Assembly (NCBI GenBank): GCA_028685755.1
Contig: JAQUDJ010000004.1
Coordinates: 75,441-124,941, forward strand
DNA: 49,501 nucleotides
Direction of reading: 5' to 3'
Source of the DNA: Eubacteriales bacterium
Lineage (GTDB): Bacteria; Bacillota; Clostridia; Saccharofermentanales; UBA5734
A model generated the notes under the pieces. That model worked only from the letters and a program-made list of their open reading frames with translations, had not been told where the DNA came from and did no database searches. Below are positions 1 to 49,501 of this stretch, piece after piece; the stretch's first letter is position 1; every line of letters begins with the position of its first letter. The translations under genes were made by a program, and so were the position numbers.

Positions 1-618
1 GCATTAATTTTGTCGATGCAAAAAGATGTCATTCAGGCAATTTTTCAATGGACGAGCAGCTATACGCCGGATCAGATATCTACAGCAGCGAGTGTCCTGC
101 GATGGTATGCCTTAGCTATGATTGCGCAGACTTTTGTATTTATAACTAATCAAGCTTTTTACGCACGCAAAATGACTCGTATTGCTCTCGTCAATGGACT
201 GATTACTTTATTTTTAAATCCCTTGTTATGTTTGATTCTCCTACGCGGATTCAAACTCGATATCAGTGGATTATCCCTTGCCTATACGCTAACAAGTGCA
301 GTCAGCGCGGTTTTTCTTTATCAACTTTACAAACATCTCCAACCTGATGGGGTACCCAAACATCTGTGGTCTTACAACTTGCGTTTGATGGCTGCAGCGA
401 GTGCTGCTACCGTGCTCATCATGGCACTCAATCAAATTGGTTTATCGCCAAGCAATAAGATCTTGCAACTCCTGTGGCTTGGGGCACGTAGTTTTTTAGC
501 GATTATTGTTTACTTGGCAATTGCGACTATCTTTGCCATTCCAGAGGCCCATCAATTAATGGCTGCGATTCAAAAGCAACTTCGAAAAATGCCTGGATTG
601 TCGAAGTTTGTCGAGTAA
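1..618 (+). CDS. murJ: MurJ/MviN-type lipid II flippase, C-terminal part (5' end outside window)
   Basis: The reading frame is open from base 1 and ends with TAA at 616-618, so this is the 3' part of a gene that starts left of the window. The visible residues hold several hydrophobic segments, and the stretch LRWYALAMIAQ..NQAFYARK resembles the late repeat of MurJ/MviN, where a raFyA motif precedes another pair of membrane helices. MurJ-family proteins flip lipid II across the cytoplasmic membrane for peptidoglycan synthesis. The protein ends in a short basic tail (KQLRKMPGLSK). The call rests on this partial similarity only. A related MATE/MOP-family flippase such as a polysaccharide exporter remains possible. 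The gene ends just 3 bases before a LexA box of recA. Confidence 0.7.
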   Translation, partial: ALILSMQKDVIQAIFQWTSSYTPDQISTAASVLRWYALAMIAQTFVFITNQAFYARKMTRIALVNGLITLFLNPLLCLILLRGFKLDISGLSLAYTLTSAVSAVFLYQLYKHLQPDGVPKHLWSYNLRLMAAASAATVLIMALNQIGLSPSNKILQLLWLGARSFLAIIVYLAIATIFAIPEAHQLMAAIQKQLRKMPGLSKFVE

Positions 619-621
619 TGT

Positions 622-635
622 CGAACGAAAGTTCG
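622..635. promoter_or_regulatory. LexA (SOS) box upstream of the recA promoter
   Basis: CGAACGAAAGTTCG is a perfect inverted repeat of CGAAC around a 4-base centre and fits the Gram-positive LexA operator pattern CGAAC-N4-GTTYC. It lies about 20 bases upstream of the recA -35 element. Confidence 0.85.
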
Positions 636-654
636 GGAATTATTTCAGAATCCA

Positions 655-683
655 TTGACGACCTGAAATGCCTTGCCTATAAT
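655..683 (+). promoter_or_regulatory. recA promoter
   Basis: TTGACG (655-660) and a perfect TATAAT (678-683) are separated by 17 bases. The promoter is bracketed by LexA boxes at 622-635 and 699-710. Confidence 0.85.
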
Positions 684-698
684 TAAATTTATCAATCA

Positions 699-710
699 GA
701 ACGAATGTTC
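699..710. promoter_or_regulatory. LexA (SOS) box downstream of the recA -10 element
   Basis: GAACGAATGTTC is a second perfect GAAC-N4-GTTC half-site pair. It lies just downstream of the expected transcription start and upstream of the recA ribosome binding site (TTGGAGG, 715-721), where bound LexA would block initiation or early elongation. Confidence 0.85.
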
Positions 711-726
711 ACTATTGGAGGTTCAC

Positions 727-1836
727 ATGGCCCGAGCAGATAAAGCCGCAGGTAAATCCACCCACGAGGTTTCACAAAAGCAGAACTCAGAACGCGCTCG
801 CGCGCTTGATGCAGCTTTGGGCCAGATTGAAAAGCAATTTGGCAAAGGCGCTGTCATGAAGCTTGGAGAACGTACCGCGATGCAGATCGAATCGATCTCC
901 ACGGGTGCGTTATCGCTCGATCTTGCCCTTGGAATCGGTGGCGTACCTCGCGGTCGAGTTGTTGAGATTTTTGGACCAGAATCTTCTGGTAAAACTACCG
1001 TAGCATTGCATATCATTGCGGAAGCCCAACGTGGAGGTGGTACAGCTGCCTTCATCGATGCTGAGCATGCATTAGACCCGGCATATGCTGCAAAACTTGG
1101 CGTAGACATCGACAATTTAATCGTTTCACAACCCGATACAGGCGAACAGGCATTAGAGATTACAGAAGCCCTAGTTCGCAGTGGCGCAGTTGATGTAATT
1201 GTCGTTGATTCCGTCGCGGCCCTCGTTCCCAAGGCTGAGATAGATGGCGAAATGGGCGACTCGCATGTTGGCTTGCAAGCTCGACTAATGTCACAAGCGC
1301 TGCGCAAATTAGCAGGCGTCATTTCAAAATCCAGTACTGTCGCAATTTTTATCAATCAATTGCGTGAAAAAGTAGGGATTATGTTTGGCAATCCTGAAAC
1401 TACACCGGGTGGTCGTGCACTTAAGTTCTATTCATCCGTTCGTTTAGATGTCCGCAAAATCGAAACGTTACGTAATGGCACTGACGTTGTTGGTTCAAAA
1501 ACACGAGTCAAAGTTGTCAAGAATAAGGTTGCTCCACCTTTTAAAGAAGCAGAATTTGATATTATTTACGGCGAAGGAATTTCTAAAGAAGGTTGTATAA
1601 TTGACATTGCCGTCAATATGGAAATGATCGATAAGAGTGGAGCTTGGTTCTCATACAAGGGTCAGCGCATCGGTCAAGGCCGTGACAATACTCGCCAATT
1701 CCTCAAGGCCAATCCTGAAATGCGTGATGAAATTGATGCCCGCATCCGCGAAAGAATTGCTTCAGGACCAGTATCTGAGGATGATATCTCTAAAGATGAC
1801 GAAAAAGAAGAAGACATCCTCGGATTGGACCTTTGA
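727..1836 (+). CDS. recA: RecA recombinase
   Basis: RecA polymerises on single-stranded DNA, drives homologous strand exchange and acts as co-protease for LexA self-cleavage. The ORF has Walker A GPESSGKT (about residues 83-90), an intact core ([27 protein letters not shown]) split here only by description, and an acidic C-terminus ([17 protein letters not shown]). ATG 727 is chosen because TTGGAGG lies 5 bases upstream. It gives 369 residues, with an N-terminal extension of roughly 15 residues, rich in Lys and Ser, compared with E. coli RecA. The gene has its own promoter with two LexA boxes, so SOS induction is strongly expected. recX overlaps its stop codon, and the two are probably co-transcribed. 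Confidence 0.98.
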
Positions 1837-2372
1837 TCTTAGACGATTTTCGCTTAAAAACTGACGACGAACGGGTATTTGAACTTACAATTGCCCAGGC
1901 GCGTTCAGCAGCAATTCAGATGATTGGAATAAGTCGAAAATCATCAGGTGCTGTTAAGCGTTTTTTAAAGGACCGTGATTATTCTACTGAAGTCATTGAA
2001 CTTGTTATTCAGGGACTCATCGAAGACCGCTACTTAGACGATCTTCGAATGGCTCAAACAAAAATCAAAGCACGCACCGGCGCGAAAGCAGAATCTAAAG
2101 CACGTACTGCACAACGGCTAAATCAACTAGGTTTAGATCGCGAGGCTATCACAAGTACGTTAAGTGACCTACCAGACGATCGTGACTTTGCACTTCAAGC
2201 CCTATCTGCCAAATTTAATCGCCATTTTCAAGCCGGCTTTGATGCGGTGAGTCCAGAACTTACTTTCAAGATGCGACGTTTTTTGATGAGTCGTGGGTTT
2301 TCGACAGAAGTCACTCGTGATACAATTCGGACGTATCTAAAAGGGAGACTTTTTGAAGATGACGATTCCTGA
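1833..2372 (+). CDS. recX: RecX, regulator of RecA
   Basis: The 179-residue protein is mostly helical and charged, with the repeated three-helix pattern of RecX ([19 protein letters not shown], then later [19 protein letters not shown]). RecX proteins bind RecA filaments and modulate their extension and activity. The proposed start is TTG 1833, which overlaps the recA stop codon by 4 bases. No strong ribosome binding site is visible, so translation is probably coupled to recA. There is no in-frame ATG early enough to offer a better start. The recA-recX pairing is common and supports the call. Expression should follow the recA SOS promoter. Confidence 0.88.
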
Positions 2373-3774
2373 CGCCATTTCATCCAAGATCGAGCTACAA
2401 TCTATCACCACGCAAAGACCAATTCGCTCAGTTTATTTATTATCTTTAGGGTGTGCGAAGAATCTTGTTGATTCTGAAAGCATGAGCCAGATCTTGCGCG
2501 ATAATGGTCTTATCATGACAGCAAAACCAGAAACAGCCAACGTCATAGTTGTTAACACCTGTGGATTTATCGAACCTGCCAAGAAAGAAGCAATTGATCA
2601 GATCTTGCGAATGGCTGACTTTAAAAAACCCAATGGGCATGCTGATTATTTAATTGTAGCTGGCTGTTTATCACAACGCTATGCACAAGATATTTTGTCG
2701 CAAATGCCAGAAGTCAATGCGGTGCTTGGCACTGCGGATTATGATCGTATTTTTAGCGTCATCCAATTGCTCGATCAAGAAAAAATCGGCAGCACCGGCC
2801 AACTCACAACATTACCTGGGCCTGGTGGCAGTTTAAATCATCTCTCGACGCCGCGAATCCCTTCCACGCCGCAAGCTTACGCTTACATCAAGGTTGCAGA
2901 GGGTTGCTCGAATCATTGCACATATTGCGCCATACCGGGTATTCGTGGTCCGTTCATTTCGCGACCGTTTGAAGATTTAATTGCTGAGGCAACACGTCTT
3001 AGTCAGCTTGGCTATGGTGAACTGATCCTGATCGCCCAGGATACGACGCGTTATGGACTCGATTTATATGGTATTCGCAGATTGCCGGAGCTCATCCGCC
3101 AAATATGTCTGATCCCCGCTGTGCGAATGGTGCGGATATTATATGTTTATAATGACGGATTAACTGATGAAATGATTGAAACAATGGCGACAGAACCCAA
3201 AGTTGCGCATTACTTAGATTTGCCCATACAGCACGCTTCAGATTCTATTTTAAGTAGCATGAATAGAAGGGACAGTCAGGAGAATATCCGACAGACCATC
3301 AGTCGCTTACGTCAAGCTATGCCGGATCTTATCTTAAGAAGTACGGTATTAGTCGGATTCCCAGGCGAAACAGCAGCAGATTTTGATATTTTAAAAAATT
3401 TCATCCGTGAAATAGAATTTGATCGACTAGGCTGTTTTGTTTTTTCAGCTGAAGAAGGAACACCCGCTTTCGATTTAAAACCCAAAGTTCGACAATCAAC
3501 AGCACAAGCTCGCATGAACCAAATCATGAAGATTCAACAACAGATATCCTTAAAATCAAATCAAAAGCGACTCAACCAGATCAACTGGGTGACGCTTGAA
3601 AGCGTTGATGAGGATGGTGTATTCTACAAAGGTCGCAGCTACGCTGAAGCCCCTGAGGTTGATCCGGTCATCTTGGTCGCAGCCAGTAGTGACCTGATCC
3701 AAGTTGGTCAAACCGTACAAATACGAGTGGTTGACGTTGGCGAATATGAATTGACTGGAGTTACGCTTGAATGA
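2359..3774 (+). CDS. rimO: Ribosomal protein S12 methylthiotransferase RimO
   Basis: RimO is a radical SAM methylthiotransferase that modifies an aspartate of ribosomal protein S12. The N-terminal domain shows SLGCAKNLVDSE, the form typical of RimO rather than MiaB, plus further conserved cysteines (NTCGF, GCLSQRY) for the auxiliary cluster. The radical SAM motif is CSNHCTYC (CX3CX2C). The C-terminus (VTLESVDEDGVFYKGRSYAEAPEVD) is the TRAM-like domain. ATG 2359 is chosen. An in-frame TTG at 2353 has better spacing from the GGGAG at 2343-2347 and is a real alternative. The gene overlaps the end of recX and the start of pgsA. A separate MiaB gene at the right edge supports the RimO assignment. 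Confidence 0.93.
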   Translation: MTIPDAISSKIELQSITTQRPIRSVYLLSLGCAKNLVDSESMSQILRDNGLIMTAKPETANVIVVNTCGFIEPAKKEAIDQILRMADFKKPNGHADYLIVAGCLSQRYAQDILSQMPEVNAVLGTADYDRIFSVIQLLDQEKIGSTGQLTTLPGPGGSLNHLSTPRIPSTPQAYAYIKVAEGCSNHCTYCAIPGIRGPFISRPFEDLIAEATRLSQLGYGELILIAQDTTRYGLDLYGIRRLPELIRQICLIPAVRMVRILYVYNDGLTDEMIETMATEPKVAHYLDLPIQHASDSILSSMNRRDSQENIRQTISRLRQAMPDLILRSTVLVGFPGETAADFDILKNFIREIEFDRLGCFVFSAEEGTPAFDLKPKVRQSTAQARMNQIMKIQQQISLKSNQKRLNQINWVTLESVDEDGVFYKGRSYAEAPEVDPVILVAASSDLIQVGQTVQIRVVDVGEYELTGVTLE

Positions 3775-4379
3775 ACTTACCGAATAAATTAACGGTTCTT
3801 CGGATTATCCTTGTTCCTTTTGTACTCGTATTCATGTTACCCTTTCCGAGTTCATGGCAGGCTTTCGCTTCTTGGAATCACTTTATATCTACATATGGTC
3901 AAATCTTTGCCATTGTTATCTTTGTTGCCGCTTCTTTAACTGACTTGCTCGATGGCGCAATTGCTCGTAGTCAGAATCTAGTTACCAATTTAGGCAAATT
4001 CCTTGATCCAATCGCCGATAAAATGCTCGTCATTTCTGTATTAATAGCGCTGGTTCAACTTGGTCGGATACATGCAATTGTTGCGATTATTATTATTATC
4101 CGTGAGTTTATGGTAACCGGTATTAGGTTGATTGCCTCAGACCATGGTGTCGTTATTGCCGCCAATATGTTAGGCAAAATCAAAACAGTCACCCAAATCA
4201 TCGCGATCTCAATCATGATGGTCGAGAATTTGGCGATTCAAATAATTATGCCGCTCAGCACCATGATTGCTTCAAACGTACATTGGCTCGGTGACTTCGC
4301 GATGCTAGTCGCAATTATCATGACAATCGTTTCTGGATATGACTATATTGCCAAAAACATTAAATATCTTCACGGCTGA
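3771..4379 (+). CDS. pgsA: CDP-diacylglycerol-glycerol-3-phosphate 3-phosphatidyltransferase
   Basis: This integral membrane enzyme makes phosphatidylglycerol phosphate, the committed step to phosphatidylglycerol. The CDP-alcohol phosphotransferase motif is present: DGAIAR, then G and two aspartates in LGKFLDPIADK (about residues 64-87). Several hydrophobic helices follow, and the 202-residue length is normal for PgsA. Its ATG overlaps the rimO stop as ATGA, indicating translational coupling. It opens directly with MNLPNKLTVLRI, a typical PgsA start. In many Firmicutes pgsA lies near recA, as it does here. A different CDP-alcohol phosphotransferase such as cardiolipin synthase of the eukaryotic type is less likely. 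Confidence 0.93.
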   Translation: MNLPNKLTVLRIILVPFVLVFMLPFPSSWQAFASWNHFISTYGQIFAIVIFVAASLTDLLDGAIARSQNLVTNLGKFLDPIADKMLVISVLIALVQLGRIHAIVAIIIIIREFMVTGIRLIASDHGVVIAANMLGKIKTVTQIIAISIMMVENLAIQIIMPLSTMIASNVHWLGDFAMLVAIIMTIVSGYDYIAKNIKYLHG

Positions 4380-4445
4380 TGCATTAATTTTTACCACGCC
4401 GATCACTTATCATTTGTCAAACAGCAAATCGTCACAAACTTCAAC

Positions 4446-4474
4446 TTGACATTTATAGGATGATCAAATAAAAA
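4446..4474 (+). promoter_or_regulatory. acpP promoter
   Basis: TTGACA (4446-4451) and TAAAAT (4469-4474) with 17-base spacing, about 65 bases upstream of the acpP start. Confidence 0.75.
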
Positions 4475-4539
4475 TAGGATAGGTTTGATCGCACTCGCGA
4501 CAATCTGATAGAAAAACACAAATTTTTGGAGGTAATCTC

Positions 4540-4779
4540 ATGTCAACCGATAGCATTTTAGCAAGTGTTCAGAACATTCTAGTCGACCAACTCGGTGTTG
4601 ACGCTGAAAGCGTGAATATGAATTCCAACTTCATCGATGATCTGAATGCTGACTCACTCGACATCGTCGAACTCGTCATGGCGATGGAACAGGAATTCAA
4701 CATCTCAATCCCAGACGAAGATGCAGAAAAAATCAAATCGGTCGGAGACGCCGTCGAATACATCAAAGCAAACACCTAA
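4540..4779 (+). CDS. acpP: Acyl carrier protein
   Basis: This is the 79-residue acidic carrier of growing acyl chains in fatty acid synthesis, in the cytosol. The phosphopantetheine attachment site is Ser39 in the DSL motif ([10 protein letters not shown]). A strong TGGAGG precedes the ATG. The gene has its own promoter (4446-4474) and a strong terminator (4791-4820), so it is probably a monocistronic, highly expressed unit. In many Firmicutes acpP lies directly upstream of rnc and smc, as here. Confidence 0.97.
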
Positions 4780-4790
4780 TCAAACTTTTA

Positions 4791-4820
4791 AAAAGCCCCG
4801 ACTCCTCGGGGCTTTTTTTT
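4791..4820 (+). terminator. Rho-independent terminator of acpP
   Basis: AAAAGCCCCG (4791-4800) pairs with CGGGGCTTTT (4807-4816) around a 6-base loop, followed by a T run to 4820. It lies only 15 bases before the rnc ATG. Confidence 0.95.
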
Positions 4821-4835
4821 CGAAACCGGGGTAAT

Positions 4836-5594
4836 ATGCAAGATCAATTTCAAGCAGGGTTTCGACGTCTTGCGCAGGCGATCGGCTATACATTTAAACA
4901 GCCCGATCTCCTCGCACAAGCACTGACCCATTCAACATTTGCCTACGAGCATCGCGCTGATAAGATTATGGACAACGAACGCCTTGAGTTTTTAGGCGAC
5001 GCTGTCCTTGATCTTGTTATAAGTGATTATTTATACCGTGAAGGTGCAACCTTTTCAGAAGGCGTGATGACAAAGACCCGCGCGCTGATTGTGTGTGAAA
5101 GTACCCTAGCGCGTGTTGCACGCAAGTTGGAAATCGGCTTGCTGCTTCGCTTAGGCAAAGGAGAGCTTACGACTGGCGGTAGCGATAAGTCATCCAATCT
5201 TGCTAACACAATGGAAGCAATATTTGGTGCTGTTTATCTCGATGGCGGCTATGAACATGCGAAAACCCTTGTCCTACACTTACTTGACGAGTTTATTCAA
5301 CAGGCACTGACTGGCGAAATGGTTTACGATTATAAGAGTCGTTTGCTTGAAATGGTCCAAGGCACACGTGGTAACAGCACCCTCAAATTTACCATAATTA
5401 ATGAAGAAGGCCCCGTTCATGATCGGATTTTTACCGCTGCCGTTGTAGTTGATGACAAACAGATTGCCAAAGGCAGTGGCAGTAGCAAAAAGGATGCGGA
5501 ACAGAAGGCTGCTCGAGAAGCGTTAACCGTACTTTCCTGCACTCGCGAAGGTTGTTCGATTATTGGTTTACCAAATCCAACTATTCTTGCTTAG
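4836..5594 (+). CDS. rnc: Ribonuclease III
   Basis: RNase III cleaves double-stranded RNA during rRNA maturation and mRNA decay. The signature NERLEFLGDAVLDL (about residues 47-60) contains the catalytic acidic residues, and a further conserved stretch NTMEAIFGAVYLDGG follows. The C-terminal 70 residues form the double-stranded RNA-binding domain (GSGSSKKDAEQKAAREAL). The 252-residue length is slightly longer than usual because of a short tail. The start is ATG 4836, with a weak GGGG ribosome binding site just after the acpP terminator, so some read-through or an internal promoter must supply transcript. smc follows 21 bases downstream. Confidence 0.96.
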   Translation: MQDQFQAGFRRLAQAIGYTFKQPDLLAQALTHSTFAYEHRADKIMDNERLEFLGDAVLDLVISDYLYREGATFSEGVMTKTRALIVCESTLARVARKLEIGLLLRLGKGELTTGGSDKSSNLANTMEAIFGAVYLDGGYEHAKTLVLHLLDEFIQQALTGEMVYDYKSRLLEMVQGTRGNSTLKFTIINEEGPVHDRIFTAAVVVDDKQIAKGSGSSKKDAEQKAAREALTVLSCTREGCSIIGLPNPTILA

Positions 5595-5615
5595 TTCTGA
5601 CACAGGAGAATCGGC

Positions 5616-8600
5616 ATGCATCTGAAAACACTGGAAATCCAGGGTTTCAAATCATTCCCCGAACGCACCGTCATTGATTTTCATCCAGGTGTGACCGCGA
5701 TTATCGGTCCAAATGGCAGTGGTAAATCCAATGTCACGGATGCTATTCGTTGGGTATTAGGCGAGCAAAGTGTAAAAACACTGCGTGGCGCCCGTATGGA
5801 AGACGTCATTTTTACCGGTACGCAGTCGCGCCGGGCAATGAGTTATGCCGAAGTTTCGATTACATTTGACAATTCAGATCAAGGACTTGCCGTTGAATAC
5901 ACTGAATTGCAGGTTACTCGTCGCCTATATCGCTCAGGCGATAGTGAATATTTCCTCAACAAAACAGCCTGTCGCTTAAAAGACATTACAACTTTATTCA
6001 TGGATACTGGCTTAGGTCGTGACGGATATTCAATTGTCGGTCAGGGCCGTGTTGATGAGATTCTAAGCCATCGCTCAGAAGATCGACGTCGGATTTTTGA
6101 AGAAGCTTCTGGTATTGTCAAGTTCAAAACACGCAAAGAAGAATCTGAACGCAAACTCTTACAAACCGAGCAAAATTTAATCCGCATCAACGATATAATC
6201 AACGAATTAAAAGAACGAATCGAGCCATTAGGCCAACAAGCTGAAACGGCTAAACAATTTTTACAACTTTCTGAATCGCTCCGCACGCTTGAGATCGCAC
6301 TCATTCTCGATACAATCGAACAAAATGAAGTCAATATTACCCAAGCAAACACTGAAAAAGATTTAGTCGATCAAGATTTGATGTCCGAACAAGACAAGTT
6401 GGCTGTTCTGCGCGATGACCACCGTACGGCAACTGAGTCAATCCGCATGATCGAGCAGCAGATTGAATCACATCGCACGAACTTTAATCAATTGAATAGT
6501 TTGATGGGTGTTTTAACCAGCCAAAAGGCGGCCAATAACGAGCGAGCTGATCAAATGCGTCGCCGCATTGCCCAAACTGGCGACATCCAACAAGACTTGC
6601 TAAACCAAATTGCAATATTAGAATCCGACCGTTCAGCTCGCGAGAAAAAAGCAGATATATTACGACGCCAACAAACGCATTTCGAAAATCAGCTTGTCGA
6701 AGCAGAATCACACATGCGAGCAATCCTAGAGCAACTCAGTACGGCTGAAGTACAAATTGAAGCCCAAAAAGGTGAGCTCGAAGTCAAAACTGAAGCAATT
6801 TACGAACAACGCAATCGGATTGGCCAACTTAAAAGCCAACTTCCAATGATCGAGCAACGGAAAAAGACCTTAGTCACCGACATTCAAACGCAAATTAGTG
6901 ATCTAGATCGACTCAATATTCAACACGAAGAAACACTCGAAAACTTTAATCGAGTCAAAATAGCTTTTTCACAGCAAGAAAAAGCAAAAGCAAACATTCA
7001 AGCACTTATCGAAAAATCTCGGACTTTGATGCAAGAAGACCAACAAAAGATTGAGGCAATCTTGCAAAAAACCCGCAATGATCAATACCGTTTACAAACA
7101 TTATCCGAATTAGAACGTAATCACGAAGGCTATGCCGATTCAGTTCGACGTCTCATGCAGCAAGGTGAATCAGATGTCAATTTTAAACAGGGGATCATTG
7201 GCACATTAGGAGAACTGATAACAGTTGATCCTCAATTTGAATTAGCAATCGAAATCGCACTTGGCCCAGCCTTGTCAAACATCATTACCGACAATGAAAC
7301 AACTGCATCTCGCTTGATTACCTATTTAAAAGAAAACCGAGCGGGGCGAGCAACATTTTTACCTATCGCTACCATTAAAGGTCGTCGTTTAGAAAATTCC
7401 TTGGTGAATCAAGTTGACAAAATGCCCGGATATTTAGGGATAGCATGTGATTTGGTCGCAGCAGATTCTTCGCTACGTGCGATTCTTGAATCGCTACTCG
7501 GCCGAATTGTCATTGCCGAAAGCCTAAGTCAAGCTAATGCGATGGCCCGTAAAACGCAATATAACTGCCGGATCGTTACCCTTGAAGGTGATGTAGTGAA
7601 TCCAGGTGGTTCTTTGACCGGTGGCTTTAATCGCAAAGGTTCCAGTGGTGTTTTGGGCCGTGCACGTGAAATCGAGGCATTAAAGATCCGGATTGTTGAA
7701 CAAGAGACCGAATCAGCTTCGATCTCTCAACAGCAACACCAGGCAGAAATTGAGCTCCAAAATCATGCACGCCAGCTTTCAACTCTTGAACATCAAATGC
7801 TCCAATTATCTCATCAAAAAATCCGTGATGAAGCGCAATTAGCAACTGTCGAAGGCCAAATAACGCAATCTGGGCACTTGCGTCTTCGTTTAGATGCTGA
7901 ATTTTTATCTCTGCAGCAGCAGTCAGATGGTCTCAAGAGTCAGATGACTGAACTTGACCAACTAATCGTCACTGAAGATAACCAGTTGGCCAATTTGCGA
8001 GCATACATAGCACAACAAGAGGGCGCGAATAAGGCTGAACAACAACGTCGCGATGACTTGCGTGAGGAAATATCAGATTTGCGTGTCTCAATGCACTCCA
8101 TCACGGAGTCCTTGCAAGCATCGGTTGAAATTTTAGATCGAATTACATCAGAACGAGTTGGGATCGAAGATCGCAAGACCCGTGGACTTGCCGAAACGGT
8201 AGAGTTCCAATCCGAGATTGAACGATTAACGGTTGAAACCGAAAGTATTGAAGATCAGATTCGACATACGCATCTGCAAAGTGGCGATTTGGCCGAGTCT
8301 GTACGTAAATTAAATGAGGAACGTGAAGCGTTAGAAACACAACAAGGCCGTTTCTTTGACACATTAGAAACTCAAGCAAGTCGCATCAGCACATTACAAG
8401 CTGAAATGGGCCGCGTCCAAGGCCGATTAGAACGATTTGAGTTAGCTGGTGACGAAGCGAAAAATCGGTTGTGGGAAACTTATGAATTGACCGCGCAGGA
8501 TGCAAGTCAGTGGCGTCAGCCCATTGAGAATCGTCAAGAAACTGTGCGCAAAGTTAGCACATTGCGGAATAGCATCAAAAATTTAGGGGCGGTAAATTTA

Positions 8601-9179
8601 GCGGCAATTGATGAATACAGTACCGTAAATGAACGCTATGAATTTATGGGCAAACAACGTGATGATATCGAGGACTCGCGCCATAAGTTGCAGAACGTCA
8701 TTACAGAGCTTACCGATGCTATGCAAAGACAGTTTACTGAGCATTTTCAATTAATCAATGAGAATTTCAAAGCTGTTTTTGCTGAATTATTTGGTGGTGG
8801 AATGGCTGAACTACATCTCGAAAATCCTGATGAAGTTCTGAGTTGTGGCATTGAAATCAAAGCCCAACCGCCAGGCAAAAAATTACAAAGTTTGTTGCTT
8901 TTATCTGGTGGTGAACGGTGTTTAACTGCCATTGCCTTATTGTTTGCAATCCTAAAATTGCGGCCAACGCCATTTTGTGTACTTGATGAAGTTGAAGCAG
9001 CCCTCGATGATGCTAACGTTGTCCGCTTCTCGGAATACATTCGGCATTATGCTGAAGAATCACAATTTATTTTAGTTACACATCGCAAAGGAACCATGGA
9101 ATCAGCTGACCGTCTGTATGGCGTGACTATGCAAGAACGTGGTATTTCGCGAATCTTATCGATGCAATTAGCGGAATAA
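5616..9179 (+). CDS. smc: Chromosome segregation protein SMC
   Basis: SMC is the ATPase of the condensin-like SMC-ScpAB complex that loops and compacts the chromosome. The N-terminal head has Walker A GPNGSGKSN (about residues 32-40). Long coiled coils rich in Glu, Gln and Arg flank a hinge at about residues 520-670 that contains the glycine-rich stretch VVNPGGSLTGG. The C-terminal head has the signature LLSGGERCLTA and Walker B CVLDEVEAALDD. The 1187-residue length is typical. CAGGAGA precedes the ATG. ScpA and ScpB are not in this window. The rnc-smc-ftsY order is conserved in Firmicutes. Confidence 0.98.
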   Translation: MHLKTLEIQGFKSFPERTVIDFHPGVTAIIGPNGSGKSNVTDAIRWVLGEQSVKTLRGARMEDVIFTGTQSRRAMSYAEVSITFDNSDQGLAVEYTELQVTRRLYRSGDSEYFLNKTACRLKDITTLFMDTGLGRDGYSIVGQGRVDEILSHRSEDRRRIFEEASGIVKFKTRKEESERKLLQTEQNLIRINDIINELKERIEPLGQQAETAKQFLQLSESLRTLEIALILDTIEQNEVNITQANTEKDLVDQDLMSEQDKLAVLRDDHRTATESIRMIEQQIESHRTNFNQLNSLMGVLTSQKAANNERADQMRRRIAQTGDIQQDLLNQIAILESDRSAREKKADILRRQQTHFENQLVEAESHMRAILEQLSTAEVQIEAQKGELEVKTEAIYEQRNRIGQLKSQLPMIEQRKKTLVTDIQTQISDLDRLNIQHEETLENFNRVKIAFSQQEKAKANIQALIEKSRTLMQEDQQKIEAILQKTRNDQYRLQTLSELERNHEGYADSVRRLMQQGESDVNFKQGIIGTLGELITVDPQFELAIEIALGPALSNIITDNETTASRLITYLKENRAGRATFLPIATIKGRRLENSLVNQVDKMPGYLGIACDLVAADSSLRAILESLLGRIVIAESLSQANAMARKTQYNCRIVTLEGDVVNPGGSLTGGFNRKGSSGVLGRAREIEALKIRIVEQETESASISQQQHQAEIELQNHARQLSTLEHQMLQLSHQKIRDEAQLATVEGQITQSGHLRLRLDAEFLSLQQQSDGLKSQMTELDQLIVTEDNQLANLRAYIAQQEGANKAEQQRRDDLREEISDLRVSMHSITESLQASVEILDRITSERVGIEDRKTRGLAETVEFQSEIERLTVETESIEDQIRHTHLQSGDLAESVRKLNEEREALETQQGRFFDTLETQASRISTLQAEMGRVQGRLERFELAGDEAKNRLWETYELTAQDASQWRQPIENRQETVRKVSTLRNSIKNLGAVNLAAIDEYSTVNERYEFMGKQRDDIEDSRHKLQNVITELTDAMQRQFTEHFQLINENFKAVFAELFGGGMAELHLENPDEVLSCGIEIKAQPPGKKLQSLLLLSGGERCLTAIALLFAILKLRPTPFCVLDEVEAALDDANVVRFSEYIRHYAEESQFILVTHRKGTMESADRLYGVTMQERGISRILSMQLAE

Positions 9180-9186
9180 GCTTAAC

Positions 9187-9213
9187 AAGACATATTAGCT
9201 AAAATAGTCTTTT
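9187..9213 (+). terminator. Weak hairpin between smc and ftsY, possible terminator
   Basis: AAGAC plus TATT pairs with AATA plus GTCTT around a 6-base loop, with one bulged A, followed by a short T run. The stem is AU-rich, so termination would be partial at best. Confidence 0.3.
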
Positions 9214-9249
9214 AATATTGGTCGAACCACTCAATTGAGGAGTCTTGCA

Positions 9250-10161
9250 ATGGGAATATTTGATGTTTTTCGTAAAGGTCTGCAAAAGACGCGTGATTTT
9301 GTAACTGAAGGCATTGGCAAAATTGCTGCCAATATCGGTATTTTTGACGAAGATATGCTCGATGAGCTCGAAATGTTGCTTGTGCAAGCTGATATCGGAG
9401 CTGCATGTTCCATCCATCTGATGAATAAAGTCAGAGGTCATATAAAACAAACTGGAGATGCATCAAAAGAAGCTGTGGTAGCGACCTTGCGCCAGGAAAT
9501 GAAAGTGATTCTTGGCCAAGCCAAACCACTCAATTTTCAAAAAGGTCGTTTAAATATATTACTAATGGTTGGCGTGAATGGCACAGGCAAAACAACCACG
9601 TCTGGTAAAATCTGTGCGCGTTATCAAGCGCAAGGCTACAAAATACTCTTAGGAGCAGCTGATACATTTCGCGCCGCAGCGATTGAACAACTGACCGTTT
9701 GGGGCGAACGGACGAATACACCGGTGATCGCCCATCAGGAGGGTTCTGATCCAGCGGCTGTTGTCTTTGATGCCATCGCTGCTGCCAAATCGCGCAAAGC
9801 AGATTTGTTGATTTTAGATACTGCCGGTCGACTCCATAACAAGGTGAATTTAATGGATGAACTTGGAAAAATTCGCCGGATCATCCAACGTGAAGCGGGA
9901 GAAGCCCACGTTGAAACCCTGCTCGTGATAGATGCGACAACCGGTCAAAATGCCGTCAGCCAAGCCAAAGTGTTTACTGATGTTGCAGAAGTGACGAGTT
10001 TAGCTATCACAAAACTGGATGGCAATGCTAAAGGTGGTGTCGCTTTAGCGGTTGCATACGAAACCCACACACCGATTGCTTTAGCTGGACTAGGTGAGAA
10101 GCTAGAAGATCTCATGGATTTTGATCCAGAGGCCTTTGTCGATTCATTACTTCCACAATAA
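9250..10161 (+). CDS. ftsY: Signal recognition particle receptor FtsY
   Basis: FtsY is the SRP receptor GTPase at the membrane that docks SRP-ribosome complexes to the Sec translocon. It has an N domain (about residues 1-85) and a G domain with G1 GVNGTGKTTT, the conserved DTFRAAAIEQL, G3 DTAGRL and G4 TKLDGNAKGG. The start is ATG 9250, 7 bases after GAGGAG. At 303 residues it lacks the long acidic A domain of E. coli FtsY, as is normal in Firmicutes. It is distinguished from Ffh by having no M domain. ylxM and ffh follow. Confidence 0.97.
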   Translation: MGIFDVFRKGLQKTRDFVTEGIGKIAANIGIFDEDMLDELEMLLVQADIGAACSIHLMNKVRGHIKQTGDASKEAVVATLRQEMKVILGQAKPLNFQKGRLNILLMVGVNGTGKTTTSGKICARYQAQGYKILLGAADTFRAAAIEQLTVWGERTNTPVIAHQEGSDPAAVVFDAIAAAKSRKADLLILDTAGRLHNKVNLMDELGKIRRIIQREAGEAHVETLLVIDATTGQNAVSQAKVFTDVAEVTSLAITKLDGNAKGGVALAVAYETHTPIALAGLGEKLEDLMDFDPEAFVDSLLPQ

Positions 10162-10209
10162 TTGTCACGCAACTCGACTACCCGCTAAATAGATGTCAAG
10201 TATAATTGC

Positions 10210-10238
10210 TTGACAGATCAAATGACAATCTGTATGCT
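10210..10238 (+). promoter_or_regulatory. Candidate promoter directly in front of ylxM
   Basis: TTGACA (10210-10215) and TATGCT (10233-10238) with exact 17-base spacing. Transcription would start about 3 bases before ATG 10248, giving an almost leaderless mRNA. Upstream there is also a TATAAT (10201-10206) without a convincing -35. Confidence 0.5.
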
Positions 10239-10247
10239 GTTAATGTT

Positions 10248-10592
10248 ATGCAACAACAAAGTGCTTCTGATCCTGAATACAGTCAAATCGTCCTCTGGCT
10301 TGATTTTTATAGTCAGCTTTTAACCCCTCGGACGCGAGAAGTTCTCGAATTGCATTACAACGAAGACATGTCTTTATCAGAAATTGCAGAGCACCTCAGC
10401 ATCTCGCGCCAAGGCGTTCACGATAAGATTAAACAGGGCCTCGTTCATTTGGCAGAGTATGAGCAACTTCTCGGATTAAGTACTCGTTATGTGGCTCAAA
10501 AAAAGCAAATCGAAAATGCCCTGATTGCACTCGATGCCTCCGAGCCTCAAATAGCTCGTGACATTCTGAGTCAACTACACGAGACCCTTTAA
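10248..10592 (+). CDS. ylxM: YlxM-family SRP-associated helix-turn-helix protein
   Basis: This is a small helical protein with a sigma-70 region-4-like helix-turn-helix (LTPRTREVLELHYNEDMSLSEIAEHLSISRQGVHDKI). YlxM is encoded next to ffh in Firmicutes and in Streptococcus modulates SRP/FtsY GTPase activity. The location between ftsY and ffh supports the call. ATG 10248 gives 114 residues, close to the family size, but has no Shine-Dalgarno sequence. An in-frame TTG at 10206 would give 128 residues and likewise lacks one. The candidate promoter at 10210-10238 suggests a near-leaderless transcript from ATG 10248. Confidence 0.85.
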   Translation: MQQQSASDPEYSQIVLWLDFYSQLLTPRTREVLELHYNEDMSLSEIAEHLSISRQGVHDKIKQGLVHLAEYEQLLGLSTRYVAQKKQIENALIALDASEPQIARDILSQLHETL

Positions 10593-10619
10593 ACACCCAA
10601 ATCCTGATGGAGGATTTTA

Positions 10620-11972
10620 ATGGCTCTTTTTGAAGGACTTTCCGCCAAATTAGCGGATATCACCGCAAAAATGCGCGGAAAATCTCGCGTCACTGAACAA
10701 GATATCAAGGACATGATGCGGGAAATCCGCCTGGCCCTCCTTGAAGCTGACGTTAATTTTACCGTTGTAAAAGAATTAGTTGCCGAAATATCCGATAAAT
10801 GCCGTGGCGTTGAAGTTATGGAAAGTCTGACACCTGGGCAACAAGTTGTCAAAATTGTCCATGATTCACTTGTCGACATACTCGGCCAAACCAATAGCAA
10901 ACTCCTTGTTTCGCCTTCAGGTTTTACGGTTATCATGCTTTATGGTTTGCAAGGTGCTGGTAAAACCACAACCGCAGCCAAACTTGCATTGATGCTCAAG
11001 AAAAAGGGTAAGAAGCCGATGTTGACGTCTGTTGACGTGCATCGTCCGGCAGCCGCTCGTCAGCTCGACGTATTAGCGAAACAAATCGATGTGCCCTGCT
11101 TTATACAGCCTGAAGAATCTGACGCCGTAGCCATTGCGAAGCGTGCGGTTGACCGAGCAAAATATTTACTTTGTGATACTTTGATTGTTGATACCGCTGG
11201 TCGCATGACAATCGATGAATTAATGATGACCGAGCTCAAACAAATCGGCAAAGTGGTCAATCCAACCGAAAAGCTTTTAATCGTCGATGCGATGATTGGT
11301 CAAGAGGCAGTCAATGTCGCTTTAGGCTTCGACAAAGAAATTGGACTCGATGGCTTTATCATGACCAAACTCGATGGCGACGCCCGTGGCGGTGCAGCGC
11401 TTTCAATCCGCAAGATCACCGGCAAACCGATCAAACTCATTTGCGTTGGGGAAAAAGTTGACGCGATTGAAGAATATTACCCGGATCGCATGGCATCTCG
11501 GATTCTTGGTATGGGCGATGTCATGTCACTTATCGAAAAGGCTACTGCTCATTTAGATGAGAAGAAGGCCGCTGATGCACTCGACCGATTAAAGAAAAAC
11601 CAATTCACATTGGAAGATATGTTATCCCAGTTTGAAGAAGTGAAAAAAATGGGATCGATCAAAGATGTTTTAGCGATGTTACCGGGTATGGGTGGCAAAG
11701 CAGTTCCTGATGCGAATGTCGACGAATCGGCAATCGATCGGAGTCAAGCGATCATCCGCTCGATGACGATCAAGGAACGCCAGAATCCTGGCTTGCTCAA
11801 TGCAAGTCGCCGCAAGCGTATTGCAGCAGGTTCTGGGACCACAGTTCAGAACGTCAATCAACTTATTAAGCAATTTGAAGAAACCCAAAAAATGATGAAA
11901 CAATTCTCTGGTATGTTCAAGGGCAAAAAAATGCCCAACCTTGGCCTAGGCAAACGCGGTTTTCCATTTTAA
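10620..11972 (+). CDS. ffh: Signal recognition particle protein Ffh
   Basis: Ffh is the SRP54 GTPase that binds signal sequences and 4.5S/6S-like SRP RNA. The N domain is at about residues 1-90. The G domain shows GLQGAGKTTT, DVHRPAAARQLD, DTAGR and TKLDGDARGG. The methionine-rich M domain (about residues 300-450) holds SMTIKERQNPGLLNASRRKRI and a run of methionines (MMKQFSGMFKGKKM). ATG 10620 follows GGAGG with good spacing. The 450-residue length is normal. The SRP RNA gene itself is not in this window. Confidence 0.98.
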   Translation: MALFEGLSAKLADITAKMRGKSRVTEQDIKDMMREIRLALLEADVNFTVVKELVAEISDKCRGVEVMESLTPGQQVVKIVHDSLVDILGQTNSKLLVSPSGFTVIMLYGLQGAGKTTTAAKLALMLKKKGKKPMLTSVDVHRPAAARQLDVLAKQIDVPCFIQPEESDAVAIAKRAVDRAKYLLCDTLIVDTAGRMTIDELMMTELKQIGKVVNPTEKLLIVDAMIGQEAVNVALGFDKEIGLDGFIMTKLDGDARGGAALSIRKITGKPIKLICVGEKVDAIEEYYPDRMASRILGMGDVMSLIEKATAHLDEKKAADALDRLKKNQFTLEDMLSQFEEVKKMGSIKDVLAMLPGMGGKAVPDANVDESAIDRSQAIIRSMTIKERQNPGLLNASRRKRIAAGSGTTVQNVNQLIKQFEETQKMMKQFSGMFKGKKMPNLGLGKRGFPF

Positions 11973-12065
11973 AGGACATCGGCTGTCGCCCGTGTGATTT
12001 TATGAAATCCGTTCATGCATCGATAAAGCAAAAATATATGTTTCAAAACACAGGAGGAACCAATC

Positions 12066-12311
12066 ATGGCAGTTAAAATCAGATTAAAACGAATGGGCGC
12101 AAAGAAATCCCCTTTCTACCGTGTTGTCGTCGCTGATTCACGTTATCCACGTGATGGCCGCTTCATCGAAGAAATTGGCACTTACAATCCACTGACTGAA
12201 CCGTCAGAAGTTAAGATCGACGGCGAAGCCGCCAAAAAATGGATTGCAAATGGCGCTCAACCGACCGACATCGTTCGTAAACTGTTGAAGAACAACGGTA
12301 TCATCGGCTAA
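12066..12311 (+). CDS. rpsP: 30S ribosomal protein S16
   Basis: The 81-residue protein matches bS16, with [20 protein letters not shown] at the N-terminus and [15 protein letters not shown] in the middle. It binds 16S rRNA during small-subunit assembly. CAGGAGG precedes the ATG. The order ffh-rpsP-khpA-rimM-trmD-rplS is the classic conserved cluster. The 93 bases after ffh show no obvious terminator, so rpsP may share the upstream transcript. Confidence 0.98.
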
Positions 12312-12330
12312 TTAGCTGGAGGATAAGGCT

Positions 12331-12558
12331 ATGAAAGAACTGCTGAGTACGATTGTACGCCCGCTCGTCACTGACCCGGACGCAATCAGCATCAAGCAGG
12401 TCGATCGCGGCCACACGATTGTTCTTGAACTCCATGTCGCGCCGAGTGACATGGGCAAGATTATCGGCAAACAAGGCCGACGCGCACAGGCTATCCGTGC
12501 GATTGTCAAAGCCCGCGCTGCTCGTTTGGGTAAACGCGTTATTGTCGATATCGTTTGA
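12331..12558 (+). CDS. khpA: KH-domain RNA-binding protein KhpA (YlqC family)
   Basis: This 75-residue single KH domain carries the GxxG loop in GKIIGKQGRRAQAIR. KhpA proteins bind RNA broadly and, with KhpB, influence cell division and elongation in streptococci. The gene sits between rpsP and rimM as in most Firmicutes. TGGAGG lies upstream of the ATG. Its stop codon overlaps the proposed rimM start. Confidence 0.93.
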   Translation: MKELLSTIVRPLVTDPDAISIKQVDRGHTIVLELHVAPSDMGKIIGKQGRRAQAIRAIVKARAARLGKRVIVDIV

Positions 12559-13124
12559 CTGTGAATACGACCGCTAAACCAACCAATTCCCAAGCACGAG
12601 ACATTTTGCACATTGGCGTAATAACCGGCGCCCATGGTTTGCAAGGTGAATTGAAAATCATGGCTTTGACTGATGATCTCAATCGTTTCAATGTGTTGAA
12701 TGATTGTTTGATCGTCTCGTCAGATGAAAAGGAACGGGTGCCCGCACAGGCTGTGGGTGCCCGGTTTTTCAATACACAAGTTATTTTGCGCATCAAAGGC
12801 GTTCACGATCGAACTACAGCTGAATTGCTTAAAGGCAAATTAATCAGCGTCACCCGTGAAAATGCCGTTGTTTTACCACCTGAGACCTGGTTTGTCTGCG
12901 ACTTGCTTGGCTGTGCCATTTATGATGAAGCACACGGCTTATTAGGTGTGCTGACGGATATCCAGCCGAACGCGGCACAAGATGTCTACGTGGTTACACA
13001 ACCCAAGCAAAAAGATCTGCTTTTTCCCGCCATCAAAAGCATACTGCGTCATGTTGACATAATCGCCAAGCGAATCGATGTCGTTTTGCCAGATGGCTTA
13101 TACGAAATCTACCGCGAGAATTAG
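12555..13124 (+). CDS. rimM: 16S rRNA processing protein RimM
   Basis: RimM binds S19 and helps mature the head of the 30S subunit. The N-terminal domain contains LHIGVITGAHGLQGELKI (about residues 18-35), and a PRC-barrel-like C-terminal half includes KQKDLLFPAIKSIL. The start is uncertain. TTG 12555 overlaps the khpA stop by 4 bases, while GTG 12561 is 2 bases beyond it. Neither has a strong ribosome binding site, so coupling to khpA is likely. The 189-residue length is a little longer than usual because of the N-terminal tail. trmD follows immediately. Confidence 0.93.
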   Translation: MTVNTTAKPTNSQARDILHIGVITGAHGLQGELKIMALTDDLNRFNVLNDCLIVSSDEKERVPAQAVGARFFNTQVILRIKGVHDRTTAELLKGKLISVTRENAVVLPPETWFVCDLLGCAIYDEAHGLLGVLTDIQPNAAQDVYVVTQPKQKDLLFPAIKSILRHVDIIAKRIDVVLPDGLYEIYREN

Positions 13125-13125
13125 C

Positions 13126-13911
13126 ATGCTTCGTTTTTCGGTTTTGACACTTTTCCCTGACCTTATTCAAGATGCTGTTCAGACCAGTATCACGGGACGC
13201 GCTTTACGCGCTGGGTTGATTGAATTGCAAACCATTCAAATTCGCGATTATGCAGTGAATGATTACGGCCAAGTTGATGATGCACTTTATGGTGGCGGTA
13301 CGGGGATGCTTTTAAGACCTGAACCGATTTATGCCGCTTGGCAAGATGCACAAGTAGATAAAAATTCAAACCCTGTCGAGCAGATTCTTGCCAATGATCA
13401 TTCACCTAAAATCAAAACCATTCTTTTATCGCCAAAAGGTCAGGTTCTTAATCAAAAACGCGTTGAAGAACTAGCAAAGGAAGACCAATTGGTTTTAATT
13501 TGTGGTCATTACGAGGGTATTGATCAACGTGTGCTCGACGAAGTCGTTGATTTGGAAATTTCGATCGGGGATTATGTCTTAACCGGGGGCGAAATTGCTG
13601 CGATCGTATTGATTGATGCCGTTTCGCGGTTAGTTCCTGGGGTCTTGCCCCGCGACGAAGCGCATGAGCTTGAATCCCATAGTTTAGGCCGCTTAGAACA
13701 ACCGCATTATACACGACCGGCCAATTGGCAAGGCAGGACAGTTCCCGACGTGCTGACGTCTGGTCATCAGGCAAAAATTGATCGACATCAATATTTAGCG
13801 AGTTTAGCCGAGACAATGCGCAAAAGACCGGATCTTTTTAACCAATTACAGCTAGACCCTGCTGATTATCGTGATTTGATCGAATTCTATCGTTCAAATG
13901 CTTGTCAGTAA
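13126..13911 (+). CDS. trmD: tRNA (guanine37-N1)-methyltransferase TrmD
   Basis: TrmD methylates G37 of tRNAs with SAM and prevents frameshifting. The protein shows LRFSVLTLFPD at the start, GGGTGMLLRPEPIY, and the trefoil-knot SAM site GDYVLTGGEIAAIVLIDAVSR split over about residues 155-180. ATG 13126 fits the family start and gives 261 residues. A longer frame from 13078 would overlap rimM and add non-conserved residues. It lies 1 base after the rimM stop codon. The rplS promoter overlaps its 3' end. Confidence 0.97.
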   Translation: MLRFSVLTLFPDLIQDAVQTSITGRALRAGLIELQTIQIRDYAVNDYGQVDDALYGGGTGMLLRPEPIYAAWQDAQVDKNSNPVEQILANDHSPKIKTILLSPKGQVLNQKRVEELAKEDQLVLICGHYEGIDQRVLDEVVDLEISIGDYVLTGGEIAAIVLIDAVSRLVPGVLPRDEAHELESHSLGRLEQPHYTRPANWQGRTVPDVLTSGHQAKIDRHQYLASLAETMRKRPDLFNQLQLDPADYRDLIEFYRSNACQ

Positions 13912-13930
13912 CTCGTGGGTCTGCTATAAT
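13902..13930 (+). promoter_or_regulatory. rplS promoter with extended -10
   Basis: TTGTCA (13902-13907) and TATAAT (13925-13930) have 17-base spacing, and TGC immediately before the TATAAT makes an extended -10. The -35 overlaps the end of trmD. Confidence 0.85.
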
Positions 13931-13936
13931 CCACAA

Positions 13937-14004
13937 GGCTATTACGGATGGTCCGCTGCCAATTGCGTGCATGAACATCCTGGATATGAGAGGAGGAACG
14001 CAAT
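13937..14004 (+). promoter_or_regulatory. Structured rplS 5' leader, candidate L19 autoregulatory element
   Basis: Two helices are visible in the roughly 68-base leader. GGATG (13946-13950) can pair with CATCC (13976-13980). ATTGCGT (13962-13968) can pair with ACGCAAT (13998-14004), which ends at the start codon and encloses the AGAGGAGG ribosome binding site. The two helices interleave, so they would form a pseudoknot or be alternatives. L19 leaders are known in Firmicutes, but I cannot confirm from memory that this matches that family. Confidence 0.5.
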
Positions 14005-14361
14005 ATGGATTTAGTTCAAGTAGTTGAAAAAGATTTGCTTCGCAATGATTTTGCTAACGTTGAAATTGGCGATTACGTCAAGGTTCACCTGAAAATCAAA
14101 GAAGGCAATCGCGAACGCATCCAGATTTTTGAAGGAACTGTAATTGCCCGCAAGGGTTCAGGTCTGACAGAAACAATGACTGTCCGTCGTGTGTCATACG
14201 GTGTTGGCGTAGAACGTATTCTACCCGTACATTCGCCGAAAATTGACAAGATCGAGATTGTTCGCAAAGGTAAAGTTAGACGCGCCAAGCTCTATTATCT
14301 TCGTGATCGTGTCGGCAAAGCCGCGAAAGTCAAAGAAAGACTCGTTAATCTTAAGAAGTAA
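14005..14361 (+). CDS. rplS: 50S ribosomal protein L19
   Basis: The 118-residue protein matches bL19, with [31 protein letters not shown] and [16 protein letters not shown]. It sits at the subunit interface of the ribosome. A strong GAGGAGG precedes the ATG. The gene has its own extended -10 promoter and a strong terminator, so it forms a separately controlled unit inside the cluster. Confidence 0.98.
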
Positions 14362-14381
14362 TTGCACAGCAATGTTAAGCG

Positions 14382-14410
14382 AAGGAGACCTTGCAAAAGG
14401 TCTCTTTTCT
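14382..14410 (+). terminator. Rho-independent terminator of rplS
   Basis: GAGACCTT (14385-14392) pairs with AAGGTCTC (14397-14404) around a GCAA tetraloop, with A-T and G-T extensions at the base and a TTTTCTTTTC tail. Confidence 0.92.
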
Positions 14411-14460
14411 TTTCACCCGATTTCACGATATGCTAAACTACAACAAACGAGGAGGTCACA

Positions 14461-15309
14461 ATGGACGTCAATTGGTTCCCCGGCCACATGGCCAAAACCT
14501 TGCGCGAAATGCGTGATCAGGTCAAATTGGTCGATCTGGTCATCGAAACCTGTGACGCTCGTATACCTGAAAGTAGCCGTAATCCAGAACTCGACCGACT
14601 GCTTGGTCAAAAACCACGGATACTTGTCCTAAACAAAGCCGACTTGGCCGACCCTAATCAAACGGCAAAATGGCTCAATTATTATCAGCAAAAAAACATT
14701 CCGGTTTTGGCAGCCGAAGGGAATCGCCGAGCATCGCTCGATCCTTTGCGCAAGCTGATTATCGCGATGAATCAACATAAAATTGACAATGCGAAAGCTA
14801 AAGGTCGTTTGATCCGCCCGATCCGCGTAATGGTTGCCGGAATCCCTAACACGGGCAAATCAACTATAATCAATGCCTTAACTGGCAAAAAAGCAGCAAT
14901 TACCGCCGATCGTCCAGGTGTCACGCGAACGGCGAAATGGGCCAAATCAGGCACAGAGCTCGAATTGCTCGATACCCCAGGGGTCCTTTGGCCTAAACTC
15001 GGCAGTCCGTCGAGTCAACGTCGTTTAGCAGCAAGTGGTGCGATCAAGGACGATGTTTTGCCCTTAGAAGAAATCGCCATGGAAGTCCTTTTTGATTTAA
15101 GTCATGATTACCCCGAATTAATCATGAACCGATATAAACTGGAACAGCTTGCAATTGAACCTTTGACATTAATGGAAGATGCCTGTCGGAAGCGAGGCTG
15201 TATTTTGTCTGGCAATCGCTTAGACCTCACACGATTTGCCGTGCTTTTTCTCGATGAATTACGCGGTGGCAAAATTGGCCGCATCACCCTTGAAAGGCCT
15301 GAACGCTAA
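14461..15309 (+). CDS. rbgA: Ribosome biogenesis GTPase RbgA (YlqF)
   Basis: RbgA is a circularly permuted GTPase required for late 50S assembly in Firmicutes. The motif order is permuted: G4 NKADL (about residues 59-63) comes before G1 GIPNTGKST (about residues 124-132) and G3 DTPGVLWP. The N-terminus MDVNWFPGHMAKTLREM is diagnostic. ACGAGGAGG precedes the ATG. A TATGCT (14429-14434) just upstream may be a -10 element, but its -35 is poor. rnhB starts at the base after the stop codon. Confidence 0.95.
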   Translation: MDVNWFPGHMAKTLREMRDQVKLVDLVIETCDARIPESSRNPELDRLLGQKPRILVLNKADLADPNQTAKWLNYYQQKNIPVLAAEGNRRASLDPLRKLIIAMNQHKIDNAKAKGRLIRPIRVMVAGIPNTGKSTIINALTGKKAAITADRPGVTRTAKWAKSGTELELLDTPGVLWPKLGSPSSQRRLAASGAIKDDVLPLEEIAMEVLFDLSHDYPELIMNRYKLEQLAIEPLTLMEDACRKRGCILSGNRLDLTRFAVLFLDELRGGKIGRITLERPER

Positions 15310-15936
15310 ATGGCCAGAATCAGCGAAGCAGAATTATTTGCCAAGTTGAATCAATTTGAATTAAAAGCCTTATCTCAAGGTTATCTTACTATTGCTGGAA
15401 TCGATGAAGCGGGAAGAGGACCTTTAGCAGGACCAGTTGCAGCCGCGGCTGTCATTCTTAATCCGCACATCCCCATTCTAGGACTTAATGATTCCAAAAA
15501 GCTCAGTGAAGTCAAACGCGAAATCCTATTCGAGCAAATCGTTAAGGAGGCACTCGCTTTTTCAGTTATATTGATTGACGCTCCAACAATCGATCAGATT
15601 AATATCTTGGAAGCCACAAAAAGTGCCATGCGAGAAGCGATTTCACATCTCCAAATCACCCCAGATTTACTTCTGATTGATGCTGTCAAACTCGACAAAC
15701 AGCCGATCCCCTTTTGGCCGATTATTAAAGGTGACACATTATCCAATTCGATAGCAGCCGCTTCAATTTTGGCGAAAGTATCGCGAGATCGCCTGATGAT
15801 CAACTATGATCGACAATTTCCTGGATACGGATTTGCAAAGCACAAAGGCTATGGAACAACTGCCCATTATGAAAGTATTCATAAACTTGGAATTACCCCC
15901 ATTCACAGGAAGACATTCTTAAAAAACATCCTGTAG
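15310..15936 (+). CDS. rnhB: Ribonuclease HII
   Basis: RNase HII removes ribonucleotides from DNA and RNA primers. The N-terminal motif GIDEAGRGPLAGPV supplies two catalytic acidic residues, and LLIDAV and the central IKGDTLSNSIAAASILAKVSRD block complete the active site. The 208-residue length is normal. The ATG immediately follows the rbgA stop, so translation is probably coupled. The rbgA-rnhB-yraN order is common. Confidence 0.95.
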   Translation: MARISEAELFAKLNQFELKALSQGYLTIAGIDEAGRGPLAGPVAAAAVILNPHIPILGLNDSKKLSEVKREILFEQIVKEALAFSVILIDAPTIDQINILEATKSAMREAISHLQITPDLLLIDAVKLDKQPIPFWPIIKGDTLSNSIAAASILAKVSRDRLMINYDRQFPGYGFAKHKGYGTTAHYESIHKLGITPIHRKTFLKNIL

Positions 15937-15942
15937 GACTTG

Positions 15943-16311
15943 ATGGAAAAGACAAAAAACCAAACCATGGGCACAGCCGCTGAACTTGCAGTTGCGCGTG
16001 ATCTACAAAATCGCGGACTAATTCTATTAGCCCATCAATTTTCAGTACCAAGGCTCGGTGAATTGGACCTTGTACTTTGTCGTGACAATCGTCTGTATGT
16101 TGTTGAAGTCAAAGCGCGTTCAAATCGCACAAGCTTTGGCGGGGCTTTAGCTGCGATCACGCCTGCCAAGATTAGGCGGATCCGAAAAACTGCTCTTTAT
16201 TTTATGCAAGCAAAAGAACTTATGAATAATGAGATACGACTTCTTGCAGCTGAAGTTCTGTTAATTGACGGTTTACCGAGTCTACCAATTCGTTATGAAC
16301 CGATAGAATAG
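15943..16311 (+). CDS. yraN: YraN family protein (UPF0102), predicted endonuclease-like fold
   Basis: The 122-residue protein has the UPF0102 pattern, a restriction-endonuclease-like fold with GELDLVLCRDNRLYVVEVKAR, where Glu, Asp and the ExK triad resemble a nuclease active site. Its biological role is not established. The start is ATG 15943. The frame also has a TTG at 15940, which is less likely. It lies 6 bases after rnhB, its usual neighbour. Confidence 0.85.
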   Translation: MEKTKNQTMGTAAELAVARDLQNRGLILLAHQFSVPRLGELDLVLCRDNRLYVVEVKARSNRTSFGGALAAITPAKIRRIRKTALYFMQAKELMNNEIRLLAAEVLLIDGLPSLPIRYEPIE

Positions 16312-16347
16312 TCCGACAAACCGCCTATATCAGTCATTTTTACGGTC

Positions 16348-16376
16348 TTGCTCTGGCATTGTGGTTTCGATATAAT
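16348..16376 (+). promoter_or_regulatory. Promoter of the aminotransferase-purB unit
   Basis: TTGCTC (16348-16353) and TATAAT (16371-16376) with 17-base spacing, about 40 bases before the gene start. Confidence 0.65.
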
Positions 16377-16415
16377 ATTGTCGACAATCCGTCAGTTGTG
16401 CAAGGAGGATACAAC

Positions 16416-17699
16416 ATGCTTTCATATTCACAAATGTCTCGCGAACAATTACAGGCTGAACTTAACGTTTCAGAAGACCGATATCAGGCTTTTGCAGATC
16501 TCAAACTTAACCTGAACATGACCCGCGGCAAACCCTGTTCCGAACAACTAGATTTATCTAATCAAATGCTAACCGTTTTATCAGAAAATGATTTTAAAGC
16601 GGTTGATGGCACGGATTGCCGCAATTATGGCGGTCTGGAAGGATTACCAGAAGCCCGTCAGCTGTTCGCCGATATGCTAGGCGTATCAGCTGCTCAAGTT
16701 TTAGTTTTGGGTAATTCGAGCCTTAATTTGATGTATGACACGATGGCTCGAGCCATGCTTCATACGCTGCCCGGTGGTGAAAAGCCATGGTCTAAAGAAG
16801 ATAAAATTAAATTTTTATGCCCTGTACCTGGATATGACCGACATTTCGCTGTGACGCAATCTTTGGGAATTGAAATGATCAATATCCCGATGAACGCGGA
16901 AGGTCCTGACATGGATCTCATCGAGAAATTAGTCGCCGAAGATGCCTCGATTAAGGGGATGTGGTCTGTCCCGGTTTATAGTAATCCAGACGGGTTTACT
17001 TATTCAGCTGCAACGTGTAGCCGGTTAGCCAGTATGAAAACCGCCGCACCTGACTTCCGCATTTGGTGGGATAACGCGTATGTTGTTCATCATTTGTATG
17101 CCGAAGACCAAGATAGCGTGCCGGATATCCTTTCACTTTGTGCTGAGGCTGGCCACCCGGATCGGGTGTTTGAGTTTTCGTCAACTTCTAAAATCACCTA
17201 TGCCGGCGCAGGTTTGGGCTGTATTGCGACGAGCACTGCCAATATCGGCTGGATTAAAAAACAACTGACCATTCAGACGATCGGACCCGATAAAATCAAC
17301 CAACTTCGCCATGTCAAATTTATTGAACAAGCAGGCGGCGTTGAAAAAATCATGCGTGAACATGCGTATGTGCTGCAACCCAAATTTGACCTCGTTTTAG
17401 CGCGTTTAGATTCCGAATTATCTGCAACTGGCTTATGCACATGGAAAAAGCCCAAGGGTGGTTATTTTGTCAGCATCAATGTTCCGAATGGGACGGCGAA
17501 AGAAGTCGTACGTTTAGCAAAAGCATGTGGTGTTGAATTAACCCCAGCTGGCGCGACTTACCCCTACGGCTTAGATCCACAGGACAGCAACATTCGGCTA
17601 GCTCCTTCATTTCCGCCCCTTTCTGAATTGCGTCCTGCCATGGAAATATTTTGTACCTGTGTTAAACTGGCTGCAATCCGTCATTTAATTGGCGCTTAA
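16416..17699 (+). CDS. PLP-dependent aminotransferase, aspartate aminotransferase of the AspT/MocR-like type
   Basis: The protein resembles the large-domain aspartate aminotransferase family known from Corynebacterium and Clostridia (MTRGKPCSEQLDLSNQML near the N-terminus; NYGGLEGLPEARQLFADMLG). The likely PLP lysine is in FSSTSKITYAGAGLG (about residue 260). It would interconvert aspartate and oxaloacetate, supplying aspartate for the adenylosuccinate pathway. ATG 16416 follows AAGGAGG and gives 427 residues. No helix-turn-helix domain is present, so it is not a MocR regulator. purB lies 29 bases downstream, probably in the same transcript, which fits because aspartate is consumed in the steps before PurB. 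Confidence 0.82.
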   Translation: MLSYSQMSREQLQAELNVSEDRYQAFADLKLNLNMTRGKPCSEQLDLSNQMLTVLSENDFKAVDGTDCRNYGGLEGLPEARQLFADMLGVSAAQVLVLGNSSLNLMYDTMARAMLHTLPGGEKPWSKEDKIKFLCPVPGYDRHFAVTQSLGIEMINIPMNAEGPDMDLIEKLVAEDASIKGMWSVPVYSNPDGFTYSAATCSRLASMKTAAPDFRIWWDNAYVVHHLYAEDQDSVPDILSLCAEAGHPDRVFEFSSTSKITYAGAGLGCIATSTANIGWIKKQLTIQTIGPDKINQLRHVKFIEQAGGVEKIMREHAYVLQPKFDLVLARLDSELSATGLCTWKKPKGGYFVSINVPNGTAKEVVRLAKACGVELTPAGATYPYGLDPQDSNIRLAPSFPPLSELRPAMEIFCTCVKLAAIRHLIGA

Positions 17700-17728
17700 A
17701 ATTAAAGCTGTCCAAGGAGTCGATATTG

Positions 17729-19159
17729 ATGAAAAATGCCTATGAGTCACCTTTCAATTCTCGCTATGCAAGTGAACACATGCAGGCAATATTTTCGCCA
17801 GATCATAAATTTAAGACGTGGCGCAAACTTTGGATTGCACTTGCCGAAGCAGAACAGTCACTCGGCTTACCAATTACAGATGAGCAGATTGCTGAATTAA
17901 AAGCAGCTCAAGATACGATCAATTATGATGTCGCAGCTCGGGAAGAGGCCCTGGTGCGCCACGATGTCATGGCGCATGTCCATGCATATGGTGAGCAATG
18001 TCCCCATGCAAAAGGAATCATCCATCTCGGCGCAACGTCTTGTTATGTTGGGGATAATACCGACCTAATCATCATGGCCGAAGCGCTCCAGCTCGTTCGT
18101 TCCAAGTTAGTTGCCGTTATTTCACGTCTTTCAACATTTGCTGAGCAATACAAAGCCCTGCCAACACTCGGTTTTACCCACTTTCAACCAGCACAGTTGG
18201 TCACTGTCGGTAAACGAGCAACACTGTGGATCGCTGAACTCTTGATTGACCTTGAGGATTTGGATTATGTCCTAGGAACGTTAAAACTGCTCGGGAGCAA
18301 AGGCACAACGGGCACGCAAGCTAGTTTTATGAGCTTGTTTGACAATGACCATCAAAAGGTTAAAAAAGTCGATGAGTTGATCGCCCAAAAATTTGGTTTT
18401 ACCGGGGTTTATCCAGTTAGCGGTCAAACTTATTCGCGCAAAGTCGATACCCGCGTCATGAATATCCTTTCAGGGATTGCACAAACGGCGCACAAATTCA
18501 GTAATGACATCCGCTTGCTCCAACATTTAAAGGAAATCGAAGAGCCTTTTGAAAAGAGTCAGATAGGCTCATCGGCGATGGCTTATAAACGCAACCCTAT
18601 GCGCAGTGAACGTATGGCCGCCCTGTCGCGTTATGTCATTGTCAATGCAACAAATCCAGCCTTAACTGCTGCTGAACAATGGTTTGAACGGACGCTTGAT
18701 GATTCTGCTAATAAACGAATCGCAATTCCTGAAGGTTTTTTAGCCGTTGATGCAATACTGATGTTGCTCCTCAATGTCAGCAGTGGTCTTGTTGTCTATC
18801 CAGCCGTGATTGCAAAACATTTACGTGAAGAATTGCCATTTATGGCAACCGAAAACATCATGATGGAAGCCGTCAAACGGGGTGGCGATCGCCAGGATTT
18901 ACATGAGAAAATTCGTCAACACAGTATGGCTGCCGGTGCCCGTGTCAAAATTGACGGCGAATCGAATGATTTATTAGATCGCATTGCCAAAGATCCCGCT
19001 TTTGCCCTCGGTCAATCCGATTTAGCAAGCTTGCTTGACGCCGACCTGTATATCGGACGCTCTCCAGAACAGGTCACCGAGTTTATTGAACAATGGGTCG
19101 AACCGATTCTCAAAGCCTCCGGTGATGCCAAAACCATGACCGCAGACTTAAAAGTCTAA
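17729..19159 (+). CDS. purB: Adenylosuccinate lyase
   Basis: PurB cleaves SAICAR and adenylosuccinate, releasing fumarate, in purine synthesis. The fumarase/aspartase superfamily signature GSSAMAYKRNP is at about residues 281-291. HFQPAQ and the early GATSCYVGDN are also conserved. ATG 17729 follows AAGGAG at 9 bases, while the TTG codon just before it is a weaker option. The 476-residue length is typical. The last clear element before the next gene is a hairpin at 19200-19236. No other pur genes are in this window. Confidence 0.95.
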   Translation: MKNAYESPFNSRYASEHMQAIFSPDHKFKTWRKLWIALAEAEQSLGLPITDEQIAELKAAQDTINYDVAAREEALVRHDVMAHVHAYGEQCPHAKGIIHLGATSCYVGDNTDLIIMAEALQLVRSKLVAVISRLSTFAEQYKALPTLGFTHFQPAQLVTVGKRATLWIAELLIDLEDLDYVLGTLKLLGSKGTTGTQASFMSLFDNDHQKVKKVDELIAQKFGFTGVYPVSGQTYSRKVDTRVMNILSGIAQTAHKFSNDIRLLQHLKEIEEPFEKSQIGSSAMAYKRNPMRSERMAALSRYVIVNATNPALTAAEQWFERTLDDSANKRIAIPEGFLAVDAILMLLLNVSSGLVVYPAVIAKHLREELPFMATENIMMEAVKRGGDRQDLHEKIRQHSMAAGARVKIDGESNDLLDRIAKDPAFALGQSDLASLLDADLYIGRSPEQVTEFIEQWVEPILKASGDAKTMTADLKV

Positions 19160-19167
19160 GATATCGA

Positions 19168-19197
19168 TTGATCCATTTTCCCTTTGAATGCTAAGAT
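19168..19197 (+). promoter_or_regulatory. Candidate promoter of the gntR-thiI operon
   Basis: TTGATC (19168-19173) and TAAGAT (19192-19197) have 18-base spacing, with TGC just before the -10 making an extended -10. lexA uses the same TAAGAT hexamer. Transcripts would start within the adjoining hairpin. Confidence 0.5.
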
Positions 19198-19199
19198 GT

Positions 19200-19236
19200 A
19201 AGGACAGGCAAACAACCTAATTTGTCTGTCCTTTTA
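19200..19236 (+). terminator. Terminator-like hairpin between purB and gntR
   Basis: A 13-bp stem (19200-19212 with 19221-19233, one G-T pair) encloses an 8-base loop and is followed by TTTT. It probably ends the purB transcript, but it also overlaps the start region of the candidate gntR promoter. Confidence 0.75.
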
Positions 19237-19256
19237 ATTTTGATGGAGGCTTTATG

Positions 19257-19997
19257 ATGAAACTAGATAAACGTAGCAATATCCCACTTTATTCCCAATT
19301 AAAAGATTTAATTTTGGAGCGGATTGCTTCGGATATCTATCCAGCTGGGCAGCAGATCCCCTCCGAACTGACACTTTGTGAGGAGTTGACACTCAGCCGT
19401 CCGACAGTCCGTCAAGCTATCGCCGAACTTGTTTCTGAAGGTGTGCTTGTGATTCAGAAAGGCAAAGGAACTTTTGTTGCTGCCGAACCTGAACGATTAG
19501 AAATTCGCAATTTTAATCCGTTTACCTATTCGTTGTTAGCTTCAAAATCGATCGCTGATATTGAATTTTCTACTGTCGAAAAGCTAAAAAACAGTGAGGC
19601 TTTAGCTAGTTCGTTAGGTTTACCTTACCTTGAATCACAGGCCGGCTTTTGGGCAATGACTTGGATTATTCGCAATCGCGGGCTAGAAGTCGGTCAATGT
19701 CGTTCCTTAATTCCTGTTAGTTTATTTCCTGACTTTGGCGATCAAATCAAATCAAGCAAAACCATGTTAGATATTTTGGCCAACAAATACGCCTATTTGC
19801 CGAGCAAAGGCCAATGTCAATTAGCAGTTCGGCCAGCATCTAATGACGAAGCCGCATTACTCGATGTCACAAGACGTTCGCCCATCCTTTTTGCAGATTG
19901 TCGACTAGCCTCTCGCAGTGAACATCTGTGTGAAATTGTCCACGTTATTTGGCGCCCGGATCGCGTTGCATTGAATCTTGAAGCCGGGAGATCTTAA
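19257..19997 (+). CDS. GntR-family transcriptional regulator with UTRA domain (HutC type)
   Basis: The N-terminal winged helix-turn-helix (IPLYSQLKDLILERI..PSELTLCEELTLSRPTVRQAI..GKGTFVA) is typical of GntR. The C-terminal 150 residues fit a UTRA effector-binding domain of the HutC subfamily. The ligand is unknown. Two ATGs lie at 19254 and 19257. The second has 7-base spacing to GGAGG and is chosen. The cysteine desulfurase gene begins at the very next base after the stop, so this regulator is encoded as the first gene of the NifS-ThiI operon. Regulators in such positions often control their own operon, but no matching operator is proven. Confidence 0.88.
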   Translation: MKLDKRSNIPLYSQLKDLILERIASDIYPAGQQIPSELTLCEELTLSRPTVRQAIAELVSEGVLVIQKGKGTFVAAEPERLEIRNFNPFTYSLLASKSIADIEFSTVEKLKNSEALASSLGLPYLESQAGFWAMTWIIRNRGLEVGQCRSLIPVSLFPDFGDQIKSSKTMLDILANKYAYLPSKGQCQLAVRPASNDEAALLDVTRRSPILFADCRLASRSEHLCEIVHVIWRPDRVALNLEAGRS

Positions 19998-21152
19998 GTG
20001 TCCCTAATCTATTTAGACCATTGTGCAACCACCTTGCCTGATGAAATAACATTAACGTATTATCTTGAACAATTGCGAGAGCATTCGGGTAATCCAGCTT
20101 CTTTGCATCGCTTGGGCCAGCTTGCCGCCGCATCCATTATGTCAAGCAACAAACAAATGGCTAGCCTAATTGGATGTCAACCTAACGAAATCATCTGGAC
20201 CTCTGGTGGCTCGGAATCGATTAACTTAGCGCTCAAAGGCTATGTCGCGGCCAATCCAAAACGGGGCCGCACGATCATCACAGCGGCAGGTGAACACCGG
20301 GCAACTCAAGAGACCCTCGCCGCTTTGACTCGTGAAGGCTATTGCGTTGTGACGATTCCCATTGATCGGACAGGTCAGCTTGATCTCGACACGCTTGAAA
20401 AGGTCCTTGATGATAACACCATTCTCATGACATTTTTAGCTGTCAATAACGAAACAGGTGCCATTTTGCCGATCGAGAAAATTGTTGAAATTAAAAATCG
20501 GAAGCGCCCACTTGCTGCAATTCATCTAGATGCGGTTCAAGCATTTGGTAAAATACCACTGCAATTTTCCTCAACGGGTGTAGATTTTATTTCAGGCAGT
20601 GGGCATAAATTTGGTACACCGAAAGGGATTGGCTTTTTAATTAAAAAGCAAAAAATTCGATTAACACCACTCATTCACGGCGGTGGACAACAAAGTGGGT
20701 TGAGGTCGGGCACCGAAAATGCCCCCTTAGTTGCTACGGCGGTTTTTGCACTGAATCGAGCGAATCAAAACATTCTTCAGAAAATTAACCATTGCCAGAA
20801 CTTGCGCGAACACCTGCTCAGCGATTTGCAACAAAGTCAGACTGAATATGTTATTATTTCACCGCCAGCTGGTGCGCCCCAGATTTTAAATTTAGCATTT
20901 CCGGGATTGCGTGGCGAAACCTTACAACATGCTTTAGAACGATCTGATGTGATGATTTCAACGGGCTCAGCATGCTCTTCACGCCACAAAGGTCCGAGTG
21001 ATGTCTTGATGGCAATGGGTATGACCAAAGCGGTTGCTGAATGTTCGATTCGGATTAGTCTTGACGATAATAATACACAAGCGGAAATGATTGCGACCGC
21101 ACGGGCTATTCATGATGCCTGCACGAAATATAGAAGGAGCCCCAAATCATGA
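19998..21152 (+). CDS. Cysteine desulfurase, NifS/IscS-like, ThiI-associated
   Basis: This PLP enzyme takes sulfur from cysteine and holds it as a persulfide. The PLP lysine is in SGSGHKFG (about residue 203) and the sulfur-accepting cysteine in STGSACSS (about residue 326). IYLDHCATTLP opens the protein. The 384-residue length is normal. GTG 19998 directly abuts the gntR stop, and the end overlaps thiI as ATGA. This arrangement suggests that it delivers sulfur to ThiI for 4-thiouridine in tRNA or thiamine thiazole, as NifZ does in Bacillus. The paralogue at 26152 is paired with IscU instead. Confidence 0.93.
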   Translation: MSLIYLDHCATTLPDEITLTYYLEQLREHSGNPASLHRLGQLAAASIMSSNKQMASLIGCQPNEIIWTSGGSESINLALKGYVAANPKRGRTIITAAGEHRATQETLAALTREGYCVVTIPIDRTGQLDLDTLEKVLDDNTILMTFLAVNNETGAILPIEKIVEIKNRKRPLAAIHLDAVQAFGKIPLQFSSTGVDFISGSGHKFGTPKGIGFLIKKQKIRLTPLIHGGGQQSGLRSGTENAPLVATAVFALNRANQNILQKINHCQNLREHLLSDLQQSQTEYVIISPPAGAPQILNLAFPGLRGETLQHALERSDVMISTGSACSSRHKGPSDVLMAMGMTKAVAECSIRISLDDNNTQAEMIATARAIHDACTKYRRSPKS

Positions 21153-22420
21153 CCCTAGATCAGCTAAAATCACCGGAAAAGCTGGAATATGATCAAATAT
21201 TGCTTGTCCGGATTGGTGAAATCACCTTAAAAGGCATGAATCGCCATAAATTCGAGCAGCAAGTCGTTTCAAATATGCGTTTTCGTTTACGTGATTTGGG
21301 CCACTTTAATATTACCCCTAGCCAGTCACGCATTTGGGTTGAGTTGGATACTGACGACACAGAATCGGGATTTAAAGAAAATTCAACTCGCCAATTGGCT
21401 GTAATTGAACGGATCAAGGCCGTTTTCGGTGTGGTTTCGGTAAGTCCAGTGCGACGATTTTCTGGTGATATTAAAACGATCGAAAATCAAGCGATCGCTT
21501 ACACCAAACAACTGCTCGCTGATGGCCATTCTCGCACATTTAAAATCGAGACCCGCCGTGGCGATAAACGCTTTCCAATGGATTCGATGGAAATTTCCAA
21601 TCACATCGGTGGATTATTGGCTTCACAATTCAGTGATCTGTTAACCGTTCAGGTTAAAAATCCTGATTTTACACTTTATATTGAAATACGCGATCATATT
21701 TATCTGTATAGTTCGATCATCAAAGCCCATCGTGGTTTACCGAGTGGGACGGGTGGGGGAGGACTCCTCTTATTGTCTGGAGGCATCGATAGTCCTGTCG
21801 CAGGCTATATGATGGCATCCCGTGGCATGAAACTGGAAGCTATATATTTTCATGCTTTCCCGTTTACGAGTGATCAAGCTAAGCAAAAGGTTATTGATTT
21901 AGCACATTTAATTGCGCGCTTTTCTGGTCGGATTCAGCTTCATATTGTCAATTTCACGGACATTCAAATCACGTTGCGTGATCAGTGTCCCCCCGACATG
22001 ATGACGATCGTAATGCGCCGGATGATGATGCGGATATCAGATCAATTGGCTGAGCAACGGGGCCTTAAAGCCCTGATAACCGGTGAAAGCCTCGGCCAAG
22101 TTGCAAGCCAAACACTCGAAGCCTTAGTGACAACTGACCAAATCGCCACACGTCCTGTTTTTAGGCCTTTAATTGGCCTCGACAAAGACGATACCGTGAC
22201 AATTGCCCGCAAAATTGGCACATTTGAAACCTCAATCCTGCCGTATGAAGATTGTTGTACGGTTTTTGTCGCCAAACACCCTAAAACGCATCCATCCTTA
22301 CGCATCGCCATTGAATCGGAAATACATCTTGATATCGAAGCCCTCGTCAAGGATGGCTTAAGCAAAATTGAAACCCTCACTATTGATGCATTCAGCACAA
22401 GTTCTCCCGAGGCGTTATGA
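21149..22420 (+). CDS. thiI: tRNA 4-thiouridine synthetase ThiI
   Basis: ThiI adenylates U8 of tRNA and adds sulfur. It has an N-terminal ferredoxin-like part, a THUMP domain (about residues 65-175, with FKIETRRGDKRFP) and a PP-loop ATPase (LLLSGGIDSPVAGYMM, about residues 207-222). The C-terminal segment YEDCCTVFVAKHPKTHP is conserved in Firmicutes. At 423 residues there is no rhodanese domain, unlike E. coli ThiI, so sulfur must come from the desulfurase encoded just upstream. The start and end both overlap neighbouring genes by ATGA. Confidence 0.96.
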   Translation: MTLDQLKSPEKLEYDQILLVRIGEITLKGMNRHKFEQQVVSNMRFRLRDLGHFNITPSQSRIWVELDTDDTESGFKENSTRQLAVIERIKAVFGVVSVSPVRRFSGDIKTIENQAIAYTKQLLADGHSRTFKIETRRGDKRFPMDSMEISNHIGGLLASQFSDLLTVQVKNPDFTLYIEIRDHIYLYSSIIKAHRGLPSGTGGGGLLLLSGGIDSPVAGYMMASRGMKLEAIYFHAFPFTSDQAKQKVIDLAHLIARFSGRIQLHIVNFTDIQITLRDQCPPDMMTIVMRRMMMRISDQLAEQRGLKALITGESLGQVASQTLEALVTTDQIATRPVFRPLIGLDKDDTVTIARKIGTFETSILPYEDCCTVFVAKHPKTHPSLRIAIESEIHLDIEALVKDGLSKIETLTIDAFSTSSPEAL

Positions 22421-23397
22421 AAGTTGGTAAATTAGATCCGGTCAATTTAGAAAAGCTCGTTTTGCACCGTTTACCGATTCTATCTGACGATATTGTTTGT
22501 GGTCCGGCAACAGGCCTAGATTGTGCTGCAATTCGTTTCAAAGATGGGTTGGCCATCTTATCTACAGACCCTATCACTGGGGCTGCAGCTGATATTGGCA
22601 GTTTAGCCGTCCATGTCTCGTGTAATGATTTAGCAGCCTTTGGCATTAAACCCAAAGGCCTCTTGCTGGTATTAATTGCTCCGCCTTCCGCAACGACTGA
22701 AGAAGTTGCACTCGTTATTGATCAAGCGAGTATTACTGCCAAAGCATTAGATGTCAGCATTGTTGGCGGACATACTGAAGTTAGTGACGCAGTGAATCGA
22801 TTTATTGTGACGACAACGGCCATCGGCTTTGCAGAAAGCGGCCACATGGTGCGGAGTGATGGTGGCCAAGCCGGTGATACGCTTTTAATGACGAAAACTG
22901 GTGGTTTAGAAGGCACGGCAATTTTGGCAGCTGATCAAAGTGATCGCTTACGCTTTTGTATTACAGCTGATGAATTGCTTACTGCGCGTGCGTTAATCAA
23001 TCAGATCAGCGTCGTTCCTGAAGGTATTATCGGGGGCCGCCTGGGTGCCCATGCGATGCACGATGCAACCGAAGGTGGTATTCTTGGCGCGGCATGGGAA
23101 ATGGCCGAAGCATGCGGGCTAGGCTTAAGCATTCATCTTGATCAGATTCCGATTCATCCAATTACACAGAAAATTACAACCGAATTAGGTCTCAATCCAC
23201 ATCGCTTAATCAGCAGTGGCAGCCTTTTAATCGCGACAAATACCCCAGATGAAATGATTGCCGCACTCGCTGAAAATGGGATCCTTTGTACAGTAATTGG
23301 CGAACTCACTCATGAGCAGACATTCACCCAAACGTTGAATGATGTTGTGTCACCACTTGATCCACCCGGACCAGATGAACTTTACAAAATAAACTGA
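22417..23397 (+). CDS. AIR synthase-related protein (PurM/HypE/ThiL/SelD superfamily), substrate unknown
   Basis: The protein has the two-domain architecture of ATP-binding AIR synthase-related enzymes: a front half with GLDCAAI, STDPITG and [18 protein letters not shown], then VGGHTEV, and a back half with [19 protein letters not shown] and [20 protein letters not shown]. It is closest in feel to HypE, but it lacks the C-terminal cysteine that HypE uses for the thiocarboxamide, ending in DELYKIN. It also lacks the Cys/Sec loop of SelD. Its substrate cannot be named. It overlaps thiI by ATGA and closes the gntR-desulfurase-thiI operon, so a role linked to sulfur transfer, thiamine or tRNA thiolation is an inference from context. 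Confidence 0.8.
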
Positions 23398-23435
23398 TCG
23401 TATACAATGGATTTGAAATTCCCAGGGAGGTATCT

Positions 23436-24677
23436 ATGAATTATCAGCATTTAGCCCAGGTCGACCCCGAAATTTACACGGCTGTCCAATTAGAAATTGG
23501 CCGCCAGCGCGAGAAAATTGAACTGATTGCTTCGGAGAACTTTGTCAGTGAAGCCGTTCTCGAAGCAGTTGGCACACCTTTGACGAACAAATATGCCGAA
23601 GGTTATCCTGGCAAACGTTATTATGGTGGCTGTGAATATGTTGATATCGCTGAATCACTAGCTATCGAACGCGCCAAGCAACTTTTTGGGGCAGAACATG
23701 TCAATGTTCAACCGCATTCTGGCGCGCAAGCGAATACGGCAGTCTATTTTGCAATGCTCGAACCGGGCGATACCATTCTTGGGATGGATCTTGCCCACGG
23801 CGGTCATTTGACCCACGGGATGCTCAAAAACGTCTCTGGCCGTACCTACCATGCCGAATCTTACAAAGTCACTGAAGGCAGCTGCCTACTCGATTATGAT
23901 CAAATTAGAGAGAAAGCAATTGCCTGCAAACCCAAAATGATCGTTGCAGGTGCGAGCGCGTATCCTCGAATCATTGATTTCAAAAAATTCCGTGAAATTG
24001 CCGATGAAGTTGGCGCCTTGCTTTTTGTCGATATGGCACACATTGCCGGCCTCGTCGCAGCTGGACTACATCCAAGTCCAGTTCCTTATGCAGATTTTGT
24101 GACAACAACAACCCACAAAACGTTACGCGGCCCACGTGGTGGCATGATCATGTGTAAAGCACAATATGCTAAAGCGATTGATTCGGCGGTTTTTCCAGGT
24201 CAACAAGGTGGCCCTTTGATGCACGTTATCGCGGGTAAAGCAGTTGCCTTTAAAGAAGCGCTTGAGCCGTCATTTAAAGTTTATCAACAACATATTCTCG
24301 ATAATGCGAAAGCACTCGCTGAGGGTTTGATGAAACGGGGCGTTAATCTCGTCTCAGGTGGCACGGACAATCATTTGATGTTAGTTGATTTGCGCGGCAC
24401 AGGTGTCAGTGGTAAAGAATTACAGCTGCGTCTCGATGAGGTCAATATCACATGTAATAAAAATGGGATACCATATGATCCCGAAAAGCCTACCATCACA
24501 AGTGGTATTCGATTAGGTACACCTGCTGTGACCGCTCGCGGCATGACACCTGCTGACATGGATGTTATTGCTGACTTGATCACGATAACGTTAAAAAATT
24601 ATGAAGGCAACCATGAATTGATTCGGACGCGAGTTGCTGAATTGGTTGTCAAATATCCGTTATATCCTAGTTTATAA
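23436..24677 (+). CDS. glyA: Serine hydroxymethyltransferase
   Basis: GlyA converts serine and tetrahydrofolate to glycine and methylene-THF and is the main one-carbon source. The N-terminal block [32 protein letters not shown] and the PLP-lysine motif [14 protein letters not shown] (about residues 222-235) are all intact. The 413-residue length is standard. GGGAGG precedes the ATG. It lies 38 bases after the AIR synthase-like gene with no visible terminator, so read-through is possible, and no riboswitch is seen. Confidence 0.97.
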
Positions 24678-24701
24678 GCAAAATTATCGGAAAGTTTTAA
24701 G

Positions 24702-25997
24702 ATGATACAGCAACATACTAAAGAGCCCTTGGCTTATCGCATGGCACCCCGTTCGTTGTCCGAGTATGTTGGACAAGAACACATGCTTGGTCCTGGAAAA
24801 ATGTTGCGCCGGATGATCGAAGCTGATCGTCTGAGTTCAATCATCCTTTATGGACCGCCAGGCACTGGAAAAACATCGCTGGCCCGAGTGATCGCCAAGA
24901 CCACAGTGGCCAGCTTTGTTATGCTCAATGCAGTCACCTCAGGTGTTGCAGATATTAAGCGGGTGATTGCCGACAGTCTCAACCCGATTTTGACACCAAC
25001 GGGACGTACCGTTTTGTTTGTTGACGAAATTCATCGGTTTAACAAATCCCAGCAAGATGCGTTGCTACCGTCAGTTGAAGATGGAACGTTGATTTTGATT
25101 GGGGCAACAACTGAGAACCCTTACTTTGAAGTTAACAAAGCCTTGATCTCACGATCAACCGTATTTAATTTAAAGCCACTAAATGATAATCAAATTCAAC
25201 AAATCATCGAACAGGCTTTAACTGATCCGACGCGCGGGTTAGGTCAGTACGCGATCGATTGGGTGGAGAACGCGATGGCCTTTATTTGTGATCTATCCAA
25301 TGGTGATGCGCGAATCGCTTTGAATGCGTTGGAGTTGGCCGTAGTCACGACACCCCCTGATCAGACTGGATTAATTCACCTGGATAAAACTATTCTTGAA
25401 GACTGTTTGCAAAAACGCAGTATCGCTTACGACGCCGGTGGCGAAAGTCACTACGACAACATCAGTGCTTTTATCAAATCCATGCGTGGCAGTGATCCGG
25501 ACGCCACGGTTTTCTACCTCGCTCGGGCCTTACATGGTGGAGAAGACATTGAGTTCTTAGGTCGCCGTATTTTAATTTGTGCAGCAGAAGATGTTGGACT
25601 CGCCAATCCTCAGATGATTCAAATCGCCTTGGCAGCATATCAAGGCGCCATGGCAGTTGGCATGCCTGAAGCCCGGATTTTACTTTCTGAAGCGGCTTTG
25701 GCAGTCGCCACTAGCCCTAAATCGAACGCAGCCTATTTAGCCATCGATAAAGCACTTTCCGATGTGAATAACCGGCGAACGGGTGATGTGCCGATGCATC
25801 TACGCAATGCCCCTGTTAAGGGTATGTCTGAACAAGGTTATGGCGACGGCTACAAATATGCCCACGATTTTCCAGGGCATATTGTCGACCAAGATTATTT
25901 ACCACAAGCGATTCGTGGTACGGTTTATTATGAACCAACTCAGCTCGGGTATGAAAGCAAGATCTCCGAATGGCTCACCAAGCGTCGAAAAAAATAA
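24702..25997 (+). CDS. rarA: Replication-associated recombination protein RarA (MgsA)
   Basis: RarA is a clamp-loader-like AAA+ ATPase that acts at stalled replication forks. It has PLAYRMAPRSLSEYVGQEH at the N-terminus, Walker A GPPGTGKTS (about residues 50-58), Walker B LFVDEIHRFNKSQQD and sensor GATTENPYFEVN. The C-terminal part (HGGEDIEFLGRRI, then ARILLSEAALAVA) matches the tetramerisation region of the RarA/WRNIP1 family. The 431-residue length is typical. GGAAAG is a weak ribosome binding site. The gap of 24 bases to glyA suggests the same transcript. Confidence 0.95.
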   Translation: MIQQHTKEPLAYRMAPRSLSEYVGQEHMLGPGKMLRRMIEADRLSSIILYGPPGTGKTSLARVIAKTTVASFVMLNAVTSGVADIKRVIADSLNPILTPTGRTVLFVDEIHRFNKSQQDALLPSVEDGTLILIGATTENPYFEVNKALISRSTVFNLKPLNDNQIQQIIEQALTDPTRGLGQYAIDWVENAMAFICDLSNGDARIALNALELAVVTTPPDQTGLIHLDKTILEDCLQKRSIAYDAGGESHYDNISAFIKSMRGSDPDATVFYLARALHGGEDIEFLGRRILICAAEDVGLANPQMIQIALAAYQGAMAVGMPEARILLSEAALAVATSPKSNAAYLAIDKALSDVNNRRTGDVPMHLRNAPVKGMSEQGYGDGYKYAHDFPGHIVDQDYLPQAIRGTVYYEPTQLGYESKISEWLTKRRKK

Positions 25998-26078
25998 AGC
26001 TGAACACCTTTTCAAAAAAAATAGGTCCGATATTCAACCATCAATTCCGAGTGAAAAGATAGGATTAACGCTTTTCCA

Positions 26079-26092
26079 GTAACTTAAGTTAC
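26079..26092. promoter_or_regulatory. Perfect 14-bp palindrome upstream of iscS, candidate operator
   Basis: GTAACTTAAGTTAC is fully self-complementary and lies 60 bases before the iscS start. No Rrf2/IscR gene is next to it. A clear promoter was not recognised in the 154-base gap (25998-26151), which otherwise holds nothing I can name. Confidence 0.45.
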
Positions 26093-26151
26093 AACGAAGG
26101 ATAGGTGAATAGCCTAAAGTGTAGACGTATCAGCAATTAAGGGAGTCCATC

Positions 26152-27339
26152 ATGAGTACTGTTAAACGTGTTTATCTCGATCATGCAGCCACCACGCCGG
26201 TTAGACCCGAGGTCCTCGATGTGATGCTGCCGATTTTAAAAGATCAATTTGGCAATCCGTCATCGTTTTATCATCGCGGACAAGTTGCCAAGAAGATCTT
26301 AGAAGAAGCGAGGGAAACTGTCGCAAATTGTTTAAATGCCCACGCGAGTGAAATTTATTTCACATCATGCGGAACAGAGTCAGACAATTGGGCGATCAAA
26401 GGTGTCGCCAAAGCGCTTGAAAAAAAAGGTAAACACATTATTACGAGTAAAATTGAGCACCATGCCGTGCTACATGCTTGTGAAGCGTTAGCAGGCCAAG
26501 GCTATGAAATTACCTATCTTGACGTCGACGGCGATGGCTTAGTCGATCCTGAAGCGGTTCGCGCTGCTATCAGACCGGATACGATCCTTGTAACGATCAT
26601 GATGGCTAATAATGAAATCGGGACAATTCAACCCATTGAAAAAATTGGCCAGATTTGCCGTGAAAACAAAATTATTTTTCATACGGATGCTGTGCAAGCG
26701 GCTGGTGCTATTCCAATTGATCTCAGCCAATTACCTGTTGATTTACTGTCCATTTCAGGTCACAAATTCTATGCTCCAAAAGGTGTTGGCGCCTTATATA
26801 TCCGCAAAGGCGTGCGAATTGCAACCTTTATGGATGGCGGCGCCCAGGAACGCAATCGCCGTGGTGGCACTGAAAATGTGCCTTATATCGTTGGGTTTGC
26901 CAAAGCTTTTGAGCTTGCAATGGCAGAGATGGCCGAAAGCACGACTGCGCTCCAAGCTTTGCGTGACGATTTAATTGAAAAAGTGCTGAAAGCAGTCCCC
27001 TATACTCGATTAAATGGACACCGCACGCTCCGGTTGCCTAATAATGCGAATTTCTCTTTCGAATTTATTGAAGGCGAATCGATTCTAATTATGCTTGATT
27101 ATATGGGATTTGAATGTTCCTCCGGCTCTGCCTGCACGTCAGGATCGCTTGACCCCTCCCATGTTTTACTGGCGATCGGATTACCACATGAAAAAGCACA
27201 TGGCTCATTGCGTGTGACATTTGGCAAAAGTAGCGAAGCCGAAGATATCGATCGAATGGTCGATGCGCTTGTGAAAATTGTTGCTCGCTTGCGCGAAATA
27301 TCACCACTCTGGGAAGCATTTTTAAAAGAAAACAAATAA
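26152..27339 (+). CDS. iscS: Cysteine desulfurase IscS/NifS, Fe-S cluster assembly
   Basis: This is the PLP enzyme supplying sulfur for Fe-S clusters. It opens with VYLDHAATTPVRPEVLD, has the PLP lysine in SISGHKFY (about residue 205), RRGGTENVP, and the sulfur cysteine in SSGSACTSG (Cys328). The 395-residue length is typical of the IscS/NifS class. GGGAG precedes the ATG. It is paired with an IscU-type scaffold 43 bases downstream, the arrangement found in many Clostridia. Whether the name iscS or nifS is preferred is a matter of convention. It differs from the ThiI-linked paralogue at 19998. Confidence 0.94.
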   Translation: MSTVKRVYLDHAATTPVRPEVLDVMLPILKDQFGNPSSFYHRGQVAKKILEEARETVANCLNAHASEIYFTSCGTESDNWAIKGVAKALEKKGKHIITSKIEHHAVLHACEALAGQGYEITYLDVDGDGLVDPEAVRAAIRPDTILVTIMMANNEIGTIQPIEKIGQICRENKIIFHTDAVQAAGAIPIDLSQLPVDLLSISGHKFYAPKGVGALYIRKGVRIATFMDGGAQERNRRGGTENVPYIVGFAKAFELAMAEMAESTTALQALRDDLIEKVLKAVPYTRLNGHRTLRLPNNANFSFEFIEGESILIMLDYMGFECSSGSACTSGSLDPSHVLLAIGLPHEKAHGSLRVTFGKSSEAEDIDRMVDALVKIVARLREISPLWEAFLKENK

Positions 27340-27382
27340 TATATTTTGCAAAAACTGTTCGAATTGAAAGTGAGGCACACTT

Positions 27383-27829
27383 ATGGAATACAGCGATAAA
27401 GTTATGGACCATTTCATGAATCCCCGTAATGTTGGCGAAATCACCGATGCAAGTGCGTCGGGTATGGTTGGCAATGCCAAATGTGGCGACATCATGAAAG
27501 TTGATCTCAAAATTGAAAACGGGATCATTGTTGATGCCAAATTTAAAACGTTTGGTTGCGGTTCAGCGATTGCCACATCAAGCATGGCAACTGAAATGAT
27601 CAAAGGTAAGACCTTGGATGAAGCCTTGGAACTGACCAATAAAGCCGTTGCTGAAGCACTCGATGGCTTACCGCCGATTAAAATGCACTGTTCTTTGTTA
27701 GCTGAACAAGCGGTCAAAGCAGCGCTTAAGCAATATTATGACAAAAATGGTTTGATGAACGAGTCAAATAAGCACTTGTTTGACATGTTGGAAGACGATG
27801 CCCATGACCACGGGGAAGATCAGCACTAA
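27383..27829 (+). CDS. iscU: Fe-S cluster scaffold IscU/NifU-type
   Basis: IscU assembles nascent Fe-S clusters from IscS sulfur. The three ligand cysteines are Cys34 (AKCGD), Cys59 (FGCGSA) and Cys103 (MHCSLLAEQA), and the N-terminus MEYSDKVMDHFMNPRNVGE is typical of the Clostridial/NifU-N class. GTGAGG serves as ribosome binding site. At 148 residues it carries a roughly 20-residue tail rich in Asp, Glu and His (EDDAHDHGEDQH) that may bind metal. No separate NifU C-terminal or ferredoxin domain is fused. A terminator follows at 27849. Confidence 0.94.
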   Translation: MEYSDKVMDHFMNPRNVGEITDASASGMVGNAKCGDIMKVDLKIENGIIVDAKFKTFGCGSAIATSSMATEMIKGKTLDEALELTNKAVAEALDGLPPIKMHCSLLAEQAVKAALKQYYDKNGLMNESNKHLFDMLEDDAHDHGEDQH

Positions 27830-27848
27830 TTACAAGACGCATATCACG

Positions 27849-27889
27849 AATGACCTCACGCTACGAACGTCGTGTGAGGTCATTTTTTT
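27849..27889 (+). terminator. Rho-independent terminator of iscSU
   Basis: TGACCTCAC (27851-27859) pairs with GTGAGGTCA (27874-27882) around an internal loop, followed by TTTTTTT. It separates the operon from the convergent minus-strand PHP gene. Confidence 0.9.
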
Positions 27890-27954
27890 GAGCGTGCCAT
27901 GCTGGTGTTTCACTTGGCTTATACCGTTTCATCTGATAAATCATCGATATCCTG

Positions 27955-28785
27955 CTAAATTTTCGTTAAAATGGGCTTAAGATCTTCAAAGTGCGTTACG
28001 TATAAAACGCCCAAACTCCGCAAATAATCGATGGCTTCAGGAAACAAGGTTGCGACTTGACCAAGTTGATGGCTATCAGAGCTCAAGGAGATTAATTCGC
28101 CACCTAGTTCAAGATAGCGTTTAAATATCTGCTGGTCAGGCCAAGCTGCTTGACCTTTTAAGCCATTATGGATGAGTTTTTGCGTTGTTCGTGTATTTAA
28201 TTCAAGGGATTTGCCGTTCATGATGAGTGTGCGAAACAACGTATCAAATTCATCCGCTAATGGTTGATAATCCATTCGTACTGTCTGACGAGGTACGTAA
28301 CGGCTAATATAGTCAAAGTGACCGAGAATAGTAAAATCGGGAACGGCTTGGACCATATCATTCATTTGCTTAAGCGCACGCGAAAAAGCTGGTAGGACAC
28401 CCTCATTAAAGATTTGCTTGTGCAAATACATATCGAGCCCGTCATCCATGACGTGTAACGAAAGGACAATACTGTCAAAAGACCATCCGGCGATGATTTG
28501 ATTATACAAAGCAGTTAAATTAGGCATCCATCCTAATTCAATACCAATCAGTAGTTTTGTACTTAGCTGTGCCGAGGCTTGCTTGAGCGGCGATAAATGG
28601 CGAAAATATTGATCGATATTAAAAATATTTTCGAGACCATCATAGACAATGTCTTTATCGTAATGATCGGTTAGGCAAATGCCAGCTAATTGATGGGCTT
28701 GTGCATCGGCTAACAAATCATCGACCGTTTGAGTTGCGTCAAAAGAATAATGTAAGGAGTGGGAATGACAATCGACTACTCGCAT
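27955..28785 (-). CDS. PHP-domain phosphatase, histidinol-phosphatase (HisJ/HisK) family
   Basis: The metal-binding PHP motifs appear in order: DCHSHS near the N-terminus, LTDHYD, GIELGW, LSLHVMDD, GHFDYISRY, LELNTRT and SLSSDSH. This matches the PHP-type histidinol phosphatase that performs the penultimate step of histidine synthesis in Firmicutes. The 276-residue length fits. TAGGAGC precedes the ATG on the minus strand. The gene stands alone with no other his genes in view, so another phosphate-ester substrate is possible. It is divergent from the M18 aminopeptidase gene. Confidence 0.82.
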   Translation of the reverse strand: MRVVDCHSHSLHYSFDATQTVDDLLADAQAHQLAGICLTDHYDKDIVYDGLENIFNIDQYFRHLSPLKQASAQLSTKLLIGIELGWMPNLTALYNQIIAGWSFDSIVLSLHVMDDGLDMYLHKQIFNEGVLPAFSRALKQMNDMVQAVPDFTILGHFDYISRYVPRQTVRMDYQPLADEFDTLFRTLIMNGKSLELNTRTTQKLIHNGLKGQAAWPDQQIFKRYLELGGELISLSSDSHQLGQVATLFPEAIDYLRSLGVLYVTHFEDLKPILTKI

Positions 28786-28834
28786 AAAGCTCCTACTAGT
28801 AACTCATCTTACAGGATTGTTTGGTCGAATCGAT

Positions 28835-28840
28835 TATAAT
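28835..28840 (+). promoter_or_regulatory. -10 element before the M18 aminopeptidase gene
   Basis: A perfect TATAAT about 35 bases upstream of the start. No -35 with good spacing is visible, so the promoter is only partly supported. Confidence 0.45.
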
Positions 28841-28875
28841 ATGAAACAGACTATAAAAAAACTGTGGAGGTTACT

Positions 28876-30363
28876 ATGGCCATTCCTACTCCCCGTAAAA
28901 CGAGCACAAGTCGTGACTTGAAAAGTAAAAAAGAGACAACTGCGCAATCAGCGGCAACAAAAGAACTCAAGAAACAACTGCTTAAAGAATATAAAAACGC
29001 TTGGGATCTCAACCCTGCTGATGAACATGACTTCGCGTTCGCTTTTGCTGAAGAATACATGGCTTTCTTAGATCAAGCCCGAACAGAACGCGAATTTGTC
29101 ACGTTGTCTGTTGAAACATTAGAAAATATGGGTTTTGAACCGCTGCAAAGCAAAGCAAAGCTCGTCCCTGGCGATAAAGTGTATAAGAACATTCGCAATA
29201 AAGGATTGGCGATTGCCGTCATTGGTCGGCAACCGGCCGTAACTGGTTTCAATTTAATAGGTGCCCATATCGATGCGCCACGGATTGACCTCAAAGCCAA
29301 CCCTGTTTATGAAGATGGTGATTTAGTCTACTTTAAAACCCACTATTATGGCGGAATCAAGAAATATCAATGGACTGCCATCCCACTGTCTCTGCACGGG
29401 GTCGTTCATCGTGCCGATGGCTCGCTTCTAACGATCAGCATCGGTGACCGTGCAGATGAACCGGTATTGACAATTACCGACTTGCTGCCCCATTTAGGTT
29501 CTGAGCAGATGAGTAAAAAAGCCACCGAAGTGATCCGTGGTGAAGACTTAAATGTCCTAATTTCTGGGATTCCATTTTCAGACACGGAAACGGGTGGCCG
29601 TTTCAAGCTTGGACTACTCAACCTCCTCAAGGAAAAATACGACCTGACAGAAGCTGACCTCGTGACCGCCGAATTGGAAATTGTTCCGGCTTTCCCTGCG
29701 CGCGATGTTGGCCTTGATCGCAGCATGATTGGCGCTTATGCCCACGATGATCGATCCTGTTCTTTTCCTGCGTTAGTCGCGCTGACAAGCGTTGATCGTC
29801 TTGAACAAACGGGTGTGACCTTCTTATTCGACAAAGAGGAAATCGGCAGCGAAGGTAATACCGGAGCCAAATCTAAAGTCTATGAGCATTTCATTTATGA
29901 GTTGTATGCCAAACAAGAAGACCAGCCGAATCAGCTCGATTTCTATCGTTTGCTAGAAAATAGTCGCATGCTCTCTGGAGATGTCACGAATGCGTTTGAT
30001 CCGACCTTCGCTTCAGTATCTGATCCACGGAACAACGCTTATATGGGTCGTGGGATTAACTATATGAAATTTGGCGGATCACGCGGCAAAGCTGGCACAT
30101 CTGATGCTAATAGCGAATTTTATGCGTCAATCATCAACTTGATGGAAGAAAATAAGATTGCATGGCAAACGGGTGAATTGGGTAAAGTCGACGCAGGTGG
30201 CGGTGGTACCATTGCCGGATACATGGCCAATCTGGGTATTGAAGTCATTGATTGTGGTGTGCCTGTTTTATCCATGCATTCACCTTTTGAAATCATCAGC
30301 AAAATTGATCTCTATCACACGTTCCTCGCCTACAAAGTATTCTTCCAAAAAATGGCTCGATGA
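28876..30363 (+). CDS. M18 family aminopeptidase
   Basis: This is a zinc aminopeptidase of the aspartyl aminopeptidase (M18) family. The metal and catalytic motifs are LIGAHIDAPRIDLK (about residues 128-141), AYAHDDRSCSF, FDKEEIGSEGNTG and, at the end, VLSMHSPFEIISKIDLYH. The N-terminal 30 residues are basic and low in complexity. ATG 28876 follows TGGAGG and gives 495 residues, normal for the longer Clostridial M18 enzymes. It removes N-terminal acidic or other residues from peptides in the cytosol. Its stop overlaps the start of the radical SAM gene as ATGA. Confidence 0.92.
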   Translation: MAIPTPRKTSTSRDLKSKKETTAQSAATKELKKQLLKEYKNAWDLNPADEHDFAFAFAEEYMAFLDQARTEREFVTLSVETLENMGFEPLQSKAKLVPGDKVYKNIRNKGLAIAVIGRQPAVTGFNLIGAHIDAPRIDLKANPVYEDGDLVYFKTHYYGGIKKYQWTAIPLSLHGVVHRADGSLLTISIGDRADEPVLTITDLLPHLGSEQMSKKATEVIRGEDLNVLISGIPFSDTETGGRFKLGLLNLLKEKYDLTEADLVTAELEIVPAFPARDVGLDRSMIGAYAHDDRSCSFPALVALTSVDRLEQTGVTFLFDKEEIGSEGNTGAKSKVYEHFIYELYAKQEDQPNQLDFYRLLENSRMLSGDVTNAFDPTFASVSDPRNNAYMGRGINYMKFGGSRGKAGTSDANSEFYASIINLMEENKIAWQTGELGKVDAGGGGTIAGYMANLGIEVIDCGVPVLSMHSPFEIISKIDLYHTFLAYKVFFQKMAR

Positions 30364-31268
30364 CTGCTTGTAGGTTGTGCCCACGACTATGTGGTGCAAA
30401 ACGAACCGCTGACGAACCGGGACTGTGTGGCGTAAACACACAGCTCGGTTTCTTTCGTATTGGCAAGGTGATGGCTCACTTTGGCGAAGAACCGTTTATC
30501 AGTGGCCAATCTGGATCTGGCACGTTGTTTTTTAGCGGTTGTGCCTTAGGTTGTCGATTCTGCCAAAATTACCCGATCAGTCAAGCGACAGAAGGCGTTT
30601 TTCGTGGGCGAATTTATTCAGAATCTGAAATAATTAATTCGATTGAAGCCCTCATTTCGCAAGGTGTCCACAATATCAACTGGGTCACGGCCAGTCATTA
30701 CTCGCTTGATGTTATTAAAGTCATAGACCAACTCCGGATGCGTGGCCATCGATTACCCATGATTTGGAATACGAGCGCTTATGAACGAGTTGAAACGATG
30801 CGCCAACTTGACGGCAAGATTCAAATCTATTTACCTGATTTTAAATTCTTTGACGATAGCTTGAGTGCTGGTCTAACATCCGTTCGCAATTATCCAGCTA
30901 TCGCACAACGCGCCATTCTCGAAATGCATCGCCAACAACCGCTGAATGTTTTCGATCGTGATGGCCATATGATATCTGGTTTTGTCTTACGACATCTGAT
31001 ATTACCTGGTCATTATCGTGATTCGTTGCGAATCATCGATTGGATTGTTGAACATTTACCAGCCGATATCGCAATATCCTTAATGAGCCAATTCACACCA
31101 TTCGCAGAAAACTTGTCTCGATTGTCGGATTTTCCTGAACTCTCCCGCAAATTAACAACGTATGAATATCAAAAAGTTGTCGATTATGCCTTACAACGCG
31201 GGCTGACTCAAGTAATGACGCAACAACGCACAGCGGCAACTGCGACCATGACCCCAGATTTTACATAA
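30360..31268 (+). CDS. Radical SAM protein, PflX-type (pyruvate formate-lyase activase homologue)
   Basis: The radical SAM motif is CX3CX2C at Cys61, Cys65 and Cys68 (GCALGCRFCQNYPIS). The N-terminus carries extra cysteines in CRLCPRLCGAKR and GLCGV, a pattern of the PflX (COG1313) group. These are Fe-S homologues of glycyl-radical-enzyme activases with unknown targets. The 302-residue length fits. The start ATG 30360 overlaps the M18 stop by 4 bases. No glycyl radical enzyme is encoded nearby, so it should not be called a pyruvate formate-lyase activase. Confidence 0.85.
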   Translation: MTACRLCPRLCGAKRTADEPGLCGVNTQLGFFRIGKVMAHFGEEPFISGQSGSGTLFFSGCALGCRFCQNYPISQATEGVFRGRIYSESEIINSIEALISQGVHNINWVTASHYSLDVIKVIDQLRMRGHRLPMIWNTSAYERVETMRQLDGKIQIYLPDFKFFDDSLSAGLTSVRNYPAIAQRAILEMHRQQPLNVFDRDGHMISGFVLRHLILPGHYRDSLRIIDWIVEHLPADIAISLMSQFTPFAENLSRLSDFPELSRKLTTYEYQKVVDYALQRGLTQVMTQQRTAATATMTPDFT

Positions 31269-31276
31269 TTCCTTGC

Positions 31277-31306
31277 ACGAGACCTGTATGATCTTACAGG
31301 TCTCGT
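31277..31306 (+). terminator. Strong inverted repeat after the radical SAM gene, probable terminator
   Basis: ACGAGACCTGTA (31277-31288) pairs perfectly with TACAGGTCTCGT (31295-31306) around a 6-base loop. The T tail is poor (TACTGTTT), so it may terminate weakly. It ends 7 bases before the -35 of the next promoter. Confidence 0.65.
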
Positions 31307-31312
31307 TACTGT

Positions 31313-31341
31313 TTGACATTTATAACATGTTAAAATGTAAG
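31313..31341 (+). promoter_or_regulatory. Promoter of the ABC transporter operon with palindromic candidate operator
   Basis: TTGACA (31313-31318) with TGTAAG (31336-31341) at 17-base spacing. The spacer holds an inverted repeat, ACATTT-A-TAACA against TGTTAAAATGT (31316-31338), with the perfect core TAACATGTTA (31323-31332). A repressor bound there would cover the promoter. Confidence 0.55.
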
Positions 31342-31367
31342 GATGTTGTGTGAGGGGGATTTAATTA

Positions 31368-32300
31368 ATGGTTATCCGTGTACGAGATCTCGTCAAGCGA
31401 TACGGGAATTTGACTGCCTTGGATCATCTTGATCTAGATGTGCAAGCGGGCGAAATTTTCGGTTTGCTTGGACCGAACGGGTCCGGCAAAACCACAGCCA
31501 TTCATTGTATACTTTCACTCTTAACATTCGAACAAGGCACCATTGACGTTTTTGATTGTGAAATGACACCCGATGCTTATGAACTTAAGCAAAATATTGG
31601 TGTCGTCATGCAAAATGTCGCAGTATTTGATGAATTAACAGTTTACGATAATATTGATTATTTTTGTGGACTTTATATTTCTGACAAAGCAAAGCGCAAA
31701 CAACTTGTTCAAGAAGCGATTGATTTAGTCGCCCTTAATGATTTTGTTAAATTTTATCCTAAAAAACTCAGCGGTGGATTGCTTAGACGATTAAATATCG
31801 CTTGTGGGATCGCACATCAGCCACGGTTGATTATCATGGACGAACCGACAGTCGCAGTCGATCCACAAAGCCGGAACAATATTCTCGAAGGCATCAAAAA
31901 ACTCAATCAAGCTGGCGCGACCATTCTTTATACATCGCACTACATGGAAGAGGTCGAACAAATTTGCAGTCGGATAATGATTCTCGACAAGGGTCGAGTT
32001 ATCCGAACTGGTACCAAAGAAGAACTCAAAGCGACAATCAGCTTGGGCGAAAAAATAACCATTGAAGTCGAAAATCTGCCAAGCCATATTCTTGAAAATA
32101 TTAAAACAAATCCCCACATTGCGACTTTCGATTATGATGATCACGTATTAGTCGCGCGGTTTATAAGAGGGGAGAACGGTTTAGTAGATTTACTTGAATT
32201 GATGAATAGCAGTCATCTACAACTTGGCAGAGTCTATTCTGAGCTACCAACATTAAATGATGTCTTCCTTGAATTAACCGGTAAAGAATTAAGAGATTAG
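31368..32300 (+). CDS. ABC transporter ATP-binding protein (DrrA/CcmA-like exporter family)
   Basis: This is the cytoplasmic ATPase of an ABC-2-type exporter. Walker A is GPNGSGKTT (about residues 38-46), the signature is KKLSGGLLRRLNIACG and Walker B is LIIMDEPTVAVDP, with a switch histidine in LYTSHYMEE. The last 90 residues are the typical C-terminal extension of drug and lipid exporter ATPases. GAGGGGG precedes the ATG. The two permease genes follow at 10 bases and with an overlap. The substrate is unknown; a peptide, lipid or drug exporter are all possible. Confidence 0.93.
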   Translation: MVIRVRDLVKRYGNLTALDHLDLDVQAGEIFGLLGPNGSGKTTAIHCILSLLTFEQGTIDVFDCEMTPDAYELKQNIGVVMQNVAVFDELTVYDNIDYFCGLYISDKAKRKQLVQEAIDLVALNDFVKFYPKKLSGGLLRRLNIACGIAHQPRLIIMDEPTVAVDPQSRNNILEGIKKLNQAGATILYTSHYMEEVEQICSRIMILDKGRVIRTGTKEELKATISLGEKITIEVENLPSHILENIKTNPHIATFDYDDHVLVARFIRGENGLVDLLELMNSSHLQLGRVYSELPTLNDVFLELTGKELRD

Positions 32301-32310
32301 GGAGAATTTC

Positions 32311-33462
32311 ATGATTGCACATATCTTGAAATATCGTCTCAAATGTTTTTTGCGAGATCGTCAAATGGTCTTTTGGACATTATTATTTCCGCTTCTTTTA
32401 GCAACACTATTCAATTTTGCTTTTGCGAATCTCGGTCAAATTGATCAGTATGTCCAAGCGAAAATCGCGGTCGTCGATAATCTTGCATATCAACAAAATT
32501 TGCCATTCCAATCCGTGATCGAATTTGTGTCAGGGACGAGCGAACCACTTACTACAAAGCTTTTTGATGTAACGTTCACAGATGCAAAATCCGCACAAAC
32601 GCTCTTGTTAAATAAGTCGATCGATGGCTATATTGAACTCAATCCCAAAATCCAATTGGTTGTATATGAATCAGGTTTTAAGCAAACCATCATTAAGGGC
32701 TTTCTCGATGATTTTGTGCAAACAGAAACTGTTCTGACTGAACTGATCCAGAATAATCCTCAATCTGTAGACGAAGATATGATCGAATTGGCGCAAGTTC
32801 GACGCGATTATCTTGCTGACAGTTCATCTAATCAAGCAAACACTAATCCAGCAGTAATCTATTTTTATTCATTGATTGCAATGACGGCACTATATGGTGG
32901 TTTTTGGGGATTGCGAGTTGTGACTGAATTGCAGGCAGATTTATCACCGCAAGGTGCACGCGCGAGTATTGCCCCTGTGCACAAATTGAAACGGCTAATC
33001 ATAGAAATCGTAGCAGCCTTGGTGGTTCATTTTGCTATTGTTTTAGTCGTGATTCTGTATATGTTCGGAGTACTTCACATATCTTTTGGTTCACAGTGGA
33101 TTTATGTCATTTTAGCCGCGTTTGCCGGCAGTTTGATGGGGGTTTCATTTGGCGCTTGCATTGCTGCTTTGGTCAAAAAAGGGGAGGGCATGAAAATAGG
33201 CGTTTTGATTAGTTCGACCATGATCATGTCTTTTTTATCCGGGATGATGTACCACGGAATTAAATATACCGTAACACAAGCAATCCCCGCGCTCGCCTGG
33301 CTTAATCCGGCAAATGTCCTGACTGATGCTTTTTATGCACTGTATTATTACGACACGTATCAGCGATATTTTATCAATCTATCGATTCTATTTGCATTTA
33401 GTCTAATCTTTTGCCTTTTAACTTATGTTGTGTTGCGGAGGCAAAAATATGCAAGTATTTAA
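32311..33462 (+). CDS. ABC-2 type transporter permease (first subunit)
   Basis: The 383-residue membrane protein has an N-terminal hydrophobic helix (WTLLFPLLLATLFNFAF), a large extracytoplasmic domain (about residues 45-190) and then a block of about five membrane helices ending in a basic RRQK tail. This is the ABC2_membrane_3 type architecture of exporters. GGGAG precedes the ATG. Its 3' end overlaps the second permease gene by 14 bases, so the two are translationally coupled and probably form a heterodimer. Confidence 0.88.
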   Translation: MIAHILKYRLKCFLRDRQMVFWTLLFPLLLATLFNFAFANLGQIDQYVQAKIAVVDNLAYQQNLPFQSVIEFVSGTSEPLTTKLFDVTFTDAKSAQTLLLNKSIDGYIELNPKIQLVVYESGFKQTIIKGFLDDFVQTETVLTELIQNNPQSVDEDMIELAQVRRDYLADSSSNQANTNPAVIYFYSLIAMTALYGGFWGLRVVTELQADLSPQGARASIAPVHKLKRLIIEIVAALVVHFAIVLVVILYMFGVLHISFGSQWIYVILAAFAGSLMGVSFGACIAALVKKGEGMKIGVLISSTMIMSFLSGMMYHGIKYTVTQAIPALAWLNPANVLTDAFYALYYYDTYQRYFINLSILFAFSLIFCLLTYVVLRRQKYASI

Positions 33463-34621
33463 AGCCTATTTGCAAATCATTCGAAAAAACTCAGGCTTAT
33501 TAATTATGTATTTGGGCATTGTCGTTGCTTTGGCCATTATGATGTCGCAATTAAACCAACCTAATCAGCAAATGGGGTTCGTTTCGAGTCGAGTCAATAT
33601 CGCTTTAGTTGATCGTACAACTCAGTCCAATCACGCATTGATAAATGGTTTACACGACTATCTTGCAGATAAAAACACCATTGTCATGATCGAAGACGAC
33701 AATCAAGCCCTCAAGGATGCCTTATTTTACGGCAAAATTGAATATGCACTGATTATTCCCGAAACATTTCAAAACGAGTTCGATCAGAAGAACTCGGCAC
33801 AGCTTGAAACCATGTCGAATCCAGGTTCAATGGCTTCCATTTATCTTAATATGCAAGTTAATAAATATTTAAATACATTCAAATTTTATCAGATGGGATA
33901 TCCGAACAAATCACAAATAGAACTTGCTCATTTAACATTGGCAAATTTACGGTTAAACACACCCGTTGTAGTCCAAAACAAACCGTCGATCCGTGGATCA
34001 TATGAAAATGTATCTTATTATTTTAATTATTTAGCATATGCTTTACTGTCAATTTTAATAATTGGCATTAGCACCTGCATGTTGACCTTCAATAACCTCG
34101 ACCTAAAACGTCGAAATCTGTGTTCGCCGATGACTCTTAAAAGCATGAATCTTCAACTGATCGCTGGAAATTTGGTTTTTTCACTTTTTAGTTGGTTTGT
34201 CTTCATCGTCATCAGCTTGTTGATATATGCTACAAAGATGTTTTCGATAAATGGATTGCTTTATGGATTGAATTCACTTTGTTTTATGTTCGTTAGCCTT
34301 GCTTTAAGTTTTTTAATCGGAATATCGCTCAAAAACCGCAATGCACAATCTGCAGTTTCTAATGTTTTAGCACTTGGGATGAGTTTTATCGCGGGCGTTT
34401 TTGTACCACAAGCAATTATTGGACAAACTGTATTGCGGTTTGCTCGCTTGACGCCAACGTATTGGTACGTGTTGGCAAATAATGAAATCGGCACATTAAC
34501 AAATCTATCGAAAGCTAATTTACAGGTCATATTTTCGGCGATGGGCGTCCAATTCGTGTTTATTGCAATCTTTTTTTTGGTCGCAGGTTTCGTTATTTAT
34601 CGAAAAAGGCAGCAAAATTAA
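33449..34621 (+). CDS. ABC-2 type transporter permease (second subunit)
   Basis: The 390-residue protein has the same architecture as its neighbour: one N-terminal helix (LLIMYLGIVVALAIMM), an extracytoplasmic region (about residues 40-195) and several C-terminal helices (LAYALLSILIIGIST onward) ending in RKRQQN. ATG 33449 is supported by GGAGG at 33437-33441, inside the first permease gene. An upstream in-frame start at 33425 lacks such a site. No terminator is visible after it in the 95 bases before the recombinase gene. Confidence 0.87.
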   Translation: MQVFKAYLQIIRKNSGLLIMYLGIVVALAIMMSQLNQPNQQMGFVSSRVNIALVDRTTQSNHALINGLHDYLADKNTIVMIEDDNQALKDALFYGKIEYALIIPETFQNEFDQKNSAQLETMSNPGSMASIYLNMQVNKYLNTFKFYQMGYPNKSQIELAHLTLANLRLNTPVVVQNKPSIRGSYENVSYYFNYLAYALLSILIIGISTCMLTFNNLDLKRRNLCSPMTLKSMNLQLIAGNLVFSLFSWFVFIVISLLIYATKMFSINGLLYGLNSLCFMFVSLALSFLIGISLKNRNAQSAVSNVLALGMSFIAGVFVPQAIIGQTVLRFARLTPTYWYVLANNEIGTLTNLSKANLQVIFSAMGVQFVFIAIFFLVAGFVIYRKRQQN

Positions 34622-34716
34622 TCCACATCGCATAAATGTCGCGAATGCTTTAAAATTAAGTATGGTAAAACTATCTCAATAAATATCATGCCTTTTAACC
34701 AAACAGAAAGGATGAC

Positions 34717-35715
34717 GTGGCTAGCAAACCGCACGACCCCAAAAACGACAGTTTCATTTGGCTTGAGCAATATTTTGCCTATATGCAAGCAATTAAAGAA
34801 CGTTCGGTCTTAACGATGAAAGAATATCGTTATGATCTGGTGATGTTTTTTCGGTTTATGGTTCTACGCCGTAGTAAAAGTCAAGCGCACGTGCCTTTTG
34901 AAGAGACATCAATCGCAAAAGTGGATGAACAGTTCATTCGTGACATTTCGTTATCAGACCTATATGCCTTCATCTCATTCTTATCCATTGAGCGCAAAAA
35001 CGGTCCGTCGATTCGGGCTCGTCGTGTATCAGCCATCAAATCATTTTTTAACTATCTCAAAAACAAAGCTCGCATCCTTGAAGAAAATGTCGCGCTTGAG
35101 CTAGAATCCCCTAAGCTTTTGCGTCGTTTACCGCGGCACTTGTCCCTCGAAGAAAGCGAAAAATTACTAGATGTCGCTGCTGAAAGTCAAGGTCAATGGT
35201 CCGCACGCGATTATTGCATTCTGACACTTTTTTTAAACTGTGGCATGCGATTGTCTGAGTTGTGCGGGATTGATCTCAAGCATATCCGGGGTGATACCCT
35301 GATCGTTCTCGGTAAAGGGGGTAAAGAACGAACGATTTACCTCAACTCAGCTTGTTTAGAGTCACTTGAGGCCTACCAAGCCGTACGACCGAGTCATCTT
35401 AAACGTGATTTCGATGCATTGTTTATTAGCCGCAAAAATCAACGAATTAGCGCAAAAATGGTCCAAGTATTAATCAAAAAATATATTGCCGCAGCCGGTT
35501 TAGACACTAGGACATATTCAACGCATAAGTTGCGCCATACGGCAGCCACTTTGATGTATAAATATGGAAAAGTGGATATTCGTGCCTTACAAGCGATTCT
35601 TGGTCATAAAAGTATCGCAACAACGGAAATTTACACGCATATTGACGCTGACAGTTTGCATCAAGCGGTAGAAAGTAACCCCCTCAGCCGGGTGCGGCGT
35701 AAATCAACGATGTGA
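34717..35715 (+). CDS. Tyrosine recombinase of the XerC/XerD family
   Basis: Xer recombinases resolve chromosome dimers at dif. The catalytic residues are seen in CGMRLSEL (Arg178), THKLRHTAAT (His and Arg), LGHKSIATTEIYTH (His and the nucleophile Tyr306). The N-terminal SAM-like core-binding domain includes RSVLTMKEYRYDL. The start is GTG 34717 after AAAGGA. The 332-residue length is typical of Clostridial XerC-like proteins, a bit longer than E. coli XerC. There are no phage genes, attachment sites or cargo next to it, so a housekeeping Xer is more likely than an integrase. No dif-like site was recognised nearby. Confidence 0.87.
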   Translation: MASKPHDPKNDSFIWLEQYFAYMQAIKERSVLTMKEYRYDLVMFFRFMVLRRSKSQAHVPFEETSIAKVDEQFIRDISLSDLYAFISFLSIERKNGPSIRARRVSAIKSFFNYLKNKARILEENVALELESPKLLRRLPRHLSLEESEKLLDVAAESQGQWSARDYCILTLFLNCGMRLSELCGIDLKHIRGDTLIVLGKGGKERTIYLNSACLESLEAYQAVRPSHLKRDFDALFISRKNQRISAKMVQVLIKKYIAAAGLDTRTYSTHKLRHTAATLMYKYGKVDIRALQAILGHKSIATTEIYTHIDADSLHQAVESNPLSRVRRKSTM

Positions 35716-35758
35716 TCGCACGAAGTGCAGCTTATCCCGATCTCCGTCGTATAAGGAC

Positions 35759-35787
35759 TTGTCAAACCGAACTGCCTATGATAAAAT
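35759..35787 (+). promoter_or_regulatory. asd promoter
   Basis: TTGTCA (35759-35764) and TAAAAT (35782-35787) with 17-base spacing, about 57 bases before the asd start. Confidence 0.7.
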
Positions 35788-35843
35788 TCACGCGATAAAG
35801 ACATTTGTCCGCATCACACGGACATCGCACAAGGAGCATTCAG

Positions 35844-36929
35844 ATGAATCATAAATTAAGAATTGGTGTAATCGGCGGTACTGGCTATGTTGGTCAGCGC
35901 TTTTTAACGCTATTAGATCAACACCCGTGGTTTGAAACTGTCGCGATCGCGGCATCACCGCGTTCAGCTGGTAAAACATTTGCCCAAGCAGTTGAGGGGC
36001 GATGGAAAATTGATGCCGCTATGCCAAAGGCTGTTGCAAACATGATCGTGCAAAGCACGGATGACATGGCGAATTTTTGCGAGCAAGTCGATTTTGTTTT
36101 TTGTGCTGTTGACATGAAAAAGGAAGAAATTAAAGCACTTGAAGAGCAAATAGCTAAATATGAAACGCCGGTTGTTTCTAATAATTCAGCTCATAGGTGG
36201 ACTGCTGACGTGCCAGTGATTATTCCTGAAATTAATCCCGAACATGCGGCGCTGATCGACATTCAACGTAAAAGGCTTGGCACAAACCGTGGTTTCATAA
36301 CGGCAAAACCAAATTGTTCAATCCAAAGTTATGTGCCTGCGCTACATGCATTAAAAGCATTTGGATTAGAAAAGGTGATGGTTAGCACATACCAAGCCAT
36401 TTCGGGTGCTGGAAAAACATTCCAAGATTGGCCGGAGATGGTCAATAATTTAATTCCATTTATTGGCGGCGAAGAAGAGAAGAGCGAGCAAGAACCCTTG
36501 AAAATATGGGGTTCTGTCGAATCAGGGGCATTTGTCAAAGCACAAGAACCCGTGATATCAGCGCAATGTTATCGTGTTGCCGTTCAAGAAGGCCATACTG
36601 CATCTGTTGCCGTCAAATTCAAAAATAAACCGAGTGAAGAAGAAATTCTCAATCTTTGGGCGACGTACTCTGGCATTCCGCAACTCGAAAATTTACCATC
36701 AGCACCACAGCCATTTTTAACTTATTTTTCTGATGATAATCGCCCACAGCCGTTACTTGATCGTGAAGTTGGCCATGGCATGGGCATTGCTGTTGGGCGC
36801 CTACGGGAAGATTCATTATTTGATTACAAATTCACATGCTTATCTCACAATACGATTCGTGGTGCGGCAGGCGGCGCGATCTTAACTGCAGAGCTTCTGA
36901 CGCATCTCGGCTACATTACAAGGAAATAA
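35844..36929 (+). CDS. asd: Aspartate-semialdehyde dehydrogenase, archaeal/fungal-type
   Basis: This enzyme reduces aspartyl phosphate to the semialdehyde, for lysine, diaminopimelate, threonine and methionine. The NADP-binding start GVIGGTGYVGQRFLTLL and the block AASPRSAGKTFAQAVEG are typical of the archaeal and yeast form rather than the E. coli form. The catalytic cysteine is Cys158 in KPNCSIQSYVPAL, and the conserved VVSNNSAHR is present. ATG 35844 follows AAGGAGC. It has its own promoter. The 361-residue length fits this subclass. No dap or lysC gene is adjacent. Confidence 0.94.
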   Translation: MNHKLRIGVIGGTGYVGQRFLTLLDQHPWFETVAIAASPRSAGKTFAQAVEGRWKIDAAMPKAVANMIVQSTDDMANFCEQVDFVFCAVDMKKEEIKALEEQIAKYETPVVSNNSAHRWTADVPVIIPEINPEHAALIDIQRKRLGTNRGFITAKPNCSIQSYVPALHALKAFGLEKVMVSTYQAISGAGKTFQDWPEMVNNLIPFIGGEEEKSEQEPLKIWGSVESGAFVKAQEPVISAQCYRVAVQEGHTASVAVKFKNKPSEEEILNLWATYSGIPQLENLPSAPQPFLTYFSDDNRPQPLLDREVGHGMGIAVGRLREDSLFDYKFTCLSHNTIRGAAGGAILTAELLTHLGYITRK

Positions 36930-36952
36930 GGAAATAAGGTGAATAGATTAAC

Positions 36953-37900
36953 ATGTTAACAGTCGATCATAATTTGGTCGAAACATTTACAACATTTTCG
37001 AAAGCCGGTACCGGACAACTATGGGCGGACTTATTCCGCCCTGAGTCTGAGCCGGCTTTTAATATGCTCATCGTCCATGGCATGGCTGAACATCGATTGC
37101 GGTATCATGAGTTTGCTAATTGGATGACCTTACAAGGTGCTCAGATACTCCTATATGATCAAGCGGGCCACGGCCAAACCGCTCAAAATGAAGCTCAACT
37201 GGGCTTTTTTAGTGCAATTAACGGCGATCAAGTCGTGCTGCAAGACCTTGATCAGATGCTGCGACTACTTATCGATAAATCACCTAATATCCCAACCATT
37301 TTAATGGGCCATAGCATGGGCTCGCTAATCGTGCGCGATTATTTAACCCAGGACGGAATCCCACGTCTAGCAGGTGTCATATTAACTGGCACATCTGGAC
37401 CTAATCCAGCATTGCCGATAGGTCGTCTCATCGCTCTCTTTCTATTAAAATTCAAAGGGCCGTATTTTCGTTCAAAACAATTAGATCATCTGTTGCACGC
37501 TGGATTTTTAGGTCGTATCAAGCAGCCGCAATCCGCATTTGATTGGTTAACACGGGATCAGTCGATCGTTAATCACTATATCGCTGATCCATTATGCGGA
37601 TATTTATTTACAACATCAGCACTCCTTGACCTCATGGCATGGACTGATCGCGTGAGTCAGCCTAATTGGGCTAATCTTATTCCCCTTGAATTACCGATAA
37701 TGATCGCCTCTGGATCAGACGATCCCGTCGGTCAATATGGTCTTGGTATAAGAACGATTGCAGATCGCATCGAACAAGCAGGTAGACTCGTCGAGTTTAA
37801 ACTCTATGAAAATGCTCGTCATGAAATTTTGAATGAAGTAAACCGTGAAACGGTCTATCAAGATTTGCGTGATTGGATCTTTCAGTCTGTGCTAAAATAA
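36953..37900 (+). CDS. Alpha/beta hydrolase, monoacylglycerol lipase/lysophospholipase-like
   Basis: The serine hydrolase fold is clear: VHGMAEHRLRYHEFA near the N-terminus (the oxyanion region), LYDQAGHGQTA, the nucleophile Ser121 in GHSMGSLIV, an Asp in SGSDDPVG and the His in NARHEIL. The pattern matches the lysophospholipase/monoglyceride lipase family (Hydrolase_4). The true substrate is unknown. The 315-residue protein has no signal peptide. The ribosome binding site is a weak AAGGTGA 12 bases upstream, created in part by a repeated AAGGAAAT at the end of asd. Its ATG sits inside a 12-bp palindrome. Confidence 0.85.
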   Translation: MLTVDHNLVETFTTFSKAGTGQLWADLFRPESEPAFNMLIVHGMAEHRLRYHEFANWMTLQGAQILLYDQAGHGQTAQNEAQLGFFSAINGDQVVLQDLDQMLRLLIDKSPNIPTILMGHSMGSLIVRDYLTQDGIPRLAGVILTGTSGPNPALPIGRLIALFLLKFKGPYFRSKQLDHLLHAGFLGRIKQPQSAFDWLTRDQSIVNHYIADPLCGYLFTTSALLDLMAWTDRVSQPNWANLIPLELPIMIASGSDDPVGQYGLGIRTIADRIEQAGRLVEFKLYENARHEILNEVNRETVYQDLRDWIFQSVLK

Positions 37901-37963
37901 AAAAAGCGTCATTTTAAATATCAGCAATCGGCGATGAAAATCGCTTTGATTCGGGAGGATTCC

Positions 37964-38947
37964 ATGATCACCATCAAAGACATTGCCGATCGAGCTGGAG
38001 TATCCTATGCAACGGTTTCTCGAGCTTTAAACAACCGCTCCGATGTCAGCAGCAACACCCGTAAACTTATCATGGATCTGGCAGTCGAAATGGGCTACCA
38101 GCCCAACGCAATCGCCCGCAGTTTAGTCAAACGCAAATCGATGAATATTGCGCTCGTCGTACCCGATGTATCCAATCCCTTTTTTGCAGATATTACAATG
38201 GCCGTTAATTCTGCTGCCGAAAAGGCCGGATATACGACCATGGTCTGTAATACGGGTTGGGATCCACAAAAAGAACAAGAAAAACTCCGCATCATGGTTG
38301 AACAGCGTGTCGACGGCATTATCCTTAAACCAACTGGATTTTTTAAACCAGAAATTCTCGAAGCCTATAATGTACCGATTATTGTCCTGTGGCATGCTGG
38401 CGAAGATGATCTATCATATATCGAAGTTGACCATGAAGCGGGTAGCCGGATGGCTGTCAAACACCTTGTTGATCGTGGATACAAGCGAATTGCTTATATT
38501 GGTGGTCAGGAAACATCGCCTGCCAATCAAATTAGATTGCTTGCCTATCAACAGACGCTTCAAGAAAACGGCCTAAAAGCTGATCCCAAATTGATCAGTT
38601 TTGGTGGTTTTAGTTTGGAAAGTGGTTATGAACGTTTTGGACAAATGACTAAGCTGCAACAGCCACCGGATGCAGTATTCTGTAGCAACGATATTATCGC
38701 ATTAGGTGTTTTGCAATATGCTCGTGAACACGAAATACCCGTTCCAGCAAAACTCGGGATCATTGGCTTTGATGACATCAACTACGCCTCGTTACCGCAA
38801 ATCAATCTCAGCACGGTTTCTCAGCCCCGTGATAAGCTTGGCGAACAAGCTTTAAACGCCTTAATCCACGAAATGGAGTCTTTTCCAGAACGAACCCGTC
38901 AACGGATTCTGGTTGCACCGGAATTAAAGGTTCGTTCAACCACTTGA
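37964..38947 (+). CDS. LacI-family transcriptional regulator
   Basis: The N-terminal helix-turn-helix (ITIKDIADRAGVSYATVSRALNNRSDVS) and the hinge YQPNAIARSLVKRKS are canonical for LacI/CcpA-like repressors, followed by a periplasmic-binding-protein-like ligand domain (VVPDVSNPFFADI; CSNDIIALGVL; GIIGFDDINYASL; LSTVSQPRDKLG). ATG 37964 follows GGGAGG at 5 bases, giving 327 residues. An upstream ATG at 37934 is less likely. The ligand is unknown. No sugar genes flank it. Its stop codon overlaps the -35 of the leuA T-box promoter. Confidence 0.9.
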   Translation: MITIKDIADRAGVSYATVSRALNNRSDVSSNTRKLIMDLAVEMGYQPNAIARSLVKRKSMNIALVVPDVSNPFFADITMAVNSAAEKAGYTTMVCNTGWDPQKEQEKLRIMVEQRVDGIILKPTGFFKPEILEAYNVPIIVLWHAGEDDLSYIEVDHEAGSRMAVKHLVDRGYKRIAYIGGQETSPANQIRLLAYQQTLQENGLKADPKLISFGGFSLESGYERFGQMTKLQQPPDAVFCSNDIIALGVLQYAREHEIPVPAKLGIIGFDDINYASLPQINLSTVSQPRDKLGEQALNALIHEMESFPERTRQRILVAPELKVRSTT

Positions 38948-38973
38948 CGTTTTCTAATCGGGTATGCTAAATT
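38944..38973 (+). promoter_or_regulatory. Promoter of the leuA T-box transcript
   Basis: TTGACG (38944-38949) and TAAATT (38968-38973) with 18-base spacing and an extended -10 TGC. The -35 overlaps the lacI stop codon. Confidence 0.6.
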
Positions 38974-38984
38974 TTAAAGCACGA

Positions 38985-39289
38985 ACCTATAAAATTTCAT
39001 TTTCCACACGATGAAAAGGACCAGTAAGTCTAGGAACAGGATTCAGAGAACTGCCGTTTGGTGTGAGGCAGTACCTTAAACTAAACTGAACTCACCTTCG
39101 AGTGTATGCGCTGAACCTGTACATCACAAGTAAGCGGCATCGGGATCTCCCGTTATCGAGAATAAATATCGGCTTTAAGCCTGTATTTACAAAGAGCGCC
39201 GACTTGTCGGCGAAGCGCAGTGGTACCGCGATTGATTTTTAACTAATAAATCTTTCGTCTCGCAAAGAGATGGAAGATTTTTTTTATTT
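38985..39289 (+). promoter_or_regulatory. T-box riboswitch (leucine) controlling leuA
   Basis: The T-box core AGTGGTACCGCG is at 39219-39230. In stem I, AGTA (39023-39026) faces GAACTCA (39088-39094), closed by AAGG (39016-39019) with CCTT (39095-39098). This puts the specifier codon CUC (leucine) at 39091-39093, followed by a purine as expected. The distal stem ACTGCC...GGCAGT is at about 39050-39072. The T-box bulge UGGU matches ACCA, consistent with the A discriminator of tRNA-Leu. The terminator is a 13-bp stem (39249-39261 with 39267-39279) with a long T run. The 357-base gap between lacI and leuA is filled by this element. Confidence 0.95.
39249..39287 (+). terminator. T-box terminator before leuA
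   Basis: A 13-bp hairpin (AATCTTTCGTCTC with GAGATGGAAGATT, loop GCAAA) and a T-rich tail to 39287. It should form when charged tRNA-Leu is bound and give way to the antiterminator when uncharged tRNA binds. Confidence 0.92.
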
Positions 39290-39304
39290 TCAAAGGAGAT
39301 TCAC

Positions 39305-40972
39305 ATGGAAAACGTCAACAAATATCAAGCATTCCCACCAATCAATCTGCCAGATCGGACCTGGCCCAACCAGGTTATTACAAAAGCACCTATTTGGTGT
39401 AGTGTTGATTTGCGCGATGGTAATCAAGCATTAGAAATTCCGATGAACCTTTCACAAAAACTAAACTTTTTTAAACATCTTGTAGAAATGGGTTTCAAAA
39501 CAATTGAAATCGGTTTTCCGGCAGCATCTGACACTGAATTTGAATTCGCTCGCCATTTAATCGAGCATCAATTGATCCCAGAAGATGTCACGATTCAGGT
39601 TCTGACGCAGTCACGCCAACATATCATTGAAAAAACATTTGAGGCCTTACGAGGGGTTAAAAAAGCTGTTGTTCACTTGTACAACTCGACGTCGACTTTA
39701 CAACGTGATGTGGTTTTCCGCATGGATCAAAAACAGTGCTTAGATTTAGCGATATTTGGGGCACAACTTGTAAAGGAAATCGCTGAAAAGGATACATTTG
39801 GTAGTGATTTTACCTTTGAATACTCACCCGAAAGCTTTACCGGCACTGAAATGGATTTTGCTGTAAAGATCAGTGATGCAGTTCTAAATATTTGGCAACC
39901 GACATCTGAACACCGAGCAATTATCAATTTACCGGCGACAGTTGAAATGTCTACGCCAAATATTTATGCAGACCAGATTGAATACTTTTGTCGCCACACG
40001 CAATTTAGAGATCGAATTTGGGTCAGCCTCCACGCCCATAACGATCGTGGCACTGCCGTCGCTGCTACTGAAATGGCCTTGATGGCTGGCGCCGACCGTG
40101 TTGAAGGCACCTTGTTTGGCAATGGTGAGCGAACAGGCAATTGTGACCTTTTAACGGTTGGTCTGAATCTATTTTCGCAAGGTGTTGACCCCGAAATTGA
40201 TTTCAGTAAAATCAACGAAATCATTGATGTTTACGAAGACAGCACCCGCATGAATGTACCCCAACGACATCCTTATGCAGGCAAATTAGTATATACGGCT
40301 TTCTCTGGATCGCATCAAGATGCCATCAATAAGGGAATGGCGCGGATGAAGCAGGGAGGAGGCATCTGGGAAGTCCCCTACCTGCCGATCGATCCAATGG
40401 ACGTTGGCCGCTCGTATGATCCAATTATTCGGATTAACAGCCAATCCGGGAAAGGTGGCGTCGCCTATATTCTCGAACAACACTTTGGTTACCAATTGCC
40501 TAAACAAATACAACAAGCATTTTCGGCTGTTGTCACCAAAGTTTCTGACCAACGCCAAAGCGATTTGACGCCGGATGATCTCCATAATCTATTCCTCGAT
40601 ACTTACGTCAATCGCAAACAACCCATTGATTTAATTAGCTATCGCGAAGAAATGCTAGATGATCAGATTGTGCAAATGAGCGCCCATGTGATGATCAGTG
40701 GGAAAGAAGTTGAAATCAACGGTTCAGGTAATGGGTTACTCGATGCCTTCTGTCAGGCGCTGCAAACCAAAATCAGTGGCAAATTTGAAATCACAGCCTA
40801 TCATGAACACGCATTAGAACGTGGCACAACATCACAAGCCATCACGTATGTGATCATCCAAAATGGAGGCCATAAAACCTATATTGGTGCTGGAATTAGT
40901 AGTAGCGTCAGTAAATCTTCGCTACGAGCGATCTTGTCTGCAGTTAATCAAATAGACAGTATCGTTAGCTAA
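39305..40972 (+). CDS. leuA: 2-isopropylmalate synthase, type 2 (LeuA)
   Basis: LeuA condenses acetyl-CoA and 2-oxoisovalerate, the first committed step to leucine. The HMGL-like barrel is seen in WCSVDLRDGNQALEIPM and VSLHAHNDRGTAVAATEMAL with FGNGERTGNCDL. The roughly 555-residue length and the PDRTWP start match the longer type-2 class rather than the bacterial E. coli class. The C-terminal regulatory region (ISGKEVEINGSGNGLLDAF) is present, so leucine feedback inhibition is expected. AAAGGAG precedes the ATG. The gene is controlled by the leucine T-box upstream. leuBCD are not in the window. Confidence 0.96.
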   Translation: MENVNKYQAFPPINLPDRTWPNQVITKAPIWCSVDLRDGNQALEIPMNLSQKLNFFKHLVEMGFKTIEIGFPAASDTEFEFARHLIEHQLIPEDVTIQVLTQSRQHIIEKTFEALRGVKKAVVHLYNSTSTLQRDVVFRMDQKQCLDLAIFGAQLVKEIAEKDTFGSDFTFEYSPESFTGTEMDFAVKISDAVLNIWQPTSEHRAIINLPATVEMSTPNIYADQIEYFCRHTQFRDRIWVSLHAHNDRGTAVAATEMALMAGADRVEGTLFGNGERTGNCDLLTVGLNLFSQGVDPEIDFSKINEIIDVYEDSTRMNVPQRHPYAGKLVYTAFSGSHQDAINKGMARMKQGGGIWEVPYLPIDPMDVGRSYDPIIRINSQSGKGGVAYILEQHFGYQLPKQIQQAFSAVVTKVSDQRQSDLTPDDLHNLFLDTYVNRKQPIDLISYREEMLDDQIVQMSAHVMISGKEVEINGSGNGLLDAFCQALQTKISGKFEITAYHEHALERGTTSQAITYVIIQNGGHKTYIGAGISSSVSKSSLRAILSAVNQIDSIVS

Positions 40973-41518
40973 ATGAACCGCGTATATATTCGCAAAGCCG
41001 TTCATGCTGACTATCCGGCAATATTGCGTATCCTTGGCTACTATATTGAAAATACCACAGCAAGTTGGCGTTATCATGTGCCAGGAGATAATTGGTTAGC
41101 TGATTTTGAACAAGCACATCAGACACCTGAAAGGCCGGTCCTTGTGGCCGAATTATCCGGGTTAATCGTTGGGTATGCCTGTTTATCTGACTTTCGAAGC
41201 TATGAGGGATATTGGCCTTGTGCTGAAAACAGCATTTATGTCATGCCTGAATACAGCAATCAGCAAATTGGCACACGTCTCATGGTTGAACTGCTCGAAT
41301 TAGCCAGTCATTCAAAACTCAAAAATATTATTGCCGCAATTGATGGTAGTAATGAATCCAGTGTCAGATTTCATGAAAAATTTAATTTTGCTAAGTGTGG
41401 TGAGTTAAAGGAAATTGGATTCAAAAATAATGCATGGCTCAGTTTAATTCTCATGCAAATTGATCTAGCGCACTATCAAGAACAAATTAAAGTCCAGCCA
41501 CGCAAAACATACTGCTGA
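40973..41518 (+). CDS. GNAT acetyltransferase, phosphinothricin acetyltransferase-like
   Basis: The 181-residue protein has the GNAT fold: IRKAVHADYPAILRIL, VGYACLSDFRSYEGYWPCAENSIYV, the acetyl-CoA loop QQIGTRLM, and NESSVRFHEKFNF. This resembles the Pat/YncA group that acetylates L-amino acids such as methionine derivatives or phosphinothricin. The real substrate is unknown. Its ATG directly follows the leuA stop, so it is controlled by the leucine T-box through co-transcription. A terminator at 41546-41589 ends the unit. Confidence 0.85.
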   Translation: MNRVYIRKAVHADYPAILRILGYYIENTTASWRYHVPGDNWLADFEQAHQTPERPVLVAELSGLIVGYACLSDFRSYEGYWPCAENSIYVMPEYSNQQIGTRLMVELLELASHSKLKNIIAAIDGSNESSVRFHEKFNFAKCGELKEIGFKNNAWLSLILMQIDLAHYQEQIKVQPRKTYC

Positions 41519-41545
41519 TCAACCTTGTCACCTTAAATCCAGGAT

Positions 41546-41589
41546 AAAAGCTCGGAAGAGGCTAAAACAGCTTTGACCGGGCTTTTTTC
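41546..41589 (+). terminator. Terminator of leuA-GNAT
   Basis: AAAAGCTCGG (41546-41555) pairs with CCGGGCTTTT (41577-41586), with an internal AAG/CTT extension, followed by a T run. Confidence 0.8.
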
Positions 41590-41608
41590 AATAACTGCCC
41601 CTTCTTTA

Positions 41609-41632
41609 TAGACAAAATTATTATTTTGTCTA
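41609..41632. repeat. Perfect 10-bp inverted repeat with 4-base loop
   Basis: TAGACAAAAT and ATTTTGTCTA around TATT, in the gap after the leuA-GNAT terminator. There is no T tail on either strand. Function unknown. Confidence 0.6.
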
Positions 41633-41644
41633 ATACCAAATCAA

Positions 41645-41690
41645 AAGAGAAAGGGCGGTACAAAAGATTTACACACTTCTGCACCACCCT
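41645..41690 (-). terminator. Terminator of the minus-strand membrane protein gene
   Basis: On the minus strand AGGGTGGTGCA pairs with TGTACCGCCCT (two G-U pairs), extended inward by AGAAG/CTTTT, and is followed by TTCTCTTTT. Confidence 0.65.
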
Positions 41691-41703
41691 ATAGTAGATC
41701 GAT

Positions 41704-42168
41704 TTAATTACCCAATGTCTCAGCAATTGACGTTGTGGTCGTTTGCAAATCGGTAATATGTTTGACACCAATAATCCGATACCATTCTGAGAAATCCTTG
41801 ATGGGATTATAGACATTAGCAAGCAAGATAATCAGTAAAAACCCAAAAAGAATTAATAATATTCGACGTAAAAAACGTTGCTGTCTTTCAGATTGCCGTT
41901 TGCGATTAATTTTTGCCACCGTTGTATATCCTTTTAAACGATAGACACGTTCTTGACCAACGCGTTTGATTGCTTGAACCGTTTGGCGGCCTTCCCTTTT
42001 GACATCTTGACGAATTTGACGGATCCAAAATGGTCCGTGCTTCTTAATGTAGGCGATGACAATATTCAACTCCGCACGAATATAGGCTCCAAACGAACGG
42101 AGATTTTTATTGATAACGACTAGGACGGGTGTAATTTTCTGTTTAAAGGTGACTTTGCTATTTTTCAC
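41704..42168 (-). CDS. Unknown basic protein with one membrane segment, divergent from lexA
   Basis: I do not recognise the family. The 154-residue protein has a strongly basic, predicted cytoplasmic first 100 residues, one membrane segment at about residues 103-119 (RILLILFGFLLIILLANVY) and about 35 outer residues with Thr-rich LQTTTTSIAET. There is no signal peptide, LysM domain or catalytic motif. The start is GTG 42168; AGGAAA on the minus strand is a weak ribosome binding site. A minus-strand TATAAT (42217-42222) lies about 50 bases upstream, and the leuA side carries a matching terminator. It is transcribed away from lexA, a position that yneA has in Bacillus, but there is no sequence similarity I can see. 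Confidence 0.7.
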   Translation of the reverse strand: MKNSKVTFKQKITPVLVVINKNLRSFGAYIRAELNIVIAYIKKHGPFWIRQIRQDVKREGRQTVQAIKRVGQERVYRLKGYTTVAKINRKRQSERQQRFLRRILLILFGFLLIILLANVYNPIKDFSEWYRIIGVKHITDLQTTTTSIAETLGN

Positions 42169-42216
42169 TATTATTCAACGTTTCCTGTCGAATGATTTTG
42201 AGAAATGATCACCGCC

Positions 42217-42222
42217 ATTATA
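42217..42222 (-). promoter_or_regulatory. -10 element for the minus-strand membrane protein gene
   Basis: Perfect TATAAT on the minus strand, about 50 bases upstream of GTG 42168. The -35 region (GTGCAT at 17 bases) is weak. Confidence 0.5.
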
Positions 42223-42270
42223 CCGAAACCTTACTCAGAATGCACGCACGTCTCATTTAATGGCTAAAAC

Positions 42271-42282
42271 GAACATAAGTTT
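42271..42282. promoter_or_regulatory. LexA box at the lexA -35
   Basis: GAACATAAGTTT (preceded by C) differs from GAAC-N4-GTTC only in its last base and overlaps the -35 TTGACA by 2 bases. Confidence 0.75.
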
Positions 42283-42309
42283 GACAATTAGAAAAGCGCT
42301 TGTTAAGAT
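42281..42309 (+). promoter_or_regulatory. lexA promoter
   Basis: TTGACA (42281-42286) and TAAGAT (42304-42309) with 17-base spacing. Confidence 0.8.
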
Positions 42310-42315
42310 AAATCT

Positions 42316-42327
42316 GAACATGTGTTT
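42316..42327. promoter_or_regulatory. LexA box downstream of the lexA -10
   Basis: GAACATGTGTTT fits GAAC-N4-GTTY and lies at the expected transcription start. With the upstream box it mirrors the recA arrangement. Confidence 0.75.
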
Positions 42328-42352
42328 GTTTTTTGTTATTTCGGGAGGGCCT

Positions 42353-42988
42353 ATGACAACCTATCCGTTCACTCGCGCAAATGTCGATCAGACTGTTAAT
42401 CGGATCTACGAATTCATTGTTGATTACTTGCAAAAATACGGTTATCCACCCGCAGTACGGGATATTTGTGTCGGAATTGGAATTAAGTCAACCTCGACGA
42501 TCCATAGCCATTTACAGCGCTTACAACAGCAAGGTAAGATCGTCTACTCTGCCGGCAAGCGCCGCGCCATCTCAATTCCCGAAAATGAGAACGATCTGAT
42601 GACTCGTGTGATTCATTTACCTTTAGTGGGTACTGTTACCGCCGGTTCACCAATACTCGCCGTAGAGAACATCGAGGGTCATCTCCCCTTTCCCGCTGAT
42701 TTTCTACCACATGATAGTGATGTCTTTATTTTGCGGGTCAAGGGCGACAGTATGATTAATGCTGCGATTTTAGATGGTGATTTCGTTTTAGTCAAAAAGC
42801 AAAGCAACGCCCGTACAGGAGATATTGTTGTCGCGCGAATTGGCGATGAAGCAACTGTCAAAACCCTAGCTAATATTGATGGCCGAATAGTTTTAAAACC
42901 ACAAAACGAAGCTTATCCATTAATTCCTTTCGATCATGAGGATTGTCAGATTCTTGGTAAGGTTTGTGGATTATTCCGAAATCATTAA
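42353..42988 (+). CDS. lexA: LexA repressor
   Basis: LexA represses SOS genes and cleaves itself when RecA filaments form. The N-terminal winged helix (about residues 1-75) includes YGYPPAVRDICVGIGIKSTSTIHSHL. The cleavage site is Ala97-Gly98 in GTVTAGSP, the catalytic serine is Ser133 (KGDSM) and the lysine Lys170 (EATVKTL), so it is complete. ATG 42353 follows GGGAGGG and gives 211 residues. An upstream frame from 42260 covers the promoter and is rejected. Two LexA boxes indicate autoregulation. A bidirectional terminator follows at 43051. Confidence 0.97.
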   Translation: MTTYPFTRANVDQTVNRIYEFIVDYLQKYGYPPAVRDICVGIGIKSTSTIHSHLQRLQQQGKIVYSAGKRRAISIPENENDLMTRVIHLPLVGTVTAGSPILAVENIEGHLPFPADFLPHDSDVFILRVKGDSMINAAILDGDFVLVKKQSNARTGDIVVARIGDEATVKTLANIDGRIVLKPQNEAYPLIPFDHEDCQILGKVCGLFRNH

Positions 42989-43050
42989 TTCAAATATTAC
43001 TGATTTTCTGAGTTAATTTACCTCGCCGCACTTGTTCATTTGAAAATAAT

Positions 43051-43085
43051 TAAAGGAGTGGTTTTTAGTACCACTCCTTTTTATG
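43051..43085. terminator. Bidirectional terminator between lexA and hfq
   Basis: AAAGGAGTGG (43052-43061) pairs with CCACTCCTTT (43071-43080). It has a T-rich tail on the plus strand, and an A/T-rich tail on the minus strand could serve the convergent hfq transcript. Confidence 0.88.
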
Positions 43086-43156
43086 TCATGCTATATTGTC
43101 ATATTTATTCGATTGCTGATGTCACACTTAAATCAACATATAATCTTAATATTACC

Positions 43157-43498
43157 TTATACCATAACATCTGAAAAATCGAAATTCTCTGGCAATCCTT
43201 CAGCTGTTGCTCGAGGGTTTTCAAACCGGTGCTGATCGTTGAAAATGTAATCAAAACCTTCCTGTGGATCAATTGCTGTTACACCTGATTTGTAAACCAA
43301 AAGTTGTCTACCGTTCGATTCGACAATAATTGAATGATAATCAAAACCAATAATTCGTCCTGAACGAGCACTCTGATCAACAAAATGCAAATTGACAAGC
43401 ACCTTTTCGCGTCGGCAGAAATTCAAAAATACATCTTGTAATCTGATGTCATGAATCCCTCTTTCTTGATGTCTGGAATTTGAAGTTGATTGATACAT
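43157..43498 (-). CDS. hfq: RNA chaperone Hfq
   Basis: Hfq forms hexameric rings that bind sRNAs and A-rich mRNA. The Sm1 region is LQDVFLNFCRREKVLVNLHFVDQSARSGRIIGFDYHSIIVE (shown here split by description) and the Sm2 motif reads VYKSGVTAI in place of the usual YKHAIST. The mutS-mutL-miaA-hfq order is conserved and backs the call. ATG 43498 follows AGGAGG. At 113 residues it is longer than the 70-85 typical of Firmicutes: about 18 extra residues precede the Sm core, and an acidic tail of about 40 residues (DYIFNDQHRFENPRA...FDFSDVMV) follows it. Confidence 0.85.
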   Translation of the reverse strand: MYQSTSNSRHQERGIHDIRLQDVFLNFCRREKVLVNLHFVDQSARSGRIIGFDYHSIIVESNGRQLLVYKSGVTAIDPQEGFDYIFNDQHRFENPRATAEGLPENFDFSDVMV

Positions 43499-43601
43499 AA
43501 ATCCTCCTAAAATAATAGAATAGATGCATCATACCTTATACAGAATCATTTGAACATTGACTAAATCATAATATTTTCGACAAAATAATCTTAAAATTTA
43601 A

Positions 43602-44564
43602 CTATAATAGATATAAATAGTTACATGCTGTAACTATTTGGGTTATTGCCCGAAATGGCGTCATGTTATTGAGCCATTCAGCTGTTTGATATCTGCGAAA
43701 CCAGGTCAACTGACGTTTCGCATATCGGCGTGTTGACTGTTTGATAATTGCTTTTGCTTCTTCGATCGTAGCTTCGCCGTTTAAATATTTTAAAGTTTCT
43801 TTGTAGCCGATTGCTTGACCGGCTGTTGTAGCAATAGGATAATTTTCGTAAAACATTTTAGCTTCTTCGATCAAGCCGTGATTAAACATATCGTCTACGC
43901 GGTCATTGATACGTTGATAGAGAATTTCTCGATCGTGTGATAAAACAAAAACACGAAAATCAAACTGTGGTTCTTGAAGTCGTGAAACAGCAATATGTTC
44001 TGTTTGCGTTTTCCCGGTTTGGGTAAAGAGTTCTAGCGCGCGGATAATCCTTTTTTGATCATGGGGATGAATCCGATTTGCTGAATCCGGATCAACCTGT
44101 TGTAATTTTGTGTACAAAGCAGCTAAGCCTTCATTTTCGGCGAGCTGATTGAACGCCTCCCGTATCGATATATCGGTATTTGTTTCAACAAAATCGACTC
44201 GATCAAGTAACGAACTAATGTATAGTCCTGTTCCACCACAAATAATTGGTACATGGCCGCGCTGTAAAATTTCGGTTATCTTACGAGTCGCATCACGTAA
44301 AAATTGAGCGACGCTATAAGTTTCATCTGGATTGCAGCAGTCAATTAAATGATGCGGAATTTCGGCCTGTTCTTCTTTCGTCACTTTCGCGGTTCCGATA
44401 TCTAGGCTACGATAGATTTGCATCGAATCGGCTGAGATAATTTCGCCATGAATTTGCTTTGCCACCCCAATCGCGACTGCTGATTTACCAGATGCAGTAG
44501 GGCCACAAATAACTATCACAAGCGGCTTTTTCTCGATTTGCGTGTGCGGCGATGCCATCTGCAT
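43602..44564 (-). CDS. miaA: tRNA dimethylallyltransferase MiaA
   Basis: MiaA attaches a dimethylallyl group to A37 of tRNAs, the substrate later thiolated by MiaB. The P-loop GPTASGKSAVA, SADSMQIYRSLDIGTAK and GGTGLYISSLL are conserved, and the C-terminus has RRYAKRQLTWFRR. ATG 44564 lies 1 base after the mutL stop, so coupling is likely. A second ATG is at 44558, and a TTG at 44594 would overlap mutL. This gives 320 residues, which is normal. The final codons form a perfect inverted repeat (43615-43639). Confidence 0.95.
   Translation of the reverse strand: MQMASPHTQIEKKPLVIVICGPTASGKSAVAIGVAKQIHGEIISADSMQIYRSLDIGTAKVTKEEQAEIPHHLIDCCNPDETYSVAQFLRDATRKITEILQRGHVPIICGGTGLYISSLLDRVDFVETNTDISIREAFNQLAENEGLAALYTKLQQVDPDSANRIHPHDQKRIIRALELFTQTGKTQTEHIAVSRLQEPQFDFRVFVLSHDREILYQRINDRVDDMFNHGLIEEAKMFYENYPIATTAGQAIGYKETLKYLNGEATIEEAKAIIKQSTRRYAKRQLTWFRRYQTAEWLNNMTPFRAITQIVTACNYLYLL
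43615..43639 (-). repeat. Perfect 11-bp inverted repeat at the miaA 3' end
   Basis: AAATAGTTACA and TGTAACTATTT around a 3-base loop (TGC on the plus strand). It overlaps the last codons of miaA. A weak terminator or mRNA stabiliser before hfq is possible, but there is no T run. Confidence 0.6.
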
Positions 44565-44565
44565 G

Positions 44566-46380
44566 TTATACAATCCGCTTGAACTGTTTTTCAATTTCGT
44601 ATTGGCTAATGCGAATGATCACAGGTCGCCCATGCGGGCAGTGATAAGGGTCTTCAAGTTCAAGCAAGTCATTGATCAAGCGATTCATTTCATCTTGATG
44701 AAGCAAGTCGTGAGCTTTGATCGCAGCTTTACAAGACATCGAATAATACACATCACTAATTTGTTCTTCAGATGTTATTTTGTCGTTTAGAAGACTATCA
44801 AGGGCAATTCGAAATGCTGCTTGTGGCACGAGCTGATATCTACCGCCGTCTGGAATGCTTCGAATTAAAATCGTTTGTGGTCCAAAAGCTTCATATTCAA
44901 ACCCAATCGCCATCAAGCGGTCTTGCTCGGCCATTAAGACGGCTTGTTCACTAGCTGTAACTGTCATGGTTTGTGGTACTAGCAAAGGCTGTATCGCTGC
45001 TGGACCACGTGCTCGATGACGTCCGACTAATTGTTCAAATAATATTCGCTCATGTGCAGCATGTTGATCGACGAGGAGTAAATCTTTTTCATGTTCTAAT
45101 ATCAGATATGTTGATAGTAATTGACCAATAATTCGCGCCGATCTCAGACTATTAATCGTTTTTTTAGTCGATTGAACAGGTAGGTTTGACTCCACCGATT
45201 GAATTGGCAAGCTAGAAAAAGCTGGCTGATTGGAAGGCTCTGGTTCAGTCGTCTGATTTGATGACGATAGTTGGTTCTCAACCTGCATCGATTCACGAAC
45301 TTGAGGCGCATTAAAGGGCAATTCCGACTGAATATAAGGATTCACAAGTGGCTGTTCAACAGTTTTCAGATGATCACTTTCAACAACTGTAGTTTGTTCT
45401 TGTATCGCATTTTTGATTGCATGATAAACAGACCTGAAAATAGCTTGTTCGTCCCAAAAACGAACTTCCATCTTTTGAGGATGTACATTGACGTCGACTA
45501 AAGGTGTCGGTACGTCAATTAGTAAAACAGCTAAAGGAAATTTTCGTTTCATCAGATGCGTCGCATATGCTTCGTCGATCGCTGCACTGATCGCTTTTGA
45601 TCGAACCAACCGGCCATTGATGTAAAAGCACTGCTGAGAACGGCTGTTGCGCGCGGATTCAGGTGTTCCGACAAAGCCTGTAAGCTTGACCGGCGATTGT
45701 TCGTAATCAATATATAGACTTTCCTGAGCAGCTTGCTTACCAAATACAGCAAATATTGCACTTTTGAGATCATTGTTACCCGGCGTATGGAGTAATTCTG
45801 CACCTTGGCTGATCAAGCGGAATGAAACATCCGGCCGAGCAAGCGCAATGCGTTCGAGGACATCAGCGACAGCTGCCGCTTCTGTACTGTCCTTTTTCAA
45901 GAATTTAAAGCGCGCTGGTGTATTGAAAAACAGGTTTTCAATCGTAATCGAAGTACCTTCTGGGCAACCGACCGGTCGAATAGATTGAAATTCACCCGCG
46001 GCGATGTCTATCAACGTGCCGATGTCTGTTCCTAATAACCTTGTTTCTAAACGAACTTTTGCAACAGCAGCAATACTGGCCAAAGCTTCACCGCGGAAGC
46101 CCATGGTTCGCAGCGCTTCCAAATCATCTATTGTTCGAATTTTACTCGTCGCGTGTCGTGAAAATGATAATTGAGCATCCTCTTCATCCATGCCACAGCC
46201 ATTATCAGACACCCGTAAATAGGCGATGCCACCTTGTCGAATTTCGACTAAAATGACGGAGGAACCTGCATCTAGCGCATTTTCAACGAGTTCTTTGACG
46301 ACAGAAGCTGGTCTTTCAACGACTTCACCAGCAGCGATACTATTAGCCGTGAGGGCATCTAAAACAGAAATTCTGGTCAT
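44566..46380 (-). CDS. mutL: DNA mismatch repair protein MutL
   Basis: MutL couples MutS recognition to strand incision. The N-terminal GHKL ATPase shows NSIAAGEVVERPASVVKELVENALDAG (split over residues 11-37), DNGCGMDEED and GFRGEALASI. A low-complexity linker (about residues 350-420) rich in Gln, Ser and Pro follows. The C-terminal domain has DQHAAHERILFE and, near its end, CPHGRPVII, the metal-binding endonuclease motifs of bacteria lacking MutH. So it is predicted to be an endonuclease. ATG 46380 overlaps the mutS stop as ATGA. The 604-residue length is normal. Confidence 0.97.
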   Translation of the reverse strand: MTRISVLDALTANSIAAGEVVERPASVVKELVENALDAGSSVILVEIRQGGIAYLRVSDNGCGMDEEDAQLSFSRHATSKIRTIDDLEALRTMGFRGEALASIAAVAKVRLETRLLGTDIGTLIDIAAGEFQSIRPVGCPEGTSITIENLFFNTPARFKFLKKDSTEAAAVADVLERIALARPDVSFRLISQGAELLHTPGNNDLKSAIFAVFGKQAAQESLYIDYEQSPVKLTGFVGTPESARNSRSQQCFYINGRLVRSKAISAAIDEAYATHLMKRKFPLAVLLIDVPTPLVDVNVHPQKMEVRFWDEQAIFRSVYHAIKNAIQEQTTVVESDHLKTVEQPLVNPYIQSELPFNAPQVRESMQVENQLSSSNQTTEPEPSNQPAFSSLPIQSVESNLPVQSTKKTINSLRSARIIGQLLSTYLILEHEKDLLLVDQHAAHERILFEQLVGRHRARGPAAIQPLLVPQTMTVTASEQAVLMAEQDRLMAIGFEYEAFGPQTILIRSIPDGGRYQLVPQAAFRIALDSLLNDKITSEEQISDVYYSMSCKAAIKAHDLLHQDEMNRLINDLLELEDPYHCPHGRPVIIRISQYEIEKQFKRIV

Positions 46381-49013
46381 GAGTGGTTTCCTCCACTGCC
46401 CTTGGCTTTCTGATGCAAGTCATGCAAGATGTTGAGCGCATCTAAGGGTGTGAGCTGATGAATTTCTAAACTTTTAAGTTTTTCCAACAAAACATCTGCG
46501 CCACGTCCGGCCATTGCTGACGCAAATAGATCGATTTGACCATCCATCGGCCTGCCTAAACGCGCAACTTTTTTCTTGTTGCGCACGTCATTTTCCGATT
46601 CAAGTTGAAACAGCAATTCTCGAGCGCGGCGAACGACCGAATCAGGGACACCTGCAATTTTTGCGACTTCAATCCCATAACTATCATCGGAGCCACCGGC
46701 TCGAATTTGATGGAGAAAAACAACTTCGCCTTCATTTTCATCGACAGCGACATGTGCATTAAAAACGCCCGGCAGTGTAGCTTCGAGATCTGTCAATTCA
46801 TGGTAATGGGTTGCGAAAAGGGTCCGGCACCCTAACGCTTCTAAGTCAGATACATGTTCGATGACTGACCAAGCAATTGATAAACCGTCATAGGTGCTAG
46901 TACCGCGTCCGATTTCGTCAAGGATTAACAAACTGCGTTGTGTTGCATGGTGTAAAATCGCAGCAACTTCACTCATTTCGACCATGAAGGTGGATTGGCC
47001 ACCACCCAAATCATCCGAAGCGCCAACGCGCGTGAAGACTCTGTCAACAATGCCAATCTGCGCTGAAGTGGCTGGAACAAAACTCCCAATCTGCGCTAAC
47101 AGGACTATCTGGGCAACTTGACGCATGTAAGTTGACTTACCTGCCATATTCGGGCCAGTCAGGATCATTAGGCGATGATCACTCAAATTCAGCGACGTGT
47201 CGTTCGGAACAAACTGACTTGATTGGAGCATTTTTTCGACAACTGGGTGGCGACCTTGATTAATTTCAAGTCGATCGCCTAAATCGATAAGCGGCCGACA
47301 ATATCGCTCGCGATCAGCCAATTCAGCTAACCCTGTTAAACAATCAATGGTTGCTAGCGCTGTAGCTGTTCGCTGAATCTTAGCTAATTCAGAAGCAACT
47401 TGGTCACGGATTTGACAAAATATGTCGTATTCTAAGGCGACTGATTTCTGCTCCGCACCGAGAATGACATCTTCCATTTCTTTGAGTTCGGTCGTCACGT
47501 AGCGTTCGCCATTAGCCAACGTTTGCTTACGGATATAATCATCAGGGACTTGACTCATATTTGATTTTGTAACGTCTAAATAAAACCCAAAAACTTTGTT
47601 GTAACCGACTTTGAGGCTGCGAATACCTGTTCTTTCGCGCTCTCTCATTTCTAAATCGACAATCCATTGTTTACCGTCTTGGGCAGCCACCCGCAGCAAA
47701 TCAACTTGTGAATGGTAGCCTGGTTTAATGATCTCACCTTCACGAATTGATAAGGGTGGTTCATCAGTTAAAGCGGCTTCAAGTTTTTCAGCTAAATCAG
47801 GTAGGGGATCAAAATCACGAATCAATTGCGCAAATATCGTACTATTGATCGATTGTATATTCTTAAGCAATCCAGGCAATTTAAAAAGCGAACGCTTGAG
47901 TGCAATCAAATCGCGTGCATTGACAGATTTTAGGGCGAGCTTGCTACTCAAACGTTCTAAATCATGCAGCCCATGAAGTCTTTCACGAATTTCCTGACGT
48001 ATTAAATATGCATCTTTAAATGCAGCCACGGATTCTTGTCGCGCATTGATGTCATGGTAGCTCAGCAATGGTTGTTCTAGCCAACGCCTTAATAGCCTTG
48101 AACCCATACTGGTTTGGGTCCGATCAATTGCCCATAAAAGGCTACCCTTCCGCTGTTTATCTCTAAGTGTTTCCGTCAGTTCGAGATTTCTGCGGGCGTT
48201 TTGATCAAGTGTCATATAATCGGTGATTTGATAGGGCGCAATTGTTGAGAGATGGGCAGGCTTTTGATGTTGGGTTTCTGAAAGATAATGAACTAACGCG
48301 GCGGATGCTCTTGCCCATAACGCATGATCATCGGCTTGGGGCAGCATGTTTTTGGCAAATTCAGCTGTAAATTCATTATCAGGACGACAGGACAACGCAA
48401 TGTTATTGCGGCTAATAGCCGGAAAATGTATAAGCTGTTCGGCAAAATAACTGTTGTGAACAATTTCTGATGGATTGTAACGGGATAATTCATCGTTCAA
48501 TTTTGCAGCGGTTTGACCGACGATCATTTGTGTTGTCTCGAAGATACCTGTCGATAGATCACACGCGGCTAAACCATAATATTGATTGAGTTGATAGATG
48601 GCTACGATATAATTATTGCGCTTTTCATCTAATGCACTCGGTTCTAAAATAGTCCCTGGTGTCACAACCCGGATAACTTCGCGGCGGACAATACCTTTTG
48701 CGAGCGCCGGATCTTCAACTTGTTCACAAATTGCGACCTTGTGACCACGAGAAACAAGTCTATTTAGATAATTTTCAGCGGCATGATAAGGAACCCCACA
48801 CATCGGCGCACGTTCAACTTGACCACAATCGCGACCTGTTAAGGCAAGCTCGAGTTCGCGGGATGCCAACATCGCATCTTCAAAAAATAATTCGTAGAAA
48901 TCACCTAAACGAAAGAACAATAAACAATCCGGCCAGTTTTTCTTCTGTTCCAGATATTGTTGCATCATAGGGGTGATTCTGGTCAAATCAAGATCTGAAG
49001 TCGTTAATCCCAT
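46377..49013 (-). CDS. mutS: DNA mismatch repair protein MutS
   Basis: MutS binds mismatches and starts repair. The N-terminal mismatch site has FFRLGDFYELF, with the Phe-x-Glu motif, and the ATPase domain shows GPNMAGKSTYMRQVA, DDLGGGQSTFMVEM and LILDEIGRGTSTYDG. A composite ABC ATPase and the C-terminal dimerisation tail are complete. ATG 49013 is chosen because it gives the usual short N-terminus before TPMMQQY, leaves 878 residues and has GGGAG 11 bases upstream. ATG 49031 would add 6 residues. It overlaps miaB by 10 bases. Confidence 0.97.
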   Translation of the reverse strand: MGLTTSDLDLTRITPMMQQYLEQKKNWPDCLLFFRLGDFYELFFEDAMLASRELELALTGRDCGQVERAPMCGVPYHAAENYLNRLVSRGHKVAICEQVEDPALAKGIVRREVIRVVTPGTILEPSALDEKRNNYIVAIYQLNQYYGLAACDLSTGIFETTQMIVGQTAAKLNDELSRYNPSEIVHNSYFAEQLIHFPAISRNNIALSCRPDNEFTAEFAKNMLPQADDHALWARASAALVHYLSETQHQKPAHLSTIAPYQITDYMTLDQNARRNLELTETLRDKQRKGSLLWAIDRTQTSMGSRLLRRWLEQPLLSYHDINARQESVAAFKDAYLIRQEIRERLHGLHDLERLSSKLALKSVNARDLIALKRSLFKLPGLLKNIQSINSTIFAQLIRDFDPLPDLAEKLEAALTDEPPLSIREGEIIKPGYHSQVDLLRVAAQDGKQWIVDLEMRERERTGIRSLKVGYNKVFGFYLDVTKSNMSQVPDDYIRKQTLANGERYVTTELKEMEDVILGAEQKSVALEYDIFCQIRDQVASELAKIQRTATALATIDCLTGLAELADRERYCRPLIDLGDRLEINQGRHPVVEKMLQSSQFVPNDTSLNLSDHRLMILTGPNMAGKSTYMRQVAQIVLLAQIGSFVPATSAQIGIVDRVFTRVGASDDLGGGQSTFMVEMSEVAAILHHATQRSLLILDEIGRGTSTYDGLSIAWSVIEHVSDLEALGCRTLFATHYHELTDLEATLPGVFNAHVAVDENEGEVVFLHQIRAGGSDDSYGIEVAKIAGVPDSVVRRARELLFQLESENDVRNKKKVARLGRPMDGQIDLFASAMAGRGADVLLEKLKSLEIHQLTPLDALNILHDLHQKAKGSGGNHS

Positions 49014-49501
49014 GGAATAAGCTTCTCCCATCGACCCTCAAGTGAGAACGTCTTGGCTTTTGTGATGATCACACGTGCGATTTGGCCTTCTAATGCTTCG
49101 GTATTGACTGAGCCATCTTCATGATAGTATTCACTTGGCAAATTGATATTTTCAGACAACCGAATATTAATTAATCGATTATGGGCTGTACGACCTGATA
49201 AAATCGATGGATCATTTTCACTGCGCCCTTCAATTAAGACTTCTTGGTATGTTGAATCAATCGAAAGGTTTGAAGCTAAACTGTGTTCATTTTGCTTGGC
49301 CAACAAGCGTTGGAAACGTTCTTTGACCGTCTGGTCATCGATTTGATCGGGATAGTCAGCTGCAGGCGTGCCATTGCGGCGACTATATTGAAAGGTAAAT
49401 GCACCATCGAATCGCACCGCATCCATCGTATCAAGTGTCGCCTGAAAATCAGCTTCAGTCTCACCTGGAAATCCAACAATTAAATCCGTTGAAATCGTCA
49501 A
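49004..49501 (-). CDS. miaB: tRNA-2-methylthio-N6-dimethylallyladenosine synthase MiaB, C-terminal part (5' end outside window)
   Basis: The frame is open at the right edge, so the start lies outside. The visible 165 residues carry STDLIVGFPGETEADFQATLD and FDGAFTFQYSRRNGTPAA from the end of the radical SAM barrel, and a TRAM-like C-terminus (YQEVLIEGRSENDPSILSGRTAHNRLINI). The SRRNGTPAA block fits MiaB rather than RimO, and a separate RimO is at 2359. MiaB methylthiolates the i6A37 made by MiaA. The neighbouring mutS and miaA fit the usual MiaB context. The N-terminal cluster cysteines cannot be checked here. Confidence 0.92.
   Translation of the reverse strand: MTISTDLIVGFPGETEADFQATLDTMDAVRFDGAFTFQYSRRNGTPAADYPDQIDDQTVKERFQRLLAKQNEHSLASNLSIDSTYQEVLIEGRSENDPSILSGRTAHNRLINIRLSENINLPSEYYHEDGSVNTEALEGQIARVIITKAKTFSLEGRWEKLIPWD

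Follow-up and report, generated by a model that had tools for sequence, protein, structure and literature searches.

A bitopic membrane protein encoded divergently from lexA in one order of Clostridia, possibly a LexA-independent component of the cell envelope

The family protein and its conserved core

The stretch of DNA analysed in this work (49,501 nucleotides, hereafter the window) carries next to lexA a gene encoding a bitopic membrane protein, which we propose, with about an even chance of being right, to be specific to the order, independent of LexA and located in the cell envelope. Independence of LexA is proposed for the family of the window's species (f1), and the envelope location is probable; the protein looks like a permanent housekeeping part of the cell and not like a DNA-damage brake on division. 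This reading is based on the near-universal presence of the gene in the order, on the low dN/dS of its core and on its retention in genomes devoid of lexA, as well as on the variable distance between the LexA box and the TATAAT element of the gene, the absence of a box where lexA is absent or distant, and the occurrence of other LexA-boxed genes. The interpretation offered by the earlier note, that of an SOS-linked cell-division factor, is partly supported: its description of the protein was reproduced, and the role assigned to it was not.

The ORF at 41704..42168 (minus strand; 154 aa, GTG start) is a real gene, for which homologues were found. As the earlier note had described, the protein has a single membrane helix, a very basic cytoplasmic part, no LysM domain and no similarity to a named family. 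Hydropathy maxima cover residues 99-121, and the transmembrane helix itself, at residues ~103-119 (41812..41862, minus strand), was modelled as a high-pLDDT helix. The net charge is +21 for residues 1-101, against -1 for residues 120-154, so that, by the positive-inside rule, the N-terminus is predicted to be cytoplasmic and the C-terminus outer. The window protein gave no match to the LysM model PF01476, no Pfam match above cut-off and no NCBIfam match at E<=1; searches of Pfam, NCBIfam, PHROGs and PDB returned nothing above a curated cut-off or with a convincing E-value, and those weak matches that were examined fall at the transmembrane helix or in its surroundings. The AlphaFold2 model (pLDDT 69.9, pTM 0.34) consists mostly of one long confident helix through the membrane segment, its confidence being otherwise low.

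Alignment of the family revealed a 72-column core nearly without gaps, which reads [KR]xYxLxGYTT, a basic helix, one transmembrane segment and then NPxxDxxExxRIIG, with Y, Y and G invariant and only rare departures from L, G, T, T and P. In the window protein its most conserved cytoplasmic juxtamembrane motif is VYRLKGYTT, residues 75-83 (41920..41946, minus strand), while the conserved short outer segment directly following the membrane helix is NPIKDFSEWYRIIG, residues 121-134 (41767..41808, minus strand). The length of the N-terminal part varies highly across the family, and since the proteins of genomes G025 and G036, read from an in-frame ATG, are only ~74-78 aa long and almost devoid of this part, the conserved unit is the core alone. 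The dN/dS values among three genus relatives were 0.05-0.10 overall, falling to 0.02-0.03 in the core and reaching 0.13-0.23 in the N-terminal part; they come from the L046-L048 pairs only, as the comparison of the window protein with its relatives is shifted and saturated by N-parts of unequal length. As judged from these substitution rates, the gene is under strong purifying selection.

The basic N-terminal part would be consistent with a protein that binds DNA or RNA and so tethers nucleic acid or ribosomes to the membrane, and the gene adjoins hfq in three genomes without detectable lexA (G024, G029 and G036). We consider such a function very improbable, considering that the N-part differs between members and has almost disappeared in G025 and G036, that some members from the sister genus g409 have an acidic N-terminus (in the table of g409 N-termini the rows L118, L120 and L127 bear the coordinates of the preceding row), and that conservation is limited to the core.

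Members from genus g4 (L064:4195-5475 and L069:2-1237; pairs L018/L064 and L021/L069) possess an extra outer domain of ~150 aa, for which no Pfam match was obtained and the AlphaFold2 model was unusable (pLDDT 37.6). Descent of the family from a decayed YneA that had lost its LysM domain was also considered and rejected, the tails read showing no LysM.

Distribution of the family and its position beside lexA

A family match was present in 37 of 39 close genomes, the window's own included, and in all 32 of the good ones. The profile search over the order matched 166 of 188 genomes, 103 of 106 good ones and each of the 30 genera, the gene being nearly always single-copy per genome. At the level of the class, 46 of 292 sampled genomes matched at E 0.01 or better: the 12 matches at E 1.5e-7 or better all belong to the window's order, and the other 34, with E from 2.4e-4 to 0.0097, fall outside it. 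The three of these 34 weak matches that were inspected proved unrelated (a pilin-like protein and two stretches alike only in and next to the transmembrane segment). In the phylum sample of 299 genomes the only match at E 1e-4 was the window's own genome. A motif-pattern scan of 84,980 GTDB species genomes yielded 34 stretches, 30 of which encode relatives, all of them in records titled as metagenome-assembled genomes of Clostridia-type organisms, some as Mageeibacillus, a genus placed by NCBI in Oscillospiraceae; judging by these titles and GTDB placement, the order is probably Saccharofermentanales. The viral contigs searched contained no relative. The family was thus not convincingly found outside the order, and these sequence comparisons define an uncharacterised signature protein for one order of Clostridia, Mageeibacillus-titled genomes included.

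In the window, the gene faces away from lexA (42353..42988, plus strand; TIGR00498, E 4.9e-61). The earlier note had proposed that conservation of this divergent position be looked for, and it was indeed observed: among 138 genomes with both places listed, the two genes are divergent within 1.5 kb in 126, within 5 kb in 2, far off and in another orientation in 2, and on different contigs in 8. The gene order of the window, mutS-mutL-miaA-hfq-lexA-family gene, is mostly repeated in the 12 regions read, and in the f4 genomes G030, G033 and G038 the family gene is placed after the aminopeptidase gene apeB instead. According to the favoured reading, the place beside lexA would, in the window's species, reflect inherited gene order and no regulatory connection; against this, the divergent position is kept more than gene order alone might predict.

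Such persistence speaks for the interpretation of the earlier note, in which the family protein is the SOS-induced division inhibitor of the order, an analogue of YneA, ChiZ, DivS and SosA, which LexA would repress and DNA damage would release, its transmembrane helix blocking the septal synthase. In addition, the sole LysM match of the window's genome lies in a 474-aa frame, so by that test the genome encodes no YneA-like protein. However, a gene is not shown to be an SOS division inhibitor merely by lying divergent to lexA, and the two genes were not always found together. lexA was detected in 163 of the 188 genomes of the order and in 100 of the 106 good ones, a little less widely than the family gene, and six genomes (G024, G025, G029, G036, G620 and the less complete G648) retain the family gene without a TIGR00498 match; in the four of them that were read (G024, G025, G029 and G036) it stands beside hfq or miaA. 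This retention argues against the SOS role, which, together with the operator evidence given below, we regard as distinctly unlikely. Conversely, G019 (59% complete) and G728 have lexA and no detected family gene.

The genomes without lexA are scattered over genera of the families f3 and f4, where lexA has apparently been lost repeatedly.

LexA boxes and the promoter of the family gene

The intergenic region contains two LexA-type boxes. Box 1, CGAACATAAGTTTG (42270..42283, plus strand), has one mismatch to the palindrome and overlaps the -35 element of the lexA promoter, recognized by consensus scan as TTGACA-17-TAAGAT (42281..42309, plus strand; TTGACA at 42281-42286). The LexA-like box 2, TGAACATGTGTTTG (42315..42328, plus strand), is located between the lexA -10 element and the start codon and was also scored in three of the four genus relatives (L002-L004, not L005). 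The family gene has a -10 element of its own, TATAAT (42217..42222, minus strand), with no clear -35; since a good -35 is missing, the consensus scan called no promoter at this place, which has to be counted against the favoured reading. With 47 nt separating this -10 from box 1, the caution of the earlier note, that LexA control of the gene does not follow from the sequence, proved justified.

No operator lies over the family gene's own promoter in the window or in f1, the g10 loci being different in this respect. The -10 element is TATAAT in 15 of 17 f1 loci, at a gap of 25-67 nt from the box, and in all 23 g409 loci, mostly as TGTGCTATAAT or TATGCTATAAT, at 25-259 nt; gaps in f3 were excluded, as the box finder had chosen wrong boxes in several of its loci. 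In f1 the box itself extends into the lexA -35 element. That the -10 stands apart from the box in both f1 and g409 weighs against an SOS-induced gene, and so does the result for ten upstream stretches where lexA is absent or distant, in which no LexA box scored better than in shuffles. In four genus relatives, however, the gap is only 25 nt, near enough for the box to influence the -10, and this likewise counts against LexA independence.

A different arrangement occurs in g10, where in nine loci the box is positioned 2-34 nt from the Shine-Dalgarno sequence with which the divergent operon's first gene begins. Because the box stands at the very start of this operon, LexA probably controls it, and perhaps the family gene together with it; LexA control in g10, likely as it is, speaks for an SOS role and against the favoured reading. 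In the two g10 regions read, a DUF1492-like helix-turn-helix gene lies between lexA and the family gene (L086:5717-6364 and L087:7938-8444), its resemblance to DUF1492 being above the Pfam cut-off in L087 and below it in L086.

Comparison with known systems and the proposed role

Several small membrane proteins of the SOS response resemble the family protein in position and layout. SosA of Staphylococcus, as far as described in the part of the source consulted, is a LexA-controlled protein of 77 aa with a transmembrane segment at residues 10-30 (PMC6851548); in the same partial account, it shares with the family protein the position divergent from lexA, a single membrane helix, the lack of LysM, an outer C-terminus and a conserved stretch after the membrane, a likeness that favours the SOS role. 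Unlike SosA, the family protein has a basic cytoplasmic part of 100 residues before the membrane helix and a promoter element apart from the box. ChiZ of Mycobacterium and DivS of Corynebacterium are, in the portions of the sources available to us, lexA-linked one-helix proteins induced by DNA damage, ChiZ with an outer LysM domain and DivS without one (PMC3989709, PMC6851548); the family protein is alike in its linkage and single helix, whereas the LysM of ChiZ is missing here. YneA of Bacillus, according to the excerpt consulted, binds transmembrane segment 7 of FtsW by its membrane helix and requires its outer LysM (PMC13396833). It is divergent from lexA and has one helix as the family protein does, and its outer LysM has no counterpart in the latter. 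LysM is, then, not universal among the four, to the extent that these excerpts cover them (PMC6851548, PMC3989709, PMC13396833). Despite the shared position and layout, we do not file the family protein with YneA, ChiZ, DivS and SosA, since no operator lies over its promoter. In the open-licence PMC literature no paper on the window's order and LexA was found, nor any title naming the family gene.

Under the favoured reading, the family gene would be steadily expressed and its product would act as a membrane adaptor, the YxLxGYTT patch holding a cytoplasmic partner, and the membrane helix and the outer segment possibly contacting a cell-wall or division protein. The adaptor is modelled on MacP, YneA and SosA, which are thought to reach a synthase via the transmembrane helix. 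Against it, no result obtained here gives a direct indication of the envelope partner.

A rival reading, in which the family protein would, like MacP, activate or regulate a class A penicillin-binding protein, with a cytoplasmic control input and a contact through the membrane helix, seems unlikely. MacP of Streptococcus pneumoniae, as presented in the part of its source consulted, has a cytoplasmic N-terminal domain, a C-terminal transmembrane segment and a short outer end (PMC10746261), that is, a layout like the one predicted here, with a cytoplasmic N-part, a helix near the C-end and a short outer tail, and the MacP model NF038277 gave weak matches in 6 of 27 family members (best E 0.00029). 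All these matches are, however, under the 45-bit cut-off of the model; that of L054 (18.7 bits) extends over the juxtamembrane and transmembrane stretch and may be compositional, and the window protein has no match to the model. Unlike MacP, the family protein has a longer outer tail and no match above the cut-off, and YxLxGYTT is not named in the portion of the MacP text consulted (PMC10746261).

Other small membrane proteins preceded by LexA boxes

Further evidence against the SOS role of the family protein is provided by separate SosA-shaped proteins with LexA boxes, which occur both in the sister genus and in the window's own. Of the 23 g409 genomes, 17 have a micro-ORF (35-75 aa) with a single strong transmembrane segment, which begins 20-59 nt after the LexA box, is preceded by a ribosome site and is situated between lexA and the family gene (loci L119, L124-L126, L129-L139, L141 and L142); L140 represents an eighteenth locus with a looser start. 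None appeared in 100 shuffles per locus, and in ten related pairs dN/dS ranged between near 0 and 0.48, with several of the pairs close to saturation. The same test was negative in 16 f1, 5 g10, 3 g406-408 and 13 f3 loci, with 4 of 9 g10, 2 of 5 g406-408 and 7 of 20 f3 loci dropped because the core motif or the box was not located.

In the window's genome, a 91-aa ORF with an N-terminal transmembrane segment (L149:1292-1567, identical with contig C19:16491-16766) has a promoter TTGACA-17-TATTAT framed by two LexA boxes. Double-boxed counterparts of 88-95 aa, with the transmembrane segment at the start and a conserved GFF in the outer tail, were revealed in each of the genus's five genomes, that of the window included, whereas two such boxes were present in 0.4% of 20,000 random stretches taken from the fetched loci. 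The gene is unlinked to the locus of lexA and the family gene, and homologues beyond the genus were not significant. With its SosA/YneA layout, its product is a better candidate for an SOS division inhibitor than the family protein, and the best one in the window's organism, its role being inferred; together with the g409 micro-proteins, it offers a testable candidate for this function.

A broader interpretation, somewhat unlikely in our estimation, joins both groups of observations: the order would possess an indispensable envelope protein of its own, lacking in other bacteria, whose partner is a core enzyme of cell-wall synthesis or division, and LexA operators would repeatedly have recruited unrelated small membrane proteins as SOS division inhibitors. 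If so, one set of the recruited inhibitors is found at lexA in g409, and the window's genus has another, which is unlinked.

The LexA-type pattern alone is not enriched in the window's genome (12 places versus 11 for the reversed control); its sites include recA, lexA, one position ahead of a DNA polymerase IV gene, another ahead of a putative DNA-repair radical SAM gene, and the pair on contig C19. recA has a perfect LexA palindrome, CGAACGAAAGTTCG, at 622-635 of the window and a weaker second box at 698-711, the same two-box pattern as at lexA.
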